Assembly: GCF_030817495.1 (NCBI RefSeq)
Contig: NZ_JAUSZK010000001.1
Location: 2,521,001 to 2,585,000 of the forward strand
DNA length: 64,000 nucleotides
Direction of reading: 5' to 3'
Source of the DNA: Streptomyces sp. V3I7
GTDB taxonomy: Bacteria; Actinomycetota; Actinomycetes; Streptomycetales; Streptomycetaceae
Shown: positions 1 to 64,000 of the stretch, piece by piece
How positions within the stretch are numbered: the first letter of the stretch is position 1
Layout: each line of letters begins with the position of its first letter
The notes under the pieces: generated by a model
What the model was told of the DNA's origin: nothing
The model's input: the letters and a program-made list of their open reading frames with translations, nothing else
Database searches by the model: none
Made by a program: the position numbers and the translations under genes

Positions 1-1289
1 TCCGTGAGCCGTTCCACGGTCGTGCCGTCGAGGAACGCCTTCAGAGCGCGTGTGCGCGAAGGCTGTGTCACCGTGGGGTCGACGCGCTCCTCCGGGAGGA
101 CCACCTCGCCGTTGCGGAGGGTGCGCACGGAGGCCTCCAGCAGAGGCAGTCGGTCGCCACCCCCCGTCATCGCCGCCCAGAAGTTCTTGCCCAGCGCCTG
201 CACGAGCCTGCGATGCATCCGATGGATGCTGTCGTCGTCATCGCCCTCGTCGTCATCGGGTACGCGGTTGGCATCCACGAGGCTCGCCACGTCGTGGGCT
301 CCGACGATCAGGAACGATGTCCCGGGCTCACCGCTCTCACGCGTCAGATGAAGGGAAGCGACCGTCTCCTCGTCCGCCCACCAGGAGCGTGCCACGGCGG
401 CTCCCGGCGAGTCGGGGTCGGGTCGCCCGAGCCACGCCGGCCCTGCCCACGCGCTGCCGTCCACCTGACGCCACGGCAGGTCCAGCCGCCCGATGAGTCG
501 CCGTTCGGTCCGGCCCTCGTGCGGTTCGGACAGCGTGGAGTTCATGAGTACGAGGCCGAGTCGACTGGTGGCCCACAGAGTGGCCTTGCCCAGACCGTAC
601 GAACCGCCCGCCGAACTACCGGACTTGTGGCTGTCGAGCTGACGCCTCACCACTGCCGCGAAGCGGCCGTCGTCGTAGTCGTCGCCCGTCAGACCGGCGG
701 CGTTGTAGTCGTCCACCCGCAACAGCACAAGCCGGTCGTGCTCGTACATGTCCCGCAGCCCGGAGTCGATGACCCGGCCGACCTTCTGTTCCTGGGCGGC
801 AGCCGTCACGTAGTGCGGGTAGAGGTCGTCCCACCGGATCGCTTCTCGGAACCTCGCGAGGGTCTCGCCGGTGAGTTCGTGCAGGGTGTAACGGACACGT
901 ACAGGTTGCCCGTTGGCGGTCAGCCGCTCATCGAGACTGTTCTGGCAGGTCTCCCTTGCGAGCACCTCCACGTCCGCGTCGAAGGCGAACGCCGCGGCAT
1001 TGCCCAACTCGCGGCCGCCGTCGGCGTGTCCGGGACGGTGGTACCAGCCGACGGGGAGGCCGGCCTGGGTGTCGGCGGTGCGGGTGTGCACCGTGGCCAG
1101 ATCGGTGTTCAATGCCCGAGCGATACGTTCGATCGTCTCAGGTCGCGGGGTGGCCCGTCCGGTGATCCACGCCGAGACCGCCGCACGCGTCACGTCCACG
1201 GTCTGGGCCAGCTCGGTCTGCGTCATGTCGGCGAGCTTCAACTGCCGCGCCAGCCATGGACCGAAGTCCTCGCTTGCTTCCACGGTCAC
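1..1289 (-). CDS. XRE helix-turn-helix / GHKL-type ATPase fusion, partial (runs off the left edge)
   Basis: The frame is open from the GTG to base 1, so the C terminus is missing. Residues ~15-65 form an XRE-type helix-turn-helix (MTQTELAQTV, then AAVSAWITG). After a short linker comes what looks like a GHKL ATPase: an N-box with the pattern RETCQNSLDE near residue 113, a G1-like DDYNAAGL near 193 and a glycine-rich lid GGSYGLGKATLWA near 230. An acidic linker (DDDEGDDDD) follows. The gene diverges from the helicase operon, and an inverted repeat that fits an XRE operator lies just upstream of its start. I infer a dual role, as autoregulated repressor of the operon and as an ATPase component. 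The start could instead be the in-frame GTG at 1283, which has AGGTGA in front. The HTH is clear; the ATPase assignment rests on motifs only. Confidence 0.7.
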   Translation of the reverse strand, partial: MTVEASEDFGPWLARQLKLADMTQTELAQTVDVTRAAVSAWITGRATPRPETIERIARALNTDLATVHTRTADTQAGLPVGWYHRPGHADGGRELGNAAAFAFDADVEVLARETCQNSLDERLTANGQPVRVRYTLHELTGETLARFREAIRWDDLYPHYVTAAAQEQKVGRVIDSGLRDMYEHDRLVLLRVDDYNAAGLTGDDYDDGRFAAVVRRQLDSHKSGSSAGGSYGLGKATLWATSRLGLVLMNSTLSEPHEGRTERRLIGRLDLPWRQVDGSAWAGPAWLGRPDPDSPGAAVARSWWADEETVASLHLTRESGEPGTSFLIVGAHDVASLVDANRVPDDDEGDDDDSIHRMHRRLVQALGKNFWAAMTGGGDRLPLLEASVRTLRNGEVVLPEERVDPTVTQPSRTRALKAFLDGTTVERLT

Positions 1290-1344
1290 CTGCTCTCGGG
1301 TTGTGCTCCACTTGCGTAGGACAGCGAGGCCACCCTACCCGCGC

Positions 1345-1381
1345 CTTTGACAACCGGCCCCTTGTCAAAGGGTCTTTGACA
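1345..1381. promoter_or_regulatory. Operator-like inverted repeat with a third half-site in the divergent defence promoter region
   Basis: CTTTGACAA (1345-1353) and TTGTCAAAG (1362-1370) are perfect 9-bp inverted arms around an 8-bp spacer. A further direct copy, CTTTGACA, follows at 1374-1381, 29 bp from the first. The arms contain TTGACA, so they may overlap -35 elements. The position, 56 bp upstream of the HTH-ATPase start and between two divergent genes, suggests the binding site of that HTH protein. This is inference from geometry; no binding data are visible. Confidence 0.55.
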
Positions 1382-1421
1382 GAGAGCCCGACCTTCAAGG
1401 CATTACACGCTGCCAGACTTC

Positions 1422-1439
1422 ACCCGGATTCATCCGGGT
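1422..1439. promoter_or_regulatory. Second palindrome in the divergent intergenic region
   Basis: ACCCGGAT and ATCCGGGT form perfect 8-bp arms separated by 2 bp. The sequence differs from the TTTGACA repeats nearby, so it may be a site for another regulator. It could also be chance in GC-rich DNA. Confidence 0.3.
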
Positions 1440-1560
1440 TGCCCCTTTCTTCGCCCTCCGCGCACCCCTTCGGAAGCCTTGCGCGCCCCCGACGCGGCCC
1501 GCTACCTTCTACTCCAGCGGCCCCACCCGCATCGGATGAAACGATTCTCCGAAGCCCTGG

Positions 1561-1589
1561 TTGAAGTGTGCCGTCTTCTCGTTTTAAAT
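1561..1589 (+). promoter_or_regulatory. Candidate promoter of the defence operon
   Basis: TTGAAG and TTAAAT are separated by 17 bp, close to the housekeeping -35/-10 pattern. The site lies in an unusually AT-rich patch about 280 bp upstream of the helicase start. If used, it gives a long 5' leader. No other gene lies between it and the operon. The rest of the 1290-1867 intergenic region shows nothing else I can assign. Confidence 0.35.
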
Positions 1590-1867
1590 CTCCCGACGGC
1601 AGCACAGGCAGCGGTGTGCGGAAATCTGTCTTCGCGCACCCAACTTCATTCGCCAGCCCTCCTCGTGCGTAATACACGCTGACTCGCCGTCTCGCCGACC
1701 GAAAAACAGAGGCCGCGTTTCGGGAACCGCCGTCCCGATAGCCGCGTCAGTCTCCACACCCACACGTCGACACATATATGACCGGGAGTCACATCGGGAC
1801 CGCCTCGGTCCGAACAGCGCACCGTTCCGCCCCTCCCGCCAGGCCTTCACCCCAGGACCGGAGTCCC

Positions 1868-4800
1868 ATGTCTTCTGACTTGACCCCTGTGATCAAGACC
1901 GTGGTCGATCAATCCTCCCGTGTTCTCAGGACGTACGCCGTCGATCCCGGCCTCATACCTGAACACGCCAACGGAGAAAGGCGGATCACCCAGGGTGGAT
2001 ACGGTGACCGGCAGCTCTTCGAACTCGTCCAGAACGCCGCGGACGAGATCGCCGCAGAGCCCGGCGGCTGCGCCCACGTCGTTCTCACGGATACTTATCT
2101 CTACTGCGCGAACGAGGGATCGGCCGTCACTCCCGAAGGCGCCGAGACGATTCTCCGGATGAGCATGTCGCGGAAACGCGGCGGCCAGATCGGTCGTTTC
2201 GGGGTCGGCGTGAAATCCGTGCTCGTCGTGACCGACGCCCCGCAATTCTTCAGCCGCACCGGCTGTTTCGGCTTCGACCGCGAGTGGGCCCACGCGCGGA
2301 TCCGCGCCGTTCCCGAGGTCACGGCCCGGCTCGGCGAGAAGTTCGAGGCTCCGGTGTTGCGCATGGCCCGTCCCTTGGACGAAGCCGCCGAGCGCGCCGC
2401 CGACCCCGTACTCGACGAACTGCTGACCTGGGCCACCACCGTCGTCCGTCTTCCGCTGCTCGACGGCGCCGCCGATCGGCTCGGCCAGGACATGCACGGA
2501 GGGCAGTCGGCCGGCGGCCGGGAGGAGTTCCCCCTCGGGTTCCAGCTCTTCTCGCCGCACGTGGCCAAGGTGATCCTGGAGGACCGCCGTCCGCGGCCTG
2601 TCGTACGGCGGACGCTCACCGTCGAACGAGACCAGGAACTGCACACCGTCCGTGAGGAGCGCCCCGGCAGGCACCCCTCGGCCAACCGATGGCGGGTGTT
2701 CACCCTCACCCACGAGCCGACCGCCGCCGCCCGCTCCAGTGCGGGCGAACTGCACGACCGGGTCGCCCTCGACATCTCGTGGGCCGTGCGCGAGTACGAG
2801 AAGGACGCCGCCGGGCTCATGTCCTCGCCCCGGGGGCGGGGCCGGTTCTGGTCGTTCTTCCCGACCAAGTACGAGATGACGCTGAGCGGAATCCTCAACG
2901 GTGCCTGGAAGACGAACGAGGACCGGCAGAACCTGCTGGACTCCTCCCCGTTCAACCAGGAGATGATCCGCATCGCCGCCCGGCTGGTGCTCGAGTCCCT
3001 TCCGAAGCTGGCCCACGTCGAGGACCCCGCCGCGTACCTTCCGCTCCTTCCCGGCCGTGCTCGTGAGTCGGAGACGGTCAGTTGGGCCGACCGCTATCTC
3101 ACCGAGCACATCTGGGAGGCCACCGCCCAGCGTCCGTCGCTGCCCGACCAGGACGGGCGGCTGTGCGTGCCGCGCGACCTGCACATCCACCCGTCGCTCG
3201 GCAAGGACAACAAGTCGCTGGTCCGTTGGCTGACCCTGTGGAGCTCGTACCCGGGCCGGCCCACGAACTGGCTGCATCCGTCCGTGGAGGCCACGGATCT
3301 CCGCGCCGGCAAGCTGGACCACATCCTCAAGGCCGCCAAGCGGGAACGCGCCACGGTGCGCGAGTGGTTGGAGGCACTGGTCGCCGACGGCACCGCCGAG
3401 GCCTCCGCCACCGCCGTCCGCATCGTCGCCGACATGGTCCAGTCGTCCTCCCCGTACGCGAACGACGCGCGCACCACGCGGATCGTGCTGACCGAGGAGC
3501 ACGGCATGGTGGCCCCGGTCGTCGGCAAGGTGTTTCGCCGCACCGACCAGGACGGGCTGCGCGAGTCCCTCGTGTACGTCGACACCGCTCTGTCCGACGA
3601 CCCGTCCCTCGCGGGCGCCCTGTCCGTGCTCGGCATCCGGGACGCCGACGTCCGAGGTCGCTTCGTGAGCGTCCTCGAGCAGGGCTTCGCCTCGTACGGG
3701 CCGCAGGAATGGACCCGGTTCTGGGAGCTTTTCCACCAGGCCGGGAGCAGCCACCTGTCCCACGAGGTGATCCGGCGTGTACCCGAGCCGCTCTCGACGC
3801 TGTATGTGCGCACCTCGGACGGCCGCTTCCGTCCGATGCGGGACTGCATGCTGCCGGGCCCGGTCGTGACGCCGGAGTCGGACGCTTGCGTCGCCGTCGA
3901 CGCCCGGTTCCACTCCGACGACATGGCCTTCTTCCGCGAGGTGGGGTTGCGCGACCGCCCCACGGGGGGACATCGCCCCGAGGCGGAAGCGTGGTTCGAG
4001 CAGTACCGCGAGGCCATGCACAAGGCGTACTGCGCCACCCTGCCCAACCAGGCCTCCCGTCCGACGCTCGCCAAGATCAAGCTGGAGGGTTCCGCGGTCG
4101 GCGGACCGCTGCACCTGCTGCCGGAACTCTCGAACGAGGCCCGGGCCAACTTCCTGAAGGTGCTGTCCGACGACGCCCTCGTCGACAACTGGACGCTACA
4201 GGTGGGAGCGCAGGTCAGCACCCGTAAGGCCGTGGCCTCGCCGATCCGCTGGATGCTCAAGCGGCATGGTCTCGTCCCCACCTCTCAGGGAATCCGCCCG
4301 GTCGGCGAGGCGGTCGGCCCCCAGCTCGATGCGTACAGCGACGTACTGCCGGTCGCGCGGATCAGCGCCGAGAAGGCCCGCAAGCTTCGCCTGGCCGCGA
4401 GCGTCGAGAACGTGCCCGACGCCTTCTGGGACCAGCTCCTGGAGAAGCTCCAGCACAGCGAGGACGACGTGTTCATCGGTAACACGTACGTGCTCCTGAC
4501 GCGCCTGGAGGTGCCCTTTCCCGACGACTCGCTCACGCGGTGCCGCATCGGCGAGGAGTGGGGCACCCGACCCGACGGTGAGATCGCTGTCGCCTCGTCG
4601 CAGGAGGAGTATCGGGCGTTGCGCTCCGAGGGGCTGCCCGCCCTGCTGGCCTCGTCGACCAAGGACGCCGCGCTGCTCGTCAAGCAATGGGGGATGCTGC
4701 CGTACGCCGACGTGATCAGCCGCGAGACCCGGCATGAGCCCGCCGGCGAGCCGGTCCCCCTCAAGGAGGCGTACCCCACGCTGCGGCAGATGCGCGGCTC

Positions 4801-6625
4801 GCAGGTGGACCAGTACACGCTGCAGCGGTGCAAGGTTCTCGAAGAGGTGACGCGTACCCCCAACGGCATGCGCCCCACGACGCTGAACAGCAGCCTGCAG
4901 GGATCCACGATCCTCGTGCTCGAACCCGCCGACCCCCTTGGCGCACTGATGGCCGTGGACCGTGAACTGCGCTGGCGCATGGGAGAGGCCGGATGCCGGC
5001 AGGTTCTGGAGGCGCAGCGGCGCCAGGAGGAGGACCAGAAGGTCAAGAGCGCGCTGAAGGCCGTACGTGAGGCCGACGACGTGGTGGCCAAGCTCCTGCT
5101 GCTGCTGGGCGCCGACACCCTGCGGGACCGTCTGCCGGCCGGACTGATGGACGGTGAGCGCGCGGAGAACAGTGGGGCCGAGCCCGACGGCTATCGCATC
5201 GCGCAGATGGCGTTCAACGCGCACGGAGACAGCATCCTGCACGAACACGCCCGTGACCTGCAGAACCTCTACCCGAGCCATGCCCCGACGTCGTTCAGGG
5301 GCGCCTCCACAGCAGTGGCGTTCGTGGCGGACCTCCGCTTCCCCGACGCCTTCGCCGGCTTCCGGGCGCCGTCGTTGGAGCCGCGGATAGACGTGGACGG
5401 GCCGCGTCACTTCCCGCGCCTTCACGACTACCAGGAACGACTGGCCGCCAACGTCTTCACCATGCTGGACCGCATCGTCCCGCAGCGCGGCATGCTGTCC
5501 CTGCCGACCGGCGCGGGCAAGACGCGTGTCACCGCCGAGGCGGTGATCCGCTGGGTCAAGCAGGTGGGCCGGCTCGACGGGCCGATCCTGTGGATCGCCC
5601 AGACCGAGGAGCTGTGCGAACAGGCCGTACAGAGCTGGAAGTTCGTATGGGAGAAGGTCGGAGCGGAGACCCCTCTGGCGATCAACCGTCTGTGGTCGAC
5701 GAACGAGGCAGCTCCCGTCACCGACCGACCGCAGCTGGTCGTCGCGATGGATGCCAAGCTCCAGCAGCCGACCTGCCTCGCCGCCGATGCCTACGCCTGG
5801 CTGCGCGACCCGGCCCTCGTCATCATCGACGAGGCGCACACCGCCATCACGCCCCGCTACACCGACATCCTGAAGAGCCTCGGCCTGACGTCCTCCCGCA
5901 CCGACCGTCATCTCCTGGGGCTCACAGCGACACCGTTCCGCAACACCAACCAGGACGAGACGCGCCGTCTGATCAATCGCTTCGGTGGCAGGCGTCTGGA
6001 CGACGGCGTCTTCGAGGGCGGCGACGCGTACGCCGAGCTGCAGCGACTCGGCATGCTGGCGCAGGTCGAGCACCGTCTCCTGCAAGGCGGCACGATCACT
6101 CTGCAGCCCGAGGAGAGGCAGTACGCCGAACAGATGAGCATTCTGTCCAGGGCGGCCGAGCAGCGGCTGGCCAAGGACCACGACCGCAGCTCACGCATCG
6201 TGGCCGAGATCTCGGCCATGCCGGAGGACTGGCCGGTGCTGGTGTTCGCCACATCGGTCGACCACGCAAAGTACCTGGCGGCCAAGCTGCGCGACCGTGG
6301 CATCACCGCCTCCGCCGTCGACTCCAACACGTCGGCCATCGACCGGCGCCGACGCATCGACGACTTCCGGACGGGCCGCACCCGTGTGCTCACCAACTAC
6401 GGCGTCCTCACCCAGGGCTTCGACGCTCCTGCCACCCGAGCCGTCGTCGTCGCCCGCCCGGTGTACAGCCCCAACGTGTACCAGCAGATGATCGGCCGCG
6501 GTCTGCGCGGTCGCCTCAACGGTGGCAAGGAGACCTGCCTGATCCTCAACGTCCGCGACAACATCGAGAACTTCGACACCGCCCTGGCCTTCACCCAGTT
6601 CGAGCACCTGTGGAGCAGCAAGTGA
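1868..6625 (+). CDS. Giant GHKL-ATPase / SF2 helicase fusion, first gene of a DISARM-related operon
   Basis: A protein of 1585 aa. The N terminus carries a sacsin/Hsp90-like GHKL fold: N-box ELVQNAADE near residue 55 and lid GRFGVGVKSV near 112. The C-terminal ~380 residues are an SF2 helicase: Walker A LPTGAGKT (~1211), motif II IIDEAHT (~1320), LTATPF (~1353), the TQGFDAPATR segment and motif VI QMIGRGLRG (~1540). About 1000 residues between them have no motif I recognise. ATG 1868 is chosen over the in-frame ATG 1778 because GGAG sits 4 bp upstream. The stop overlaps the next start as GTGA. The likely role is nucleic-acid sensing or translocation in phage defence; that is inference from context and domains. 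Confidence 0.85.
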   Translation: MSSDLTPVIKTVVDQSSRVLRTYAVDPGLIPEHANGERRITQGGYGDRQLFELVQNAADEIAAEPGGCAHVVLTDTYLYCANEGSAVTPEGAETILRMSMSRKRGGQIGRFGVGVKSVLVVTDAPQFFSRTGCFGFDREWAHARIRAVPEVTARLGEKFEAPVLRMARPLDEAAERAADPVLDELLTWATTVVRLPLLDGAADRLGQDMHGGQSAGGREEFPLGFQLFSPHVAKVILEDRRPRPVVRRTLTVERDQELHTVREERPGRHPSANRWRVFTLTHEPTAAARSSAGELHDRVALDISWAVREYEKDAAGLMSSPRGRGRFWSFFPTKYEMTLSGILNGAWKTNEDRQNLLDSSPFNQEMIRIAARLVLESLPKLAHVEDPAAYLPLLPGRARESETVSWADRYLTEHIWEATAQRPSLPDQDGRLCVPRDLHIHPSLGKDNKSLVRWLTLWSSYPGRPTNWLHPSVEATDLRAGKLDHILKAAKRERATVREWLEALVADGTAEASATAVRIVADMVQSSSPYANDARTTRIVLTEEHGMVAPVVGKVFRRTDQDGLRESLVYVDTALSDDPSLAGALSVLGIRDADVRGRFVSVLEQGFASYGPQEWTRFWELFHQAGSSHLSHEVIRRVPEPLSTLYVRTSDGRFRPMRDCMLPGPVVTPESDACVAVDARFHSDDMAFFREVGLRDRPTGGHRPEAEAWFEQYREAMHKAYCATLPNQASRPTLAKIKLEGSAVGGPLHLLPELSNEARANFLKVLSDDALVDNWTLQVGAQVSTRKAVASPIRWMLKRHGLVPTSQGIRPVGEAVGPQLDAYSDVLPVARISAEKARKLRLAASVENVPDAFWDQLLEKLQHSEDDVFIGNTYVLLTRLEVPFPDDSLTRCRIGEEWGTRPDGEIAVASSQEEYRALRSEGLPALLASSTKDAALLVKQWGMLPYADVISRETRHEPAGEPVPLKEAYPTLRQMRGSQVDQYTLQRCKVLEEVTRTPNGMRPTTLNSSLQGSTILVLEPADPLGALMAVDRELRWRMGEAGCRQVLEAQRRQEEDQKVKSALKAVREADDVVAKLLLLLGADTLRDRLPAGLMDGERAENSGAEPDGYRIAQMAFNAHGDSILHEHARDLQNLYPSHAPTSFRGASTAVAFVADLRFPDAFAGFRAPSLEPRIDVDGPRHFPRLHDYQERLAANVFTMLDRIVPQRGMLSLPTGAGKTRVTAEAVIRWVKQVGRLDGPILWIAQTEELCEQAVQSWKFVWEKVGAETPLAINRLWSTNEAAPVTDRPQLVVAMDAKLQQPTCLAADAYAWLRDPALVIIDEAHTAITPRYTDILKSLGLTSSRTDRHLLGLTATPFRNTNQDETRRLINRFGGRRLDDGVFEGGDAYAELQRLGMLAQVEHRLLQGGTITLQPEERQYAEQMSILSRAAEQRLAKDHDRSSRIVAEISAMPEDWPVLVFATSVDHAKYLAAKLRDRGITASAVDSNTSAIDRRRRIDDFRTGRTRVLTNYGVLTQGFDAPATRAVVVARPVYSPNVYQQMIGRGLRGRLNGGKETCLILNVRDNIENFDTALAFTQFEHLWSSK

Positions 6626-8535
6626 CCGCCCCCTATGACGACAGCCCTCCGCTCACCGACGAGCAGCGGGCCGTCGTCGCCCTCCCCTGGGACACCCGCC
6701 TCCTGGTCACCGCCGGGGCGGGTTCCGGAAAGACCCACACAGTCGTACGGCGCCTCGACGCGCTGGTGGGTCACGAGGACCCCGAAGAGGCGCTGGAGGC
6801 GGGCGAGATCCTCGTCCTGAGCTTCTCCCGCGCCGCCGTACGTGAGTTGCGAGACCGGATCGCCCGCCACGGCGACCGCGCCCGCAGGGTGCGGGTCCAG
6901 ACCTTCGACTCGTGGGCGTACCAGTTGCTCGTGCGGGCCCACCCCGACCAGGAGTGGGCGGCCCGCAGCTTCGACGAGCGCATCCGCGCGGCGACGGATG
7001 CGCTCGAGAAGGGCGCGGTGGAGGCCGGTGAGCTCGGGGCTCCCGCACACGTGGTGATCGACGAGGCTCAGGACCTGGTGGGTGACCGTCGCGACCTGGT
7101 GGAGGCGTTGCTCGACCGCTTCCAGCGCTCGTGCGGATTCACCGTGGTCGGCGACTCCGCCCAGGGCATCTACGGGTTTCAGATCGAGGACCCGACGGAG
7201 CGAGCGAAGGAGACGGATCGATTCTTCGACTGGCTCCGGGAGTCCTACGACGATCTCGTCGAGCTCGGCCTGACCGAGAACTTCCGGGCAAGGAGCGACC
7301 AGGCCCGCACCGCGCTCCCCCTCGGCTCTCGGCTGCAGAACCTGGCCGCCTCCCCCGACGGCCAGGAGGCCGCGGCCGCGCAGCTCCACACCGAACTGCG
7401 CGACCGTCTTCTCGACCTGCCGAACCTCGGCAACCTGACCGACGGGTTCATGCTGGACGCGTTGAAGACGTTCCCGGACACCTGCGCCATCCTGACCCGT
7501 GACAACCGTCAGGCGCTCGCCGTGTCCGAGCTCCTGCACGAGCACGGGGTGGACCACGCGCTGAAACGTTCACTGCAGGACCGTCCCGTTCCGCACTGGG
7601 TCGCCGAACTGCTGCGTCGTTCAGAGTCGTTGACGCTCACCGAAGCTCGCTTCCTGGAGTTGCTCGCGCAGATCCCGTTGGCTCCCGGGGTGGAGCCGCA
7701 GCGGTGCTGGCGGTCGCTGCGTGCCGCGACCCGGCGCACCGGCCGCGGCCTCGTCGACGTCTCCGCCGTACGGCGTCTGGTGGCGGAGGGGCGCTTCCCC
7801 GACGAGCTGGCGGACCCGGAATCGGCTCGTTTGATCGTCTCCACGGTTCACCGGGCCAAGGGCCTGGAGTACGACAGGGTGCTGCTGCTGTCGCCCCCCT
7901 CCATCGCCGAGCTGCGGAAGGCACACGAAGATCTCGACGTGCCGGCCGAGGCGCGAGCTCTCTACGTGGCCATGACGCGCGCCCGCGAGGACCTGTACCC
8001 CGTGGCGGGTCCGGACACCTCGGCCATCCGCCGACACCGCCCCACCGGGCGCTGGTACCGAGGTGGTTGGAAGAAATTCGCGCGCTACGGCATCCAGGCA
8101 ATGGCGAAGGACATCCACCGCGAGCAGCCTCCCGACTCGCACGAGGCAGGTGGGTCCGCGCTCGAGACGCAGACCTACCTGTTGGAGCACGTTCGTCCGG
8201 GTGATGCGGTGACGCTTCGGATGCGTCATCCGGTCCCTGTGGGGCCGGACCAGAGTCCGCCCTACGACCTGGTCCACCGCGACCGAGTCGTCGGCGAGGT
8301 CTCCGAGCGCTTCCGCCGAGACCTTCGAGCGGTGGAAGCGGTCTCACGCTCGTGGGAGATCACCTGGCCCACCGAGATCGTCGGCCTGCGCGTGGACACG
8401 CTGGAGACGGTGGCGGGCAGCACCGCGGCTGGGGTCAACGCTGGGCTCGGCGGCAACGGGGTGTGGATCGCCCCTCGGATCACCGGAATCGGACGGTATC
8501 GACGCGGCGAGCGCGCCGGGGAGGAACAAGGATGA
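6622..8535 (+). CDS. UvrD/Rep-like SF1 helicase of the defence operon
   Basis: A 637-aa ATP-dependent DNA helicase with the SF1A motif order intact: Walker A AGAGSGKT (~31-38), LSFSRAAVRELRD (Ia), VIDEAQDL (II, ~145), VGDSAQGIYGFQ (III), LTENFRAR (IV), STVHRAKGLEYD (V, ~407) and YVAMTRARED (VI, ~449). It is shorter than housekeeping UvrD/PcrA (~720-800 aa), and its C-terminal ~150 residues do not match the usual UvrD tail. The start is a GTG that overlaps the upstream stop by 4 bp; upstream in-frame codons lie inside the previous gene. It ends with an ATGA overlap into drmA. The tight coupling indicates a functional unit with the flanking helicases. Confidence 0.88.
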   Translation: MTAPYDDSPPLTDEQRAVVALPWDTRLLVTAGAGSGKTHTVVRRLDALVGHEDPEEALEAGEILVLSFSRAAVRELRDRIARHGDRARRVRVQTFDSWAYQLLVRAHPDQEWAARSFDERIRAATDALEKGAVEAGELGAPAHVVIDEAQDLVGDRRDLVEALLDRFQRSCGFTVVGDSAQGIYGFQIEDPTERAKETDRFFDWLRESYDDLVELGLTENFRARSDQARTALPLGSRLQNLAASPDGQEAAAAQLHTELRDRLLDLPNLGNLTDGFMLDALKTFPDTCAILTRDNRQALAVSELLHEHGVDHALKRSLQDRPVPHWVAELLRRSESLTLTEARFLELLAQIPLAPGVEPQRCWRSLRAATRRTGRGLVDVSAVRRLVAEGRFPDELADPESARLIVSTVHRAKGLEYDRVLLLSPPSIAELRKAHEDLDVPAEARALYVAMTRAREDLYPVAGPDTSAIRRHRPTGRWYRGGWKKFARYGIQAMAKDIHREQPPDSHEAGGSALETQTYLLEHVRPGDAVTLRMRHPVPVGPDQSPPYDLVHRDRVVGEVSERFRRDLRAVEAVSRSWEITWPTEIVGLRVDTLETVAGSTAAGVNAGLGGNGVWIAPRITGIGRYRRGERAGEEQG

Positions 8536-11500
8536 CGCACGGAACGGGAACGCATGCCGAGCACTATCGGGTCCGTGAGGAGCTCGTGGCGCGGCTGCGC
8601 CGCGAGCTCCTCGGACCGGATGTAGAGGCGGGCGACGACCCGGTCGAGGTACTCACCCAGGACGCCCCGATCACCCGCTACCCGATCGGCGTGCTGTTCC
8701 CGAGCGCCGCCGATCGCGAGGCCGAGCGGCGTGTGTCGGAGGACGCCGCCGAGGAGGAGGGGCTGGACGAGGCCCCGCTGCTCGGCCACGACAGCCCCGA
8801 GGAGACCGACGGCTCCGGCGAGCCTCCGGTCTCGGGTGACCGCCGCCCGTCGGCCATGGGGCTCACCTTCGCCGTGGCACCCGAGATCTGTCCCGAGATC
8901 GTGATCTCCGCGCGAGCCGCCGTATACGACCCTGTGGACCCCGAGGGCCGGCCGGTGTCCGCGCGGCGGGCGGAGGCTCGGTCGACGGCGGGCCAACGCG
9001 AGCATTGGCGACGCCGAGAACTGGAGCTGCCGGACACGAGGGTCGATGTCACCCGGCCGGGCACTCTCCACCCGACTCCCGTTCTCGCCGACGGTGTACA
9101 GCTGCACGTCCTCGTACGACCGGCCGGCGCGCCTTCCGGGACGGTCACCGTCACGGTCACCCTGATCAACACGCATGTCGTGGGCGAGAAGGAACTCCAG
9201 GACGCGTTCGCCCTGTTCCAGCCCGGCCTCCGGGTCCGGGCGGCCAACGGCGCGTCCGCCTTCGTCGAACGTCCCGCCGCTCTGTCCGCCGTCGACTCGG
9301 AGCTGGCCATCAGTCGTCTGCTGTATCGCCATGCCCCCACCTTCGCCGTGGGTCACGGCTGTTCCGCCCACTGGGACTGGGCGCCGCCATCGGTCGGCCT
9401 GACTGACATAGAGCGTGCCGCGATCAGTGAAATCCGCTCCGACTTCCTGCCCACTCACGAGGTGCTGCTGACCGACTCCAACCCGGAGATCGACAGCTCG
9501 GCCCTCGGCATGCTCGGTCTCGCCGAGCGCCCGGACGCGGAGGTGCTCGCCGCGCTGCGCGGTCTGGCCCGCGGCTACGAGCAGTGGATCGAGGCCAAGG
9601 CCACCGAGGCCGTCGCGCTCACTGGGACGACCCACGAGAAGCCCGCGCGGGAACAGCTCGACATCTGCCGCGAAGCCCTTGGTCGAATGCGCGCGGGTAT
9701 CCGGATCCTGGCGGAGAAGCCGGACGTCATGGAGGCCTTTCGGCTGGCCAACCGGGCCATGGCGGAGCAGCGAGCGCGCAGCGCCTGGGTGAAGGGCGGC
9801 CGTAAGGGCAAGCCCGATCTGTCGACCCAGCGCTGGCGGCCGTTCCAGATCGCGTTCATCCTTCTGTGCCTGTGCGGCATCGACGCGCCGAACCATCCCG
9901 ACCGCAAGGTCTCGGACCTGCTGTGGTTCCCCACCGGTGGTGGCAAGACAGAGGCCTACCTGGGCCTGATCGCGTTCACCACGTTCCTTCGCCGGCTGCG
10001 CCGCGGGACCGAGGGGGGGTGGCGTCACGGTGCTCATGCGGTACACGCTGCGCCTGCTCACCCTCCAGCAGTTCGAGCGCGCCACGATCCTCATCTGCGC
10101 GATGGAACGGATGCGCCGGGGCGCCCCCGACCGATTGGGCGCAGAGGGCATCTCCATCGGCATGTGGGTCGGCAAGTCGGCCACGCCGAACGACCTGAAG
10201 ACGGCTGGCGAGAAGCTGGTCAAGCTGCGCGGAGGGCAGAGCCTGCAGACGGAGAACCCGGTGCAGCTCCACGCCTGTCCCTGGTGCGGCACGGCGCTGG
10301 ACGCCCACAACTACTCGGTGGACGAGGACGACGTCCGCATGGACGTGCGCTGCCCCGGCCCGGACTGTGACTTCGCCTCCGGGCTGCCCGTGCACCTGGT
10401 GGACCAGACCATCTACGAGGCCCGCCCCACGCTCGTCATCGCCACGGTCGACAAGTTCGCCTCCATGCCGTGGCGCGAGGACACCGCCGCATTGTTCAAC
10501 CGGGACCGCGTCGGCGACACGACTCCGCCCCCCGAGCTGATCGTCCAGGACGAACTCCACCTCATCTCCGGGCCTCTGGGAACGCTGACCGGCCTGTACG
10601 AGACGGCCGTCGACGCCCTGGCCGAAGAGCCGAAGGTGATCGCTTCCACGGCGACCATCCGTCGCGCGGCCGAGCAGGGACTGCACCTCTTCGACCGGGA
10701 CGTACGTCAGTTCCCCCCGGCCGGTCTGGACGCCCGGGACTCCTGGTTCGCCGTGGAGACCGACCGCAAGGCCAAGGCCAGTCGCCGCTACGTGGGGCTG
10801 CTCGCTCCCGGCACCAGCCAGTCGACGCTTCTCATCCGGACGTACGCGGCCCTGCTCCACCAGGCCATGCGCGCGGACACGAGCGACGAGGTCCGGGACG
10901 CGTACTGGACACTGGTGGGCTACTTCAACAGCCTCCGCCTGCTCTCGGCCGCCGAGCTCCAGGTGAACGACGACGTCGAGGACTATCTGCGGCTGCTCGC
11001 CGACCGTGACGGAACCGAAGTACGGATCTCCAACCGCTACTCGGAGCTGACCAGCCGTGTCGACGCGAGCCTGATCCCCGCCCGGCTCAAGGAGATCGAG
11101 AAGCGCTACCCGGATCCCGACGTTCGCGACGTCCTCCTGGCCACCAACATGATCGCCGTCGGTGTCGACGTCGACCGCCTCGGCCTGATGGCGGTGATGG
11201 GCCAGCCCCAGACCACGGCCGAGTACATCCAGGCCACCAGCCGCGTGGGCCGTGCCCATCCCGGCCTGGTCGCCGTGATGCTCAACTCCACCCGTTCCCG
11301 CGACCGTTCGCACTACGAGAACTTCCTCCATTTCCACTCCGCGCTCTATCGGGAGGTGGAGTCCACGTCCGTGACGCCGTTCTCCGCCCGGTCGCGTGAC
11401 CGCGGTCTGCACGCCGTCGTCGTGGCCCTGGTCCGCATCCTCATCCCCGAGGCCCGCGCGAACGATGCCGCCGGTCGGATCGACTCCTACCTGGATCGCA

Positions 11501-11781
11501 TCCACGCGGAGATCAAGCCGCTGTTCACGCAGCGTGTCTCCCAGGTCGCCCCCGAGGAGCTGCAGGACACCTCCGACGCCTTCGACGAATTCGTCAAGTG
11601 GTGGAAGGAGAAGGCGGACGCGCACGGCGGACTGCTGTACGTGCCCCACCGCGGCAAGCCCACCCCCGCCCTGCTCAAACCGTTCGACGACGAGTCCGAG
11701 GGCGCCGACGCCTGGTCCACCCTGTGGAGCCTGCGCGACGTCGACGCCGAGTCCGCTCTCTTCATGGAGGCTTCCCGATGA
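8532..11781 (+). CDS. drmA: DrmA-like SF2 helicase, interrupted by a frameshift in a G7 run
   Basis: Read through the shift, this is ~1082 aa. The first frame supplies an N-terminal domain and Walker A FPTGGGKTEAYLG (~466). The second supplies MRYTLRLLTLQQFERA, a CPWCG ... CPGPDC zinc-binding pair (~581-610), motif II VQDELHLISGPLG (~672), ASTATIRR (~704), TNMIAVGVDVDRLG (~870) and QATSRVGRAHPG (~900). These are hallmarks of DrmA, the DISARM helicase. The two frames meet at seven Gs (10013-10019); six would give one continuous reading ...TEGGGVTVLMRYT. As written, translation stops at 10370. The break may be a sequencing error, a real null mutation or slippage. It starts by ATGA overlap with the UvrD gene and ends by ATGA overlap with drmB. 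Confidence 0.85.
10013..10019 (+). other. Seven-G homopolymer at the drmA frameshift
   Basis: The two open frames of drmA join only if one G of this run is removed. Six Gs would encode Glu-Gly-Gly-Gly-Val across the junction. Homopolymers of this length are typical sites of indel errors and of slippage, so the run is marked separately for checking against raw reads. Confidence 0.75.
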
Positions 11782-13646
11782 CCCCGCCCCCCGCGCGGCG
11801 CCGACGCGGCGCCGACGGCAATTCGCCCGCTCCCCGCCTGGCCTTCCCCCGTCGCGGTTCGGTGCGCCGCTCCCAGATGATCACCACGTACGGTGTCGGA
11901 TCACTGATCGCAGTCGACAACGAGTCGTTCATCGTCTCCGGCCTCGACGAGGCCGACCGGAGCTGGGCCGACGACGAGGCGCCGAAGGTCTACGAGCACC
12001 GTCTCGCCCGGGTCCTGGGAGTGAGTCACTTTCGGTTGCCCCCGGCCTCCGAGGACACGAGCAAGGACGGGGTACGCGTTCGACGGTTCCCGCTGTGGCA
12101 CTCCTGCCCGAAATGCCAGTCCCTGCAGCATGTGCGGGGCTTCAACCCGCCCGTCGGCAAGAACGTCTGCACAGACTGCGACGACGAGCCGCTGGTGCCG
12201 TCCCGATTCGTCATGGCCTGCGAGGACGGGCACCTCGACGACTTCCCCTACTGGAAGTGGCTTCACCGCAAGAACCGTGAGGAGGGTGCGGTCGGACGGT
12301 GTGGCGGCCGGATGGGCATGCGCTTCTCCGGTCAGAGCGCCTCGTTGCGTTCCATTCTCATCTCGTGCACGTGTGGCGTGCCGGAGGTGTCCATGGAGGG
12401 CGCCTTCCGCCGCTCAGTCCTGAGCGACCTCGGGGTGCGGTGCGCGGGCCGGCAGCCCTGGCTCAAGGACGCGCCCGCCGAGTTCTGCACACAGGCGCCG
12501 CGTACGCTCCAGCGCGGTTCGTCGGCGGTCTGGCAGCCGGTGCTGAGGTCCGCCCTGTCCATCCCTCCGTGGAGCGACGGTATCGCCGACAAGCTCTCGG
12601 AGCACTGGGAGAATCTGCGTTCGCTCGCGTCCCGCGAGAAGATCGAGATCTACCTCATGGGAGCGTTCCAGGGCGACGACTCGATCTCGGTCGACACGGT
12701 GATGGACCTGCTGGAGGCCGAGCAGGAGGAGGACCCGACGCCGGACGGCAACTCGGACGCCGGTGCGGTGAGCCGTTACCAGGTGCTGCGCCGCCAGGAG
12801 TACGAGCGGCTCTGCTCCGGCAACGCCCTGCGGGACAAGGGGCGCGAGGAGCAGTTCATCTGCGAGCCGCCGGTCTCGGATCCCTCGATCCTCGCCCCGC
12901 TCGGCGTCGGCAGGCCGATGCTGGTCAAGCGCCTGCGCGAGGTGCGGGCGCTCAAGGCGTTCACCCGCATCGCGGACCCGGAGTCGAGTTCCGACGGCCA
13001 CGAGGCCGCCCTGTCCCTGGCACCGACGAACTGGCTCCCCGCCATGGAAGTGCACGGCGAGGGCGTCTTCATACGCCTCGACGAGAACCGGTTGGACGAC
13101 TGGGCCGAGTCGGTCGCGGTGGCCGCTCGCGTCGAGCGCATACGCACCAACCACAACCGCATGCTGAGGGAACGGGCTGCTAACCCCGCGGAGGTACCTG
13201 TCTCGCCCGCCACGCCCCGCATGGTGCTGCTGCACACTCTGGCGCACGCGCTGATCAACGAATGGAGTCTGGAGGCCGGTTACCCGGCCGGAGCGTTGCG
13301 CGAGCGCCTGTACGCGGACGCCACCATGGCCGGCTTCCTCATCTACACGGCGACCAGCGACTCCGCCGGCAGTCTCGGCGGCGTGGTGGCCCAGGGGGAG
13401 CCCAAGCGTCTCGCCGAGGCGCTCGGCTCAGCACTGCGGCGCGCCACCTGGTGCTCCGCCGACCCGCTGTGCATCGAGGCGCGGTCGTCCGGCACCGGGG
13501 GTGCGAATCTGGCGGCGTGCCATGCCTGCGCGATGCTGCCCGAGACGAGCTGCGAGCACAACAACATCCTGCTCGATCGCGCGCTGCTCGTCGGCACCCC
13601 GGACGACGCGCGGCTGGGGTTCTTCGCGCACATACTGAACAACTGA
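11778..13646 (+). CDS. drmB: DrmB-like DUF1998 protein of the DISARM-related operon
   Basis: A 622-aa protein. The N terminus has GSVRRSQMITTYGVGSLIAV, typical of DrmB. It is followed by paired cysteines CPKCQ (~109) and CTDCD (~131), a likely zinc site, and by HLDDFPYWKW. The C terminus (~485-600) is the DUF1998 region, with LHTLAHALINEW, YTATSDSAGSLGG and CHACAMLPETSCEH. In DISARM, DrmB acts with DrmA on incoming DNA; DUF1998 often accompanies such helicases. Its ATG overlaps the drmA stop. It is the last gene of the operon and is followed by a strong hairpin. No drmC or methyltransferase gene follows. Confidence 0.88.
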   Translation: MTPPPARRRRGADGNSPAPRLAFPRRGSVRRSQMITTYGVGSLIAVDNESFIVSGLDEADRSWADDEAPKVYEHRLARVLGVSHFRLPPASEDTSKDGVRVRRFPLWHSCPKCQSLQHVRGFNPPVGKNVCTDCDDEPLVPSRFVMACEDGHLDDFPYWKWLHRKNREEGAVGRCGGRMGMRFSGQSASLRSILISCTCGVPEVSMEGAFRRSVLSDLGVRCAGRQPWLKDAPAEFCTQAPRTLQRGSSAVWQPVLRSALSIPPWSDGIADKLSEHWENLRSLASREKIEIYLMGAFQGDDSISVDTVMDLLEAEQEEDPTPDGNSDAGAVSRYQVLRRQEYERLCSGNALRDKGREEQFICEPPVSDPSILAPLGVGRPMLVKRLREVRALKAFTRIADPESSSDGHEAALSLAPTNWLPAMEVHGEGVFIRLDENRLDDWAESVAVAARVERIRTNHNRMLRERAANPAEVPVSPATPRMVLLHTLAHALINEWSLEAGYPAGALRERLYADATMAGFLIYTATSDSAGSLGGVVAQGEPKRLAEALGSALRRATWCSADPLCIEARSSGTGGANLAACHACAMLPETSCEHNNILLDRALLVGTPDDARLGFFAHILNN

Positions 13647-13660
13647 CATCCGGCCGACCG

Positions 13661-13690
13661 TGGGACGCCGATATGTATCGGCGTCCCACG
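13661..13690 (+). terminator. Hairpin ending the defence operon
   Basis: Arms of 14 bp (GTGGGACGCCGATA and its complement) are separated by 2 bp, so the outer pairs form a stable stem 14 bp after the drmB stop. There is no clear U-tract, as is common for Streptomyces terminators. Confidence 0.65.
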
Positions 13691-13810
13691 ACGCTTTCAG
13701 CGTCTCCGAAGTAGCTGTTGGACGGTCCGGATCACCCTGGATTGCCGGTAGATGTCAATCGACCTGGAGCGGCGCAAGCTGGGCACGATTGCAAGATCTT
13801 CAGCAGGCTC

Positions 13811-14443
13811 TCAAGCCGCGTTCATCTCGGCCTCGTAGTGCATCTGTGCGCGATCGAGGATGTCGTCCGGGTCGTGTCCCTGGGCAGCGGTCCAGTGGAG
13901 CAGGTCAGCAATCAACTCGATCGCCGACTTTTCGAGGTCGGCTTCTCGCCATCTCCCTTGGAGACCGATAGCACCGGAAGCACCCTGATAGTTCTCGATC
14001 GCTTCGGCCGCTCGCTCGATACGCCGACATGTGCGCCTCGCACCAAGCGCGATCTCACACCAGACCGCCTTGCCGGCCGCAGTCAGGACCGTGCCCCAGT
14101 CCGCCGCCAGCGCCGCGAGGAGGTGCAGTCCCCGACCACACTCCTCGTCACACTCCACCGCCTGGAGTACTGGGATCCCATCACTCTTGTCGTGTACCTC
14201 GAGCCTCAGCCGCTCGCCCCTCCACTCGAGGATCAAGGTCGCCGACACACCTTCGCCGACATGCTTGAGGACATTTGTCGCCAACTCGGTGACAAGCAGT
14301 TCGGCCTCGTCCACGGCGACGGGCATGCCCCAGCGGCCCAGTTGCTTGACGGCCGCTCTCCGGAGCAGAGGTACTTCCGTTGCCACCGCCTCGAAGGGCA
14401 GCACGCAGCGGAGTCGGGGTTCGGTGTCTTCGCAGCCATTCAT
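13811..14443 (-). CDS. Anti-sigma-factor-type ATP-binding protein (HATPase, RsbW/SpoIIAB-like) with C-terminal extension
   Basis: A 210-aa protein. Residues ~15-125 resemble the serine-kinase ATPase fold of anti-sigma factors: N-box ELLVTELATNVLKHVG, then LEVHDKSDGIP and ECGRGLHLLAALAADWG. The last ~80 residues are a separate acidic helical tail ending in YEAEMNAA. ATG 14443 is preferred to the upstream in-frame ATG because a strong GGAGGGAGGAG lies just before it. It is divergent from an XRE regulator followed by a DUF397 gene. That trio is the Streptomyces AbaA/WhiJ-type developmental regulatory module. A role in tuning sigma factors or the paired XRE protein is inference. Confidence 0.8.
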   Translation of the reverse strand: MNGCEDTEPRLRCVLPFEAVATEVPLLRRAAVKQLGRWGMPVAVDEAELLVTELATNVLKHVGEGVSATLILEWRGERLRLEVHDKSDGIPVLQAVECDEECGRGLHLLAALAADWGTVLTAAGKAVWCEIALGARRTCRRIERAAEAIENYQGASGAIGLQGRWREADLEKSAIELIADLLHWTAAQGHDPDDILDRAQMHYEAEMNAA

Positions 14444-14660
14444 GACCGCTCCTCCCTCCCAAGCCACGCAGATGCTGCGCCCGCCGTATCCGTCCGGCCG
14501 CATTGCGTAGCGGTCTGCAAGCGAGCATGGCACAGAGAAATCTCTCCATGTAACTTCTCACGAGAATCCATCGAGTGAATCTGATGGTGGGGACGCTTCC
14601 CCGCTGCCTAGCCTGATGGCGATGACCGGGCCGCCGCCCGGCACCCGGCAAAGGAGCCGA

Positions 14661-15506
14661 ATGTCCGAACGAACCACCACGCGACGCCGCCAACTAGGCG
14701 CGATGATGCGCAAGTTGCGAGCCCGCAGAGGCATGACGCTCGAAGAGGCGGGGCAGCTCGTCGGAGTCTCGAAGGCCACGGTCAGCCGGTACGAGACCCA
14801 GGCCGGGCCGGTCAAGTGGATCGTCGTCGACGCTCTCTGCCGTGAGTACGGGGCAACTGAGGCCGAGCGGCAGGCCGTTGTCGGACTGGCAAAGGATGCC
14901 AAGCAGCAAGGCTGGTGGAGTTCCTTCGCCGACTCCATCCCGGAGAGCATGAACCTGCTGCTCACGCTTGAGGACGAAGCGGTGAGCGAGAGCCACTTCT
15001 CCTGTGTGTACGTCCCCGGCCTTCTGCAGACCCGCGCCTACAGCACAGCACTTCAGAAGGCCAACGAAGTGCCCCTGGAGACAGCGGAGATCGAGCGGCT
15101 GGTCGACATCCGCATGAAGCGTCAGGAGATCCTCAATCGGGCGAAGCCGCTCCGCCTCTGGGCGATCCTCGACGAATCGGTGATCCGGCGTGTCGTCGGC
15201 TCACCGCAGATCATGAAGGATCAGCTCGGCCGCCTGCTGGAAGCGAACGAGTCCCCACACATCACGCTCCAGGTGCTGCCGTTCTCCAAGGGGGCCCATG
15301 CTGCCGCCCTGGGAAGCTTCGTCATCATCGGCGGCCCTGAGCATGCCCTCGACGTGGTGTACGTCGACTTCCACACGGGCTCCCTCTTTCTGGAAAAGGA
15401 CGAGGAGCTCGACCGATACAGACTTGCGTTCGAGTACCTCCGCGCACAAGCGTTGGACATGGAGGCCTCCTCTGCCCTGATCCAACGCGTCCGCCAGGAG
15501 CTGTAA
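14661..15506 (+). CDS. XRE-family regulator with DUF5753-type C-terminal domain
   Basis: A 281-aa protein. Residues ~10-65 carry the helix-turn-helix (LGAMMRKLRARRGMTLEEAG, then SKATVSRYET). The remainder matches the Scr1/DUF5753 family (YVPGLLQTRAYS, KRQEIL, HITLQVLPFSKGAH, VYVDFHTGSLFLE). ATG 14661 follows AGGAG; the in-frame ATG at 14616 lacks a comparable site. The stop is immediately followed by the ATG of a DUF397 gene, the usual partner. Such pairs behave as regulator and small modulator in Streptomyces development (WhiJ and relatives), and some have been described as toxin-antitoxin-like. Confidence 0.9.
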   Translation: MSERTTTRRRQLGAMMRKLRARRGMTLEEAGQLVGVSKATVSRYETQAGPVKWIVVDALCREYGATEAERQAVVGLAKDAKQQGWWSSFADSIPESMNLLLTLEDEAVSESHFSCVYVPGLLQTRAYSTALQKANEVPLETAEIERLVDIRMKRQEILNRAKPLRLWAILDESVIRRVVGSPQIMKDQLGRLLEANESPHITLQVLPFSKGAHAAALGSFVIIGGPEHALDVVYVDFHTGSLFLEKDEELDRYRLAFEYLRAQALDMEASSALIQRVRQEL

Positions 15507-15704
15507 ATGCCCGTCTCCCCCGAACCCAGTGATCACCCCGCCTGGTTCAAATCGTCGTACAGCGGAGGCAACGCGACCGAGTGTGTCGAGGCCGTCTTCG
15601 TGCCGACCGGCGTACTGATACGTGATTCCAAGCGGCCTGAGGGTCCCTGTATCGCGGTTTCGGCCAGGGCATGGAACGAGTTCCTGGCTGCGTCGGTGAG
15701 ATGA
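15507..15704 (+). CDS. DUF397 small protein
   Basis: A 65-aa protein with the DUF397 core WFKSSYSGGNATECVEA and VLIRDSKRPEGP. It starts directly after the stop of the XRE regulator, so the two are translationally coupled. Family members are small partners of WhiJ-like XRE proteins. DNA binding is not expected. Confidence 0.9.
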   Translation: MPVSPEPSDHPAWFKSSYSGGNATECVEAVFVPTGVLIRDSKRPEGPCIAVSARAWNEFLAASVR

Positions 15705-15859
15705 TTCATGATCGCCTTCGACCACCTCGGTCTCACTTCTGCGCTGCACGGAAGGCCCCGGCCAACATCGGCCAGAACGTCCCCTGGTCGCTTTCGTTGC
15801 TCCCTTGAACTGGGCTATTTTGGCGCACCGTTCACAATCGAAAGCATCCTGGAGGTCGG

Positions 15860-16963
15860 ATGTCCTCGCCTACGCCGCCCACACCGCCCGCCCTGCCATC
15901 CCAGGGTGGCCCATCTGCGCCACAAGGCGGGGACACTCCCCTCCCGACGCCTGTTGGAGGAACGGCCAGTCAGCCGCCCCTGAGATCCCCTTCCGACGCG
16001 GTACCCAACTCGGCCCCTTCGACTCCAGCGCCCGCTGCTCCATCGCAGAACGCCGTCGACGCGGCCGAACGCCGTGCAAGACGTGCGGAACTAATCGCAA
16101 TCGGAGGGCTCCTGCTCGGCGCAATCGGTCTCGTCGCCACCATTGTTGCTTTGATCCCCGATTTTCAGGGGGAGGCTCGTGAAAGGCGGAGCGACGCCGA
16201 GGACCGGAAGGAGAAAAAGGAGGAAGACGCGTTGGAGGCGGGGCTGCCGCTCAAGCTATCTCCGGGCACTACGTACTACGGCCCGACCTGGTATGTCAGC
16301 GATACGTCGTACGGCAACGACCAGCTCAACGGCCAGCCCTTCAACGACGATGGAGGAGCAGCCGTACCCAGCTGGGCTTGGCTTACCAAGAACTGGACCC
16401 CATTGTCTTCAACTGGGGTAGCTGTCAGCGTCGAGAGCCAGTACAAGACGACCGTCCTCGTCCAGGCCCTGAAACTGCACGACGTCGACTGCCAACGACC
16501 TCTACCGAAAGGCACGTTGCTCCAACCACCTGGCATCGGCGACGGGGGTGAGGGAGCTTCCTCGGTCGAGATGGGCATGAACGTCGACTCCAACCGTCCC
16601 GTCACCCGCAAGGTGAACGGGCTCAGCCTCGGAGCGCCGTACACAGCCCAGGTCGCACTGGACAAGGGGGATGCCCGCGAGTTCCGGATCATCTTCACCA
16701 CGCGGACGCGAGCCTGTACCTTCAAAGCCAACCTTCTGGTGAACTCCAAGGGGAAGCAGTACCGCATTCCCCTACCCGCCGAGTGGGACCACAACGGTAA
16801 GGCGGTCGGCTATACGTTCAACGTCGCGCCACCAAGCAAGGCGTACCGATCACGCTACGTAGTGGGTAATGACGGCGAGCTGATTGCGGTTCCAGAGAGC
16901 GACATCACATGGGTGGGCCAGCGTCCCACCTACACGGGCGATGGCGAACTCAACTACTGGTGA
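15860..16963 (+). CDS. Membrane-anchored hypothetical protein with an exported C-terminal domain
   Basis: A 367-aa protein. It has a Pro/Ser/Ala-rich cytoplasmic N terminus (~70 aa), a basic stretch AERRARRAEL, one transmembrane helix (LIAIGGLLLGAIGLVATIVA, ~residues 78-97) and a charged linker. The ~250-residue exported region is rich in Tyr, Gly and Thr and has two Cys (DVDCQRP, TRACTFK) that could pair. GGAGG lies 4 bp before the ATG. I recognise no family. It stands alone between two DUF397 genes. Confidence 0.75.
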   Translation: MSSPTPPTPPALPSQGGPSAPQGGDTPLPTPVGGTASQPPLRSPSDAVPNSAPSTPAPAAPSQNAVDAAERRARRAELIAIGGLLLGAIGLVATIVALIPDFQGEARERRSDAEDRKEKKEEDALEAGLPLKLSPGTTYYGPTWYVSDTSYGNDQLNGQPFNDDGGAAVPSWAWLTKNWTPLSSTGVAVSVESQYKTTVLVQALKLHDVDCQRPLPKGTLLQPPGIGDGGEGASSVEMGMNVDSNRPVTRKVNGLSLGAPYTAQVALDKGDAREFRIIFTTRTRACTFKANLLVNSKGKQYRIPLPAEWDHNGKAVGYTFNVAPPSKAYRSRYVVGNDGELIAVPESDITWVGQRPTYTGDGELNYW

Positions 16964-17126
16964 GCTATCGCACTCATACGCAGGACCTGTTCAATTCAGC
17001 TCGCGAATGCTGCCTCATGGCGGCGACGCAGCACGGGAAGTCCAGGCAGCGGGACCTGCGTGCCGCAACTGTGAGCTCTCAACGTTCTGCAACGCTCATC
17101 GTGTCGATGTCGAAGGAGAACGCAAT

Positions 17127-17297
17127 TTGAGCACGCCAAAGCCCAGCCACGCCCACGGCCCGGCCTGGTTCACCTCCTCGTACAGCAACGGGGCCGGTGG
17201 GGAATGCGTCGAGTGCGCACTGATCGAGAACCGGGCTCTCGTACGCGACTCCAAGCGCCCGGAAGAGGTTGTGATCACTGTCGACGGCGAGGCTTGA
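17127..17297 (+). CDS. Orphan DUF397 small protein (TTG start)
   Basis: A 56-aa protein with the family core WFTSSYSNGAGGECVECA and LVRDSKRPEEV. The TTG is chosen because AGGAG lies 8 bp upstream and the homology begins soon after. Unlike the copy at 15507, no XRE gene precedes it. It may be a remnant of a second regulatory pair or may act with the regulator 2 kb upstream. Confidence 0.75.
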   Translation: MSTPKPSHAHGPAWFTSSYSNGAGGECVECALIENRALVRDSKRPEEVVITVDGEA

Positions 17298-17407
17298 CGC
17301 TCCTTCATTCAGGTCTTGAAGGAGCCAGCGAGCCCGAAGCGGTCCCGCGCAGCAGGGCCACTTGTAGGACGCTCCCTGTAGAACACAGGGCATCGAGGAG
17401 CACGATC

Positions 17408-17671
17408 GTGAGCGCACAGCACTCGGATACACCCGTCCATGCGTTGCTGCCGCTGCGGACCATCGGCGACATTCAGGCCGCCCTGCGTTCCGGTCACGGC
17501 TTCCCCGGCGATCGGGAGTCCTTCGTACGCAAGCCCGGAGCACGGCTTCTGATCAGTTCGAGGGCTTCCAGTTCTGTCGAGAGCTCACCCACCCCGACGC
17601 CGAACGGGCCCTTCTCAAGAAGACCGCTATCGGGGGCGACAGCCACGTGGCCGCCAGAGCGGCCCGAGTAG
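17408..17671 (+). pseudogene. Probable truncated DUF6247-like small protein
   Basis: The GTG is preceded by GAGGAG. The first ~40 residues (HALLPLRTIGDIQAAL ... FPGDRESF) read like the beginning of a small Streptomyces protein that I tentatively place near DUF6247. After that the frame turns into Ser/Pro/Arg-rich sequence, while another frame reads plausibly as protein (FEGFQFCRELTHPDAERAL). This suggests a deletion or frameshift junction near 17525-17545. The family call is tentative. Confidence 0.35.
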
Positions 17672-17733
17672 CTGGGCTGACAAGCTGCACTTTCCCCATC
17701 GCGCCCAAGCACCGTCCGATACGCGAGTACGAC

Positions 17734-18345
17734 TCATCGGTGCAGGTGCCCCAAGAACCCGTCAGGCACCGGGTAGGCGCGTTCAATTGGCAGGAGTCCC
17801 CGGGCCGCATCCAGGTCCCCGTCCCGTACGTGCCCATGGACCGCGTGGGCCAGCGGCGTCACGTCGGTGATGGACACGATCCACTCGTCAGCGAAGCGGT
17901 GCGCGGCTTCGCCGGTGAGGCCTAGTTGGAGGGATCGGTGTGGCAGGGGGTGGAGGTGCAGGTCGCGTTCGGGGTCCCACTGGACGCGTGCCGGCGCTTC
18001 GTTCAGCGCTTGCTTCCAAGCGGCAGGGTCGGAGTGGAGGTCCTTGTCGTAGTGCGACAGGCAGGCGCGTGACAGTGCCCACTCGAAGCCCTCGCGGGTG
18101 ATCTCCACGGCGAGGACGGCCTCCTGGCCTTCCTTGGTGGCCCAGCCGCAGCGGTACATCGTCCAGAGGAACGACGGCTTGATCCAGGTCATCCGGTCCC
18201 GCTTCCAGGCCGCGGGGAAGCGGCCTTCCTTGGCCGCGGGTATGCCGATTGCGGGTGCGTACGCCTGGTAAACGGTGATCGTGGTGTCCGTGTGCGCCGC
18301 GCGGATCTCGTATCTGGGCGCGGTGGGTGTCGTTGGTGTTGTCAC
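17734..18345 (-). CDS. DUF4291 family protein
   Basis: A 203-aa protein with the family's conserved core: YEIRAAHTDTTITVYQAY near the N terminus, then RDRMTWIKPSFLWTMYRCGW, ITREGFEWAL and RVQWDPERDLHL. The fold is reported in the literature only as a conserved domain, and the function is unknown to me. The start is uncertain: GTG 18345 gives the family's usual N terminus, but longer in-frame options exist. It is transcribed alone and against its neighbours. Confidence 0.85.
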   Translation of the reverse strand: MTTPTTPTAPRYEIRAAHTDTTITVYQAYAPAIGIPAAKEGRFPAAWKRDRMTWIKPSFLWTMYRCGWATKEGQEAVLAVEITREGFEWALSRACLSHYDKDLHSDPAAWKQALNEAPARVQWDPERDLHLHPLPHRSLQLGLTGEAAHRFADEWIVSITDVTPLAHAVHGHVRDGDLDAARGLLPIERAYPVPDGFLGHLHR

Positions 18346-18503
18346 GGACACCAGCGTGGACGTGTCGCTTCGTGGGGGCCACTGAATTGCCGTCGGCGCC
18401 CTGCGACCGCCGTCATGGAGGAGATTTGAACGTTTCCACACCAGACCGCAACCATCCCGCGCACGCGCGAGTCTGTGATGGCGACAAGAAGGGGGTGGGG
18501 GAG

Positions 18504-18608
18504 ATGGACGACATCTTCCAGGAGATGCTCGAGGAGATCGCGGAGGAGTCGGCCGACGAGGTCGGCAGCGACGCCATCAAGGACATCGTGGAAGGGCTCT
18601 TCGACTGA
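18504..18608 (+). CDS. Possible 34-aa acidic microprotein
   Basis: The ATG follows GGGGGAG. The product is strongly acidic and helix-prone (QEMLEEIAEESADEVGSD) and ends in IVEGLFD. A longer version starting at TTG 18426, after GGAGGAG, is possible. Amphipathic acidic composition over the whole length is unlike random high-GC reading, but I know no family. Confidence 0.35.
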   Translation: MDDIFQEMLEEIAEESADEVGSDAIKDIVEGLFD

Positions 18609-18682
18609 CGAGGGGGCTCGGCGGCTCGGCCGGCGTCGGAGCGTTCCGGCGCCGCGTTCCGAGCCGGGGGGGCGGCGTGATC

Positions 18683-18712
18683 TTGTGGCCCAAGTCGCCG
18701 GTGCTGTACAGT
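18683..18712 (+). promoter_or_regulatory. Promoter of the structured RNA
   Basis: TTGTGG and TACAGT are separated by 18 bp. The expected start point, 7-8 bp after the -10 element, falls on the G that opens the first stem of the RNA. Confidence 0.5.
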
Positions 18713-18719
18713 CGATCTT

Positions 18720-18868
18720 GAGCGCGGCACCCAAGTGCGGGTGAAACGCGATGCGTTGGTGGTCCAAGGAAAGACGTCCCGCTTCCTGCGGGGAGATGCA
18801 GGTGCAAGGCCTGCCCGGCGCTCCGAGAGAAATCCGTTCCTGGTTTTCCAGGGGCGGGTTTCTTTGTT
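18720..18868 (+). ncRNA. Candidate structured small RNA with a tRNA-like 3' half and intrinsic terminator
   Basis: No plausible protein covers this stretch. From the predicted start point, GAGCGC (18720-18725) can pair with GCGCTC (18818-18823), closing a multi-branched fold. Inside are ACCC/GGGT (18729-18742), AACGC/GCGTT, a CCCGC-TTCCT-GCGGG hairpin near 18778-18792 and GCAGG-TGCAAGG-CCTGC (18798-18814). The last looks like a tRNA T-arm with a 7-nt loop. A terminator hairpin and T-rich run follow at once. It is not a normal tRNA: the T-loop is off-consensus and no proper anticodon arm forms. It may be a small RNA, a riboregulator or a degenerate tRNA-like element. I could not match it to a known riboswitch. 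Confidence 0.5.
18829..18868 (+). terminator. Intrinsic terminator of the structured RNA
   Basis: Fifteen-base arms (18829-18843 and 18848-18862) pair with three G-U wobbles around a TTTT loop and are followed by TTTGTT. Nothing recognisable lies between this and the type VII gene at 19271. Confidence 0.65.
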
Positions 18869-19270
18869 GGGGCGGGTCCGGAGCGCTGCACTGACCGTGG
18901 GTTGCAGCTCGGCCGGGCGGGCAAGCCGATAGCCGACGCGAGGGCACGCGCATCGCACGCGGGGCCGGGCCGTCGACCGCGTCCAGGGGCTGTACCAGCC
19001 GTACCAGTCGGCGCTCAAGTCATCCCGCGACGTCCTCCCTGTCCACAACGACGGTGTACGAATGGTCATCCAACGTCATATGGAACCGGTTGGGTGTTGG
19101 CACCGGCGGAGCCTGAAAGTCCCTGCTCCACCTCGGTTCCAGCTGTCCCCGCCGCCCAAATCCCCTGTTCTCATATAAGCCAAGGGCAGGAATTGGCCGC
19201 TGTGCGCTGTCTGATGCGGCCGATAGAGTTGCTCGCGCTATCGGTCGTACGGGGACAGGGGGCACTCGCG

Positions 19271-19600
19271 GTGGCGAGCGGCGGACTGAAAGTCGATCTG
19301 AGCGCACTGGAGGATGTGCTCAGACAACTCAATGGAGTTATCTCGAATCTGGGCAACACCTCCTCCAAGGCGCGCTACCAGACATACCTGCCGCCCGGTG
19401 CACTGGGCAGTGAACACTTCGCCGAGGCGAACGATCTCCACCTGGCGCACACGGAGATGAAGCAGCACCTCGAAGACATCGTCGCCCACATCCACGGCCT
19501 GATGGATGAATTCGGGACGAAGACGAAGAAGACGCACGGCGCGTACCAGGACCAGGAAGCTGAGATCACGTCGGCGCTGTCGGACGGGGGCAGGTCATGA
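19271..19600 (+). CDS. WXG100/ESX-associated small helical protein
   Basis: A 109-aa, mostly helical, charged protein (LSALEDVLRQLNGVISNLGN ... HTEMKQHLEDIVAHIHGLMD). Size, helicity and position, as first gene before a larger secreted-type protein and a mycosin, fit the ESX/type VII substrate-partner class, though no WXG motif is present. GTG is preceded by AGGGGG. The stop overlaps the next ATG by 4 bp (ATGA). Confidence 0.65.
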   Translation: MASGGLKVDLSALEDVLRQLNGVISNLGNTSSKARYQTYLPPGALGSEHFAEANDLHLAHTEMKQHLEDIVAHIHGLMDEFGTKTKKTHGAYQDQEAEITSALSDGGRS

Positions 19601-21049
19601 GCTCGGGCGGAAAGAAGAGCGACGACGGCTACACGTACGAGTACGTCCCCGCGGGGATGTGCTTCAACGAGAAGGCCACGACGCCGTTCGCGGACCTGAC
19701 CTTGAACCAGATGAAGGCCATGGTCGTCAACGCGAAGCCGGGCGACGTTCACGACGTAGCCCGGGGCTGGCTCAAGGTCAACCATGACCTGGTGGGCGAG
19801 AAGGGCGGTGGCGGGGCCCGGCACGACTTCCTGCAAGCGGTGTACGGGGTCCTGGAGCACTGGGAGGGAGACGCCGCCGACCGCTTCAAGGAGCAGGCCG
19901 AGATCATCGCGAAGAAGATGGAGGACGGCGCCAAGTACGCCGAGTACACCTCCACCGCGATGGAGAACGCGGCCACGGTGCTGGAGACCACCAAGACCGC
20001 GGTCGACGACATGGAGGAGCCGGGGGCGTTCTCCAGGGGGTTCGACTTCGTCGCGGACGGGCTCTCGCACGACGACAGCGGCTACCAGGCGGACCAGCGC
20101 GCCGGGATGACCGCCCAGGAAGCCCTGGACAAGTACGACGACGACCTCTCGGCGGGCAAGGAGACCCAGCTGCAGGCGGCCGCGAAGATGGAGGAGCTGG
20201 GGGCGGCGTACGCGACGCAGACCAAGAACATGGGGTCTTGGAATCGCAGGCCGCTTCCTTCCACGAACGATAACAACGACTACCCCGGTGACCCTGGGGG
20301 TACGGCGCCGGTCCCGGTCATGGCGATCCCGACCGAGAGCGGCCCCAGGTTGGTGGGCCGGGCTCCTGTCAGTAGCGGGACGTCGAGCAGCTCGGGCCGG
20401 TCGGCCATCACGACGTCTCCCAGCGCCCCCAACCGCGTTGCCCGCGCAGGTGCCGGTTCCTCTTCCCAGGTGTCCGCGTCCTCCGGCGTTGGCACGGATG
20501 TGGACGGCCTTGCGGCCCACCAGCCCCCGTGGGACTGCGGTCGGTGACGGCGGCGCCCATGCAGGTACAGGCAGTGGCCGCGCCGGCGGGGGAGGCTGGG
20601 GGGCCGGAACAGGAGAAGGTTTCCCGGGCGCGCCCGGCGCCCCTGCAGCTGGCTCGGCGCGTGGTGGCGCTTCCTCCGGTGCAGGGTCTGCGGCGGGCAA
20701 CGGCCGTGCAGGTATGGGCGGTGTGGGAGCCGGAGCGGGGGCAGGACCCGCGCCCGGTAAGCAGTCCGGTGGCCGCGGCCCTCTGGCCCGTACGAAGGGC
20801 GGGGTGATGGGCGAGCCCGAGGGCACCCCCTCCACCAGGACTGGCGCCGGTTCCGGTCTGCACGGCAGCCGTGGTGGTACGACGGAGGGCCGCAAGGCGG
20901 CGGGCCTGTCGGGCGCCGGACATGCGGGCGCGGCCGGCACGGGCCGTGACCGGAGGAAGAAGGACGGTAAGCAGGTTCCGGACTACCTCGTCGAGGACGA
21001 GGAGACCTGGGTACAGAAGCGGGACAACACCCCGCGGGTCATCGAGTAG
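19597..21049 (+). CDS. Type VII secretion-associated protein with Gly-rich C terminus, frameshifted
   Basis: Read through one shift, this is ~484 aa. The N-terminal ~210 residues are helical and resemble WXG100/PPE-like substrates (GVLEHWEGDAADRFKEQAEI, with W and small residues at the hairpin). A Ser/Pro-rich linker, a long Gly/Ala-rich low-complexity stretch and a conserved-looking tail PDYLVEDEETWVQKRD follow. The first frame stops at 20547 and the second runs to 21049. They join if one C is removed from CCCCC at 20524-20528. The tail directly upstream of a mycosin matches the layout of similar Streptomyces loci. The shift may be a sequencing error. Confidence 0.65.
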
Positions 21050-21132
21050 ACACGACCGAGACAGCATGAAGTGGGGCTCGCTTGATCCACTGCGCGAGCT
21101 CCGCCCGGCGGGACGAAAGAGGGATACACGGC

Positions 21133-22374
21133 ATGGGCCTCACGCGGACACTGCGCATGGCAGGCAGTACGGCAGCGGTGGGAGCGCTGGTCTTCGCCGC
21201 CGCGTCACCAGCAGCGGCAGACCAGGTGAGGCAGGACCAATGGCCGCTCCATGCCCTTGACGCCGAGGCGGTCTGGAAGGTCGCGACCGGGAAGGGCGTC
21301 ACCGTAGCCGTCATCGACAACGGCGTCGACGCCTCCCACCCCGACCTGAAGGGCAACGTCCTGCCGGGCAAGGACTTCATCGACGGTGACTCCGACGCCT
21401 CGCCTGCTGCAGGCGCCTACCACGGGACATCCATGGCCGGCGACATCGCCGGCCATGGCCACGGTCCCAACGGGGCGGACGGCGTGAAGGGACTTGCTCC
21501 CCAGGCAAAGATCCTGCCCCTCCGTGATGACGGCGCCCAGACGGGCGGCCTCGCCCCGTCGATCAGATACGCGGTGGACCACGGTGCATCGGTCATCAAC
21601 ATTTCCGAGGGTGGGGGCCCGGTAGATTCCAGCGGCGAGGAACTGAAGGCGATTCAGTACGCGCTTCAGCACAACGTGATCGTCGTGGCAGCATCGGGCA
21701 ACGAGGGAAAGAGCGGCACCAAGGCCATCGGCTACCCGGCAAGCTATCCAGGCGTAGTAAATGTCGGCGCGGTCAAGGAAGCCAACGAGATCTGGGAAAA
21801 GTCCAACTCCGGTACGAATGTCCTGCTGACGGCCCCCGGCTACCACGTCGTCTCCACCAGCACGAACTCCTACGGCTACGGCATGGGCACCGGTACCTCC
21901 GACTCCACCGCCTACGTCTCCGCCGCCTGCGCCCTGCTGCGCGAGAAGTTCCCCGACCTCACCGCGGGCCAGATCGTCAACCGCCTCACCAGGACCGCCG
22001 GCCTCCCCGCCTCGGCCAAGGGCCTGAAGCTCCCCGACCAGAAGTACGGCTACGGCTACATCCGCCCCCTCGCCGCCCTTCAGCAGAACATTCCGGCCGG
22101 CTCCAAGAACGGCCCACTGACCATGCCCGCATCCGAGACCGCGGTGCCCCCGGCCTCCACGTCCGCTGATTCACCAAGCGGCCTGACCACCAGCTCGATC
22201 ATCGCCCGCGTGGTCCTGGCCGGCCTCGGCGTACTCATCGTGATCGGCGTGCCCCTGCTTCTGGTCCTGCGCGCGAAGCGGCGTCGGGCGGCGGAACAGG
22301 CCCAGTTCAACCAGCAGCACGGATACGGAAGCTATCCTCCGAATTCCTACCCTGATTCTGCTCCGTACCAGTGA
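21133..22374 (+). CDS. Mycosin-type S8 serine protease, C terminus altered by an inserted element
   Basis: A 413-aa membrane-anchored subtilase of the type VII secretion mycosin family. A signal peptide ends near AAAD (~residue 34). The catalytic residues are Asp in VAVIDNGVD, His in YHGTSMAGDIAGHG and Ser in GTGTSDSTAYVSA, with oxyanion Asn in AASGNEG. After a Pro/Ser linker comes a C-terminal helix (IIARVVLAGLGVLIVIGVPL) and a cytosolic RAKRRR tail with Tyr/Pro/Gly repeats. The TGA stop is the first three bases of an inserted element. Joining across the element would add HQPPTDRYPQQ. The catalytic domain is untouched, so the protease is probably active. Confidence 0.9.
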   Translation: MGLTRTLRMAGSTAAVGALVFAAASPAAADQVRQDQWPLHALDAEAVWKVATGKGVTVAVIDNGVDASHPDLKGNVLPGKDFIDGDSDASPAAGAYHGTSMAGDIAGHGHGPNGADGVKGLAPQAKILPLRDDGAQTGGLAPSIRYAVDHGASVINISEGGGPVDSSGEELKAIQYALQHNVIVVAASGNEGKSGTKAIGYPASYPGVVNVGAVKEANEIWEKSNSGTNVLLTAPGYHVVSTSTNSYGYGMGTGTSDSTAYVSAACALLREKFPDLTAGQIVNRLTRTAGLPASAKGLKLPDQKYGYGYIRPLAALQQNIPAGSKNGPLTMPASETAVPPASTSADSPSGLTTSSIIARVVLAGLGVLIVIGVPLLLVLRAKRRRAAEQAQFNQQHGYGSYPPNSYPDSAPYQ

Positions 22375-22398
22375 GCCGAAGCACGATAAGTGTCACCA
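22372..22398 (+). repeat. Left terminal inverted repeat of the cupin element
   Basis: It matches the right end in inverted orientation at 25 of 27 positions. It supplies the stop codon of the mycosin gene. The 22399-22734 stretch behind it holds only further iteron and inverted-repeat sequence and the cupin leader. Confidence 0.75.
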
Positions 22399-22734
22399 TC
22401 AGCCCCTGCTGACCTGCGACATCGATCTGGCGAAGCACGGTGGTTGTCACCAGGGCGGCGCTCGTCTTGTCACCAGCAGCCCGCGAAGCAGGGTCGGTGT
22501 CCCCGGCTCCGGCGCTCCACCCATCGCCGGAGCTGCCCCGCCGGTGGCCGGTGTCCTGTGACAGCGACGGTTGACCGATTGCCATCTGAGGTTGGCTGCT
22601 GAGCGAGGACAGCTGTCAGGCGGTCACCTCAGCCTCTCCCATGTCGCGCACCGCAGTCGTCATGCCTAGCCTGCTGAAGAGGCCGACGTTTCATTTCCTC
22701 GGCTCCCACGGCGAACCCCAACGAGGAGGCAGCC

Positions 22735-23100
22735 ATGACGGCGACGACGCGAACCGTGGCCCCTGTGGTGATCGAGGGCGGTGGTGTGGAATTGCGCCTT
22801 CAAGAAGTCGGAGGCGACATGTCCGCTGCATTCGTGCGGTTCCCCAAGGGCGCGGACATGGCGCCGGCCCTCACGGGTCTGCCAGGCAACCTGTGCCAGT
22901 GCCCTCACTGGGGATACCTGCTCAAGGGGCGGCTGAAGATGCGGACGGCGGACGGCGACGAGATCTATGAGGCCGGGCAGGCGTTCTACTGGCCGCCAGG
23001 GCATGCGCCGGAAGCCCTCGAGGACTGCGAGTACGTCGATTTCTCGCCGACGAAGGAGTTCAACAAGGTGGTCGACCACCTCAAGACGCAGATGGGATGA
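22735..23100 (+). CDS. Cupin-domain protein, cargo of the inserted element
   Basis: A 121-aa single-domain cupin. Motif 1 is CPHWGYLLKGRLKMRTADGDE, with a metal-ligand His but otherwise shortened, and motif 2 is YEAGQAFYWPPGHAPEALED. Such proteins bind a metal and act as small enzymes or sensors; the substrate cannot be told from sequence. GAGGAGG lies before the ATG. It is the only gene between the inverted repeats, so it travels as a passenger. Confidence 0.8.
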   Translation: MTATTRTVAPVVIEGGGVELRLQEVGGDMSAAFVRFPKGADMAPALTGLPGNLCQCPHWGYLLKGRLKMRTADGDEIYEAGQAFYWPPGHAPEALEDCEYVDFSPTKEFNKVVDHLKTQMG

Positions 23101-23245
23101 CCTTGTCGAGGCGCAGTAAGGTTCTCTCTGCGCCCGAGACGGTTCAAGGCCCGTGGCCCTTCGACGGCAAACGGTCAACCTTCGATGTCACAGGACAGCC
23201 GGCCAGCACTCCTGTCCGGCGCTCCCGGTGACAACAAGCCTGCCT

Positions 23246-23272
23246 TGGTGACAGCTATCGTGCTTCGGCTCA
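23246..23272 (-). repeat. Right terminal inverted repeat of the cupin element
   Basis: It is the inverted copy of the left end, ending ...GCTTCGGCTCA and followed directly by ACCAG. The next bases (from 23278) continue the mycosin reading frame to a TAG at 23311-23313. Confidence 0.75.
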
Positions 23273-23328
23273 ACCAGCACCAGCCGCCGACTGACCGTTA
23301 CCCGCAGCAGTAGCGGTAACTGTCGTAA

Positions 23329-24036
23329 TCAATCCTCGTGAGACTTCTTGATCTCGTCAGAGGGGGACAGACGAGGATTGTTCGTGCAGCCCAGGGACTT
23401 ACTTACCTTGGATGCGGCTGAGAGCAACACTCTGAGCCGGGCGTTGTTCGCCTCGATCACGCCTAGATCGCTGTCCCAATACCCTTGAAAGTAGCCTTGC
23501 ACAGCCCCCTCGTGAGCGCCCGGAAGTCTGCACGCGAAGCGTGCTGTTGCTCGCCGGAGGTCGTCCACGGTACGCGTCATCTCCGCATCGCCTACGGTGA
23601 AGTTGAGGACCTCGGACCTCTCCTCTTTGGTGAAGTAAGGGTGTCGGGTCCAGCCGAAGTAGAAGTCGATCTCTCTTTGGCCTCCGCAGCGCGTTCGCAC
23701 ATCTTCCTTGCACAGCAGGAAGGAACACACGGAGGAGGCTCTGGTGTAGTTCGGCTTGCTGCTGCCTGGGGCTTCCTTACGCATCTGGTCTGCCACCCGC
23801 TCGACTCGCACCCCCTCGGATCGTGTGCGGGGGTAGAACTCCTTTCGCCCGGTGAGGAGTTGTTGAAGGTCTCGCCCTGTGTCACTGCCGAACATGCCGC
23901 CACAGATGTCGTCCGCCGCGACCGGCTTGATAGGGGCGGGTTTGGGCGCGTCCTGTGGGGCGCCGCATGCGGTGATGAGGGCAGCAAGCGTCAGAAACGT
24001 GGCCGTCGCTCGCAGGCAACTGGGCTTCAGGGTCAT
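23329..24036 (-). CDS. Lipoprotein downstream of the type VII effector-like gene
   Basis: A 235-aa protein with a signal peptide and lipobox (TLAALITACGAP, Cys ~24). Six further cysteines in the mature part (DDICGG, SVCSFLLCKED, RTRCGG, FACRL, LGCTNN) suggest disulfides outside the membrane. Its ATG overlaps the stop of the large effector-like gene (ATGA), so the two are coupled. An immunity or chaperone role for that partner is inference; no family is recognised. Confidence 0.75.
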   Translation of the reverse strand: MTLKPSCLRATATFLTLAALITACGAPQDAPKPAPIKPVAADDICGGMFGSDTGRDLQQLLTGRKEFYPRTRSEGVRVERVADQMRKEAPGSSKPNYTRASSVCSFLLCKEDVRTRCGGQREIDFYFGWTRHPYFTKEERSEVLNFTVGDAEMTRTVDDLRRATARFACRLPGAHEGAVQGYFQGYWDSDLGVIEANNARLRVLLSAASKVSKSLGCTNNPRLSPSDEIKKSHED

Positions 24037-26291
24037 CGAGAGTTGTCCGTATCCGTTATGTCAGCACCCCGGGCATAAGCGGCGTCGAGTGCCGTGTTCC
24101 GAGCATCTCGTGGTGCCCCCATCACACCTTGCTGGTCCATGTAGTTGTCGATGCCTGTCCTGGCCAACTTCTTGGCTTCGTAGTCAAATGCATCAATGCT
24201 ATTGATGGCCTTGCCACTGCTGTCCCGCTCGGCGGCCTTGAGGGAGTCGGAGATCTCGTTCCCCAGCCCGGTTTCCACAGCTGAACCGGCGGCCTCGGCG
24301 ATAGGAACGATGATGGGCACCGATTGCGGGGCCAGGATGGTGGCAGCTCCTTCGACCCCGGCTGTGGCGCCACCCACGGCGATCGACACGCCCGCTTGCT
24401 TCCAGGCAGCCGACTTCTCAAGTGCGTGGTTGTAGCTCTCGTCGCCCTCGCGGTAGTCGTGGCCGATCTGTTCGGCACGTGCCTCATCGAGGGCACCGTG
24501 CATCGTCATTCCCCACTCGGCAGCCCGGTACGCCTCGGGGGTGCCTTCGTGGGCGTGGATGCGGCTGGTAGTGAAGGCTTGTTGGGCCTGGGACATGATG
24601 CCGTGCGAGGTCTCGTCGTGGCCCAACTCTCGGATGAACTGCTTGGCCGTGACCGCGTCCATCTTGTTCTCGTCCTTGGTGCCGAACAGTTCCTCCATGC
24701 CTCCTCTGCTGGGGTCTGAGGCATCCAGTCCCGAAATGCTGTAGTTGAGGTCGTCGATGTAGGCGGCGCCGATGCGTCCCATGCTGTCGGAGATGCCCGC
24801 CTGCTTGCCCATCAGCCCAAGGTCGGGATCCCCGTAGCGTTCCATGACCTGCCCCACGATGGCGCGCTCTTCCGCACCCCGGTGCAGTTCCGGGCTGCCT
24901 GCCCCGTAGTCGCTCCCCGTCGTCGCCGACTCCAGGGCGTGGCCGAGGGCGTCGTAGCCGCGGGACGTGCCGTGCTTGTCCTGGGGGTAGGCGTCCTGCG
25001 GCCAATCGCGGGCGCCCTTGTCCCCCTCGCCGCCGCCCACCACGTAGTCGAAGTCGGTCTTGTCGGAGAAGAAGTCGGTCGATGCCTGGTGGTTGTGGCC
25101 GAGGGCGTTCATGTAGCCGGTCATGGGGTCGGTGCCCCAGTTGTTGGTGAGGTCGATGTCGCCGCCGTCGAGGCCGCTGCCGGCGATGGTCTTGCCGAGG
25201 TACTCGTCGTGCAGGGACTGACCGCTCTTGACGGCGTCCTTCTCGTAGTCGATCAGGGCGTCGCCGTAGTCGTGCAGGAAGGCGTGGTCGTAGCGGCCCG
25301 AGTTCATCAGGTTGGACATGACCTGGAATCCCCTGGGGTTCTTGAGGTCGTAATCGAGATGGTGGGGGCCCGCGGCGATCACGTCGTGCTTCCAGTCCTG
25401 CATCGCTCTGCTGTCGGACTGGGTGGCGGTGGCGAGGGTGGCGCCGAGCTGGCTGCGGGTCTGTTCCAGGAGGTCCTTGCGGGTGCCGTCGGGGCCGGGG
25501 TGGCCGTGCAGGTCCATGCCCTCCCAGAACTCCAGCGTGCCCTGGCCGCCCATGCGGGTGGCGAACCGTTCCGCGAACTCGGGGTCCTTGCTGTGCTCCT
25601 TGAGGAGGCTGTTGAACTCCTTGAGCTCGCTGTTGCTCATCTTGTCGCCCTTGTGTGCCAGCTGAACGGCGCGGGCGGAGTCGTAGCGGTCCTCGGCCTT
25701 CTCCGTGTTGCCGGTGGCGTGTTCGTTGAAGCTGCGCTTGTCGTTGCCGACGTCGTAGCGCAGGGCGGCGGCGGCACTGTCGTCGACCTCGGTGGCCGCG
25801 GCGAGGATCTTGCGTATCTCGCCCTCGATCTCGTCGATGGTGCGCAGTTCGGCGGCCACGGCCTGGCCGTAGCCGGGCTGGCCCTGGAGTTCGGGGTCGT
25901 CCACGACGGAGTCGGTGAAGGTGACCTTGCCCTGGTCGGAGATCCGGACCTTTCCGCCCGCGGTCGTCTCCGCTACGTAGTCGTGGAGCCGTTTCTGCTG
26001 CGCCTTGAGGCTGTCGCGGGTCTCCGTGAGGACCTTCTCGATCGCGCGGGCCTGCTGCAGGGCCGCATCGGCCTCGTGGCCGGCGTTCTTGATCTGCCGG
26101 TGGGCCGCCGCGGCCGTGTCCGAGCCGCCCCCGATGGTGCTCCATCCCGCGGCCTCGAAGGGCTTCTGCGCCTTGGGACCGTGGGATTCGTCGACCTCCT
26201 TCATCTTCCGCACGACTTCCTGCCACGCGGTGATGGCGTGGTCGAGGCGGGTCAGACTGAGGTGGTCGAGCTGGACGTAGGTGATCGTCAT
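24033..26291 (-). CDS. Large WXG100-linked secreted effector-like protein (DUF6571-like)
   Basis: A 752-aa protein. The N-terminal ~170 residues are helical (HLSLTRLDHAITAWQEVVRK ... DTAAAAHRQIKNAGHEAD), as in LXG/WXG-type secretion modules. The middle has alternating charged helices and TGYMNALGHNHQASTDFF, a pattern I associate with DUF6571. Near the C terminus a hydrophobic segment (GVSIAVGGATAGVEGAATIL ... VPIIVPIAEAAGSAVETGLG) could insert into a membrane. ATG 26291 follows GGGGGG; the longer upstream frame is a shadow of the neighbouring gene. It is coupled to the lipoprotein and preceded by a small ESX-like gene. Effector function is inference. Confidence 0.75.
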   Translation of the reverse strand: MTITYVQLDHLSLTRLDHAITAWQEVVRKMKEVDESHGPKAQKPFEAAGWSTIGGGSDTAAAAHRQIKNAGHEADAALQQARAIEKVLTETRDSLKAQQKRLHDYVAETTAGGKVRISDQGKVTFTDSVVDDPELQGQPGYGQAVAAELRTIDEIEGEIRKILAAATEVDDSAAAALRYDVGNDKRSFNEHATGNTEKAEDRYDSARAVQLAHKGDKMSNSELKEFNSLLKEHSKDPEFAERFATRMGGQGTLEFWEGMDLHGHPGPDGTRKDLLEQTRSQLGATLATATQSDSRAMQDWKHDVIAAGPHHLDYDLKNPRGFQVMSNLMNSGRYDHAFLHDYGDALIDYEKDAVKSGQSLHDEYLGKTIAGSGLDGGDIDLTNNWGTDPMTGYMNALGHNHQASTDFFSDKTDFDYVVGGGEGDKGARDWPQDAYPQDKHGTSRGYDALGHALESATTGSDYGAGSPELHRGAEERAIVGQVMERYGDPDLGLMGKQAGISDSMGRIGAAYIDDLNYSISGLDASDPSRGGMEELFGTKDENKMDAVTAKQFIRELGHDETSHGIMSQAQQAFTTSRIHAHEGTPEAYRAAEWGMTMHGALDEARAEQIGHDYREGDESYNHALEKSAAWKQAGVSIAVGGATAGVEGAATILAPQSVPIIVPIAEAAGSAVETGLGNEISDSLKAAERDSSGKAINSIDAFDYEAKKLARTGIDNYMDQQGVMGAPRDARNTALDAAYARGADITDTDNSR

Positions 26292-26346
26292 AGTGCTGCC
26301 CCCCGTGGGTAGCGACTGGTCGGCTACGGCTTCAACTCCGCTCGGG

Positions 26347-26691
26347 TCAGCCGAAGGTGGCCCGCATGTCGGCGTGCGCGCCGTTGAACGTCGCGGTGTT
26401 GGCGCGCTCGACACCCGTGTACGCCGACCACGTGTCCCAGGTCTTCTGGCCCAGTCCCTGGTAGGTGGTGTGCAGCGCGTCGCACTGATCCGTCCACCGG
26501 GTCGCCAGGTGCCTGAGGGCAGCGCCGAGCTGGCCGTCCCAGTTGGCGCCGGACAGGCTGCCGGCCGCGTCGTCCAGGTCGCTGCGCGGGAAGTCACCCG
26601 CGGTCCTGACCAGCGAGGCCAGCTCGGAGCAGCCGCGGCTGGCCGCCAACAGCTGCTCCGCGTCGCCGACACGGGTCGTGCCTACTGCCAT
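26347..26691 (-). CDS. WXG100/ESX-like small secreted protein
   Basis: A 114-aa helical hairpin-type protein with conserved Trp pairs (SGANWDGQLG, HLATRWTDQC, KTWDTWSAYTG), similar in size to EsxA/B-like proteins. It starts the leftward operon with the effector-like and lipoprotein genes, 55 bp upstream of the former. Confidence 0.75.
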   Translation of the reverse strand: MAVGTTRVGDAEQLLAASRGCSELASLVRTAGDFPRSDLDDAAGSLSGANWDGQLGAALRHLATRWTDQCDALHTTYQGLGQKTWDTWSAYTGVERANTATFNGAHADMRATFG

Positions 26692-26874
26692 CGCCGCCCC
26701 CGAAAGCGTGTGCCGCCGGGGCCATCGATGCGTCTCCCGGCTGTCGGGGGCATGCTAATTGACGTGTGAGCGCGCCTACAGTGGGTTCGCGCCGAACCGG
26801 CCAGCGCGGTACGGCTCGACAGGACACCTTGGGCTTGATGTCCGACATCTGAGACTCCGGACGGCAGGTCCCGG

Positions 26875-27651
26875 TTACTTGCGGCGCAGGCACATCACAT
26901 AGCCCGCTCCCGACGGGTCGCTTTCCAGGGTTTCCAGGGTCCAGGGCGACACAGCGATCGCCGGCTCCAGTTCGGCCGGGGCCGCCAGCCAGTAGTCGAA
27001 CCACGGGGTTGCCGTCACGCCGTCCCGTACGCGCAGGCGCAGTTGGCCGCGGGGGCGGCCTCGGTCGAGGTTCCAGGCGTGGTAGGCGGCGTGGACGGGG
27101 CCGCCGTCACCGGGGTCGGTGCCCGTGCCGATCAGGAGGGCGCCGGGGCGGGCCACCGCGGCCAGGGACGCCAGCACCCGCGGCGCCTGGGCGGGGCCGC
27201 CCAGCAGGCCCAGGTTGTTGCCGAAGAGGGCGATCGTGTCGAACTCCCCGAGCCCTGCGGGCAGGGACGACACGGAGCCGACGGTCGCGTCGACTCCCCG
27301 TTCGCGCGTGATGCGTACCGCCTCCGGGGACGGATCCAGGCCCAGCACCTCGTGGCCCCTGGCCCGCCACGGAACCGCGTGGCGGCCGCCGCCGCAGCCC
27401 ACGTCCAGGATCCGGCCCGTGGCCTGGCCCCATGCCCAGGTGTCCAGCGCCGACCACTGCCCGGGCTCACGGAAGTACCGGGCGGCGTCATGGGCCGCGA
27501 CGAAGCCGTCGTCGCGTTCGATCACCTCCACCGCCGACCAGGGTGCGGCGCCCGCCGCCCAGCAGCGGGCCAGGATGCGGCCGAAGGCGTCGCCGGTCCT
27601 CGGTTGCCTCGGAGTCGGAGCAGTCTGAGCAGTGGGATCCATGGGGGTCAC
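26875..27651 (-). CDS. Class I SAM-dependent methyltransferase
   Basis: A 258-aa protein with the Rossmann methyltransferase motif I ILDVGCGGGRHAVPW (~79-93), acidic motif II GLDPSPEAV and motif IV FDTIALFGNNLGLLGG. The substrate is unknown; the fold is of the small-molecule type. A GTG at 27651 or an ATG at 27642 could start it. It is about 180 bp from the ESX-like gene and separated from it by an intergenic gap, so it is not clearly part of that operon. Confidence 0.85.
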   Translation of the reverse strand: MTPMDPTAQTAPTPRQPRTGDAFGRILARCWAAGAAPWSAVEVIERDDGFVAAHDAARYFREPGQWSALDTWAWGQATGRILDVGCGGGRHAVPWRARGHEVLGLDPSPEAVRITRERGVDATVGSVSSLPAGLGEFDTIALFGNNLGLLGGPAQAPRVLASLAAVARPGALLIGTGTDPGDGGPVHAAYHAWNLDRGRPRGQLRLRVRDGVTATPWFDYWLAAPAELEPAIAVSPWTLETLESDPSGAGYVMCLRRK

Positions 27652-27811
27652 GGTCCCAGTCGTCGCTCGCCTCGCGCACTCGGTTTATCCGGCTTGTCCG
27701 GCGGTCGCCCTCGCCCCGCCTCGACGGGTGACCCCGGCCCCCGCCTCCGCTCCGTTCTGCCCGGCGCAGGACATGGAGTTAGCCTCAGGTCACAGGCACC
27801 AGGAGGCAGAC

Positions 27812-28243
27812 ATGATCAAGGCCCGATCGATCTCGCTCAACGCTCCCTTCGACATCCCCACCTCGCTGCTCGCCGCCGGCGGGATCGTCGGTGGGTACTC
27901 GGTTTCGCGACTGACCGGCATCCGGCCGCTCGGCGGCGCCGTGCTGGCAGTCGTCGGCGTCGTCGCCGCGCGCCAGTGGCGTGACACGGTCAGCGAGCCG
28001 GTCGCCCTCGCGCTGAGCGCCGCGTACACCGGCGCCTTCGCCCTCTCCCACCCGCTGGCCAAGAAGATCGGCGCGTGGCCGGCCGTCCTCGGCCTCGCGG
28101 GGGCCATGGGCGTTGTGTCCTACGTGGTCGCCGACCGGGCGGAGCACAGCGCGCTGCGGAGCAGTCACCGGGGCGCCGGAGCGCGTAACCCTCAGGCGAG
28201 GCGAGGCATGCACGCGGAGACGCGCTCCCCCCAGGCCAAGTAG
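27812..28243 (+). CDS. Small integral membrane protein
   Basis: A 143-aa protein with about four hydrophobic segments (TSLLAAGGIVGGYSV, GAVLAVVGVVAAR, ALALSAAYTGAFALS, AVLGLAGAMGVVSYVV) and a basic hydrophilic tail. AGGAGG lies before the ATG. I know similar unnamed Streptomyces proteins but no function. Confidence 0.75.
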   Translation: MIKARSISLNAPFDIPTSLLAAGGIVGGYSVSRLTGIRPLGGAVLAVVGVVAARQWRDTVSEPVALALSAAYTGAFALSHPLAKKIGAWPAVLGLAGAMGVVSYVVADRAEHSALRSSHRGAGARNPQARRGMHAETRSPQAK

Positions 28244-28378
28244 GGCGGGAGGCCACCCGAGGCCACCCCTTCGGCCCAACAGCGCGCCCCGCGTACCTCC
28301 TCGGCCTGGCAGCGCACCCCCGCGCACCCCTCAGCCCAGCCACCGGCCCAGCGCGGCCCCGCAGCGCGCCCCCACCCC

Positions 28379-29710
28379 TCAGACCCCCACCCCCCGAGTC
28401 ACCGCGAAGATCGCCAGCCCCGCCAGCGATCCCACCACCGTGCCGTTGATCCGGATGAACTGCAGGTCGCGGCCGATGTTGGCCTCGATCTTGCGGGTCG
28501 TGTGCTCGGCGTCCCAGCCGGCCACCGTGTCGGTGATCAGGGAGGTGATCTCCTTGCGGTACGTCGACACGACGTGGACGGCCGCGTCCTCGACCCAGCT
28601 GTCGACCTTGCCCTGGACCCGGGGGTCGTGCGCCATCCGGGCGCCCAGGGAGAGCAGTGAGGCGCGCACGCGCATCCGCAGCTCGCTGCGCTCGTCCTCC
28701 GCCGCCGCGACGATCATGGATCGTACGGCCGTCCAGGCGGAGGCGATGAGGTCCTGCACCTCGCCGCGGCCCAGCACCTCGTCCTTGAGCCGCTCCACCC
28801 GCGCGCGGGTGTCCGTGTCGGACTGGAGGTCGCCCGCGAAGTCGGCGAGGAAGCGGTCGAGGGCGCCGCGCGCGGGGTGGGAGGGCATGTCCCGGATCTC
28901 CGTGCAGAAGCGCAGCAGCTCGCGGTAGACGCGCTCGCCGACTCTGCGGTCGACGAAGCGTGGCGTCCAGCCGGGGGCGCCGCCCTCGATGGCGTCCATG
29001 ACCTGGAGGTCGTGGAGCACCAGCCAGTCGTGGGCCCGGGAGACGATCAGGTCCACGACCCGCCGGTGGCCGCCGTCGGCGACGATGCGCTCCAGCAGTT
29101 TCCCCATGCCGGGCGCGACCTCCTGGGCCTCGGCCCGGCGGGTGATCGCCTCGCCGACCACCGCCTGGACGTCGGAGTCGCGCAGGACGGTGAGCGCGCC
29201 GCGCAGCGCGGTCGCCAGTTCCGCCGTCACCCGGTCAGCGTGCTCGGGCTCGGCGAGCCAGGCACCCAGCCGGCTGCTGATGCCCACCGCGCGCAGCCGC
29301 TGCCGTACGACGTCCCCGGAGAGGAAGTTCTCGCCGACGAACTCACCGAGGGAGACGCCCAGCTGGTCCTTCTTGGTGGGAATGATCGCGGTGTGCGGGA
29401 TGGGCAGGCCAAGGGGGTGACGGAAGAGGGCGGTGACCGCGAACCAGTCGGCGAGCGCGCCGACCATGCCGGCCTCGGCGGCCGCCGCGACATAGTCCGT
29501 CCAGGCGCCCGCGCCGCTGTGGGAGGCCCATTTGGCGAGGACGTACACCACCGCGACGAACAGGAGCATCCCGGTCGCGGTGAGCTTCATCCGCCGTACT
29601 CCGCGCTGCCGTTCCACGTCGGCCGGTGTGAAGGTATTCATGGCGCGGCGGGGCGGGGCACCTCCCTGTGTCGCTGTTTCTTCCGTTTCTTCCGGTTCGG
29701 TACGTTCCAT
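28379..29710 (-). CDS. DUF445 family membrane protein
   Basis: A 443-aa protein. An N-terminal transmembrane helix (ATGMLLFVAVVYVLAKWAS) precedes the family signature GALADWFAVTALFRHPLGLP and PHTAIIPTKKDQLG. A long helical region and a C-terminal hydrophobic helix (GTVVGSLAGLAIFAV) follow. DUF445 (YjiN/YheB) proteins are membrane-bound and of unknown function. Length and ends agree with the family. Confidence 0.9.
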   Translation of the reverse strand: MERTEPEETEETATQGGAPPRRAMNTFTPADVERQRGVRRMKLTATGMLLFVAVVYVLAKWASHSGAGAWTDYVAAAAEAGMVGALADWFAVTALFRHPLGLPIPHTAIIPTKKDQLGVSLGEFVGENFLSGDVVRQRLRAVGISSRLGAWLAEPEHADRVTAELATALRGALTVLRDSDVQAVVGEAITRRAEAQEVAPGMGKLLERIVADGGHRRVVDLIVSRAHDWLVLHDLQVMDAIEGGAPGWTPRFVDRRVGERVYRELLRFCTEIRDMPSHPARGALDRFLADFAGDLQSDTDTRARVERLKDEVLGRGEVQDLIASAWTAVRSMIVAAAEDERSELRMRVRASLLSLGARMAHDPRVQGKVDSWVEDAAVHVVSTYRKEITSLITDTVAGWDAEHTTRKIEANIGRDLQFIRINGTVVGSLAGLAIFAVTRGVGV

Positions 29711-29907
29711 TCACTCCACCCGTTCGGTGATCCCGCACACATTGTCCCTACCTGACCGACTCCTGGAACGGAACAGGAGTTCCCGACGTCTGTCTGGGCG
29801 GAGGACCAGGCAGGTGCCGGTCACGTCCACCCCGGCTCATGAAGCATCATGGGCTCATCACACCGGAGCCTCGGGCTCCTCACCCGCCCGAGGGGAACAA
29901 CACGCGT

Positions 29908-31245
29908 ATGACCAGGGGTCACGGGTATGCCGTGCTCAGTTCGATCGTCGCGCTGGTCGTCGGCCTGTCCACCGCCATCTACGTCGGGGTGTCGGCCGAC
30001 GACGGCACACCGCTGAGCAGCATCGCCGGGAACCGTCCCCACCGCGACGCCTCCGCGGCCCCCGCCTCCGCCGGCACCTGGGTCGGCGCCTGGTCGGCCT
30101 CCCCCGTGGGCGGCGAGCCGGGCACGCTGGTCCGCGGCATGGCCGGCCGCTCGGTGCGCAACGTCGTGCACGCGAGCGTCGGCGGCACGAGCGCGCGGAT
30201 CACGCTGTCCAACCTCTACGGACGCACGCCGCTGACCATCACGCACGCCTCCATCGCCGTCGCCGTCGGCGACAACTCGGCGGAGGCCGCGGCCGAGACG
30301 ATGCGCCGCCTCAGCTTCGGCGGCAACGCCTCCGTGGTCATTCCCCCGGGCGGCCAGGTGCTCAGCGACGCGGTGCGCGTCAACATCCCGCACGACACCG
30401 ACGTCCTGGTCACCACGTACTCGCCCACCGCGTCCGGCCCGGTCACCTACCATCCGCAGTCGCGGCAGATGTCGTACGTCGCGCTCGGTGACCACACCGA
30501 GGACGCGACCGGCACCGCCTACACCCAGCAGACCCCGTACTGGCGCTACCTGACCGCCCTCGACGTGCTGAGCAACGCCTCCGACGGCACCGTCGTGGTG
30601 CTCGGCGACTCCATCACGGACGGCTACCGCTCCACCGTGGGCGCCAACCGCCGCTGGACGGACGTCCTTTCGGAGCGCCTGCGCACGGACCTCGCCGACG
30701 GCCGGAGCGTGCCCCGCTACACCGTCGTCAACCAGGGCATCAGCGGCAACCGCGTCCTGACCGACGGCGGTTCGGGCCGCCCGGCCGGCAACGAGAGCGC
30801 GCTCGGCCGCTTCGGCCGTGACGTCCTGTCGCGTACGAACGTCAAGGTCGTCGTCATCGACCTCGGCGTCAACGACATACTCCACAACCCGCGCCTGGCG
30901 GACGCGGGCGAGATCACCGACGGTCTGCGCACCCTCGTCCGCCAGGCCCACGCCCGCGGCCTGAAGGTCATAGGCGCCACGCTGATGCCCTTCCAGGGTC
31001 ACCGCGGCTACACCCCGGCCCGCGACGCGGTCCGCCAGGAGGTCAACGCGATGATCCGGTCCGGCCAGGTCTACGACGCCGTCGTCGACTTCGACCAGGC
31101 GCTCAAGGACCCGTACAACCCGCTGCGGCTGCGCCCTGAGTACGACTCCGGCGACCACCTCCACCCGAGCGACGCCGGCTACCAGAAGATGGCCGAGACC
31201 TTCGACCTGCGGGAGCTGAAGGGCGCCGGGCAGGCCGAGCTGTAG
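29908..31245 (+). CDS. Secreted SGNH/GDSL hydrolase
   Basis: A 445-aa exported esterase/lipase-type protein. A signal or anchor helix (AVLSSIVALVVGLSTAIYVG) lies at the N terminus. The SGNH blocks are VVLGDSITDGY (Ser), NQGISGNRV (Gly), IDLGVNDIL (Asn) and DHLHPSDAGY (Asp/His). It is larger than simple GDSL enzymes because of an extra ~190-residue N-terminal beta-rich domain. ATG 29908 follows AGGGGAA; the longer frame is unsupported. A hairpin follows at 31274. Confidence 0.9.
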   Translation: MTRGHGYAVLSSIVALVVGLSTAIYVGVSADDGTPLSSIAGNRPHRDASAAPASAGTWVGAWSASPVGGEPGTLVRGMAGRSVRNVVHASVGGTSARITLSNLYGRTPLTITHASIAVAVGDNSAEAAAETMRRLSFGGNASVVIPPGGQVLSDAVRVNIPHDTDVLVTTYSPTASGPVTYHPQSRQMSYVALGDHTEDATGTAYTQQTPYWRYLTALDVLSNASDGTVVVLGDSITDGYRSTVGANRRWTDVLSERLRTDLADGRSVPRYTVVNQGISGNRVLTDGGSGRPAGNESALGRFGRDVLSRTNVKVVVIDLGVNDILHNPRLADAGEITDGLRTLVRQAHARGLKVIGATLMPFQGHRGYTPARDAVRQEVNAMIRSGQVYDAVVDFDQALKDPYNPLRLRPEYDSGDHLHPSDAGYQKMAETFDLRELKGAGQAEL

Positions 31246-31273
31246 GCGGTACGCCGGCCCCGGCAACGGACGT

Positions 31274-31312
31274 ACGGGCGGCCCCGATCCACCACGGAGC
31301 GGGGCCGCCCGT
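31274..31312. terminator. Terminator between the SGNH hydrolase and the DUF1707 gene
   Basis: Perfect 13-bp arms (ACGGGCGGCCCCG and its complement) surround a 13-nt loop between convergent genes, so it may serve both. Confidence 0.7.
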
Positions 31313-31333
31313 CAATCCGCGGGACCCGAGTTC

Positions 31334-32161
31334 TCAGAAGTGCCGGCGCCGGCGTTCCTCACGGCGTTCGCGCCGGCCCTCTCGGCGCTCCTCATAGCGC
31401 CCGCGCCGCAGTTCGCGGTGACCGTCGAGCATCCGGCGCCGGGCCTCGTGGAGGTCCTCCTGGAAGGATTCCTGCAACTCCCTGAGCGCCGCCTGGCGGT
31501 CCAGCTTCTCCTGGCGGCGCTCCCCCTTCAGCCGCTGCCGCTGCGCCCGGGTGAGCTTGCGCTCCACGCCGACGCCGCCCCAGAAGGCGAAGCCGCTCAC
31601 GATCACGCGCGGAGCCCCCGGCTCGCCGGCCACGCCCTCCTCCCGGTGGTCGAAGCCGCCCATGACGCCGATGCCGCGGACGACGACCTCCACGCCCGGC
31701 GGCACGATCACCTGCACGCCACCCATGACGGCCACGCAGCTGATCTCCACCTCCCGGTCCGCGAAGTCGGCCTCGCGCAGGTCGATCTCGCCGCCGCCGC
31801 AGAAGGCGAAGCAGGTGAAGCGGCGGGGCATCGTCCAGCGGCCCTTGCGCTGGAACCCCGACAGGACGGCGACCGCCCCGGACGAGGAGCCCTCACCCCC
31901 GGTGATCCGGCTTGCCCAACTCGCGCTCTCGGCGGGCACCTTGCGCAGCGAGACGGTGGGCGGCGCGACCGTGCCCGCTCCCGGCAGGTCCCGGGTGATC
32001 GGCGCCAACTCCCCGTACGTACGCGCCGCGTACGTGGCGTCCAGCCGTTCCTCGAACTCCTCCATGTCGAGGCGCCCTTCGGCCACGGCGTCCCGCAGGA
32101 TCTCGGCTACCCGCTCACGGTCGGCGTCGGAGGCGCGCAGTTCCGGGGCTTCGTCGGTCAT
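31334..32161 (-). CDS. DUF1707 protein with a LiaF-like C-terminal region
   Basis: A 275-aa protein. The N terminus is DUF1707 (ELRASDADRERVAEILRDAV ... DMEEFEERLDATYAART). The middle resembles the cell-wall-stress (DUF2154/LiaF-like) beta-helix segment (VAVMGGVQVIVPPGVEVVV). The tail is strongly basic and repetitive (RRGRYEERREGRRERREERR), suggesting nucleic-acid or membrane contact. A role in envelope stress is family-based inference. Confidence 0.85.
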   Translation of the reverse strand: MTDEAPELRASDADRERVAEILRDAVAEGRLDMEEFEERLDATYAARTYGELAPITRDLPGAGTVAPPTVSLRKVPAESASWASRITGGEGSSSGAVAVLSGFQRKGRWTMPRRFTCFAFCGGGEIDLREADFADREVEISCVAVMGGVQVIVPPGVEVVVRGIGVMGGFDHREEGVAGEPGAPRVIVSGFAFWGGVGVERKLTRAQRQRLKGERRQEKLDRQAALRELQESFQEDLHEARRRMLDGHRELRRGRYEERREGRRERREERRRRHF

Positions 32162-32200
32162 GCACAGCAGCGTACGAGGTTGCCCTCCCCCGGCCCAGGC

Positions 32201-33220
32201 CTACGGGACCGCTTCCTCCGCGTCCCCGGCGTCGACCGGGTGACCGGCGTACATCCGGGCGATCACCTCCTCGATGTCCGGCTCCCGTACCGACAGGTCC
32301 ACCAGCGGGTACTCCGCCGCGATCCGCGCCACCAGCGGGGCCGCCGACGCGGCGGCGGGGAACGCCAGCCACTGACGCGGGCCGTCCACCCGCACCACCC
32401 GGGCCCCGGGCACCGTCACCGGCGGGAGTTCGCGCTCCAGGTCCACCACCAGGGTCCGCTCGCTCTCGCCCGCCTCGTGCAGCCCGGTCAGCGGGCCGTC
32501 GTAGACCAGCCTGCCGTGGTCGATGACCATCACGCGCGAGCACAACTGCTCGATGTCCTGAAGGTCGTGGGTGGTCAGCAGGACCGTCGTACCGCGCTCG
32601 GCGTTGAGCTCGCGCAGGAAACCGCGCACCTTCGCCTTGGAGATGACGTCCAGGCCGATCGTCGGCTCGTCGAGGTAGAGCACCTCGGGGTCGTGCAGCA
32701 GAGCCGCCGCGATGTCGCCGCGCATCCGCTGACCGAGGGAGAGTTGCCGTACCGGGACGTCCAACAGGTCACTCAGCTCAAGGAGTTCGACGCAGCGGTC
32801 GAGGTTCTCCCGGTAACGGGCGTCGGGGATGCGGTACATGCGGTGCGCCAGCCGGTAGGAGTCGATCAGCGGCAGGTCCCACCACAGCGTCGTACGCTGC
32901 CCGAAGACCACGCCGATGCGGTGCGCGAGGCGCGAGCGCTCACGGGCGGGGTCGATGCCGGCCACCCGCAGCCGGCCGCCGCTCGGCGTCAGGATGCCGG
33001 TGAGCATCTTGATGGTCGTCGACTTGCCCGCGCCGTTCGGGCCGATGTAGCCGACCATCTCGCCGCGCGCCACGGTGAAGGAGAGCGCGTCGACCGCCCG
33101 CACCTGCCGCCGCTCCCGGCGCAGGAAACCGGTCTTCCTGCGCACGTCGAAGACCTTCTCCAGCCGGTCCACCTCGATGAAGCCGCGCCCGCCCGGAACG
33201 CCGCCGTCACTGTCCGCCAT
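32201..33220 (-). CDS. ABC-2 transporter ATP-binding protein
   Basis: A 339-aa protein with Walker A GPNGAGKS (~60), Q-loop GVVFGQRTTL, signature LSLGQRMRGD, Walker B VLYLDEPTIGLD and H-loop TTHDL. The C-terminal ~80 residues extend beyond the nucleotide-binding domain, as in exporters of the NatA/DrrA type. It overlaps or abuts two permease genes transcribed in the same direction, so the three form one exporter. The substrate is unknown. Confidence 0.93.
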   Translation of the reverse strand: MADSDGGVPGGRGFIEVDRLEKVFDVRRKTGFLRRERRQVRAVDALSFTVARGEMVGYIGPNGAGKSTTIKMLTGILTPSGGRLRVAGIDPARERSRLAHRIGVVFGQRTTLWWDLPLIDSYRLAHRMYRIPDARYRENLDRCVELLELSDLLDVPVRQLSLGQRMRGDIAAALLHDPEVLYLDEPTIGLDVISKAKVRGFLRELNAERGTTVLLTTHDLQDIEQLCSRVMVIDHGRLVYDGPLTGLHEAGESERTLVVDLERELPPVTVPGARVVRVDGPRQWLAFPAAASAAPLVARIAAEYPLVDLSVREPDIEEVIARMYAGHPVDAGDAEEAVP

Positions 33221-33223
33221 GCG

Positions 33224-34069
33224 CTAACTCCCTGTACTCCGGTAGGAACGAAGCCCCGCCCGCCATGCCACCCCGGCCAGCACACAGCACGCCACCGCCA
33301 CCAGCGGCGAGACGAACGCCGTCCACTCCGGCAGCCCGAGGGGGTACGGCCGCCCCAACACGTACGTCGCGGGCAGCCAGTTGACGAAGGCGAGCGGCAG
33401 CACGAAGGTCACACCGCGCACCAGCTCCCGCGCGAACACGGTGGGCGGGTACTGCAACAGCGTGGTGCCGCCGTACGTGAACGCGTTCTGCACCTCGGAG
33501 GCGTCCTGCGCCACGAACTGGAAGGCGGCGCCCGCCACGAACACCGCGCAGAAGATCAACGCACCGCTGAGCAGCATCAGGGGCATGAGCAGCAGCTTCA
33601 GCGGCGTCCAGGTCAGGTGCAGGGCCGCCAGCGCCCAGCCGAGCACCAGCGCGCCCTGGGTGACCCGGCCCAGCCGACGCGGCGCGAAGCGGTCCGCGGC
33701 CACCTGCGCCAGCACCGGCGCGGGGCGCACGAGCAGGGTGTCCAGCGTGCCGTCGCGGACGCGGCGCCCCAGCCGGTCCATCGAGCCGATCGCCAGGTCG
33801 GCCAGGCCGAACGCGACGCCGGAGGCGCCGTACAGGAAGGCGACCTCGGGCAGCGTCCAGCCGCCGAGGGCGTCGATGCGGGAGAACATCAGCAGGATCG
33901 CGACGAAGTCGAGCGCGGTCGCGGCGAAGTTGCCGAACGTCGTCATGGCGAAGGAGGCCCGGTACGCCATCGTGGAGCGGATCCACATCGCGGCGATCAG
34001 CCGGTAGGCCCGCAGTCCGTCCACAACTCGGTTGACCCGAACGGGTTCTGTTACGCCGCTCTCAGCCAC
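33224..34069 (-). CDS. ABC-2 type permease subunit
   Basis: A 281-aa protein with about six hydrophobic helices (MTTFGNFAATALDFVAILLM, LLLMPLMLLSGALIFCAVFV, SPLVAVACCVLAGVAWR). The segment RVRDGTLDTLLVRPAPVLAQ is typical of the COG3694-like permeases. It starts 8 bp inside the end of the upstream permease gene and ends 4 bp before the ATPase gene. Confidence 0.9.
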   Translation of the reverse strand: MAESGVTEPVRVNRVVDGLRAYRLIAAMWIRSTMAYRASFAMTTFGNFAATALDFVAILLMFSRIDALGGWTLPEVAFLYGASGVAFGLADLAIGSMDRLGRRVRDGTLDTLLVRPAPVLAQVAADRFAPRRLGRVTQGALVLGWALAALHLTWTPLKLLLMPLMLLSGALIFCAVFVAGAAFQFVAQDASEVQNAFTYGGTTLLQYPPTVFARELVRGVTFVLPLAFVNWLPATYVLGRPYPLGLPEWTAFVSPLVAVACCVLAGVAWRAGLRSYRSTGS

Positions 34070-34862
34070 CCTGCACCACCACCCGCCGCGTCGCCGCCGA
34101 CTGCACCAGCCGGCCGGCTCCCAGCAACACCACGGCCCACGCCGCCTGGAGGGCGAACGTGCCCCACACGTCCGCCCGGCCCAGCAGCACGTCGGCGGGC
34201 GCCTGGAGCAGCGACGCCCACGGCAGCAGCCGTACGACCTCGCCCAGCGCGCCCGGGAAGACGTTCAGCGGCAGCACCATCCCCGAGCAGAACATCCCGA
34301 CGATCCACGCCATCTGGGCCACTCCGGCCCCGTCCAGCAGCCAGAAGGCGCTCAGCGCCACCAGGTAGCGGATCCCGAACCCGACCAACAGGGCCAGCAC
34401 CAGGGCGAACGCGAAGGCGGCCCAGGTGCCCACGTCCCTCGGCAGCGCCAGCTCGAAGCACAGCGACCCGAACACGAACGGGACGACGCCCCGCCCCACC
34501 AGTTGGAACAGCGCCCGCCCCAAGTCGGCCGACAGCCACCACAGTTGCAGATCGGCGGGCCGGTACAGGTCGATCGCGACGTCGCCCGTCCGGATCCGCT
34601 CCATCACCTCGGACTCGACCCCGCCGCCCCCGATCGCCAGTGTGGCGAACAGCGCCTGACCCACCCACACGTAAGTGACCGCCTGCGCCGGGCCGTAGCC
34701 GCCGAGATGCGGCTTCTCGTCCCACAGGGCCAGGTAGGTGTACACGAGGATGAGACCGAAGACCGTGTTGGTGAACACCCCTGCCGCAGTGGCCGAACGG
34801 TACGTCGCGTACCTTCTGAAGACCCCCGCCGCGACGGCCGTGTACAACCGTCCAGCGCCCAT
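34062..34862 (-). CDS. ABC-2 type permease subunit (COG4587-like)
   Basis: A 266-aa integral membrane protein with the pattern MERIRTGDVAIDLYRPADLQ and several hydrophobic helices (FAFALVLALLVGFGIRYLVA, MAWIVGMFCSGMVLPLNVFP). It is first in the permease-permease-ATPase operon. GGGAGG lies 9 bp before ATG 34862. The longer frame upstream runs into the divergent penicillin-binding protein leader and is unsupported. Confidence 0.9.
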   Translation of the reverse strand: MGAGRLYTAVAAGVFRRYATYRSATAAGVFTNTVFGLILVYTYLALWDEKPHLGGYGPAQAVTYVWVGQALFATLAIGGGGVESEVMERIRTGDVAIDLYRPADLQLWWLSADLGRALFQLVGRGVVPFVFGSLCFELALPRDVGTWAAFAFALVLALLVGFGIRYLVALSAFWLLDGAGVAQMAWIVGMFCSGMVLPLNVFPGALGEVVRLLPWASLLQAPADVLLGRADVWGTFALQAAWAVVLLGAGRLVQSAATRRVVVQGG

Positions 34863-35065
34863 GCCAACCGCCCTCCCGGACCTCCCGACACCGAAGCGCA
34901 GGAGCCTAGTCCGCAGGCCACGTGGGAAGCCACGCATTTTCCGGCCGGACGCGTGCCGGAATCCGGGAACGGATCGCATGGTGCGAGAGTCTTCATCCGG
35001 GGGAAACCGAGAGGCGTACGAGGCGTACGGCGACGTACGACGCGAAACAGGAGTCCGTGCACGAC

Positions 35066-38005
35066 ATGAGCGACGAGCCGCAGCCGCAGCAGCCCGACGA
35101 GGGCGGCGCACCGAGAGAGCCGCAGGCGGCACCCGACGAGGGGGCGGACGGACGCGACGAGCGGCCCGAGGAGCAGCCGAAGACTCCGAAGGCGCCGGAG
35201 GCGACCGAGCGGCCCGGGCAGCGGCCGGAAACACCGGAGTCGGCCAAGGCGGCCGCGCGGCCCGGGAGGCAGCCGGTGAAGCCGGCGGCGGACGAGCGGC
35301 CCCAACGGGCCGACAGGCAGCCGGAGAAGCCCGAGGCGAGCGAGCAGGCGGACGAGCCGAAGGCGGCCGAGCGGCCCGAGCGGCCCGATCAGACCATGCA
35401 GCTCAAGCAGTTCAGGCGGCCCGACGCCCCGAAGGCCCCGAAGGCCTCCGAAGCTTCCGCGGCATCCGCGGCCTCGGAGGCTTCCGGGGCCGGGGCCAGG
35501 GCCGGGGACGAGCCGGAGCGGCCCGCGCGCCCGAAGGCGCCCGCGTCCCCCTTCGCGCCCCCGGTCCCCCAGGCACCCCGGACCCCCGAGCCGCCCACCG
35601 GATCCGTCGCGTCCCAGCAGGACGGACAGGCCGGACCGGCTGCGCAGGCCGGGCGGCCCGACGTACCCGAGGACGCCCCCGGGGCTCCCGCGCGGCGCAA
35701 GCGCACCGGCTGGCGCCGGGCCGTCCCGACCTGGCGCATGGTGCTCGGCACCCTCGTCATCGGCGTCCTGCTGCTCGCCGGCGCCTTCTTCGTCGGCTAC
35801 TCACTGGTGAAGATCCCGTCGGCCAACGCCCTCGCCACCCAGCAGGGCAACGTCTACCTGTACGCCGACGGCTCCCAACTGGCCCGCGACGGCGAGGTCA
35901 ACCGGGAGAACGTGCGCCTCTCGCAGATCTCCAAGGCCGGCCAGCACGCCGTCCTGGCGGCCGAGGACCGCGACTTCTACACCGAGTCCGCCGTCGACCT
36001 CAAGGCGATGGTCCGCGCCGCCTGGAACACGGCCACCGGCAAGGGCAAGCAGTCCGGTTCGACCATCACCCAGCAGTACGTGAAGAACTACTACCTGGCG
36101 CAGGAACAGACCGTCACGCGCAAGGTGAAGGAGTTCTTCATCTCGATCAAGCTGGACCGCAACCAGCCCAAGGACAAGATCCTCGAGGGCTACCTCAACA
36201 CCAGCTACTTCGGCCGCAACGCCTACGGCGTCCAGGCCGCAGCGCAGGCCTACTACGGCGTCGACGCCATCGACCTCGACCCGGCCCGCGCCGCCTACCT
36301 CGCCGCGCTCGTCAACGCCCCCAGCGAATACGACGTCGTCGCCCACCCCGAGAACAAGCCCGCGGCGCTCGCCCGCTGGAACTACGTCCTCGACGGCATG
36401 GTGAAGCAGGGCTGGCTCCCCGCGTCCGAGCGCGCCGGCATCAAGTTCCCGATGCCCAAGGAACAGACGGTCTCCACCGGCCTGTCCGGGCAGCGCGGCT
36501 ACATCGTCGAGGCGGTCAAGCACTACCTCGACACGAACGGCATCCTCGACGCAGGCGCCCTCGCGGCCGGCGGCTACCGGATCACCACCACCCTCGACAA
36601 GGGCAAGCAGGACGCCTTCGTCAAGGCGGTCGACGACCAGGTGATGTCCCAGCTGGACAAGAAGAACCGCAAGGTCGACTCGTACGTCCGCGCCGGCGGC
36701 GCCTCCATCGACCCCAGGACCGGCAAGATCGTCGCCATGTACGGCGGCGTCGACTACGTGAAGCAGTACACCAACGGCGCCACCCGCGGCGACTTCCAGG
36801 TCGGCTCCACCTTCAAGCCGTTCGTGTTCACCTCGGCGGTGGAGAACCACTCGACCACGCAGGACGGCCGTACCATCACGCCGAACACGTACTACGACGG
36901 CACGAGCAAGCGGCCCGTGCAGGGCTGGGACGGCGGCCTGTACAACCCCGAGAACGAGGACGGCCACTCGTACGGCCAGATCACCGTGCGCGAGGCCACC
37001 GACAAGTCGGTCAACTCGGTCTACGCGCAGATGGCCGTCGACGTCGGCTCCCCGAAGGTCAAGCAGACCGCGATCGACCTCGGCCTCCCGGAGAGCACCC
37101 CGGACCTGACCGCCTCCCCGTCCATCGCGCTCGGCCCCTCCACCGCCAGCGTCCTGGACATGACGCGGGCCTACGCGACACTCGCCAACCACGGCAAGCA
37201 CGGCACGTACACGATGATCCAGAAGATCACGCGGAACAACGCTGAGGACGTTCCGCTGCCCGCGCACCACACCGAGCAGGCCGTCAGCCGTCAGGCCGCG
37301 GACACCACCACGTCCGTCCTGCAGAGCGTGGTCGCCAAGGGCACCGCCACCGCCGCCCTGGCCGCCGGCCGCCCCGCGGCTGGCAAGACCGGCACCGCCG
37401 AGGAGGACACGGCGGCCTGGTTCGCCGGCTACACCCCCGAACTCGCCACGGTCGTCTCGGTGATGGGCCAGGACCCGGTGACCGCCCGGCACAAGCCGCT
37501 GTACGGGGCCATGGGCCTCGCCCGCATCAACGGCGGCGGCGCGCCCGCCGAGATCTGGGCGCAGTACACCAAGGACGCCCTGAAGGGCAGGCCGGTCAGC
37601 AGCTTCGACCTCCAGCTCCAGCCCGGCGCCGACAAGACCCAGCCGCCCGTCGCGCCGTCCTCGTCCGCGTCGGGCACCGGCGACGGCGACCAGGGCGCCG
37701 TCGGCGGCGGCACCATCGGCGGCGACGACCAGGGGCAGACCGCGGGCCAGACGACCGGCGGGACGGACGGCGGCACCACCGGCGACCCGGGTGACAACGG
37801 CGGTACGCCCACCGACGGCGGCGTGACCGGCGGCCCCGGCCCGACGGACGGGGGCATCACCGGCGGCACGACCGACGGCGGGACCACCACCGGTGGCACG
37901 GACACCGGCGGCACCACCACGGGCGGCACGGACAGCGGCGGCACCACCGACGGCGGCACGACCGCGGGCCCGGGCGGCTCGCCGCCCCCGACCCGCAAGC
38001 GCTGA
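35066..38005 (+). CDS. Bifunctional class A penicillin-binding protein with long disordered tails
   Basis: A 979-aa protein. Residues ~1-220 are a Pro/Glu/Ala-rich cytosolic tail. One transmembrane helix (MVLGTLVIGVLLLAGAFFVG) follows. The glycosyltransferase 51 domain has AAEDRDFYTES, GSTITQQYVKNYYL and EGYLNTSYFGR. The transpeptidase domain has SxxK GSTFKPF, SxN DKSVNSVYA and KTG AGKTGTAEED. The last ~130 residues are Gly/Thr/Asp repeats (GGTTDGGTTTGG units). It polymerises and cross-links peptidoglycan at the membrane. ATG 35066 is 12 bp from AGGAG; the in-frame GTG at 35057 is an alternative start. Confidence 0.93.
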   Translation: MSDEPQPQQPDEGGAPREPQAAPDEGADGRDERPEEQPKTPKAPEATERPGQRPETPESAKAAARPGRQPVKPAADERPQRADRQPEKPEASEQADEPKAAERPERPDQTMQLKQFRRPDAPKAPKASEASAASAASEASGAGARAGDEPERPARPKAPASPFAPPVPQAPRTPEPPTGSVASQQDGQAGPAAQAGRPDVPEDAPGAPARRKRTGWRRAVPTWRMVLGTLVIGVLLLAGAFFVGYSLVKIPSANALATQQGNVYLYADGSQLARDGEVNRENVRLSQISKAGQHAVLAAEDRDFYTESAVDLKAMVRAAWNTATGKGKQSGSTITQQYVKNYYLAQEQTVTRKVKEFFISIKLDRNQPKDKILEGYLNTSYFGRNAYGVQAAAQAYYGVDAIDLDPARAAYLAALVNAPSEYDVVAHPENKPAALARWNYVLDGMVKQGWLPASERAGIKFPMPKEQTVSTGLSGQRGYIVEAVKHYLDTNGILDAGALAAGGYRITTTLDKGKQDAFVKAVDDQVMSQLDKKNRKVDSYVRAGGASIDPRTGKIVAMYGGVDYVKQYTNGATRGDFQVGSTFKPFVFTSAVENHSTTQDGRTITPNTYYDGTSKRPVQGWDGGLYNPENEDGHSYGQITVREATDKSVNSVYAQMAVDVGSPKVKQTAIDLGLPESTPDLTASPSIALGPSTASVLDMTRAYATLANHGKHGTYTMIQKITRNNAEDVPLPAHHTEQAVSRQAADTTTSVLQSVVAKGTATAALAAGRPAAGKTGTAEEDTAAWFAGYTPELATVVSVMGQDPVTARHKPLYGAMGLARINGGGAPAEIWAQYTKDALKGRPVSSFDLQLQPGADKTQPPVAPSSSASGTGDGDQGAVGGGTIGGDDQGQTAGQTTGGTDGGTTGDPGDNGGTPTDGGVTGGPGPTDGGITGGTTDGGTTTGGTDTGGTTTGGTDSGGTTDGGTTAGPGGSPPPTRKR

Positions 38006-38028
38006 CCGGGTACAGCGCCGGAGAGACG

Positions 38029-38066
38029 AAAAGGGCTGGTGACCGTGATCGGGCACCAGCCCTTTT
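38029..38066. terminator. Bidirectional terminator after the penicillin-binding protein gene
   Basis: AAAAGGGCTGGTG pairs with CACCAGCCCTTTT around a 12-nt loop. A-run and T-run ends let it work for both convergent genes. Confidence 0.85.
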
Positions 38067-38097
38067 CGGTCGGGCGTGCGGCGGACTCAGAGGTGGC

Positions 38098-38454
38098 TCA
38101 GAGGTACAGGCCCGTGGAGTCCTCCGACCCCTCGAAGCGGTCGGCGGCCACGGCGTGCAGATCGCGCTCGCGCATGAGCACGTACGCCACGCCCCGCACC
38201 TCGACCTCGGCCCGGTCCTCCGGGTCGTACAGGACGCGGTCGCCCGGCTCCACGGTCCGGACGTTCTGCCCGACCGCGACGACCTCGGCCCAGGCCAGCC
38301 GGCGTCCGACCGCCGCCGTGGCCGGGATCAGGATGCCGCCGCCCGAGCGCCGTTCGCCCTCGGAGGTGTCCTGCCGCACGAGCACACGGTCGTGCAGCAT
38401 GCGGATGGGCAGCTTGTCGTGCTGCGGGTAGTGCTCGTTTCTCTTGGCGCTCAC
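38098..38454 (-). CDS. GroES-like co-chaperonin family protein
   Basis: A 118-aa protein with the Cpn10 pattern IRMLHDRVLVRQDTSEGER, GGILIPATA, WAEVVAVGQNV, VEPGDRVLYDP and YVLMRERDLHAV. It is a second GroES-type protein rather than the groESL-linked one, because no groEL lies nearby. It starts with a short hydrophilic extension absent from classical GroES. Confidence 0.85.
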   Translation of the reverse strand: MSAKRNEHYPQHDKLPIRMLHDRVLVRQDTSEGERRSGGGILIPATAAVGRRLAWAEVVAVGQNVRTVEPGDRVLYDPEDRAEVEVRGVAYVLMRERDLHAVAADRFEGSEDSTGLYL

Positions 38455-38511
38455 GCCATCGAACCTACCTGCCTTCGCGGCACCCGTACGCAGCCGGGTG
38501 GCCGCCGCCGC

Positions 38512-38841
38512 TCAGCGCTTGCGGCGCCGGGAGCCGACCACGATCAGCCCCACGACACCGGCGGCGAGCAGCGCGGCGGGCACGACCCGCTCCATGCGCG
38601 GCGACCCGTCGTCGTCGACGAACTGCGCCTTCACATCGCTGACGACCTTGTTGACCTGTACACAGGCCTTGCCGAAGGTGTGGTCGACCTGGGAGACGAC
38701 CTTCGCCTTGGCATCCCCGACGATGGTCTTCGGGTGGACCCGAATCCCGATCTCGTCGAGCGTCTCGGCCAGCACCTCGCGGCGGCGCTTGATGTCCGCC
38801 TCGATCTGCGCCGGGGTTCTCGTGTCCGACGTGTCCGCCAC
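38512..38841 (-). CDS. DUF3618 membrane protein
   Basis: A 109-aa protein. The N-terminal family region (RTPAQIEADIKRRREVLAET, DEIGIRVHPKTIVGDAK) is amphipathic. One C-terminal transmembrane helix (VVPAALLAAGVVGLIVVGS) ends in RRRKR. The function is unknown; members are membrane-tethered and widespread in actinobacteria. It diverges from bcp. Confidence 0.88.
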   Translation of the reverse strand: MADTSDTRTPAQIEADIKRRREVLAETLDEIGIRVHPKTIVGDAKAKVVSQVDHTFGKACVQVNKVVSDVKAQFVDDDGSPRMERVVPAALLAAGVVGLIVVGSRRRKR

Positions 38842-38936
38842 CGTACGGCCTCCGAAATCTGCTGATGCTGTTCTGGACAGTCTGTCAGCTTTACGCGCCG
38901 CCGCATCGCCAGGACCCCTCCCGTTAGGCTAGACCG

Positions 38937-39404
38937 ATGAGCGAGCGACTCCAGCCCGGGGACGTGGCCCCCGCCTTCTCCCTTCCCGACGCCGACGGCA
39001 ACGAGGTGTCCTTGGCCGACCACAAGGGCCGCAAGGTCATCGTCTACTTCTACCCCGCTGCCCTCACTCCAGGCTGCACCAAGCAGGCCTGCGACTTCAC
39101 CGACAACCTGGCACTGCTCGCCGACGCGGGCTACGACGTCATCGGCATCTCCCCCGACAAGCCGGAGAAGCTGGGCAAGTTCCGCGAGCAGGAGAACCTC
39201 AAGGTCACCCTGCTCGCCGACCCGGACAAGAAGGTGCTGGAGGCGTACGGCGCCTACGGCGAGAAGAAGCTGTACGGCAAGACGGTCGTCGGCGTCATCC
39301 GCTCCACGGTGGTCGTGGACGAGGAGGGCAAGGTCGAGCGCGCCCTGTACAACGTGAAGGCCACCGGCCACGTCGCCAAGATCATCAAGGACCTGGGGAT
39401 CTGA
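38937..39404 (+). CDS. bcp: Thioredoxin-dependent thiol peroxidase (Bcp/PrxQ family)
   Basis: A 155-aa AhpC/TSA-fold peroxiredoxin that reduces hydroperoxides using thioredoxin. The peroxidatic Cys is in YPAALTPGCTKQACDFTDN, and the second Cys five residues on is the PrxQ-type resolving residue. Length is normal. A strong 17-bp hairpin follows. Confidence 0.93.
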   Translation: MSERLQPGDVAPAFSLPDADGNEVSLADHKGRKVIVYFYPAALTPGCTKQACDFTDNLALLADAGYDVIGISPDKPEKLGKFREQENLKVTLLADPDKKVLEAYGAYGEKKLYGKTVVGVIRSTVVVDEEGKVERALYNVKATGHVAKIIKDLGI

Positions 39405-39437
39405 GGATCCGGGGGTCTAAGGAACGTTTCTGCAGGT

Positions 39438-39477
39438 AGGACGGCCCGCACCGGGACACACCGGTGCGGGCCGTCCT
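39438..39477 (+). terminator. Terminator after bcp
   Basis: Perfect 17-bp arms (39438-39454 and 39461-39477) surround a 6-nt loop 34 bp after the stop. Confidence 0.8.
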
Positions 39478-39563
39478 GCATGCCGGGCGTGACTGTCCGA
39501 TAAACGGTTCGTTACTCCGTACGAGACCGCGAACACGCGGCGGAAAACGGAGGGGGCGGGCTC

Positions 39564-40226
39564 ATGGGGGCCAGTGCATACACCAAGGAGCGGCTGGAGG
39601 CGGCCGCTCGGGGAGCGCGGAACTTGTCGGAAGCGTTGGAGAGGCTGGGGGTGGATCCGGGGAGTTCGACGCGGGGGTACGTAACGAGGCGCATGAAGAA
39701 GCTCGGTGTAGATACGTCGCACTTCGAGCGAGAGGGGGCGAAGTGGACGCGGGAGATCCTTCAGTCGGCGGTGTCGGCGTCCAGGAACATGTGCGAGGTG
39801 CTGCGCCATCTCGAGATTGAGGCCGTGGGCGGGTATCACACACACATCAGCCGCCGGATCAAGGCGTTCGGGATCGACACCTCGCACTTCACGCCAGCGG
39901 TCCGTACGGAGAACATGAGGCACAACCAGCGGCGCCGGACCGCTGATGAGATCCTCGTCGAGGACACGTCAGCGCACCCCAGGCGCACCTCGAGCAGCCG
40001 CCTCAAGAGGGCGATGCGCGAGCTGGGAGTGGAGGAGCGCTGCGCCCTGTGCGGTATCGAACCAGTCTGGCTGGGCGAGCCGCTCCCCTTGGAGGTCGAC
40101 CACATCGACGGCAGTTGGCGCAACAACCGTCTCGAGAACCTGCGCCTACTCTGCCCCAACTGCCACTCGACAACAGACAGTTATCGAGGGCGCGGCAAGG
40201 GCTGCATGAGGAGCGGCGTCTCATGA
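39564..40226 (+). CDS. HNH endonuclease with two N-terminal helical repeats
   Basis: A 220-aa protein. Two ~55-residue repeats each end in the same signature (GVDTSHF, GIDTSHF) and look like helix-turn-helix DNA-binding units. The HNH domain follows: CALCGIEPVW, LEVDHIDGSWRNNRLENLR and LCPNCHSTT, giving a four-Cys zinc site and the catalytic His. It is coupled by ATGA overlap to a paralogous gene. Related proteins are phage or homing-type nucleases. Nuclease chemistry is well supported; the biological target is unknown. Confidence 0.85.
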   Translation: MGASAYTKERLEAAARGARNLSEALERLGVDPGSSTRGYVTRRMKKLGVDTSHFEREGAKWTREILQSAVSASRNMCEVLRHLEIEAVGGYHTHISRRIKAFGIDTSHFTPAVRTENMRHNQRRRTADEILVEDTSAHPRRTSSSRLKRAMRELGVEERCALCGIEPVWLGEPLPLEVDHIDGSWRNNRLENLRLLCPNCHSTTDSYRGRGKGCMRSGVS

Positions 40227-40891
40227 GCCACGGCGTGCAGTACACCCACGAACAACTGGTTGAGGCGGCCGCGCAGTGCTCCAACATCGACGAGGTCATC
40301 GACTTCTTCGGCACGCGGCCATACCGCAACCTTCGTCTGCACCTGTACAAACGTTTCGAGCACTTCGGCATCGACGTCTCGCACTTCCCTCGCCGACGGC
40401 GGGCTAAGGAACCACACCCCAAACCGGCAGCTTTAGAGTTGCGGTGCGCGGTCGACGGAGCAACATCCATCGCAGGTGCTCTCCGCGCCCTGGGCATGCC
40501 CCGCAGCGGCCAGTTTCGTGCCCTGTTCCATCAGTGGGTGGTCGAGGATGACCTCGATACCTCACACTTCCTCGGCCAAGCCCACCAGCGAGGCAGGCCG
40601 AGCTCGAACGCCAAACGGCCTGAGGACGTCCTGGTACAGCACGAACGCAAGCACCGAACGGGCACCTCATTGCTCCGCCGCGCTCTCCGCGACATCGGGG
40701 TGCCAGAGGAGTGTGCAAGGTGTGGTGTCGGCCCCGAGTGGCTGGGCAAGCCCATGACGCTGGAGGTCGATCACATCAACGGGGACTGGCGGGACGACCG
40801 ACGCAAGAACCTGCGGTTGCTCTGCCCTAACTGCCACGCGATCACCAGCACGTGGTGCCGGGGAGGGCGGGCCAACATCCCTCTCCAGTGA
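40223..40891 (+). CDS. Second HNH endonuclease, paralogue of the upstream gene
   Basis: A 222-aa protein with the same layout: repeat units ending GIDVSHF and LDTSHF, then CARCGVGPEW, LEVDHINGDWRDDRRKNLR and LCPNCHAIT. Its ATG overlaps the upstream stop. The two proteins share layout but differ considerably outside the HNH core, so the duplication is old. They may work as a pair. tRNA-Leu follows 31 bp downstream. Confidence 0.85.
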   Translation: MSHGVQYTHEQLVEAAAQCSNIDEVIDFFGTRPYRNLRLHLYKRFEHFGIDVSHFPRRRRAKEPHPKPAALELRCAVDGATSIAGALRALGMPRSGQFRALFHQWVVEDDLDTSHFLGQAHQRGRPSSNAKRPEDVLVQHERKHRTGTSLLRRALRDIGVPEECARCGVGPEWLGKPMTLEVDHINGDWRDDRRKNLRLLCPNCHAITSTWCRGGRANIPLQ

Positions 40892-40922
40892 ACGAGGCCT
40901 ACCCGGTAGCATGGCCGTGCAC

Positions 40923-41006
40923 GCGGCCGTGTCGTAACTGGCAGCCGAGCTGCGTTTAGATCGCAGTGGGCGAAAGCCCGTGTGGGTTCGAATCCCACCG
41001 GCCGCA
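40923..41006 (+). tRNA. tRNA-Leu (anticodon UAG)
   Basis: The acceptor stem GCGGCCG pairs with CGGCCGC, discriminator A. The anticodon arm CTGCG-TTTAGAT-CGCAG gives UAG. A long variable arm (GGGC-GAAA-GCCC) marks a class II tRNA. The T-arm is GTGGG-TTCGAAT-CCCAC. CCA is not encoded. Confidence 0.95.
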
Positions 41007-41010
41007 CCCA

Positions 41011-41041
41011 GCCCCGCACCTTCGATTCGAAGGTGCGGGGC
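41011..41041 (+). terminator. Terminator after tRNA-Leu
   Basis: Fifteen-bp perfect arms (GCCCCGCACCTTCGA and its complement) with one base between them are followed by GTTTTC. It also faces the end of rdgB. Confidence 0.8.
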
Positions 41042-41053
41042 GTTTTCGTGAGG

Positions 41054-41656
41054 TCAGCCCAGCAGCTCCCGCACCACCGGCACCAGCGCCCTGAACGCCT
41101 TCCCCCGGTGGCTGATCGCGTTCTTCTCCTCTGGGCTCAGTTCCGCGCACGTTCGCGTTTCACCCTCCGGCTGGAGGATCGGGTCGTAGCCGAAGCCGTT
41201 CGTGCCGGCTGGGGTGTGGCGCAGGGTGCCTCGCAGCCGGCCCTCGACCACGCGTTCCCGGCCGTCCGGCAGGGCGAGAGCCGCCGCGCACGCGAAGTGG
41301 GCGCCGCGGTGTTCGTCGGCGATGTCGGAGAGCTGGGCGAGGAGGAGGTCCAGGTTGGCCTTGTCGTCGCCGTGGCGGCCGGCCCAGCGGGCGGAGAAGA
41401 TGCCGGGGGCGCCATTCAGGACGTCCACGCACAGGCCGGAGTCGTCGGCGACGGCGGGCAGGCCGGTCGCCTGGGCGAGGGCGTGGGCCTTCAGCAGGGC
41501 GTTCTCGGCGAAGGTCACGCCCGTCTCCTTGACGTCGGGGACGTCGGGGAAGGTGTCGGCGCCGACCAGTTCGTGCGGGAGGCCGGCCGCGGCGAGGATG
41601 GCGTGGAGTTCGGCGATCTTGCCGGCGTTGCGGGTGGCGAGGATCAGGCGGGTCAT
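41054..41656 (-). CDS. rdgB: dITP/XTP pyrophosphatase (RdgB/HAM1)
   Basis: A 200-aa protein that removes non-canonical purine triphosphates. The family signature is complete: LATRNAGKIAEL, TFAENALLKA, ADDSGLCVDVLNGAPGIFSA, GTNGFGYDPIL and ELSPEEKNAISHRGKA. It is followed upstream by a lipoprotein gene and rph, the common actinobacterial order rph-rdgB. Confidence 0.95.
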   Translation of the reverse strand: MTRLILATRNAGKIAELHAILAAAGLPHELVGADTFPDVPDVKETGVTFAENALLKAHALAQATGLPAVADDSGLCVDVLNGAPGIFSARWAGRHGDDKANLDLLLAQLSDIADEHRGAHFACAAALALPDGRERVVEGRLRGTLRHTPAGTNGFGYDPILQPEGETRTCAELSPEEKNAISHRGKAFRALVPVVRELLG

Positions 41657-41688
41657 GGGGGCCAGTATCCCCCGCGCCCCGCCGGGCC

Positions 41689-42099
41689 CTACGGCGTGCA
41701 GACCTTCGTGAGTTCGCCCGCGGCGTCGGTGACGGGGGTGATGTCCGGGGTGTTGTCGCCGTTCCTGACCGAGCTGCGGACCTGGTCGACCGCCTTGCCC
41801 AGGTCGTCGACGGCCTTGTCGACGTCGGCGTTGTCCGTCCGGTCGCCGATCTCGTCGAGGTTCTTGTCGATGGCGTCGAGGGACTCCACGGTGCGGGTGG
41901 GGTCGTTCGCCGCGTTCTCCACCGCCTGCTGGAGGTCGGTGACGTTGTCGGCGATGGCGTCGGCGGTCTGGACGCAGTCCAGTGCCTTGTCGACGGCGGC
42001 GCAGCCGGTGGTGAGACCGGCGGTGAGTGCGACGGCCGCGGCGGCGGCGATGGCGGTGGCGGTGGTACGGGCCAGGCGTCGGCGGCGGCTCGCGGACAT
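41689..42099 (-). CDS. Small lipoprotein
   Basis: A 136-aa protein. A signal peptide ends in a lipobox (LTAGLTTGCAAV). The mature part is helical and charged (DLQQAVENAANDPTRTVESL, DNADVDKAVDDLGKAVDQVR), with a second and third Cys (DCVQT, KVCTP). GGGGAGGG lies 10 bp before the ATG. It sits between rph and rdgB; no family is recognised. Confidence 0.8.
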   Translation of the reverse strand: MSASRRRRLARTTATAIAAAAAVALTAGLTTGCAAVDKALDCVQTADAIADNVTDLQQAVENAANDPTRTVESLDAIDKNLDEIGDRTDNADVDKAVDDLGKAVDQVRSSVRNGDNTPDITPVTDAAGELTKVCTP

Positions 42100-42258
42100 G
42101 CGGTGGTTTCCCTCCCCGGTGGATGACGATGGCACGGGCGCACGGTGGTGGGCCGTACGTCCGTACTGGGAGGGACGCCGGGCGGGAGGGGTGTGGTTGC
42201 CCCGCCCGCCCTTCGTTTTTGGTCTTCCCTTTACTTGCTGTGGGACTCGCTGCGGGAC

Positions 42259-42999
<741 letters not shown>

Positions 43000-43033
43000 G
43001 GCGTCGAGCCTAGTGCCAGGTCCTCGGTCCGGT

Positions 43034-43267
43034 TCACATCAGGTCCTCGATCTCGGCGGCGATGGGGTCGGCGTCGGTGCCGATGACGACCTGGACGGCG
43101 TGGCCGAACCGGACGACGCCGTGTGCTCCTGCGGCTTTGAGGGCGCTTTCGTCGACCAGTGAGGGGTCGGCGACCTCGGTGCGCAGGCGGGTGATGCAGC
43201 CCTCGATCTCCTCGATGTTGTCGATGCCCCCGAGTCCGGCGACGATCTTCTCAGCCTTGCTGGCCAT
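43034..43267 (-). CDS. nagF: PTS EIIB component for N-acetylglucosamine (NagF-like)
   Basis: A 77-aa single EIIB domain: [21 protein letters not shown] contains the phosphorylated Cys, followed by [14 protein letters not shown] and [17 protein letters not shown]. It accepts phosphate from EIIA and passes it to GlcNAc at the EIIC permease. AGGGAG precedes the ATG. It diverges from the EIIC gene, the arrangement of the Streptomyces nag PTS locus. Confidence 0.9.
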
Positions 43268-43404
43268 GGTGTTTCTCCCTGGTGTGAACCCGTTCGCCGC
43301 AGTAACCCATAGTCGGACGGTCCAAGCGAGTATTTGCGGCATACATTCCGGTGATGGCGTTCGTACCGATTGACGGGCCACCACCCGATGGAGGAGAGCA
43401 GCGC

Positions 43405-44679
43405 ATGAGCACCGCCACCGCGACGGCGGCCCCCGCGAAGCACACCAAGAAGCGGGGTCCGGGCCTGTTCCAGGGACTGCAGAAGGTCGGCCGCAGCCTC
43501 CAGCTTCCGATCGCCGTGCTGCCGGCGGCGGGCATCATGGTCCGGCTCGGTTACGGCGACGTCTTCGGCAGCGACGGCCTCGGCTGGGACCGGGTCGCCG
43601 CCGTCTTCGAGGCGGCGGGCAGCGCCATCACGAGCAGCCTGCCGCTGCTGTTCTGTATCGGTGTCGCCATCGGTTTCGCGAAGAAGTCGGACGGTTCGAC
43701 CGCGCTCGCCGCGCTGGTCGGCTTCCTCGTCTACAGCAAGGTGCTCGAAGCGTTCCCGCTGACGGAGCAGCACATCGACCACGGGCGGATCGTCGAGGCG
43801 ACGTACAACGACCCGGGGGTGTTCGGCGGGATCGTCATGGGGCTGCTGTCGGCCGTCATGTGGCAGCGGTTCCACCGTACGAAGCTGGTGGACTGGCTCG
43901 GGTTCTTCAACGGGCGGCGGCTGGTGCCGATCCTGATGGCGTTCGTCGGCGCGCTGGCCGGGGTGGTGTTCTGTCTGGTGTGGGCGCCGGTGGGTGCGGC
44001 CATCACGGGCTTCGGCGGGTGGATGACGGGCCTCGGTGCGTCGGGTGCGGCGCTGTTCGGGCTGGTCAATCGGGCGCTGATTCCGATCGGTATGCACCAG
44101 TTCGTGAACACTGTGGCGTGGTATCAGCTCGGTGAGTTCAAGGACGGGGCGGGTGAGGTCTTCACCGGGGACTACAGCCGTTTTCTGCACGGGGATCCGA
44201 GTGCCGGGATGTTCATGTCGGGCTTCTTCCCGATCATGATGTTCGGCCTGCCGGCGGCGGCGCTCGCCATCGCGCACTGCGCGCGGCCCGAGCGCCGCAG
44301 GGCGGTGACGGGCATGATGGTCTCGCTCGCGCTGACCTCGTTCGTCACGGGGGTGACGGAGCCGATCGAGTTCTCGTTTCTGTTCATCGCGCCGGCGCTG
44401 TACGCGGTGCACGCGGTGCTGACCGCCGTGTCGATGGCCGTGACGTGGGCGCTGGGGGTCCACGCCGGCTTCAACTTCTCGGCAGGCGCGATCGACTACG
44501 TCCTCAACTGGAATCTGGCCACCCGCCCGTGGCTGATCCTGCCGATCGGCCTGGTGTGCGCGGCGGTCTACTACGCCCTCTTCCGCTTCGTCATCGTCCG
44601 GTTCGACCTGGCCACCCCGGGCCGGGAGCCCGGGGAGGAAGAGGAGACGGCGAGGGAGGCGGCGTCGGCGAAGACGTGA
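43405..44679 (+). CDS. nagE2: PTS EIIC permease for N-acetylglucosamine (NagE2-like)
   Basis: A 424-aa membrane permease, about ten helices, with glucose-family EIIC signatures (LQLPIAVLPAAGIMVRLGYG, ALIPIGMHQFVNTVAWYQLG, TGVTEPIEFSFLFIAPALYA, VHAGFNFSAGAIDYVLNW). GGAGGAG lies before ATG 43405. It works with the divergent EIIB. Streptomyces coelicolor carries two adjacent EIIC genes here as I recall; only one is present in this window. I do not see a convincing DasR box in the intergenic region. Confidence 0.88.
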   Translation: MSTATATAAPAKHTKKRGPGLFQGLQKVGRSLQLPIAVLPAAGIMVRLGYGDVFGSDGLGWDRVAAVFEAAGSAITSSLPLLFCIGVAIGFAKKSDGSTALAALVGFLVYSKVLEAFPLTEQHIDHGRIVEATYNDPGVFGGIVMGLLSAVMWQRFHRTKLVDWLGFFNGRRLVPILMAFVGALAGVVFCLVWAPVGAAITGFGGWMTGLGASGAALFGLVNRALIPIGMHQFVNTVAWYQLGEFKDGAGEVFTGDYSRFLHGDPSAGMFMSGFFPIMMFGLPAAALAIAHCARPERRRAVTGMMVSLALTSFVTGVTEPIEFSFLFIAPALYAVHAVLTAVSMAVTWALGVHAGFNFSAGAIDYVLNWNLATRPWLILPIGLVCAAVYYALFRFVIVRFDLATPGREPGEEEETAREAASAKT

Positions 44680-44703
44680 GGGGCGCCGGCGGGGGCGGAC
44701 GGG

Positions 44704-45456
44704 TCAGAGTTCGTACGTCGCCCTGGGCTGGGCCAGCTCCACCGGGCCGTCGAAGACCGCGCGCGCGTCGGTCAGGTTGACCTGGGGGTCGGTCCACGGC
44801 GGGATGTGGGTGAGGACCAGCAGACCGGCGCCCGCGCGGGCCGCCGTCTCTCCGGCCTCGCGGCCGTTGAGGTGCAGGTCGGGGATGTCCTCCTTGCCGT
44901 AGGTGAAGGCGGCCTCGCACAGGAACAGGTCGGCGTCGCGGGCCAGCGCGTCGAGCACCTCGGTGGTGCCCGTGTCGCCGGAGTACGTCAGCGACTTGCC
45001 GCCGTGCTCGATGCGGATGGCGTACGACTCGACGGGGTGCGGCACTCGCTCGGTGTGCACGGTGAAGGGGCCGATCTCGAAGGTGGACGGCTTGACCGTG
45101 TGGAAGTCGAAGACCTCGCTCATCGACGAGGCGGAGGGGGTGTCCGCGTAGGCGGTGGTCAGCCGCTGCTCGGTGCCTTCGGGGCCGTAGACCGGGATGG
45201 GGGCGCAGCGGCCGCCGTCGTAGCGGTAGTAGCGCGCCACGAAGTAGGCGAGCATGTCGATGCAGTGGTCGGCGTGCAGGTGGCTGAGGAAGATCGCGTC
45301 GAGGTCGTAGAGACCGCAGTGGCGCTGCAGCTCGCCGAGGGCGCCGTTGCCCATGTCGAGGAGCAGCCGGAAGCCGTCGGCCTCGACGAGGTAGCTCGAG
45401 CAGGCCGATTCCGCGGAGGGGAACGACCCCGAGCAGCCGACGACGGTGAGCTTCAT
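44704..45456 (-). CDS. MBL-fold metallohydrolase (RNase Z-like)
   Basis: A 250-aa metallo-beta-lactamase fold protein. The metal ligands are FLSHLHADHCIDM, then GDTGTTEVL and a C-terminal His in LVLTHIPPW. It resembles ElaC/RNase Z-like or small phosphodiesterase members without the tRNA-binding exosite. GGAGG precedes the ATG. The substrate is not known. Confidence 0.88.
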   Translation of the reverse strand: MKLTVVGCSGSFPSAESACSSYLVEADGFRLLLDMGNGALGELQRHCGLYDLDAIFLSHLHADHCIDMLAYFVARYYRYDGGRCAPIPVYGPEGTEQRLTTAYADTPSASSMSEVFDFHTVKPSTFEIGPFTVHTERVPHPVESYAIRIEHGGKSLTYSGDTGTTEVLDALARDADLFLCEAAFTYGKEDIPDLHLNGREAGETAARAGAGLLVLTHIPPWTDPQVNLTDARAVFDGPVELAQPRATYEL

Positions 45457-45689
45457 GAAGCAGAAACCTCCGTTGGCGGGATCCAGAGGGGTGGATGAGG
45501 AGTCGGGCGGGTACGGACGGGGGGTCGTGCGGTTCGTTGAGCGTAAGGCGCGTACGGGCCGGTCGCTCCTTCGCCAGGGGCCGTTGTGGGCGAACTCACC
45601 TGTGGTGTCACCAATTCGGCTGGAACCAGGGCGCATCAAGGTGGAGAGAGGGCGCGCGTGGGTGTTTGCGCGCCGGTAACGTCAATCGT

Positions 45690-46172
45690 ATGGACACGTC
45701 CTGGTGGCTCGCGCTCGCGGCGGTGGTACTGCTCGCGCTGGTCGCCACGCTCATCGACGGCTGGGGGCGCGGACGCCGTCCGCGGGGGCGCCGGTCGCGG
45801 CCGCCGGGGCGGCGCGAGGGACCGGCGCCGGGGCGGCGCGAGGGACCGCGGGATCGCGCGACGCGGCCGCGGCCCGGGGACATCTGGTGGGCGCACGTGC
45901 CGTACGAGGACGGCCCCGGCGCCAAGGACCGGCCCTGTCTGGTGCTGACGGTGCGCGGGAACCGGGCGACGGTCGCCAAGATCACCAGCCGGTTCCACGA
46001 CGAGCGGGCCGGGGTGATCCCGCTGCCGCCGGGTTCTGTCGGCGACGCGCGGGGCCGGCCGAGCTTCCTGGAGACGGGCGAGCTGCGGCAGGTGCCGGTA
46101 CGGGACTTCAGGCGGCGGGTGGGTGTGGTCGACCCGGTGCTGTGGGACCTGGTGCGGCACTTGGCCTGCTGA
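45690..46172 (+). CDS. Membrane-anchored PemK/MazF-like protein
   Basis: A 160-aa protein. It begins with a transmembrane helix (WWLALAAVVLLALVATLI), then a ~45-residue Arg/Gly/Pro-rich linker (GRREGPAPGRREGPRDRA), then a MazF/PemK-type barrel (RPGDIWWAHVPYED, KDRPCLVLTVRGN, AKITSRFHDE, LRQVPVRDFRRRVGVVDP). No antitoxin gene is adjacent. Whether the RNase function is kept is unknown. The N-terminal anchor is unusual for MazF. Confidence 0.75.
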   Translation: MDTSWWLALAAVVLLALVATLIDGWGRGRRPRGRRSRPPGRREGPAPGRREGPRDRATRPRPGDIWWAHVPYEDGPGAKDRPCLVLTVRGNRATVAKITSRFHDERAGVIPLPPGSVGDARGRPSFLETGELRQVPVRDFRRRVGVVDPVLWDLVRHLAC

Positions 46173-46383
46173 GTGGCGTCGCCGTCCTCGGTGTCATCAC
46201 CACCCTCGCCATGTCGGTGTTCGAGCGCGCGCAGGAGATGGGCATGCTCCGCGCGATCGGCCTGGACCGCCGGTCCGTCAAGCGGATGGTCCGCCTGGAG
46301 TCCCTGGTCATCTCGCTCTTCGGCGGCGTCCTGGGCATCGGCCTCGGCGTGTTCTTCGGCTGGGCGGCCGGTGAGCTGCTGAG
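46163..46383 (+). pseudogene. Remnant of an FtsX/MacB-type ABC permease
   Basis: About 70 residues in the +2 frame read as the C-terminal end of an FtsX-like permease (GVITTLAMSVFERAQEMGML, RAIGLDRRSVKRMVRLESLV, GGVLGIGLGVFFGWAAGELL). There is no start, no upstream permease sequence and no ATPase. The fragment overlaps the end of the PemK-like gene in another frame, so it is debris from a deletion. Confidence 0.7.
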
Positions 46384-46389
46384 CGGGGA

Positions 46390-46863
46390 TCAGCGCACCA
46401 GGACGGTGACCGTCCAGTGCTGGATGCCCTTGCAGGAGACCTTGCCCAGGGAGGCGCACAGCGGGCGGGTCGAGGAGAGGGTCGCGAGGCCGGGCGCGAC
46501 GGCGTCGTAGGCGGCGACCGCGTCTCCCGGCAGGATGACGAAGCCCGGGTTGGCGGCCCGCAGCGCGTCGCCTCTCTCGGTGACGGGGGCCCAGGGGCGC
46601 TCCTCGGTGCCGTCGAGGGTGAGCCGGATCTGGCCGCCGCGCACGAGGCAGACGACGCGGCCGTGGTCGGCGGCGGTGAGTTCGGCGTGGGTCACGCAGG
46701 TGGTCGCGGGCGGCGCCGAACTCCCGGACGGGGACGCGGCGCTGCCGCCCGCGCCGGTGTCCCCGGCGCTGGTGCCGCAGCCCATGAGGAGGAGTGCCGC
46801 CGTGGCGGCGACGACCGTCGCGTGCCGGGGAGGCGTCGGGCGCTGGAGTCTCGTACGTCGCAT
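46390..46863 (-). CDS. Lipoprotein of unknown function
   Basis: A 157-aa protein with a signal peptide and lipobox (AALLLMGCGTSA), a Ser/Gly/Pro linker and a ~105-residue domain with four cysteines (TTCVTH, VVCLVR, PLCASL, VSCKGI). The family is not recognised. Its 3' end abuts the FtsX remnant. Confidence 0.75.
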   Translation of the reverse strand: MRRTRLQRPTPPRHATVVAATAALLLMGCGTSAGDTGAGGSAASPSGSSAPPATTCVTHAELTAADHGRVVCLVRGGQIRLTLDGTEERPWAPVTERGDALRAANPGFVILPGDAVAAYDAVAPGLATLSSTRPLCASLGKVSCKGIQHWTVTVLVR

Positions 46864-47067
46864 GGGTGCTCGCCTTTCCGCCGGGGCCGGCCGACCGGCA
46901 GGCCCGCAGAAGTGACGTTCCCACTGCGACCGCCGATCCGTGGCGCGGCCGCGGCCGCGTCACCCGGCCGGGGGTCCTCCGCTCAGCGGTACGTCAGGGG
47001 GTCAGGTCTGGTCCATGTCCGCACAGTGGCGGCCTCGCCCCATGGTCCAACGGGTCGCCGCGGGCGG

Positions 47068-47607
47068 CTACTCGTCCTCGTCCTCCCGTGGATCGAAGTC
47101 GGCCCACAGCACCTCGCCGTCATGAATCGCGTCGGTCGGCCGCATCCCCAAGGCCCTCGCGATACCGGCCGAGGCGCGATGACCGGGATGCACATGGGCC
47201 ACACACCCCGCCACCCCCTGGGTGCGCAGCCACCGGACCATGGTGGAGGCGCCCTCCCTGCCGTAGCCGGCACCTTGGAAGGCGTGGCCGACGACCCAGG
47301 CGAGCTCAGCCTCGACGCGGGCTGGGCGGGGGCGGTAGAGCGTCGCCTGCACTGTTCCGACCAGCTGCCCGCCGCGGATGGTCCGGAGCATCCAGTTCAG
47401 CCAGCCCTGCCGCCCGTCGGGTGAGTGGCCCACCGTCTGCCGCCGGTAGCGCCGCTCCAGTTCCTCTCGGGTGGGCGGCGTACCTCCGGTCCACTCGTGC
47501 AGACGCCCGTCGTCGAGGATTTCCGCGGCTTCCTCGGCATGTGCGATTGCCAGCGGCTCCAGTTGCAGACGAGCCCCTTGGAGCGGGGCGGCGGCCGGCC
47601 AGGTCAT
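47068..47607 (-). CDS. GNAT-family acetyltransferase
   Basis: A 179-aa RimJ/RimL-like N-acetyltransferase (RLQLEPLAIAHAEEAAEIL, ELAWVVGHAFQGAGYGREGA with the acetyl-CoA loop, SAGIARALGMRPTD). ATG 47607 is chosen because AGGTGA lies 8 bp upstream, overlapping the cysM stop. The GTG at 47619 is possible. It is downstream of cysM in the same direction; its substrate is unknown. Confidence 0.85.
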   Translation of the reverse strand: MTWPAAAPLQGARLQLEPLAIAHAEEAAEILDDGRLHEWTGGTPPTREELERRYRRQTVGHSPDGRQGWLNWMLRTIRGGQLVGTVQATLYRPRPARVEAELAWVVGHAFQGAGYGREGASTMVRWLRTQGVAGCVAHVHPGHRASAGIARALGMRPTDAIHDGEVLWADFDPREDEDE

Positions 47608-47619
47608 TGCGGCAATCAC

Positions 47620-48865
<1,246 letters not shown>

Positions 48866-48895
48866 GGTTGCGGGCTCCTGTCGGAAGGTGTCGGT

Positions 48896-48950
48896 TCGGG
48901 GGGCGCGCGATGGGGGTCCCCCAGGCCCTCGGCACAGGGGGAGCGCCGCG
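48896..48950 (-). promoter_or_regulatory. Possible attenuator or palindromic repeat between leader peptide and cysO
   Basis: On the minus strand TCCCCC and GGGGGA flank TGTGCCGAGGGCC, giving a 6-bp stem. The motif CCCTGTGCCGAGGGCC is also a repetitive intergenic palindrome in Streptomyces, so its role here may be incidental. Confidence 0.35.
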
Positions 48951-48978
48951 GCTCACGGCCGTACGGCGGCGGGGAACG

Positions 48979-49074
48979 TCAACAGATGGCGCTGCTGAGC
49001 CTGCACAGGTCGACGTGCAGCCGCGCCACGAGCAGCACGCTCGGCGTCTTGTCGCTCACGTCGTGAAGAACCAT
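48979..49074 (-). CDS. Cysteine-ending leader peptide upstream of cysO-cysM
   Basis: The 31-aa peptide ends RLHVDLCRLSSAIC. This matches the 'putative leader peptide' pattern found before sulfur-assimilation genes in actinobacteria (R-HVDLCR-S-AIC). A Cys codon is the last sense codon before the stop, so ribosome stalling at low cysteine is plausible. ATG 49074 or the GTG at 49059 could start it. A C-rich/G-rich segment (48902-48947) lies between the stop and cysO and could form the attenuator hairpin. Confidence 0.7.
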   Translation of the reverse strand: MVLHDVSDKTPSVLLVARLHVDLCRLSSAIC

Positions 49075-49187
49075 GGGCTCATCGTATCGATTCCCGGTCC
49101 GGCTTCTGGATGGCGATCCCACATTTCGGACGGACTTCATCCGGGGTTCGAGATACGGGGTGCTGGCGGCTGTCGGGGCGGGCGGAG

Positions 49188-49610
49188 TCAGTACGTCTCC
49201 ACCACCTTGACCTCCTCCTCCGTGATCTCGCCTTCGAGGATGCGGAAGGAGCGGAACTGGAAGTCGCCGGCGCCGTCGGTGTCCGCGGTCGACACCAGGA
49301 CGTAGTGGGCGCCGGGCTCGTTGGCGTAGGAGATGTCGGTGCGGGAGGGGTAGGCCTCGGTCGCGGTGTGGGAGTGGTAGATCACCACCGGCTCCTCGTC
49401 GCGGTCGTCCATCTCCCGGTAGAGCGCCAGCAGGTCGCCGGAGTCGAACTCGTAGAACGTGGGCGAGCGGGCGGCGTTGAGCATCGGGATGAAGCGCTCG
49501 GGCCGGCCCTCGCCCACCGGACCCGCGACCACGCCGCACGCCTCGTCGGGGTGGTCCTGGCGCGCGTGCGCGACGATCCGGTCGTACAGGTCCTGGGTGA
49601 TGGTCAGCAT
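49188..49610 (-). CDS. mec: JAMM/MPN+ metalloprotease (Mec-like, CysO processing)
   Basis: A 140-aa JAB1/MPN+ protease. The zinc motif is HSHTATEAYPSRTD with the catalytic Glu in HPDEACGVVAG upstream. In mycobacteria the homologue cleaves CysO-cysteine to release cysteine; here it may also remove the Met-Ala tail of CysO. It lies just upstream of the leader peptide and cysO-cysM, in the same direction. TTG 49628 is an alternative start. Confidence 0.88.
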   Translation of the reverse strand: MLTITQDLYDRIVAHARQDHPDEACGVVAGPVGEGRPERFIPMLNAARSPTFYEFDSGDLLALYREMDDRDEEPVVIYHSHTATEAYPSRTDISYANEPGAHYVLVSTADTDGAGDFQFRSFRILEGEITEEEVKVVETY

Positions 49611-49630
49611 GCCGGCCAGGATAAGCAAAG

Positions 49631-49667
49631 GGGACGCCCCGTACCGATTGCTGGTACGGGGCGTCCC
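49631..49667. terminator. Hairpin upstream of the JAMM protease
   Basis: GGGACGCCCCGTACC and its complement form 15-bp perfect arms around a 7-nt loop. It separates the permease gene (same direction) from mec. Confidence 0.75.
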
Positions 49668-49744
49668 ACAGTGCGGACGTCCTGAGCGGCTGTCGCAGGG
49701 AGTCCCACGAGTACTCCCTGCGACCGGACGTCCTTCGGGGAGGG

Positions 49745-51184
49745 TCAGCGCTTGTGGAAAGCGGCGGCTTCCGGGTTACGGCGCTTGAGGACCCAGTAGG
49801 CGACACCGAGGATCAGGGCCCACAGCGGCGCGCAGTACAGCGAGACGCGGGCGTCCTTGTCGATGCCCATCATCACGATCACCATGAGGATAAACAAGAG
49901 CGCGAACGCACTGGTGTACGGGGCCCCGGGGGCACGGAACTCGGACTGCGGCAGCTCGCCCCGGTCGGCCTTCCTCCGGTAGCGCATCTGGCAGATCAGG
50001 ATGACGATCCAGGCCCACATGCCGGAGATGGTCGCGAAGGACACCACGTAGTCGAACGCCTTGCCCGGCCACTGGTAGTTGATCCAGACGCCGACCAGCA
50101 TCAGCGCGGCGGAGACGGTCGTTCCGACGAGCGGGGTGCCGGTGCGGGTCAGCTTGGTGAAGAGCTTCGGGCCCTGGCTGTTGAGCGCGAGGTCGCGCAG
50201 CATGCGGCCGGTGGAGTACATGCCGGAGTTGCAGGACGACAGGGCGGCGGTGAGGACGACGAAGTTGACGATGCCCGCGCCGGCAGCCAGCCCCATCTTC
50301 TCGAAGGCGGCCACGAACGGGCTCACGCCCGGCTGGAAGGACGTCCACGGCACGACCGAGAGGATCATGATCAGTGCGCCGACGTAGAAGACGGCGATAC
50401 GCCACGGCACGGTGTTGATCGCCTTGGGCAGCACGGTCTTGGGATCCTTGGACTCACCCGCGGTCACACCGACCAGCTCGACGGCGAGGAAGGCGAACAT
50501 CACCATCTGCAGCGTCATCAGGGTGTTGCCGACGCCGTGCGGGAAGAAGCCGCCGTCGCTCCACAGGTGACTGACGGAGGCGGTGTCGCCGGCGTCGGAG
50601 AAGCCGATCGTCAGGATGCCGGCGCAGATCAGGATCATGCCGATGATCGCGGTGACCTTGACCATGGAGAACCAGAACTCCAGCTCACCGAAGAGCTTCA
50701 CGGAGATCAGGTTCGCGCCGTAGAGCACGATCGTGAAGATCAGGGCCGAGACCCATTGCGGGATGTCGAACCAGTACGTCATATAGGCGGCCGCGGCGGT
50801 GACCTCGGTGATACCCGTGACCACCCAGAACAGCCAGTACGTCCACCCGGTCACGAAGCCCGCGAAGGGACCGATGAACTCACGCGCGTACTCGGAGAAC
50901 GAGCCCGACACCGGGCGGTACATCAGCAGTTCGCCGAGCGCCCGCATGATGAGGAAGATGACCAGGCCCGCCACGGCGTACGCCAGGATCAGGCTGGGAC
51001 CGGCCTTGGAAATGCCCTTGCCGGCACCGAGGAAGAGGCCGGTGCCGATGGCACCGCCGATGGCGATCATCTGGATCTGCCGGGCCCCGAGCCCTCGCTG
51101 GTAGCCCTCGCCGTCCTCGCTGCCCTCGACCTGCGCGGCCTCGTGGCCGTCGCGATGCCGGTCGTCGACCTGCGCTGAGGTCAT
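49745..51184 (-). CDS. Amino acid permease (APC family)
   Basis: A 479-aa permease, about 12 helices, with signatures GLGARQIQMIAIGGAIGTGLF, RALGELLMYRPVSGSFSEYA and AFLAVELVGVTAGESKDP. It belongs to the GABA/aromatic amino-acid permease group; the substrate cannot be fixed. A charged N terminus (~30 aa) precedes helix 1. GGAGAAAGG lies 5' of ATG 51184. Confidence 0.92.
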   Translation of the reverse strand: MTSAQVDDRHRDGHEAAQVEGSEDGEGYQRGLGARQIQMIAIGGAIGTGLFLGAGKGISKAGPSLILAYAVAGLVIFLIMRALGELLMYRPVSGSFSEYAREFIGPFAGFVTGWTYWLFWVVTGITEVTAAAAYMTYWFDIPQWVSALIFTIVLYGANLISVKLFGELEFWFSMVKVTAIIGMILICAGILTIGFSDAGDTASVSHLWSDGGFFPHGVGNTLMTLQMVMFAFLAVELVGVTAGESKDPKTVLPKAINTVPWRIAVFYVGALIMILSVVPWTSFQPGVSPFVAAFEKMGLAAGAGIVNFVVLTAALSSCNSGMYSTGRMLRDLALNSQGPKLFTKLTRTGTPLVGTTVSAALMLVGVWINYQWPGKAFDYVVSFATISGMWAWIVILICQMRYRRKADRGELPQSEFRAPGAPYTSAFALLFILMVIVMMGIDKDARVSLYCAPLWALILGVAYWVLKRRNPEAAAFHKR

Positions 51185-51420
51185 GGTGATGCGCCTTTCT
51201 CCATGCCGACCCGGGCCGTTCGCTCGGCCTCGGATCGGGTTTCGATCCCCCCGGATTGATGGAGCTGTGCCTGGCCGGCGATTGGCCGGCTCGGTGGCGC
51301 ACCCGGCCGAAACATGGGTGGTGTTCGCCGAGCGGTCGTGAAGGTTTATCACGCCCGTAACGGGGGGCGCTGTGGCGGAACACACAGGAAGAAGTGGAGA
51401 AAATGCCTCCGAACGGGGCA

Positions 51421-51489
51421 TATCCGGCCGCAACGGTGACAGGATCGTTATCCGGATTTGAGCGTCCTCCGAGCGAACGCGATATCCGG
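51421..51489. repeat. Three TATCCGG repeats upstream of the permease
   Basis: TATCCGG occurs at 51421, 51449 and 51483. They lie in the 370-bp gap between the permease and DUF2017 genes and could be regulatory half-sites. The rest of the gap holds only the terminator of the DUF2017 gene. Confidence 0.25.
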
Positions 51490-51508
51490 ACGAACGGGGA
51501 TGCAAAGA

Positions 51509-51532
51509 GAACCGGCCGCATGCGGCCGGTTC
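51509..51532 (-). terminator. Terminator of the clpS-DUF2017 operon
   Basis: GAACCGGCCGCA and its complement form a perfect 24-bp palindrome. On the minus strand it is followed by TCTCTTT. It lies 22 bp after the DUF2017 stop. Confidence 0.7.
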
Positions 51533-51554
51533 ACGGCATCGGATCAGGGCGTCA

Positions 51555-52157
51555 TCACAGGAGCGTCGAGACGAGCGTCTCCTGGAGTCCGCCGAGCCAC
51601 AGGTACGCCATCACCATCGGCTTGCGCGGGTCCTCGTCGGGGAGCCGGTAGAGGAGGTCGGTGTCGTCCTCGTCGGTGATCTCCAGCCGGGCGCCGATCG
51701 CCAGGCGCAGGTCGTTGAGCGCGCCGAGCCACTGCCTCGACTCGTCCGGCGACAGCTTGAGGACCGCGCCGCCCTCGCCGGCCGGGGCCAGCGCGTCCAG
51801 CGAGCGGATCACCGCGAGGGCGCTCTCCCGCTTGCCGGCCCGCAGGTCGTTCTCGGTGTAGCGGCGGAACTCGGCGGAGTGTGCCTGCTGCTCCTCGGCC
51901 GCCGCCGGGGAGTCCGGGAATCTCTCCGGGTCGCTGTAGGCGTCCGGGAAGAGGCGGCGCAGCACGGGGTCGGCGGGCGGCTCGCTCGGCCCCTCGGCGA
52001 AGAGTTCGGCGAGCGGGTCGGCGGGGGCGTCCTCGGTGGGGCCGGGGCCGATGAGTTCCATCAGCTGGACGGCCAGCGAGCGGATGATGGAGATCTCGAC
52101 GTCGTCGAGGGCGACGGCCGCGCCGCCGCCGGGGAGCGGTTCGAAGTGTCCTGGCAT
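51555..52157 (-). CDS. DUF2017 family protein
   Basis: A 200-aa, acidic protein with the family pattern ALDDVEISIIRSLAVQLMEL, DPVLRRLFPDAYSD and ALNDLRLAIGARLEI. DUF2017 genes follow clpS across actinobacteria; the function is unknown. It starts 11 bp after clpS. Confidence 0.9.
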   Translation of the reverse strand: MPGHFEPLPGGGAAVALDDVEISIIRSLAVQLMELIGPGPTEDAPADPLAELFAEGPSEPPADPVLRRLFPDAYSDPERFPDSPAAAEEQQAHSAEFRRYTENDLRAGKRESALAVIRSLDALAPAGEGGAVLKLSPDESRQWLGALNDLRLAIGARLEITDEDDTDLLYRLPDEDPRKPMVMAYLWLGGLQETLVSTLL

Positions 52158-52168
52158 CAGTGGGGTCG

Positions 52169-52477
52169 TTACTTCCGGTCCTGCTGGAGGGTGGCCCACA
52201 GGCCGTATCCGTGCATGGCCTGCACGTCGCGTTCCATCTCCTCGCGGCTTCCGCTGGAGACGACCGCGCGGCCCTTGTGGTGGACGTCGAGCATGAGCTT
52301 GGTGGCCTTGTCCTTGGAGTAGCCGAAGTACGACTGGAAGACGTACGTCACATAGCTCATGAGGTTGACCGGGTCGTTGTGGACGATCGTGACCCAGGGG
52401 ACGTCGGGCTCAGGTACGGCGAAGACCTCCTCCGCCGACTCGGTGCGTTCGATCTCTACGGGAGCGGGTGACGTCAC
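52169..52477 (-). CDS. clpS: ATP-dependent Clp protease adaptor ClpS
   Basis: A 102-aa adaptor that delivers N-degron substrates to ClpAP or ClpCP. The core is [20 protein letters not shown] and [20 protein letters not shown]; the Asn-Asp pair binds the N-terminal residue of the substrate. The start is a GTG without a clear ribosome-binding site. It diverges from pncB. Confidence 0.93.
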
Positions 52478-52541
52478 ATGGCCATGCTGCCACGCGGCCC
52501 ACAAATCGTCACACTGACGAGATGGGAGTAGCATCACCGTC

Positions 52542-53939
52542 ATGAACTCAGGGGACCTTGGGCTGCCGATGAAAGAAGGGCGCGAAGCGCTTGTGCAGGA
52601 GGGCGGTGGTGGGCGACGGGTGGGCGTTCCCTCGACGGCGCTCTTCACGGACCAGTACGAGCTGACGATGGTGCAGGCTGCGCTCAAGGCGGGCACGGCC
52701 GAGCGGCGCAGCGTGTTCGAGGTCTTCACGAGGCGGCTGCCCAACGGCCGCCGCTACGGCGTCGTGGCGGGCACCGGACGGGTGCTGGACGCGGTCGAGA
52801 ACTTCCGGTTCGAACCGGACGTCCTCGGCTTCCTGCGGGAGCGGCGGATCGTCGACGAGGAGACCCTCGACTGGCTGGCCGACTACCGCTTCGGCGGTGA
52901 CATCTGGGGCTATCCCGAGGGCGAGGTGTACTTCCCGGGTTCGCCGATCATGCGGGTCGAGGGGTCGTTCGCCCAGTGCGTGCTGCTCGAGACCGTGATC
53001 CTGTCGATCCTCAACCACGACTCGGCCATCGCGGCGGCCGCCTCGCGCATGTCCTCCGCCGCGGCCGGGCGGCCGCTGATCGAGATGGGCGCCCGCCGAA
53101 CCCACGAGCTGGCGGCCGTCGCGGCCTCGCGGGCGGCGTACGTCGGCGGCTTCGCGACCACCTCCGACCTGGCCGCGGGCTTCCGCTACGGCATCCCCAC
53201 CGTGGGCACCTCAGCCCACGCCTTCACCCTGCTCCACGACCGTGAGCGGGACGCCTTCCAGGCCCAGGTGAACTCGCTCGGCCGGGGCACCACGCTGCTC
53301 GTCGACACGTACGACGTCGCCGAGGCGGTCCGCAGCGCCGTCGAGGTGGCCGGGCCGGACCTCGGCGCGGTGCGCATCGACTCCGGCGACCTGCTGCTCG
53401 TCGCGCACCGGGTGCGCCAGCAGCTGGACGCGCTGGGCGCGACGGATACGAAGATCGTCGTGACCTCGGACCTGGACGAGTACGCCATCGCCTCGCTCGC
53501 GGCGGCGCCGGTGGACGCGTACGGCGTGGGTACGCAGTTGGTGACCGGCTCCGGGCACCCGACCTGCTCGATGGTCTACAAGCTGGTCGCGCGCGCCGAG
53601 TCCGGCGATCCGAAGGCCCCGCTGGTGCCGGTGGCGAAGAAGTCCACGGGCGGCAAGACCTCGATCGGCGGCCGCAAGTGGGCGGCGCGGCGGCTGGACG
53701 AGTACGGGGTGGCCGAGGCCGAGGTCATCGGCACCGGACCGGTCCCCGGCGACCTGGCGGACCGGCAGCTGCTCGTCGAGCTGGTCAAGGGCGGCGAGGT
53801 CGTCACCCGCGAGCCGCTGGACGCCGCCCGGGAGCGGCACATGAGCGCGCGGGCCGACCTGCCGCTGTCCGCGACCCAGCTCTCCCGAGGGGAACCTGTC
53901 ATTCCGACGGAGTACGTCGGCACCCCGTCGGGTAACTAG
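52542..53939 (+). CDS. pncB: Nicotinate phosphoribosyltransferase
   Basis: A 465-aa NAD-salvage enzyme that makes nicotinate mononucleotide. Signatures are [69 protein letters not shown] and [16 protein letters not shown]. The 5' end (about 30 aa) is variable; ATG 52542 follows GGGAG, and ATG 52569 is possible. Pair with pncA 46 bp downstream. Confidence 0.93.
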
Positions 53940-53985
53940 GGGGTGCCGCCTCGCTCGTCACGCTCACAGCCGAAGGACACCGACC

Positions 53986-54573
53986 ATGCGCCGCGCCTTG
54001 ATCGTCGTAGACGTGCAGAACGACTTCTGCGAGGGGGGCAGCCTCGCGGTGACCGGGGGTGCCGACGTGGCCGCCGCGGTCACCGAGCTGATCGGCCAGG
54101 CGCCGGCCGGGTACCGGCACGTGGTGGCGACCCGCGACCACCATGTCGCCCCGGGTGACCACTTCGCGGACAGCCCGGACTACGTCCACTCCTGGCCCGC
54201 GCACTGCGTCGCGGGCACGGAGGGCGTCGGCTTCCATCCGAACTTCGCCCCGGCGGTCGCCTCCGGCGCCGTCGACGCCGTCTTCGACAAGGGGGCGTAC
54301 GCCGCCGCGTACAGCGGGTTCGAGGGGGCCGACGAGAACGGGACCGCGCTCGGCGACTGGCTGCGGGCCCGGGAGGTCGACGAGGTCGACGTGGTGGGCA
54401 TCGCGACCGACCACTGTGTGAAGGCGACCGCCCTGGACGCCGTGCGCCAGGGTTTCCGCACCCATGTGCTCCTGGAGCTGACCGCCGGGGTGGCCGCGGA
54501 GACCACCGAGCGCGCCCTGGAGGAGCTGCGCGAGGCGGGCGTGGAGCTGAGCGGCAAGCCCGTCGTCCAGTAG
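53986..54573 (+). CDS. pncA: Nicotinamidase / isochorismatase-family amidase
   Basis: A 195-aa protein that hydrolyses nicotinamide to nicotinate. The catalytic Asp is in IVVDVQNDFCEGGSLAV, the metal ligands in ATRDHHVAPGDHF, Lys in FDKGAYAAAYSGFEG and the nucleophile Cys in GIATDHCVKATALDA. It follows pncB, so together they recycle nicotinamide to NAD. Confidence 0.93.
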   Translation: MRRALIVVDVQNDFCEGGSLAVTGGADVAAAVTELIGQAPAGYRHVVATRDHHVAPGDHFADSPDYVHSWPAHCVAGTEGVGFHPNFAPAVASGAVDAVFDKGAYAAAYSGFEGADENGTALGDWLRAREVDEVDVVGIATDHCVKATALDAVRQGFRTHVLLELTAGVAAETTERALEELREAGVELSGKPVVQ

Positions 54574-54576
54574 GGG

Positions 54577-54942
54577 CTACGCCGGGGCGGCTGGGCGTCC
54601 GAGCAGGGATCTGATCGGGCGCCACAGCTCCGTCACGTCCGTGACCAGGCCCGATGGCGTCGGCAAGGCGGCGGCGCCGGGGTCCGTGCGCCATATCAGG
54701 CCGTCCGGATGGTGCAGGACCGCCGTGATCTCGTCCGGGGTCGGCGGGGCCGCGTTGCCCCGCAGGTAGACCGCCCGCAGGCCGAGGTTGCGCAGCCGCG
54801 TCAGGGCGCGGGCGCGGTTGCGGGCGTGCACCAGCACACGTACTCCCGTCATGGCGGCCGAAGCGTCGGCGGCGGGGCTGGGCAGGTTCAGTGCCACCAC
54901 CACCGTGCCGTTCGGCAGCTTGCAGAATCCTCCTGCGGCCAT
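54577..54942 (-). CDS. Conserved hypothetical protein
   Basis: A 121-aa protein with NGTVVVALNLPSP, a basic RARALTRLRNLGLRAVYLRG segment and DEITAVLHHPDGLIWR. It has no signal peptide or membrane helix. No family is recognised. It is convergent with pncA, ending 3 bp from it. Confidence 0.65.
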   Translation of the reverse strand: MAAGGFCKLPNGTVVVALNLPSPAADASAAMTGVRVLVHARNRARALTRLRNLGLRAVYLRGNAAPPTPDEITAVLHHPDGLIWRTDPGAAALPTPSGLVTDVTELWRPIRSLLGRPAAPA

Positions 54943-55003
54943 GCGGTCATCCCCCCGTGCGTACAGGTGTCAATAAGAGAGCCACAGGACGCACCTAAAC
55001 ACG

Positions 55004-55037
55004 ATCGGCGGCGACCCGCCAGGGGGTCACCGCCGAT
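55004..55037 (-). terminator. Terminator of the M6 metalloprotease gene
   Basis: Fourteen-bp arms (ATCGGCGGCGACCC and its near-complement, one mismatch) enclose a short loop 27 bp after the stop on the minus strand. Confidence 0.65.
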
Positions 55038-55063
55038 ACGCTTCTGACCTGCGAAGACGCTGA

Positions 55064-57415
55064 CTACTTCACCGCGGGGCCGATCTGGAGCGAGACGGTC
55101 GAGCCGTCCCAGGCCTCGTCGGTGACCCGGATCTTGGTGTTGGTGTCAGTGATCTTGACACCGCCGGCCGGGTTCGACTGGTCGTAGTAGGTGCTCGTGT
55201 GGTCGTTGAAGACCGGCACCCCGGCCGCCGAGGGGATCTTGGTCGCGACGTCCGCCTTGTGCAGGGTGAGGGCGTCGGTGCGGTCCAGGCCGAAGGTCGA
55301 GTCGTAGGACTGGATGCGGTTGCGCATCAGCGTGCCGTCGGACCACTTCAGCACCGCCGGGTGCGCGTCGACCGGCAGGACCAGGCCGACGCCCGGGTGG
55401 ACGCTGGTGTTGTTGTCCGCCTGCGAGGTGTCCCACTTCCAGATCAACAGGCCGTTCTGGTACGGGTAGTGCTCCACCCAGTCCGGACGGGTCGTCGAGA
55501 AGCCGAAGTTGTACGGGCCGACCTGGAGGGTCTTGTCGTACGACACGTACTGGCGGTTCTCCGCGAGGTAGTACTGCGCGTAGTCCTTGGTGAAGGAGGC
55601 GCCGATGCGGGAGAAGCCGTTCGCGGTCCAGGCGGCGTCCGCGGACTCGGCGTCGTCGGAGAACAGGGCCTGGCCGTCGGCGGTCAGGGTGATCTCGTCG
55701 GCCGCGAAGCCCTTCTGCGCCACACCGCCGTCGGTCTGGTAGCGGAAGCGGACGTCGACCTTCTGGCCCGCGTAGGCGTTCAGGTCGTACGAAAGCTTCT
55801 TGTAGCCCTCGACCGTGCCGGTCAGCGCCGGCTTGTCGCTGGCGTCGCGCGGGATCGGCTGGCCGTCCACCGTGCCGTCCACAGCGGTCCAGTTGGCGCC
55901 GCCGTCGGTCGACACCTCGGTGTAGAGGTAGTCGTAGCCCGACTCGATGTCGTAGTAGCCGTCGAGGGTCAGCGCGGCCGAGGACTTGCCGGTGAGGTCG
56001 ACCGAGCGGGTCAGCGTGTTCTTCAGGTCGTCGCCACTGCCGCTCCACCACTGGGTCGCGCCCTGGGCCGGCGTCACGACCGAGGTGGTGACCGCCTTGT
56101 CGGGCAGCTTCACCACCAGGCCCTGCTTGTTCGCGGTGTTGTACTCGGCGACGCCCAGCTTGTGCGAGGACGCCGTGCCGGCCTGGGCGATGTCGTAGTC
56201 GAGCCAGCCGAGCTGGAGCTTGTCCCAGGCGTTGAAGTCGCCCGGCAGGTCGCCGATGGCCTCCTTGCCGGTACCGAGCCAGGAACCGGAGGACATCAGG
56301 GTCCAGAAGCCGGTGGAGTTCTCCCCGCCCTGGGTGTCGTAGTGGTCCGGCAGACCGAGGTCGTGGCCGTACTCGTGGGCGAAGACGCCGAGTCCGCCGT
56401 TCTCCGGCTGGATGGTGTAGTCGCCGACCCAGATGCCGGTGTCGCCGATCTGGGCGCCGCCGAGCTTGTTGTCCTGGGGACCGGTGGCGCCGGCGTCGGT
56501 GCCGAAGGCGTACCAGCGGTGGGCCCAGATGGCGTTCTCGCCCTCGGCGCCGCCGCCCGCGGACTCGTCCTCACCGGCGTGCACGAGCTGGAAGTGGTCG
56601 ATGTAGCCGTCGGGCTCGTTGAAGTCGCCGTCGCCGTCGTGGTCGTAGCGGTCCCACTGGTCGAAGCGGGCCAGGTCGGCCTTGATGTCGGCGTCGGACT
56701 TGCCGGCCGCCTTCTGCTGGGCGACCCAGGCGGTCACGCCGTCACTGACGGCGTTCCACACGCTCGAGCAGTTGGTCTGGCCGCAGGCGTTGTTGCCGTA
56801 ACGGGCCTCGTTATAGGGGACCTTGACCCAGTCGGTGACCTCGCCGTCGACCGAGTAGCGGCCCGAGGACTGCTTCTCGTAGAACTTCTTCATCGACTCG
56901 ACGCCGGTGCCAGTGCCGAAGTAGAGGTCCTGGAAGTGCTGCTGGTTGTAGTCCGCCTGCCAGGCCGTGCTGTTGTCCTTGGTGCGGTCGGGCTCGGCTA
57001 TCCGGTTGTGCAGCGGGCCGGGCGTGCCGCCGTACTTCGGGTCGGCCTGGTCGCCGAACTCGACGAGGATCGTGAAGATCTTGTCGGTCTTCTCGCGGCC
57101 GAGCTCGACGTACTTGCTGTCGCCGCGCCGGCTGTCGAGCCGCACGACCTTCGAGCCGTCACGGCTCTCGACCTTGGCGTCGCCGGATATGACCTCGTTG
57201 AGGGCTTCCTGGCGCTGCGCCTCCTGGGTCTTGCTCAGGGGGCCGTCGAGGTTGTGCTCCCGCTGCTTCACCGGCTGCGGGTCGTGCCGGTCGATGGCGG
57301 CCGGCTTCGCCGCCGTGCTCGCCTCCGCCACCGCGAAGGTGGAGAACGTGGCGGACGCCGCCGCGAGCGCCACGCCGATCGCGGCCGCTCTGAACGTCCA
57401 GGGTCTGCTTGTCAC
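55064..57415 (-). CDS. Secreted immune inhibitor A-type metalloprotease (M6)
   Basis: A 783-aa exported protease. The signal peptide is AAIGVALAAASATFSTFAVA. A propeptide follows, then the M6 catalytic core with zinc motif FAHEYGHDLGLPDHYD and the downstream Met-turn segment TGFWTLMSSGSWLG. After that come beta-rich C-terminal domains (TTQWWSGSGDDLK-like MAM/carbohydrate-type regions). GTG start with GGAGGAA. M6 proteases degrade extracellular proteins; in Streptomyces they are tied to mycelial recycling, which is inference here. It resembles secreted proteases that need Ca2+ and are inactive until processed. Confidence 0.93.
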   Translation of the reverse strand: MTSRPWTFRAAAIGVALAAASATFSTFAVAEASTAAKPAAIDRHDPQPVKQREHNLDGPLSKTQEAQRQEALNEVISGDAKVESRDGSKVVRLDSRRGDSKYVELGREKTDKIFTILVEFGDQADPKYGGTPGPLHNRIAEPDRTKDNSTAWQADYNQQHFQDLYFGTGTGVESMKKFYEKQSSGRYSVDGEVTDWVKVPYNEARYGNNACGQTNCSSVWNAVSDGVTAWVAQQKAAGKSDADIKADLARFDQWDRYDHDGDGDFNEPDGYIDHFQLVHAGEDESAGGGAEGENAIWAHRWYAFGTDAGATGPQDNKLGGAQIGDTGIWVGDYTIQPENGGLGVFAHEYGHDLGLPDHYDTQGGENSTGFWTLMSSGSWLGTGKEAIGDLPGDFNAWDKLQLGWLDYDIAQAGTASSHKLGVAEYNTANKQGLVVKLPDKAVTTSVVTPAQGATQWWSGSGDDLKNTLTRSVDLTGKSSAALTLDGYYDIESGYDYLYTEVSTDGGANWTAVDGTVDGQPIPRDASDKPALTGTVEGYKKLSYDLNAYAGQKVDVRFRYQTDGGVAQKGFAADEITLTADGQALFSDDAESADAAWTANGFSRIGASFTKDYAQYYLAENRQYVSYDKTLQVGPYNFGFSTTRPDWVEHYPYQNGLLIWKWDTSQADNNTSVHPGVGLVLPVDAHPAVLKWSDGTLMRNRIQSYDSTFGLDRTDALTLHKADVATKIPSAAGVPVFNDHTSTYYDQSNPAGGVKITDTNTKIRVTDEAWDGSTVSLQIGPAVK

Positions 57416-57827
57416 TTGAGTTCCTCCCCCGCGCCGCGCACACGGAAGGGAAGGGACCAGGTCAGGGTGGTGTCCGTGCGCGCACGTTCAACGCGTGTGT
57501 CAAGTGCCCATATTTGACTAGAGGTTTGCAAGAAAAGACAGACCTTGACTTGGACAGGTCAATTGCACTATGCGGAGATGGCGTTCGCTTTACGAACACG
57601 CACGGGCGGTCAATGGGCGCATATGCCTGCGGAGTTGGCGGGTCCATGACTCCGTGCGCCCCCTGTGCACCGGAACCGTAGGTAAGGCCAGGCTTACTCC
57701 CCGTTCGTGTCGGGCATGGACGCGAAGAGAAAGAAGAGAAAGTCGAATGGTGGAACGCCCGGAAGTCGGCGGAAAACCAGGCCGGTTGCCCGCCGCACCC
57801 CCGATTCCTTCCGAGGACACGATTGCC

Positions 57828-58139
57828 ATGCCTCGTCCGACCGCCGCACAGCTCGCCTACGGTTCCTGCACCGTGATCTTCTCGACGCTCGCCATGCTGC
57901 TGCTGTCCCAGACGAGTTCGGGCCTGGGGGTCGCGGTCATCGCCCTGGCCGCGCTCGCCCTGGGGCTGCTGGTCGCCATGACGGTGCCGCTGCCGCCGCT
58001 GCCCCGGCAACGCACGGCCGCGGAGCCGGCGGCCGAGAGCCGGGCCGAGACCCGGGGTGTGAAGCCGGCCGCCCGGCAGCGGGTGCACGCCACGGCCGGG
58101 GCCGCGCCCGAGCCGGTCAGGGAGCCGACGGCCCGCTGA
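57828..58139 (+). CDS. Small two-helix membrane protein
   Basis: A 103-aa protein with two hydrophobic segments (YGSCTVIFSTLAMLLLS, GVAVIALAALALGLLVA) and a charged tail with repeated Ala/Glu/Pro. GAGGA precedes ATG 57828; an ATG at 57747 is in frame but unsupported. The function is unknown. The 57416-57827 gap upstream, divergent from the M6 gene, holds AT-rich promoter-like sequence (TTGACTTGG near 57546) but no gene I can support. Confidence 0.7.
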   Translation: MPRPTAAQLAYGSCTVIFSTLAMLLLSQTSSGLGVAVIALAALALGLLVAMTVPLPPLPRQRTAAEPAAESRAETRGVKPAARQRVHATAGAAPEPVREPTAR

Positions 58140-58152
58140 GAACGCGCCTTCC

Positions 58153-58776
58153 TCAACTGGTGCTGACCACCACCGTCTTGGCAGCCTTGTCGTCCAGCCC
58201 CTGCTTGTAGGGCCGGTCGAAGTAGCTCCAGCCCCCGGCGATCGCCGTCCAGATACAGGCGCAGCAGAAGGCGAACGGGATCCACAGCACGAGCGCGCGG
58301 ATCAGCGAGGTCTGCCAGGAGGGCGTGGCCCCGTTGTCGAGGTTGGCCACGCGCATGCCCATCCACCGCTTGCCGAGGGTCTGGCCCCACTTGGCGGTGA
58401 GGACGGTGTCGTAGGCGACGTAGAGCACGGCCACGATGACCGACTGGGCGATCGACTTGCCGGTGTCGATCCGGTCGCTGTCCATCTCGTACTCGGCGAC
58501 CCCGAACGCCCAGGTGACCAGCCAGACGACGATCGCCACCAGGATCATGTCGATGATGCGCGCGATCGTCCGCTTGACGCTGTTGGCGAGCGGCGGCATC
58601 CCGGCGAGCGGGTCGGCCGGATAGCCGCCGGGGCCGTAGGGCGGATGCTGACCGCCCTGGCCGCCGTACGGGGTGTCGTACGGCGAGCCCGCCCCCGGGC
58701 CCTGCGGGGGCTGCTTCCTGAACGGGTCGTCGTCCGGTGGCTGCTGTCCGGAGCCCGGGGGCGGTTCGGTGCTCAT
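58153..58776 (-). CDS. RDD-family membrane protein
   Basis: A 207-aa protein. A Pro/Gly-rich N terminus (PPGSGQQPPDDDPFRKQPPQ) precedes the RDD domain with its signature RTIARIIDMILVAIVVWLVT and KWGQTLGKRWMGMRVANLDN. RDD proteins have three helices and probably transport ions or small molecules; the function is uncertain. It is the first of two RDD genes transcribed leftward, separated by a repeat-rich gap. Confidence 0.9.
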   Translation of the reverse strand: MSTEPPPGSGQQPPDDDPFRKQPPQGPGAGSPYDTPYGGQGGQHPPYGPGGYPADPLAGMPPLANSVKRTIARIIDMILVAIVVWLVTWAFGVAEYEMDSDRIDTGKSIAQSVIVAVLYVAYDTVLTAKWGQTLGKRWMGMRVANLDNGATPSWQTSLIRALVLWIPFAFCCACIWTAIAGGWSYFDRPYKQGLDDKAAKTVVVSTS

Positions 58777-59281
58777 GGCCCGAGTGGACCGCGAACCCCC
58801 GGCCACCGCATCCGGCAGGCGGCCGTCCGGCGTACGCCCTCACGCTGGGCCGTACGCCGGTGCCGTACCCCCTGTGCCGTACGCCGGGACCCACGCGCGC
58901 GTGGAGCGCGTGGAGGAGGGCGCGGTCGTCGCCGACCACGGCTCACGGCTGCCGACGGGCACCGTCGTCCCCGACAGCGGCGCGGCCGCACCGACGACGG
59001 CTGCACACCCACGGGCGCGCTCAGCCCGCGACGGCGGCCCGGCGTACGGCCTCACGCTGGGCCGTACGCCGGAACCCACGCGCGCGCGTGCAGCGCGTGG
59101 CGGGGGCGCCGTCACGCGTGCAGCGCGTGGCGGGGGCGCCGTCGTCGTGGCATCGGCGCGCGCCCGCCACGGCTTAGTTGGCTGGCTCCGGCGCCAAACT
59201 CGACGCGCACGGCGCGGCCGCCACCGACGACCGGCTGCGCACGACCGAGTGCGCACGACCGGGTGCGCACCACCGGTGTGC
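58777..59281. repeat. Repeat-rich intergenic region between the RDD genes
   Basis: The 505-bp gap has no supportable gene. A 32-bp block (58829-58860) recurs at 59041-59072 with one mismatch. A 29-bp unit with CGCGTGCAGCGCGTGGCGGG is tandemly repeated at 59085-59113 and 59115-59143. Short GCGCACGACCG repeats lie near 59236-59265. GGCGTACGCC-type palindromes are scattered. The region may form hairpins; its role is unknown. Confidence 0.65.
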
Positions 59282-60652
59282 TCAGCCCGCTACGAAGGTG
59301 TGGGACGCCTTGTCGTGCCAGCACTGGTGCCAGGGGCGGTCGAACAGGCACCAGGCGAGGCCGAGGATGCCGATGCCGAGCAGGGTGGGCAGGGTCTGGA
59401 CCAGCCAGCGGATCAGGGACGGGCCGAAGTCCGGGGGCTCGTGGCCCTCGATGTCCCGTACCTGAAGGCCGCACACCTTCTTGCCCAGGGTGCGACCCCA
59501 CTTGGCGGTGGGCAGCACCTCGTAGAGGACACCGACGACGAGCAGGAGGCCGAGGACGATGCCGAGGTAGGCGCTGGTCGTGCCGTCGAGCAGCCAGACG
59601 GTGACGGTCCGGCCGGAGAGCTTGGCCGCGTCGATCTTCGCCTGGACGTGGTCGGCCGCCTCGATGCCGAGCGGTACGGCGGCCACGGCGGTGACGCCGC
59701 CGATGACCACGGAGTCGATCAGCCGGGCCGCCAGCCGCTTGCCGAGTGCGGCGGGCCGGGCCGCCGCCTGGCGCCTCGCGGCCGCCTGGAAGATGTCCTC
59801 GACCGGCGGCTTCCACGGTGCCACGGGCTGATCGGCGCCGGCCCCCGCGAGCCGGTGGACCTGCTGGGCCCAGGAGGCCTGGCCGCCGCCGGGACCGCTA
59901 CTCATCGGCGCGTTCGCCTGCTGCGGGATGGAGGGGGCCTGGGCGACCTGGGGGGCGGCGGGCCCGGGCTGCGGCTGTCCCTCGGCGTAGGCCGCGGGCG
60001 CCGGACCGGCACCGGGGGCGGGGGCCGGGCCGCCCGCGCCCACGGGTCCCTGCACACCGAGCCCCGCCGCGTCGCCCTGCGGAGCCTGCGGCCGGCCCGG
60101 GCGCCGCTGGACGGCGCGGAACATCATGGTGCCCTCGTCCCCGGCGGCCGGATTTCCGGCGGCCGGGCCGGCGGCGGCCTGGTCCGATCCGCCCGGCACC
60201 CGGCGGAACATCATCGTGCCGTCCGCAACGTCGTCGGCCGGGGCGGCCTGCGGTGCCCGCGCCGCCGCGTCGGGGCCGCCCGGGGCGTCGGACGCCGCGT
60301 GCGGCTCGGAGCCCCAGGAGACCCGGCGGTCCTGCTCGCCGGCGAAGCCGGACTGCCGGGCCGGGTCGGCGCCCCACGCGGACGCCGGCTCCTGATCAGA
60401 GGGTTCGGGTTCCTGGCCGACCGATGCCGGGTCCTCGTCGAAGAAGTGCGGGCCGGTCTCCTCGACGGCGGGAGCCGCCGAGCGCACACCGGGCGGGGGC
60501 GCGAGCGATTCACCGTCCTGCGGGGCCGGCCGGCTGGTGCCCGGTACCCACGAGGCGCCGTTCCAGTACCGGACATATCCAGGAATGGACGGGTCCGGGT
60601 AATACCCTTCGCGAGGCGTGTCCTCGCCGTGGGCCGGGGTGGGGCCGCTCAT
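59282..60652 (-). CDS. DUF2510-RDD membrane protein
   Basis: A 456-aa protein. The N terminus carries a DUF2510 module (EGYYPDPSIPGYVRYWNGASW), followed by ~230 residues of disordered Pro/Ala/Gln-rich sequence and an RDD domain (GKRLAARLIDSVVIGGVTAV, AKWGRTLGKKVCGLQVRDIE). It is longer than its RDD neighbour because of the linker. ATG 60652 is chosen because DUF2510 begins shortly after; the longer frame is unsupported. Confidence 0.88.
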   Translation of the reverse strand: MSGPTPAHGEDTPREGYYPDPSIPGYVRYWNGASWVPGTSRPAPQDGESLAPPPGVRSAAPAVEETGPHFFDEDPASVGQEPEPSDQEPASAWGADPARQSGFAGEQDRRVSWGSEPHAASDAPGGPDAAARAPQAAPADDVADGTMMFRRVPGGSDQAAAGPAAGNPAAGDEGTMMFRAVQRRPGRPQAPQGDAAGLGVQGPVGAGGPAPAPGAGPAPAAYAEGQPQPGPAAPQVAQAPSIPQQANAPMSSGPGGGQASWAQQVHRLAGAGADQPVAPWKPPVEDIFQAAARRQAAARPAALGKRLAARLIDSVVIGGVTAVAAVPLGIEAADHVQAKIDAAKLSGRTVTVWLLDGTTSAYLGIVLGLLLVVGVLYEVLPTAKWGRTLGKKVCGLQVRDIEGHEPPDFGPSLIRWLVQTLPTLLGIGILGLAWCLFDRPWHQCWHDKASHTFVAG

Positions 60653-60894
60653 GTCCGTCGTCCCGTATCTGCTCGGGGGTCCTGTAGAGGGCTCCACATC
60701 TATCAGACCCGCGCCTCCGCCACCGCAAAGTCCCGCCGCACCCACCCCTTTCCGGGCAACACCACGCACGGGCTTCACGGCTGCCGAAAAAAATTCTCCG
60801 AACCCGCGTAATGCTTCCGGCTCCGCGCCCTCTCAGTTCGTACGGGCCCACCCGAAGGGCCCCGTACACATGCCCGAGAGAGGAAACGGACGAC

Positions 60895-61308
60895 ATGCAC
60901 TACACCGTGGTGGAGCGCGAGCTGGAGCTCCGGCTCATCCTGTCGCCGGAACGCAGCGTCCCCGTGCCGGCCCGGCTCAGCTACCGCGCCGACGACCCCT
61001 ACGCCATCCACATCAGCTTCCACATCACCTCCGAGCACCCGGTCCACTGGACGTTCGCGCGCGAGCTTCTCGTGGAGGGGGTGTTCCGGCCGTGCGGTCA
61101 GGGGGACGTACGGGTGTGGCCGACCAAGTCGGAGGGGCGCAGCGTCGTACTGATGGCGCTGAGTTCGCCCGACGGCGACGCCCTGCTGCAGGCGCCGTCC
61201 GCCCAGGTGTCGGCCTGGCTGGAGCGGACGCTGCGGGTGGTGCCCCCGGGGTCTGAGGGCGAGCAGCTCGGCATCGACGACGCCCTCGAGCAGCTGCTCG
61301 CCCGGTGA
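60895..61308 (+). CDS. ssgG: SsgA-like sporulation protein (SsgG-like)
   Basis: A 137-aa member of the SsgA-like family, which guides septum and spore-wall formation in sporulating actinomycetes. The family pattern is ERELELRLILSPERSVPVPA, LSYRADDPYAIHISFH, WTFARELLVEGVFRPCGQGD and SPDGDALLQAPSAQVSAWLE. Its place beside RDD genes and an M6 protease gene fits the location of ssgG in S. coelicolor as I recall it. The paralogue assignment is therefore from context, not from sequence alone. Confidence 0.88.
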   Translation: MHYTVVERELELRLILSPERSVPVPARLSYRADDPYAIHISFHITSEHPVHWTFARELLVEGVFRPCGQGDVRVWPTKSEGRSVVLMALSSPDGDALLQAPSAQVSAWLERTLRVVPPGSEGEQLGIDDALEQLLAR

Positions 61309-61396
61309 CCCCGGTAGGCAACCTTCCCGCCACCTCGTGGGTCCCACTCCGGAGACCGGTCGACCGTCTTGTCTTCCAGGGACCTCGGAGGCTCCT

Positions 61397-62827
61397 ATGC
61401 GTACTCGGACCATGTCGGCAGCCGTCTTCTGCGCGGCCGCCGTCCTCGCCGTCACCGGGCTGACCGCGGGCCCCGCCTCGGCCGCGCCCGCGGGACTGAA
61501 GGGGGACTTCAACGGCGACGGTCACGCGGACCTGGCCGTCGGTGTGCCGAAGGCGTCCGCCGGCGGCCATGCCGGGGCCGGGTACGTGAACGTGGTCTGG
61601 GGCGGCGCGGGCGGGCCCGCGAGATCCACCGTCGTCAGCCAGTCGACGGCCGGGGTGCCCGGTACCCCGGAGGCCGGCGACGGGTTCGGCGCCGCCGTGG
61701 TGGCGGACGACCTGAACGGCGACGGCTACGCGGACCTGGTCGTCTCCGCGCCGGGCGAGTCGCTCACCGCCGACGCCACCGACCACCAGGGCACCGTCAC
61801 CGTGCTGCTCGGCTCCCCCACCGGTTTCGGCGCCGCGTTCACCGCCGCCCGCGGCGCCGACCGGTCCGCCCGGCTCGGCTCCGTGCTCGCGGTGGGCGAC
61901 TACGACCATGACGGCGACCGGGACCTGGTGTACTCAGCTCGGGAGGAGGACGACGGTCTCCTGCTCCGGCAGCCGGGCCCGGTCGGCCCGGCCGGCGCCG
62001 CGCCCGAGCTCGTCCACGACTGGTACTTCGCGACCCCCAAGGCCGTCGCCACCGGCGACTTCGACGGCGACGGAAGCGACGAGCTGGCGGTCACGTTCCG
62101 CGGCAAGGAGCTGAAGGGGACGTACGTCTACACCTGGAAGCAGGGCAAGCCGGTCGAGCAGTGGCGCACCAGTGACTACGCGGACTCGCTCGCCGCGGCC
62201 GACTTCTCGCGGGACGGCGCCGACGACCTCGTGCTCGGCCGGGTGCTCGCCAACCCCGAGGCGGACGAGGACTACTGCCCGGTCGTCGTGCCGGGCGGGA
62301 CGCTGCGCGTCGAGACGGGCGGCCCCGGCTCCGGCCTCGGGGGCGGCTTCTTCTGCGTCAGCCAGAACACCGCCGGGGTGCCCGGCACCGGTGAGGCCGC
62401 CGACGACTTCGGCGCCTCGCTCGCCGTGGGCGACGTCGACCGCGACGGCTATCCGGACCTGGCGGTCGGCAACGACGCGGAGGCGATCGGGAGCCTCGCC
62501 GGGGCGGGCTCGGTGACCGTCGTCCTCGGTGGCGCCGACGGCCCGGACGGCAGCGCCGGGGCCTACGCCTTCCACCAGGACACGGCGGGCATGCCGGGCG
62601 TGGCGGAGCGCGGCGACCGCTTCGGCGCCGCCGTGACGCTCGCCGACTTCGACGGCGACGGCCGGGCCGACCTCGCGGCCGGCGCACCCGGCGAGAACTC
62701 CGCCACCGGCGGCGTCTGGTACGTACCCGCCCCGGCCGCGGCGACGGCGGCCGGAGCGCGTGCGCTGACCCCGGACTCCCTCGGGCTGAAGGGGGCGAGC
62801 GGATACGGCGGGGTGCTCAGCCGGTAG
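61397..62827 (+). CDS. Secreted FG-GAP repeat protein
   Basis: A 476-aa exported protein. The signal peptide ends at AGPASAAPA (~33). At least five FG-GAP/beta-propeller repeats with Ca-binding loops follow (DFNGDGHADLAVG, DLNGDGYADLVVS, DYDHDGDRDLVY, DFDGDGSDELAV, DFDGDGRADLAAG). It probably forms a seven-bladed beta-propeller like integrin alpha heads, binding surfaces or glycans; the ligand is unknown. Confidence 0.9.
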   Translation: MRTRTMSAAVFCAAAVLAVTGLTAGPASAAPAGLKGDFNGDGHADLAVGVPKASAGGHAGAGYVNVVWGGAGGPARSTVVSQSTAGVPGTPEAGDGFGAAVVADDLNGDGYADLVVSAPGESLTADATDHQGTVTVLLGSPTGFGAAFTAARGADRSARLGSVLAVGDYDHDGDRDLVYSAREEDDGLLLRQPGPVGPAGAAPELVHDWYFATPKAVATGDFDGDGSDELAVTFRGKELKGTYVYTWKQGKPVEQWRTSDYADSLAAADFSRDGADDLVLGRVLANPEADEDYCPVVVPGGTLRVETGGPGSGLGGGFFCVSQNTAGVPGTGEAADDFGASLAVGDVDRDGYPDLAVGNDAEAIGSLAGAGSVTVVLGGADGPDGSAGAYAFHQDTAGMPGVAERGDRFGAAVTLADFDGDGRADLAAGAPGENSATGGVWYVPAPAAATAAGARALTPDSLGLKGASGYGGVLSR

Positions 62828-62835
62828 GCGATCCG

Positions 62836-64000
62836 TCAGAACAGCTTGCCCGGGTTGAGGATGCCCAGGGGGTCGAAGGCGTGCTTGACGGCTCGCTGCA
62901 TCTCCATGCCGACCGGGCCGATCTCCCGGGCCAGCCACTCCATCTTCAGGACGCCCACGCCGTGTTCGCCGGTGATGGTGCCGCCGAGCTGCAGGCCGAG
63001 GGCCATGATCTCGTCGAAGGACTCGCGGGCCCGGCGGGACTCGTCGGGGTCCGCCGCGTCGAAGCAGACGGTGGGGTGCGTGTTGCCGTCGCCGGCGTGG
63101 GCGCACACCCCGATGGTCAGCCGGTACTTCTCGGCGATCCGCTCGATGCCCTCGAAGAGCGGGCCGAGCTGGGAGCGGGGCACGCACACGTCGTCGATCA
63201 TCGTGGTGCCCTTGACCGCCTCGAGGGCGGTGAGGGACAACCGGCGCGCCTGGAGGAGGAGTTCGGACTCGGCGGCGTCGTCGGCGGGGACCACCTGGGT
63301 GGCGCCCGCGGCCTCGCACAGCGCGCCGACGGCGGCGAGGTCGGCGGCCGGGTCGAGGGTGTCGAAGGCGGCGAGGAGCAGGGCCTCGGTGGTCTCGGGC
63401 AGGCCCATGTGGGCCATGTCGTTGACCGCTTTCACCGTCGTACGGTCCATGAGTTCGAGCAGGGACGGCACATGGCCGCCCGCCATGATCCGGCACACCG
63501 CGTCGCAGGCCTCGGCGGCGGAGGCGAACTCGGCCGCCAGCACGAGCTGCTCGGGCGGCTTGGGCTTCAGGGCGAGGACGGCGCGTACGACGATCCCGAG
63601 CGAGCCCTCGGAGCCGACGAACAGGCGCGTCAGGTCGTAGCCGGCGACGCCCTTCGCCGTGCGGCGGCCGGTGGTCATGAGCCGTCCGTCGGCCAGCACC
63701 ACGTCCAGTCCGAGCACGTACTCGGCCGTCACCCCGTACTTCACGCAGCACAGCCCGCCCGAGGCGGTGCCGATGTTGCCGCCGATGGTGCACATCTCCC
63801 AGCTGGAGGGGTCGGGCGGGTAGCACAGGCCGTGTTCCTCGACCGCCCGGGAGAGGGCGGCGTTGACGACGCCGGGCTCGACGACCGCGATGCGGTCGAC
63901 CGGGTTGATCTCCAGGATGCGGTCCATCTTGGTGAGGGACAGCACGATGCAGCCGTCGCAGGCGTTGGCGCCGCCGGACAGGCCGGTGCGGGCGCCCTGC
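62836..64000 (-). CDS. FAD-linked oxidase (glycolate oxidase/D-lactate dehydrogenase type), partial
   Basis: The frame is open to the right edge, so the N terminus is missing. The visible ~387 residues have the FAD-binding PCMH segment (GARTGLSGGANACDG, EPGVVNAALSRAVEEHGLCY, CTIGGNIGTASGGLCCVKYG, GVAGYDLTRLFVGSEGSLGI) and the C-terminal oxidase cap with ADAAESELLL, GVCAHAGDGNTHPTVCFD and TGEHGVGVLKMEWLAREIG. It resembles GlcD. It oxidises a 2-hydroxy acid such as glycolate or D-lactate. Confidence 0.92.
   Translation of the reverse strand, partial: QGARTGLSGGANACDGCIVLSLTKMDRILEINPVDRIAVVEPGVVNAALSRAVEEHGLCYPPDPSSWEMCTIGGNIGTASGGLCCVKYGVTAEYVLGLDVVLADGRLMTTGRRTAKGVAGYDLTRLFVGSEGSLGIVVRAVLALKPKPPEQLVLAAEFASAAEACDAVCRIMAGGHVPSLLELMDRTTVKAVNDMAHMGLPETTEALLLAAFDTLDPAADLAAVGALCEAAGATQVVPADDAAESELLLQARRLSLTALEAVKGTTMIDDVCVPRSQLGPLFEGIERIAEKYRLTIGVCAHAGDGNTHPTVCFDAADPDESRRARESFDEIMALGLQLGGTITGEHGVGVLKMEWLAREIGPVGMEMQRAVKHAFDPLGILNPGKLF

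Follow-up and report, generated by a model that had tools for sequence, protein, structure and literature searches.

How could a cluster built around the DISARM proteins DrmA and DrmB tell self from foreign DNA when no methyltransferase gene accompanies it? The question is posed by positions 1..13646 of a 64,000-nt stretch of the Streptomyces sp. V3I7 genome (NZ_JAUSZK010000001.1, positions 2,521,001-2,585,000), which we call the window. A sequence-only reading had described a DISARM-related, perhaps under-described arrangement of five genes encoding three helicases and two GHKL ATPases. This description is borne out, as is the claim that this part of the window holds neither a methyltransferase nor DrmC, none being matched among the proteins scanned there. 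The same reading held that discrimination must operate by means other than modification, unless partners are encoded beyond base 1 on the left. The partners are there. The sequence to the left (locus L002) carries M33B, DUF6339, two cytosine-C5 methyltransferase genes (MT2 and MT1, 2.7-5.1 kb from base 1) and a Vsr gene. As both methyltransferase genes belong to the conserved unit, in 65/67 of the loci bearing its other genes, the missing methyltransferase is an edge effect and discrimination without methylation is not required.

Extent of the cassette and the drmA break

The window cluster is the right-hand part of a larger nine-gene (ten with vsr) restriction- or defence-like cassette kept among soil actinobacteria. 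In the cassette an optional vsr, MT1 and MT2 converge on DUF6339, M33B and HTH-GHKL, the last of which diverges from a right operon of GHKL-SF2, UvrD, DrmA and DrmB. No tandem repeats were found within 1-22000. The features in the window are as follows.

1..1289, running on to about -846, minus strand: HTH_3 plus GHKL ATPase (paraMORC-like; PADLOC PDC-M33A), from profile matches and motifs
1346..1381, no strand: operator-like site TTTGACA-N10-TGTCAAA (1346-1369) with a third half-site (1375-1381), from conservation across relatives
1868..6625, plus strand: fusion of a TmtA/sacsin-like GHKL ATPase with an SF2 helicase (1585 aa), from profile matches, aligned start and motifs
6622..8535, plus strand: UvrD-like SF1 helicase, 637 aa, from profile matches and motifs
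8532..10019, plus strand: N-terminal part of drmA (ORF 8352-10370; start by homology), from NF038325 positions 1-499
10020..11781, plus strand: C-terminal part of drmA in a different frame (ORF 10030-11781), from NF038325, best stretch 725-1165, 675.6 bits
11778..13646, plus strand: drmB (DrmB family, MZB/DUF1998 zinc domain), about 622 aa, from profile matches

All five genes are present and those of the right operon overlap or abut, but the HTH-GHKL protein is clipped by the window edge and drmA, previously taken as intact, is split between two frames. The complete HTH-GHKL protein has 711 aa and is encoded by the first gene of a three-gene divergent operon. Its HTH_3 domain matches at E 8.7e-13, and no fewer than 67 of the 68 aligned rows retain the motif residues at its N, D and GGSYGLGK positions. 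Together with M33B and DUF6339 it forms the PADLOC candidate PDC-M33, with the M33A GHKL and M33C (DUF6339) proteins encoded in one operon (PDLC04582, E 3e-23, the match covering just positions 30-171 of the 627 in the profile; PDLC04586, E 2.3e-7; PF19866, E 4.3e-12). M33B has no HMM match and is named from its gene position, models of DUF6339 and M33B gave no clear match to the PDB that would show or exclude a nuclease fold, and a literature search for DUF6339 returned no paper. A spacer of 56 nt separates the operator-like repeat from the start codon of HTH-GHKL. The repeat occurs with no more than 2/14 mismatches in 52/68 rows, compared with 1/1360 shuffled stretches and 4/1360 stretches drawn at random from the loci. 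In the whole 64 kb the plus strand holds three heptamers of this type, every one at 1346-1381.

In the right operon, the longest GHKL-SF2 reading frame spans 1778-6625, but alignment with the start codons of L005, L006 and L038 supports a start near 1868 and so a protein of 1585 aa. The TmtA/sacsin-like N-terminal GHKL region matches PDLC03964 (TmtA; E 7.5e-40, residues 41-477 of the long frame) and the C-terminal SF2 domain matches the BrxHI/BrxHII model weakly (17.7 bits); the ATPase motifs are near-invariant among aligned relatives. The UvrD-like helicase has its Walker A K and Walker B DE in 68/68 rows. DrmB scores 475.7 bits against NF038324 (cut-off 240) and matches PF09369, with zinc cysteines conserved across relatives and a longest reading frame beginning at 11598. 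The two drmA frames join at a seven-G run (10013-10019) downstream of the Walker A motif. As drmA is uninterrupted at this point in 67/67 relatives, the V3I7 gene is, on this comparison, a mutated or mis-assembled copy. The position of the break in seven G raised programmed frameshifting, which is not supported: the longest G run there in relatives is 5 and all 67 have one open frame. Intact relatives exceed the NF038325 cut-off of 950 (L006, 1012.3 bits; L046, 1018.6 bits).

Kinship with known defence systems

The cassette resembles DISARM in having a DrmA that passes NF038325 in intact relatives (the window copy matching in two frames) beside a separate DrmB, and resembles class 2 in also carrying a C5 methyltransferase. 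Class 2 DISARM is defined by the C5 methyltransferase DrmMII together with DrmE. The cassette enzymes are closer to other models than to DrmMII, MT2 scoring 433 bits to MTase_II against 65 to DrmMII and MT1 287 bits to DruM2 against 90. Among the PADLOC matches listed for the scanned proteins in or beside the cassette there is no DrmC, no DrmE and neither of the class 1 proteins DrmD (BrxHII-like) and DrmMI (PglX-like), and the DrmC_I model NF038319 has no match in the V3I7 genome at E<=0.001. The cassette further adds GHKL-SF2, UvrD, HTH-GHKL, M33B, DUF6339 and a methyltransferase lacking its cysteine. Ordinary DISARM is rejected on these absences from the scanned proteins and on methyltransferases that score better against other models than against DrmMII. 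The earlier view of the locus as something else survives inspection of the left flank, where methyltransferases are present but parted from drmAB by the conserved GHKL module of three genes and by the genes that open the right operon.

ARMADA types I and II, to which the wording of the earlier reading may refer, are also similar, as multi-helicase systems of the YprA family with a UvrD/GajB-like helicase and a methyltransferase. In the part of the preprint available to us, ARMADA comprises a fused YprA protein with a BrxA-like insert and a C-terminal Vsr, a BrxHII helicase and a PglX-like methyltransferase (Bell et al. 2025, PMC12458937). The cassette instead has separate DrmA and DrmB, the drmA reading frames stopping where the drmB match starts in the 67 loci (with 785 nt between them in L055), and C5-type methyltransferases. 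PglX is not among the matches listed for the V3I7 cassette, and the 17.7-bit match is the only one to BrxH listed there. ARMADA as described there is rejected on this architecture. On the GHKL side, restriction neighbourhoods combining GHKL, C5 methyltransferase, Vsr and SF2 genes are an analogue in the available part of PMC2292703. The paraMORC restriction-modification neighbourhoods described by Iyer et al. (2008) combine a GHKL and S5 ATPase with an SF2 helicase, a C5 methyltransferase and Vsr; the cassette has GHKL motifs, C5 methyltransferases, Vsr and SF2, and may be related to them. The GHKL N-terminus of the 1585-aa protein recalls Tiamat (TmtA), but the cassette protein ends in an SF2 helicase and is part of a multi-gene system. 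Tiamat is a single-gene system. The stress-sensitive restriction systems CglI and NgoAVII have three genes and a PLD nuclease, and the portions of their descriptions consulted do not mention DrmAB or GHKL; the accessible part of PMC10482375 likewise holds no mention of DISARM or GHKL. Literature searches returned no paper joining DISARM, GHKL, methyltransferase and helicase, and nothing for PDC-M33 or DISARM_other, only "DISARM-like" being matched; DISARM, UvrD and DUF1998 together returned only the Bell preprint. The cassette joins in one conserved unit two immune families that have been studied apart, the helicases of DISARM and the MORC-like restriction systems with GHKL ATPases.

Conservation of the machine across related loci

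Related loci (n=69) were gathered with the GHKL-SF2 protein alone, a scan that reaches close relatives only. The seven genes other than vsr and the methyltransferases, here called the machine, are kept in one order and orientation in 67/69 loci, which upholds the co-occurrence of the helicases with drmAB expected earlier. These counts are not independent, as 61/69 loci come from Streptomyces or Kitasatospora; 6/67 lie outside these genera (two Rhodococcus, two Amycolatopsis, Prescottella and Actinomadura). Across 41 genomes including V3I7, GHKL-SF2 (E<=1e-50) and HTH-GHKL (E<=1e-20) occur together in the same 5 and are both absent from 36. DrmB is present in 15/41, 10 of which lack the cassette, so the co-occurrence of DrmAB with the cassette is one-directional only.

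Two readings would deny the cassette its unity or its activity. The left PDC-M33/paraMORC restriction-modification genes and a right-hand, methylase-less DISARM relative (GHKL-SF2, UvrD, DrmAB) could be independent neighbours in a defence island, kept together because they integrate at a common site and not because they work together. Relatives of each half do exist separately: a GHKL protein followed by an M33B-sized gene and a DUF6339 gene near a C5 methyltransferase in Synechococcus and a haloarchaeon, and UvrD-DrmA-DUF1998-NERD in Rhizobium and Azospirillum. A flanking gene with no Pfam family, called SEC-C by eye, lies left of the cassette in 26/67 loci and in another genome is found near a different DrmA-DrmB locus, as expected of a hotspot. 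In L033 the left half is window-like and the right half is not, so the modules can recombine and have had different histories there. Against this stand the retention of both halves in those 67 loci, including the four genera above, the lack of any genome among the 41 with one marker and not the other, a fixed divergent arrangement and left-right identity correlations of 0.85-0.94, and we consider two separate systems unlikely. That the V3I7 cassette is instead a decaying pseudo-system, its drmA broken and the remainder drifting, is a tentative possibility on the doubtful side. The frame change at 10013-10019 favours it, but the break lies in a homopolymer, where sequencing and assembly errors also occur, and the remaining V3I7 cassette genes are open with their tested motifs intact.

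Methyltransferase exchange and a possible mechanism

The cassette pairs one apparently working (MT2) with one apparently dead (MT1) C5 methyltransferase. The MT2 catalytic cysteine is present in 60/60 rows ungapped at that position (7 are gapped). In MT1 the motif-IV cysteine is replaced by Arg in 66/66 aligned rows, with the SAM and ENV motifs mostly kept, and the cysteine is missing from all of the best 120 of 2184 MT1 homologues (E<=1e-20; one being the window's own). The cassette is thus a testable case of a methyltransferase retained minus its catalytic residue. No paper joining a catalytically inactive cytosine methyltransferase, restriction-modification and phage defense was found in a literature search. 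MT2 alleles are swapped against a near-constant machine: when loci are compared in pairs, the identities of any two of the seven machine genes have Spearman correlations of 0.85-0.96, whereas those of MT2 correlate with the machine at 0.13-0.34 (64 rows), and L008 and L030 share 92-97% identity in the machine, 42% in MT2 and 61% in MT1. At 60% identity only five classes of MT2 contain more than a single row, and 33/64 rows fall into one of them. DUF6339 covaries with MT2 beyond the machine (partial Mantel r 0.36, 0/500 permutations), an association that linked recombination may explain as the two genes adjoin; no clear association was found for M33B (r 0.05, 82/500), GHKL-SF2 (0.06, 56/500) or HTH-GHKL (-0.03, 339/500).

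The cassette may be a methylation-discriminating, ATP-driven restriction system that couples a DISARM helicase core to a paraMORC/PDC-M33 module, a reading whose chances we judge about equal either way. MT2 would lay down the self mark by methylating host DNA at whichever site its exchangeable allele specifies. Unmethylated foreign DNA would be engaged by a specificity element travelling with the methyltransferase genes, whether the pseudo-methyltransferase MT1 or MT2 itself. Both GHKL ATPases may act as MutL/MORC-like DNA clamps in a recruiting or bridging role, the SF2, UvrD and DrmAB motors would translocate on and unwind the DNA, and a putative nuclease, for which the Vsr protein is a candidate, would then cleave it. 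HTH-GHKL may also use its HTH domain to repress the operon that encodes it, acting at the conserved repeat. A more specific proposal, which we think rather unlikely, is that MT1 is a dedicated, obligately dead enzyme supplying site specificity to the attack: it would bind the unmethylated site that MT2 protects and load the generic GHKL/DrmAB helicase machine, so that swaps of methyltransferase genes alone would retarget it. If the specificity reading is true, a large helicase machine could be re-targeted by exchanging methyltransferase genes, and bacterial MORC relatives would gain a concrete function.

MT1 might alternatively be a catalytically dead partner whose role is to stabilise or steer MT2, rather than a reader on the restriction side, by analogy with DNMT3L and DNMT3A. 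The two genes are same-strand neighbours in 59/67 loci, and among 508 pairs with machine identity above 80% the median MT1 identity falls to 63.7% where the MT2 class differs (69 pairs) from 79.0% (439 pairs). However, MT1 lies outside its usual place in 7/66 loci and is still 83% identical where MT2 has changed (L067 and L071, L010 and L058), which makes a role purely as partner doubtful. The latter exceptions also leave a strictly co-swapped pair unsupported, as does the weak covariation of MT1 with MT2 once the machine is allowed for (partial Mantel r 0.10, a value attained in 48/2000 permutations). For the nuclease step of the proposed restriction system, Vsr may simply serve, as a V gene, to repair 5-methylcytosine that has been deaminated at MT2 sites, the effector being encoded elsewhere or unneeded if interference is by helicase only; we place this on a par with its negation. 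Vsr is found in 57/67 loci (flanks up to 10 kb), so that a universal effector role is not supported, and 9/9 searched genomes of the 10 whose available flank showed none match Vsr elsewhere, in L059 (a complete Amycolatopsis chromosome) at a distance of at least about 0.4 Mb, provided that the coordinates are those of the record. Yet it directly precedes MT1 on the same strand in 48/67 loci, and no other nuclease was recognised, nor any conserved in every one of the 67.

Source annotations name MT1 relatives DNA cytosine methyltransferases. Such names, and an NCBI model under which the helicase would become a "DISARM" protein, mask both the cysteine loss of MT1 and the DISARM/MORC junction. 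In the relative L055 the UvrD, DrmB and MT2 reading frames are all shortened. The single tRNA in the 20 kb left flank is a tRNA-Lys (L002 1287-1361), distant from the cassette.

Genes on either side of base 1

The window (G000:C1:2521001-2585000, from a genome of 6.55 Mb in two contigs) opens within a cassette in which two cytosine-C5 methyltransferase genes, MT1 and MT2, often preceded by vsr, converge on DUF6339-M33B-HTH-GHKL, which diverges from GHKL-SF2, UvrD, DrmA and DrmB. The seven genes other than vsr and the methyltransferases are here called the machine. The sequence-only reading saw no methyltransferase in the window and suggested that partner genes might lie left of base 1. Such partners are indeed found there, as MT1, MT2 and vsr, and the apparent lack of a methyltransferase was an edge effect.

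Genes of the cassette; negative coordinates lie left of base 1
-5474 to -5031, Vsr endonuclease gene (PF03852, E 1.9e-15)
-5094 to -4063, MT1, converging on DUF6339-M33B-HTH-GHKL (PF00145)
-3964 to -2738, MT2, converging on the same three genes (PF00145)
-2710 to -1832, DUF6339 (PF19866, E 4.3e-12; PADLOC PDC-M33C match)
-1835 to -843, M33B, 330 aa, named by position; no match in Pfam, PADLOC or NCBIfam
-846 to 1289, - strand, HTH-GHKL, 711 aa, reading left from 1289, divergent from the right operon (PADLOC PDC-M33A match)
1868-6625, + strand, GHKL-SF2 protein, 1585 aa (ORF opens at 1778; HMM matches)
6622-8535, + strand, UvrD-like helicase, 637 aa (UvrD HMM match)
8352-10370 and 10030-11781, + strand, drmA in two ORFs (NF038325)
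11778-13646, + strand, drmB (NF038324)

The N-terminal part of GHKL-SF2 is akin to TmtA-like/sacsin GHKL proteins (PDLC03964, E 7.5e-40; NF047352, 61.1 bits for a cut-off of 50) and its SF2 part matches ResIII (E 2.4e-16). The placing of DrmA and DrmB at the operon end stands, as both are matched, DrmB with 475.7 bits against an NF038324 cut-off of 240. The window drmA, however, is split over two frames rather than being a single ORF: one frame covers NF038325 positions 1-499 (the N-terminal part) and another 725-1165 (the C-terminal part), with the break at a run of seven G (10013-10019) a little 3' of the Walker A motif. In relatives drmA is a single open frame in 67/67 cases where both parts were found, with a longest G run of five at the break point, so the window copy must carry a mutation or an assembly error. 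This break apart, the ATPase motifs tested in the cassette are near-invariant across rows.

Exchange of methyltransferase genes beside a constant machine

In C5 methyltransferases the catalytic motif cysteine is essential. MT2 keeps this GGPPC cysteine in all 60 rows ungapped at that position (7 rows are gapped), whereas in MT1 arginine replaces it in 66/66 rows, comprising the window and 65 loci. Other MT1 motifs persist, including the first G of the SAM-binding SGAGG (64/66) and the E (64/66) and N (66/66) of ENV. All of the best 120 of 2184 MT1 homologues (E ≤ 1e-20), a set that includes the window's own protein and overlaps in species with the loci, have Pro-Arg at the cysteine position (107 as GLPR, 118 by a wider pattern and the final 2 by eye), and PCQ occurs in none of these 120; their source names, where present, are DNA cytosine methyltransferase or similar. 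The components of the cassette, and each of its halves, are already known or listed candidates. The fixed nine-gene combination and the cysteine-less methyltransferase were not met in the part of the literature read, drawn from a collection largely without subscription journals, and the supplement of the Bell preprint on ARMADA (PMC12458937) may hold such loci.

Pairwise identities were compared over 64 rows, 63 loci plus the window, in which each of the nine genes reached 70 bits; L039, L051, L053, L055, L069 and L070 were left out, DrmA was represented by its C-terminal part and GHKL-SF2 values are absent for L060. Machine genes correlate among themselves at 0.85-0.96, MT1 with machine genes at 0.61-0.77 and MT2 with machine genes at 0.13-0.34. 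The loci L008 and L030 share machines 92-97% identical with MT2 at 42% and MT1 at 61%, and for L027 and L050 the values are 88-97%, 36% and 65%. In the pairs that were profiled region by region, MT2 identity is low throughout the gene, so that MT2 seems to be replaced as a whole gene. At 60% identity MT2 falls into six classes, of 33, 11, 9, 8, 2 and 1 members.

Of 508 pairs with over 80% identity in six machine genes (GHKL-SF2 excluded), 439 share an MT2 class and have a median MT1 identity of 79.0%; in the 69 pairs of unlike class the median is 63.7%. Over all pairs, with the machine controlled, MT1 is weakly associated with MT2 (r 0.10; 48 of 2000 permutations) and DUF6339 more strongly (r 0.36; 0 of 500 permutations); since DUF6339 adjoins MT2, its association may come from shared recombination tracts. 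Under the same control M33B, GHKL-SF2 and HTH-GHKL are near zero against MT2, and UvrD, DrmA and DrmB are negatively associated. If different MT2 classes have different sites, as we assume, a machine reading one fixed sequence would leave the chromosome exposed when MT2 alone is swapped, and we infer from this that attack specificity would travel with the methyltransferase genes.

A candidate nuclease and a putative operator

Vsr, a candidate effector, is the sole nuclease recognised in the cassette; among 67 loci there are 48 in which its gene directly precedes MT1 on the same strand. Ten loci are without vsr; nine of their genomes were searched and a Vsr match was found somewhere in all nine. 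On the Amycolatopsis chromosome carrying L059 these matches and the cassette are far apart, provided that the record's own coordinates apply. The predicted structures of DUF6339, mostly helical, and of M33B, a beta-sandwich with helices, gave no clear match against the PDB.

Repeat before HTH-GHKL
1346-1369, inverted repeat TTTGACA-N10-TGTCAAA, 56 nt from the HTH-GHKL start
1375-1381, third half-site from the same heptamer set

The plus strand of the 64-kb window has no further copy of these heptamers. The pattern was derived from the window and six close relatives and then sought in all 68 rows, those seven included; it lies within 120 nt of the HTH-GHKL start codon, with at most 2/14 mismatches, in 52 of the 68, against a background of 1/1360 shuffled stretches and 4/1360 random stretches of the loci. 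The half-sites are 10 nt apart in 46 of these 52. Ten of the 68 rows have an exact copy, among them three from Rhodococcus and Amycolatopsis (L046, L059 and L066). The natural reading is of a putative operator at which HTH-GHKL would regulate itself through its Xre-type HTH.

Flanking genes and variant loci

A gene without a Pfam family, here named SEC-C by eye because of the pattern of cysteines at its C-terminus, lies in the left flank (L002:13281-14294, window about -6719 to -5706) and was seen left of the cassette in 26/67 loci. In another genome (L090:16353-17360) the SEC-C gene stands near a different DrmA-DrmB locus that has a Vsr gene and a C5 methyltransferase keeping its cysteine; with this gene beside both kinds of locus, the flank is probably a shared integration site. 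To the right of the cassette, at 14616-15506, is an HTH_31 and DUF5753 regulator (NF058600, 248 bits, below the cut-off of 350), and genes resembling it by eye occupy this side in relatives, in an ORF cluster of 38 loci that includes shadow ORFs.

In L055 (14767-21767) the ORFs of UvrD (416 aa), DrmB (446 aa) and MT2 (328 aa) are shortened, which looks like breakage or mis-assembly. Two loci of the Rhodococcus group (L053:9977-16445 and L069:1-15784) have GHKL-SF2 without UvrD-DrmAB downstream, the next gene being without a Pfam match; L069 instead carries DrmA/DrmB and an MT2-like gene upstream. A Tsukamurella plasmid (L098:13448-22542) encodes a short C5 methyltransferase, a RelA/SpoT-domain protein, UvrD, a DUF1998 protein and a DrmA whose C-terminal part is 53% identical. 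It has none of the GHKL genes and is a further DrmAB combination.
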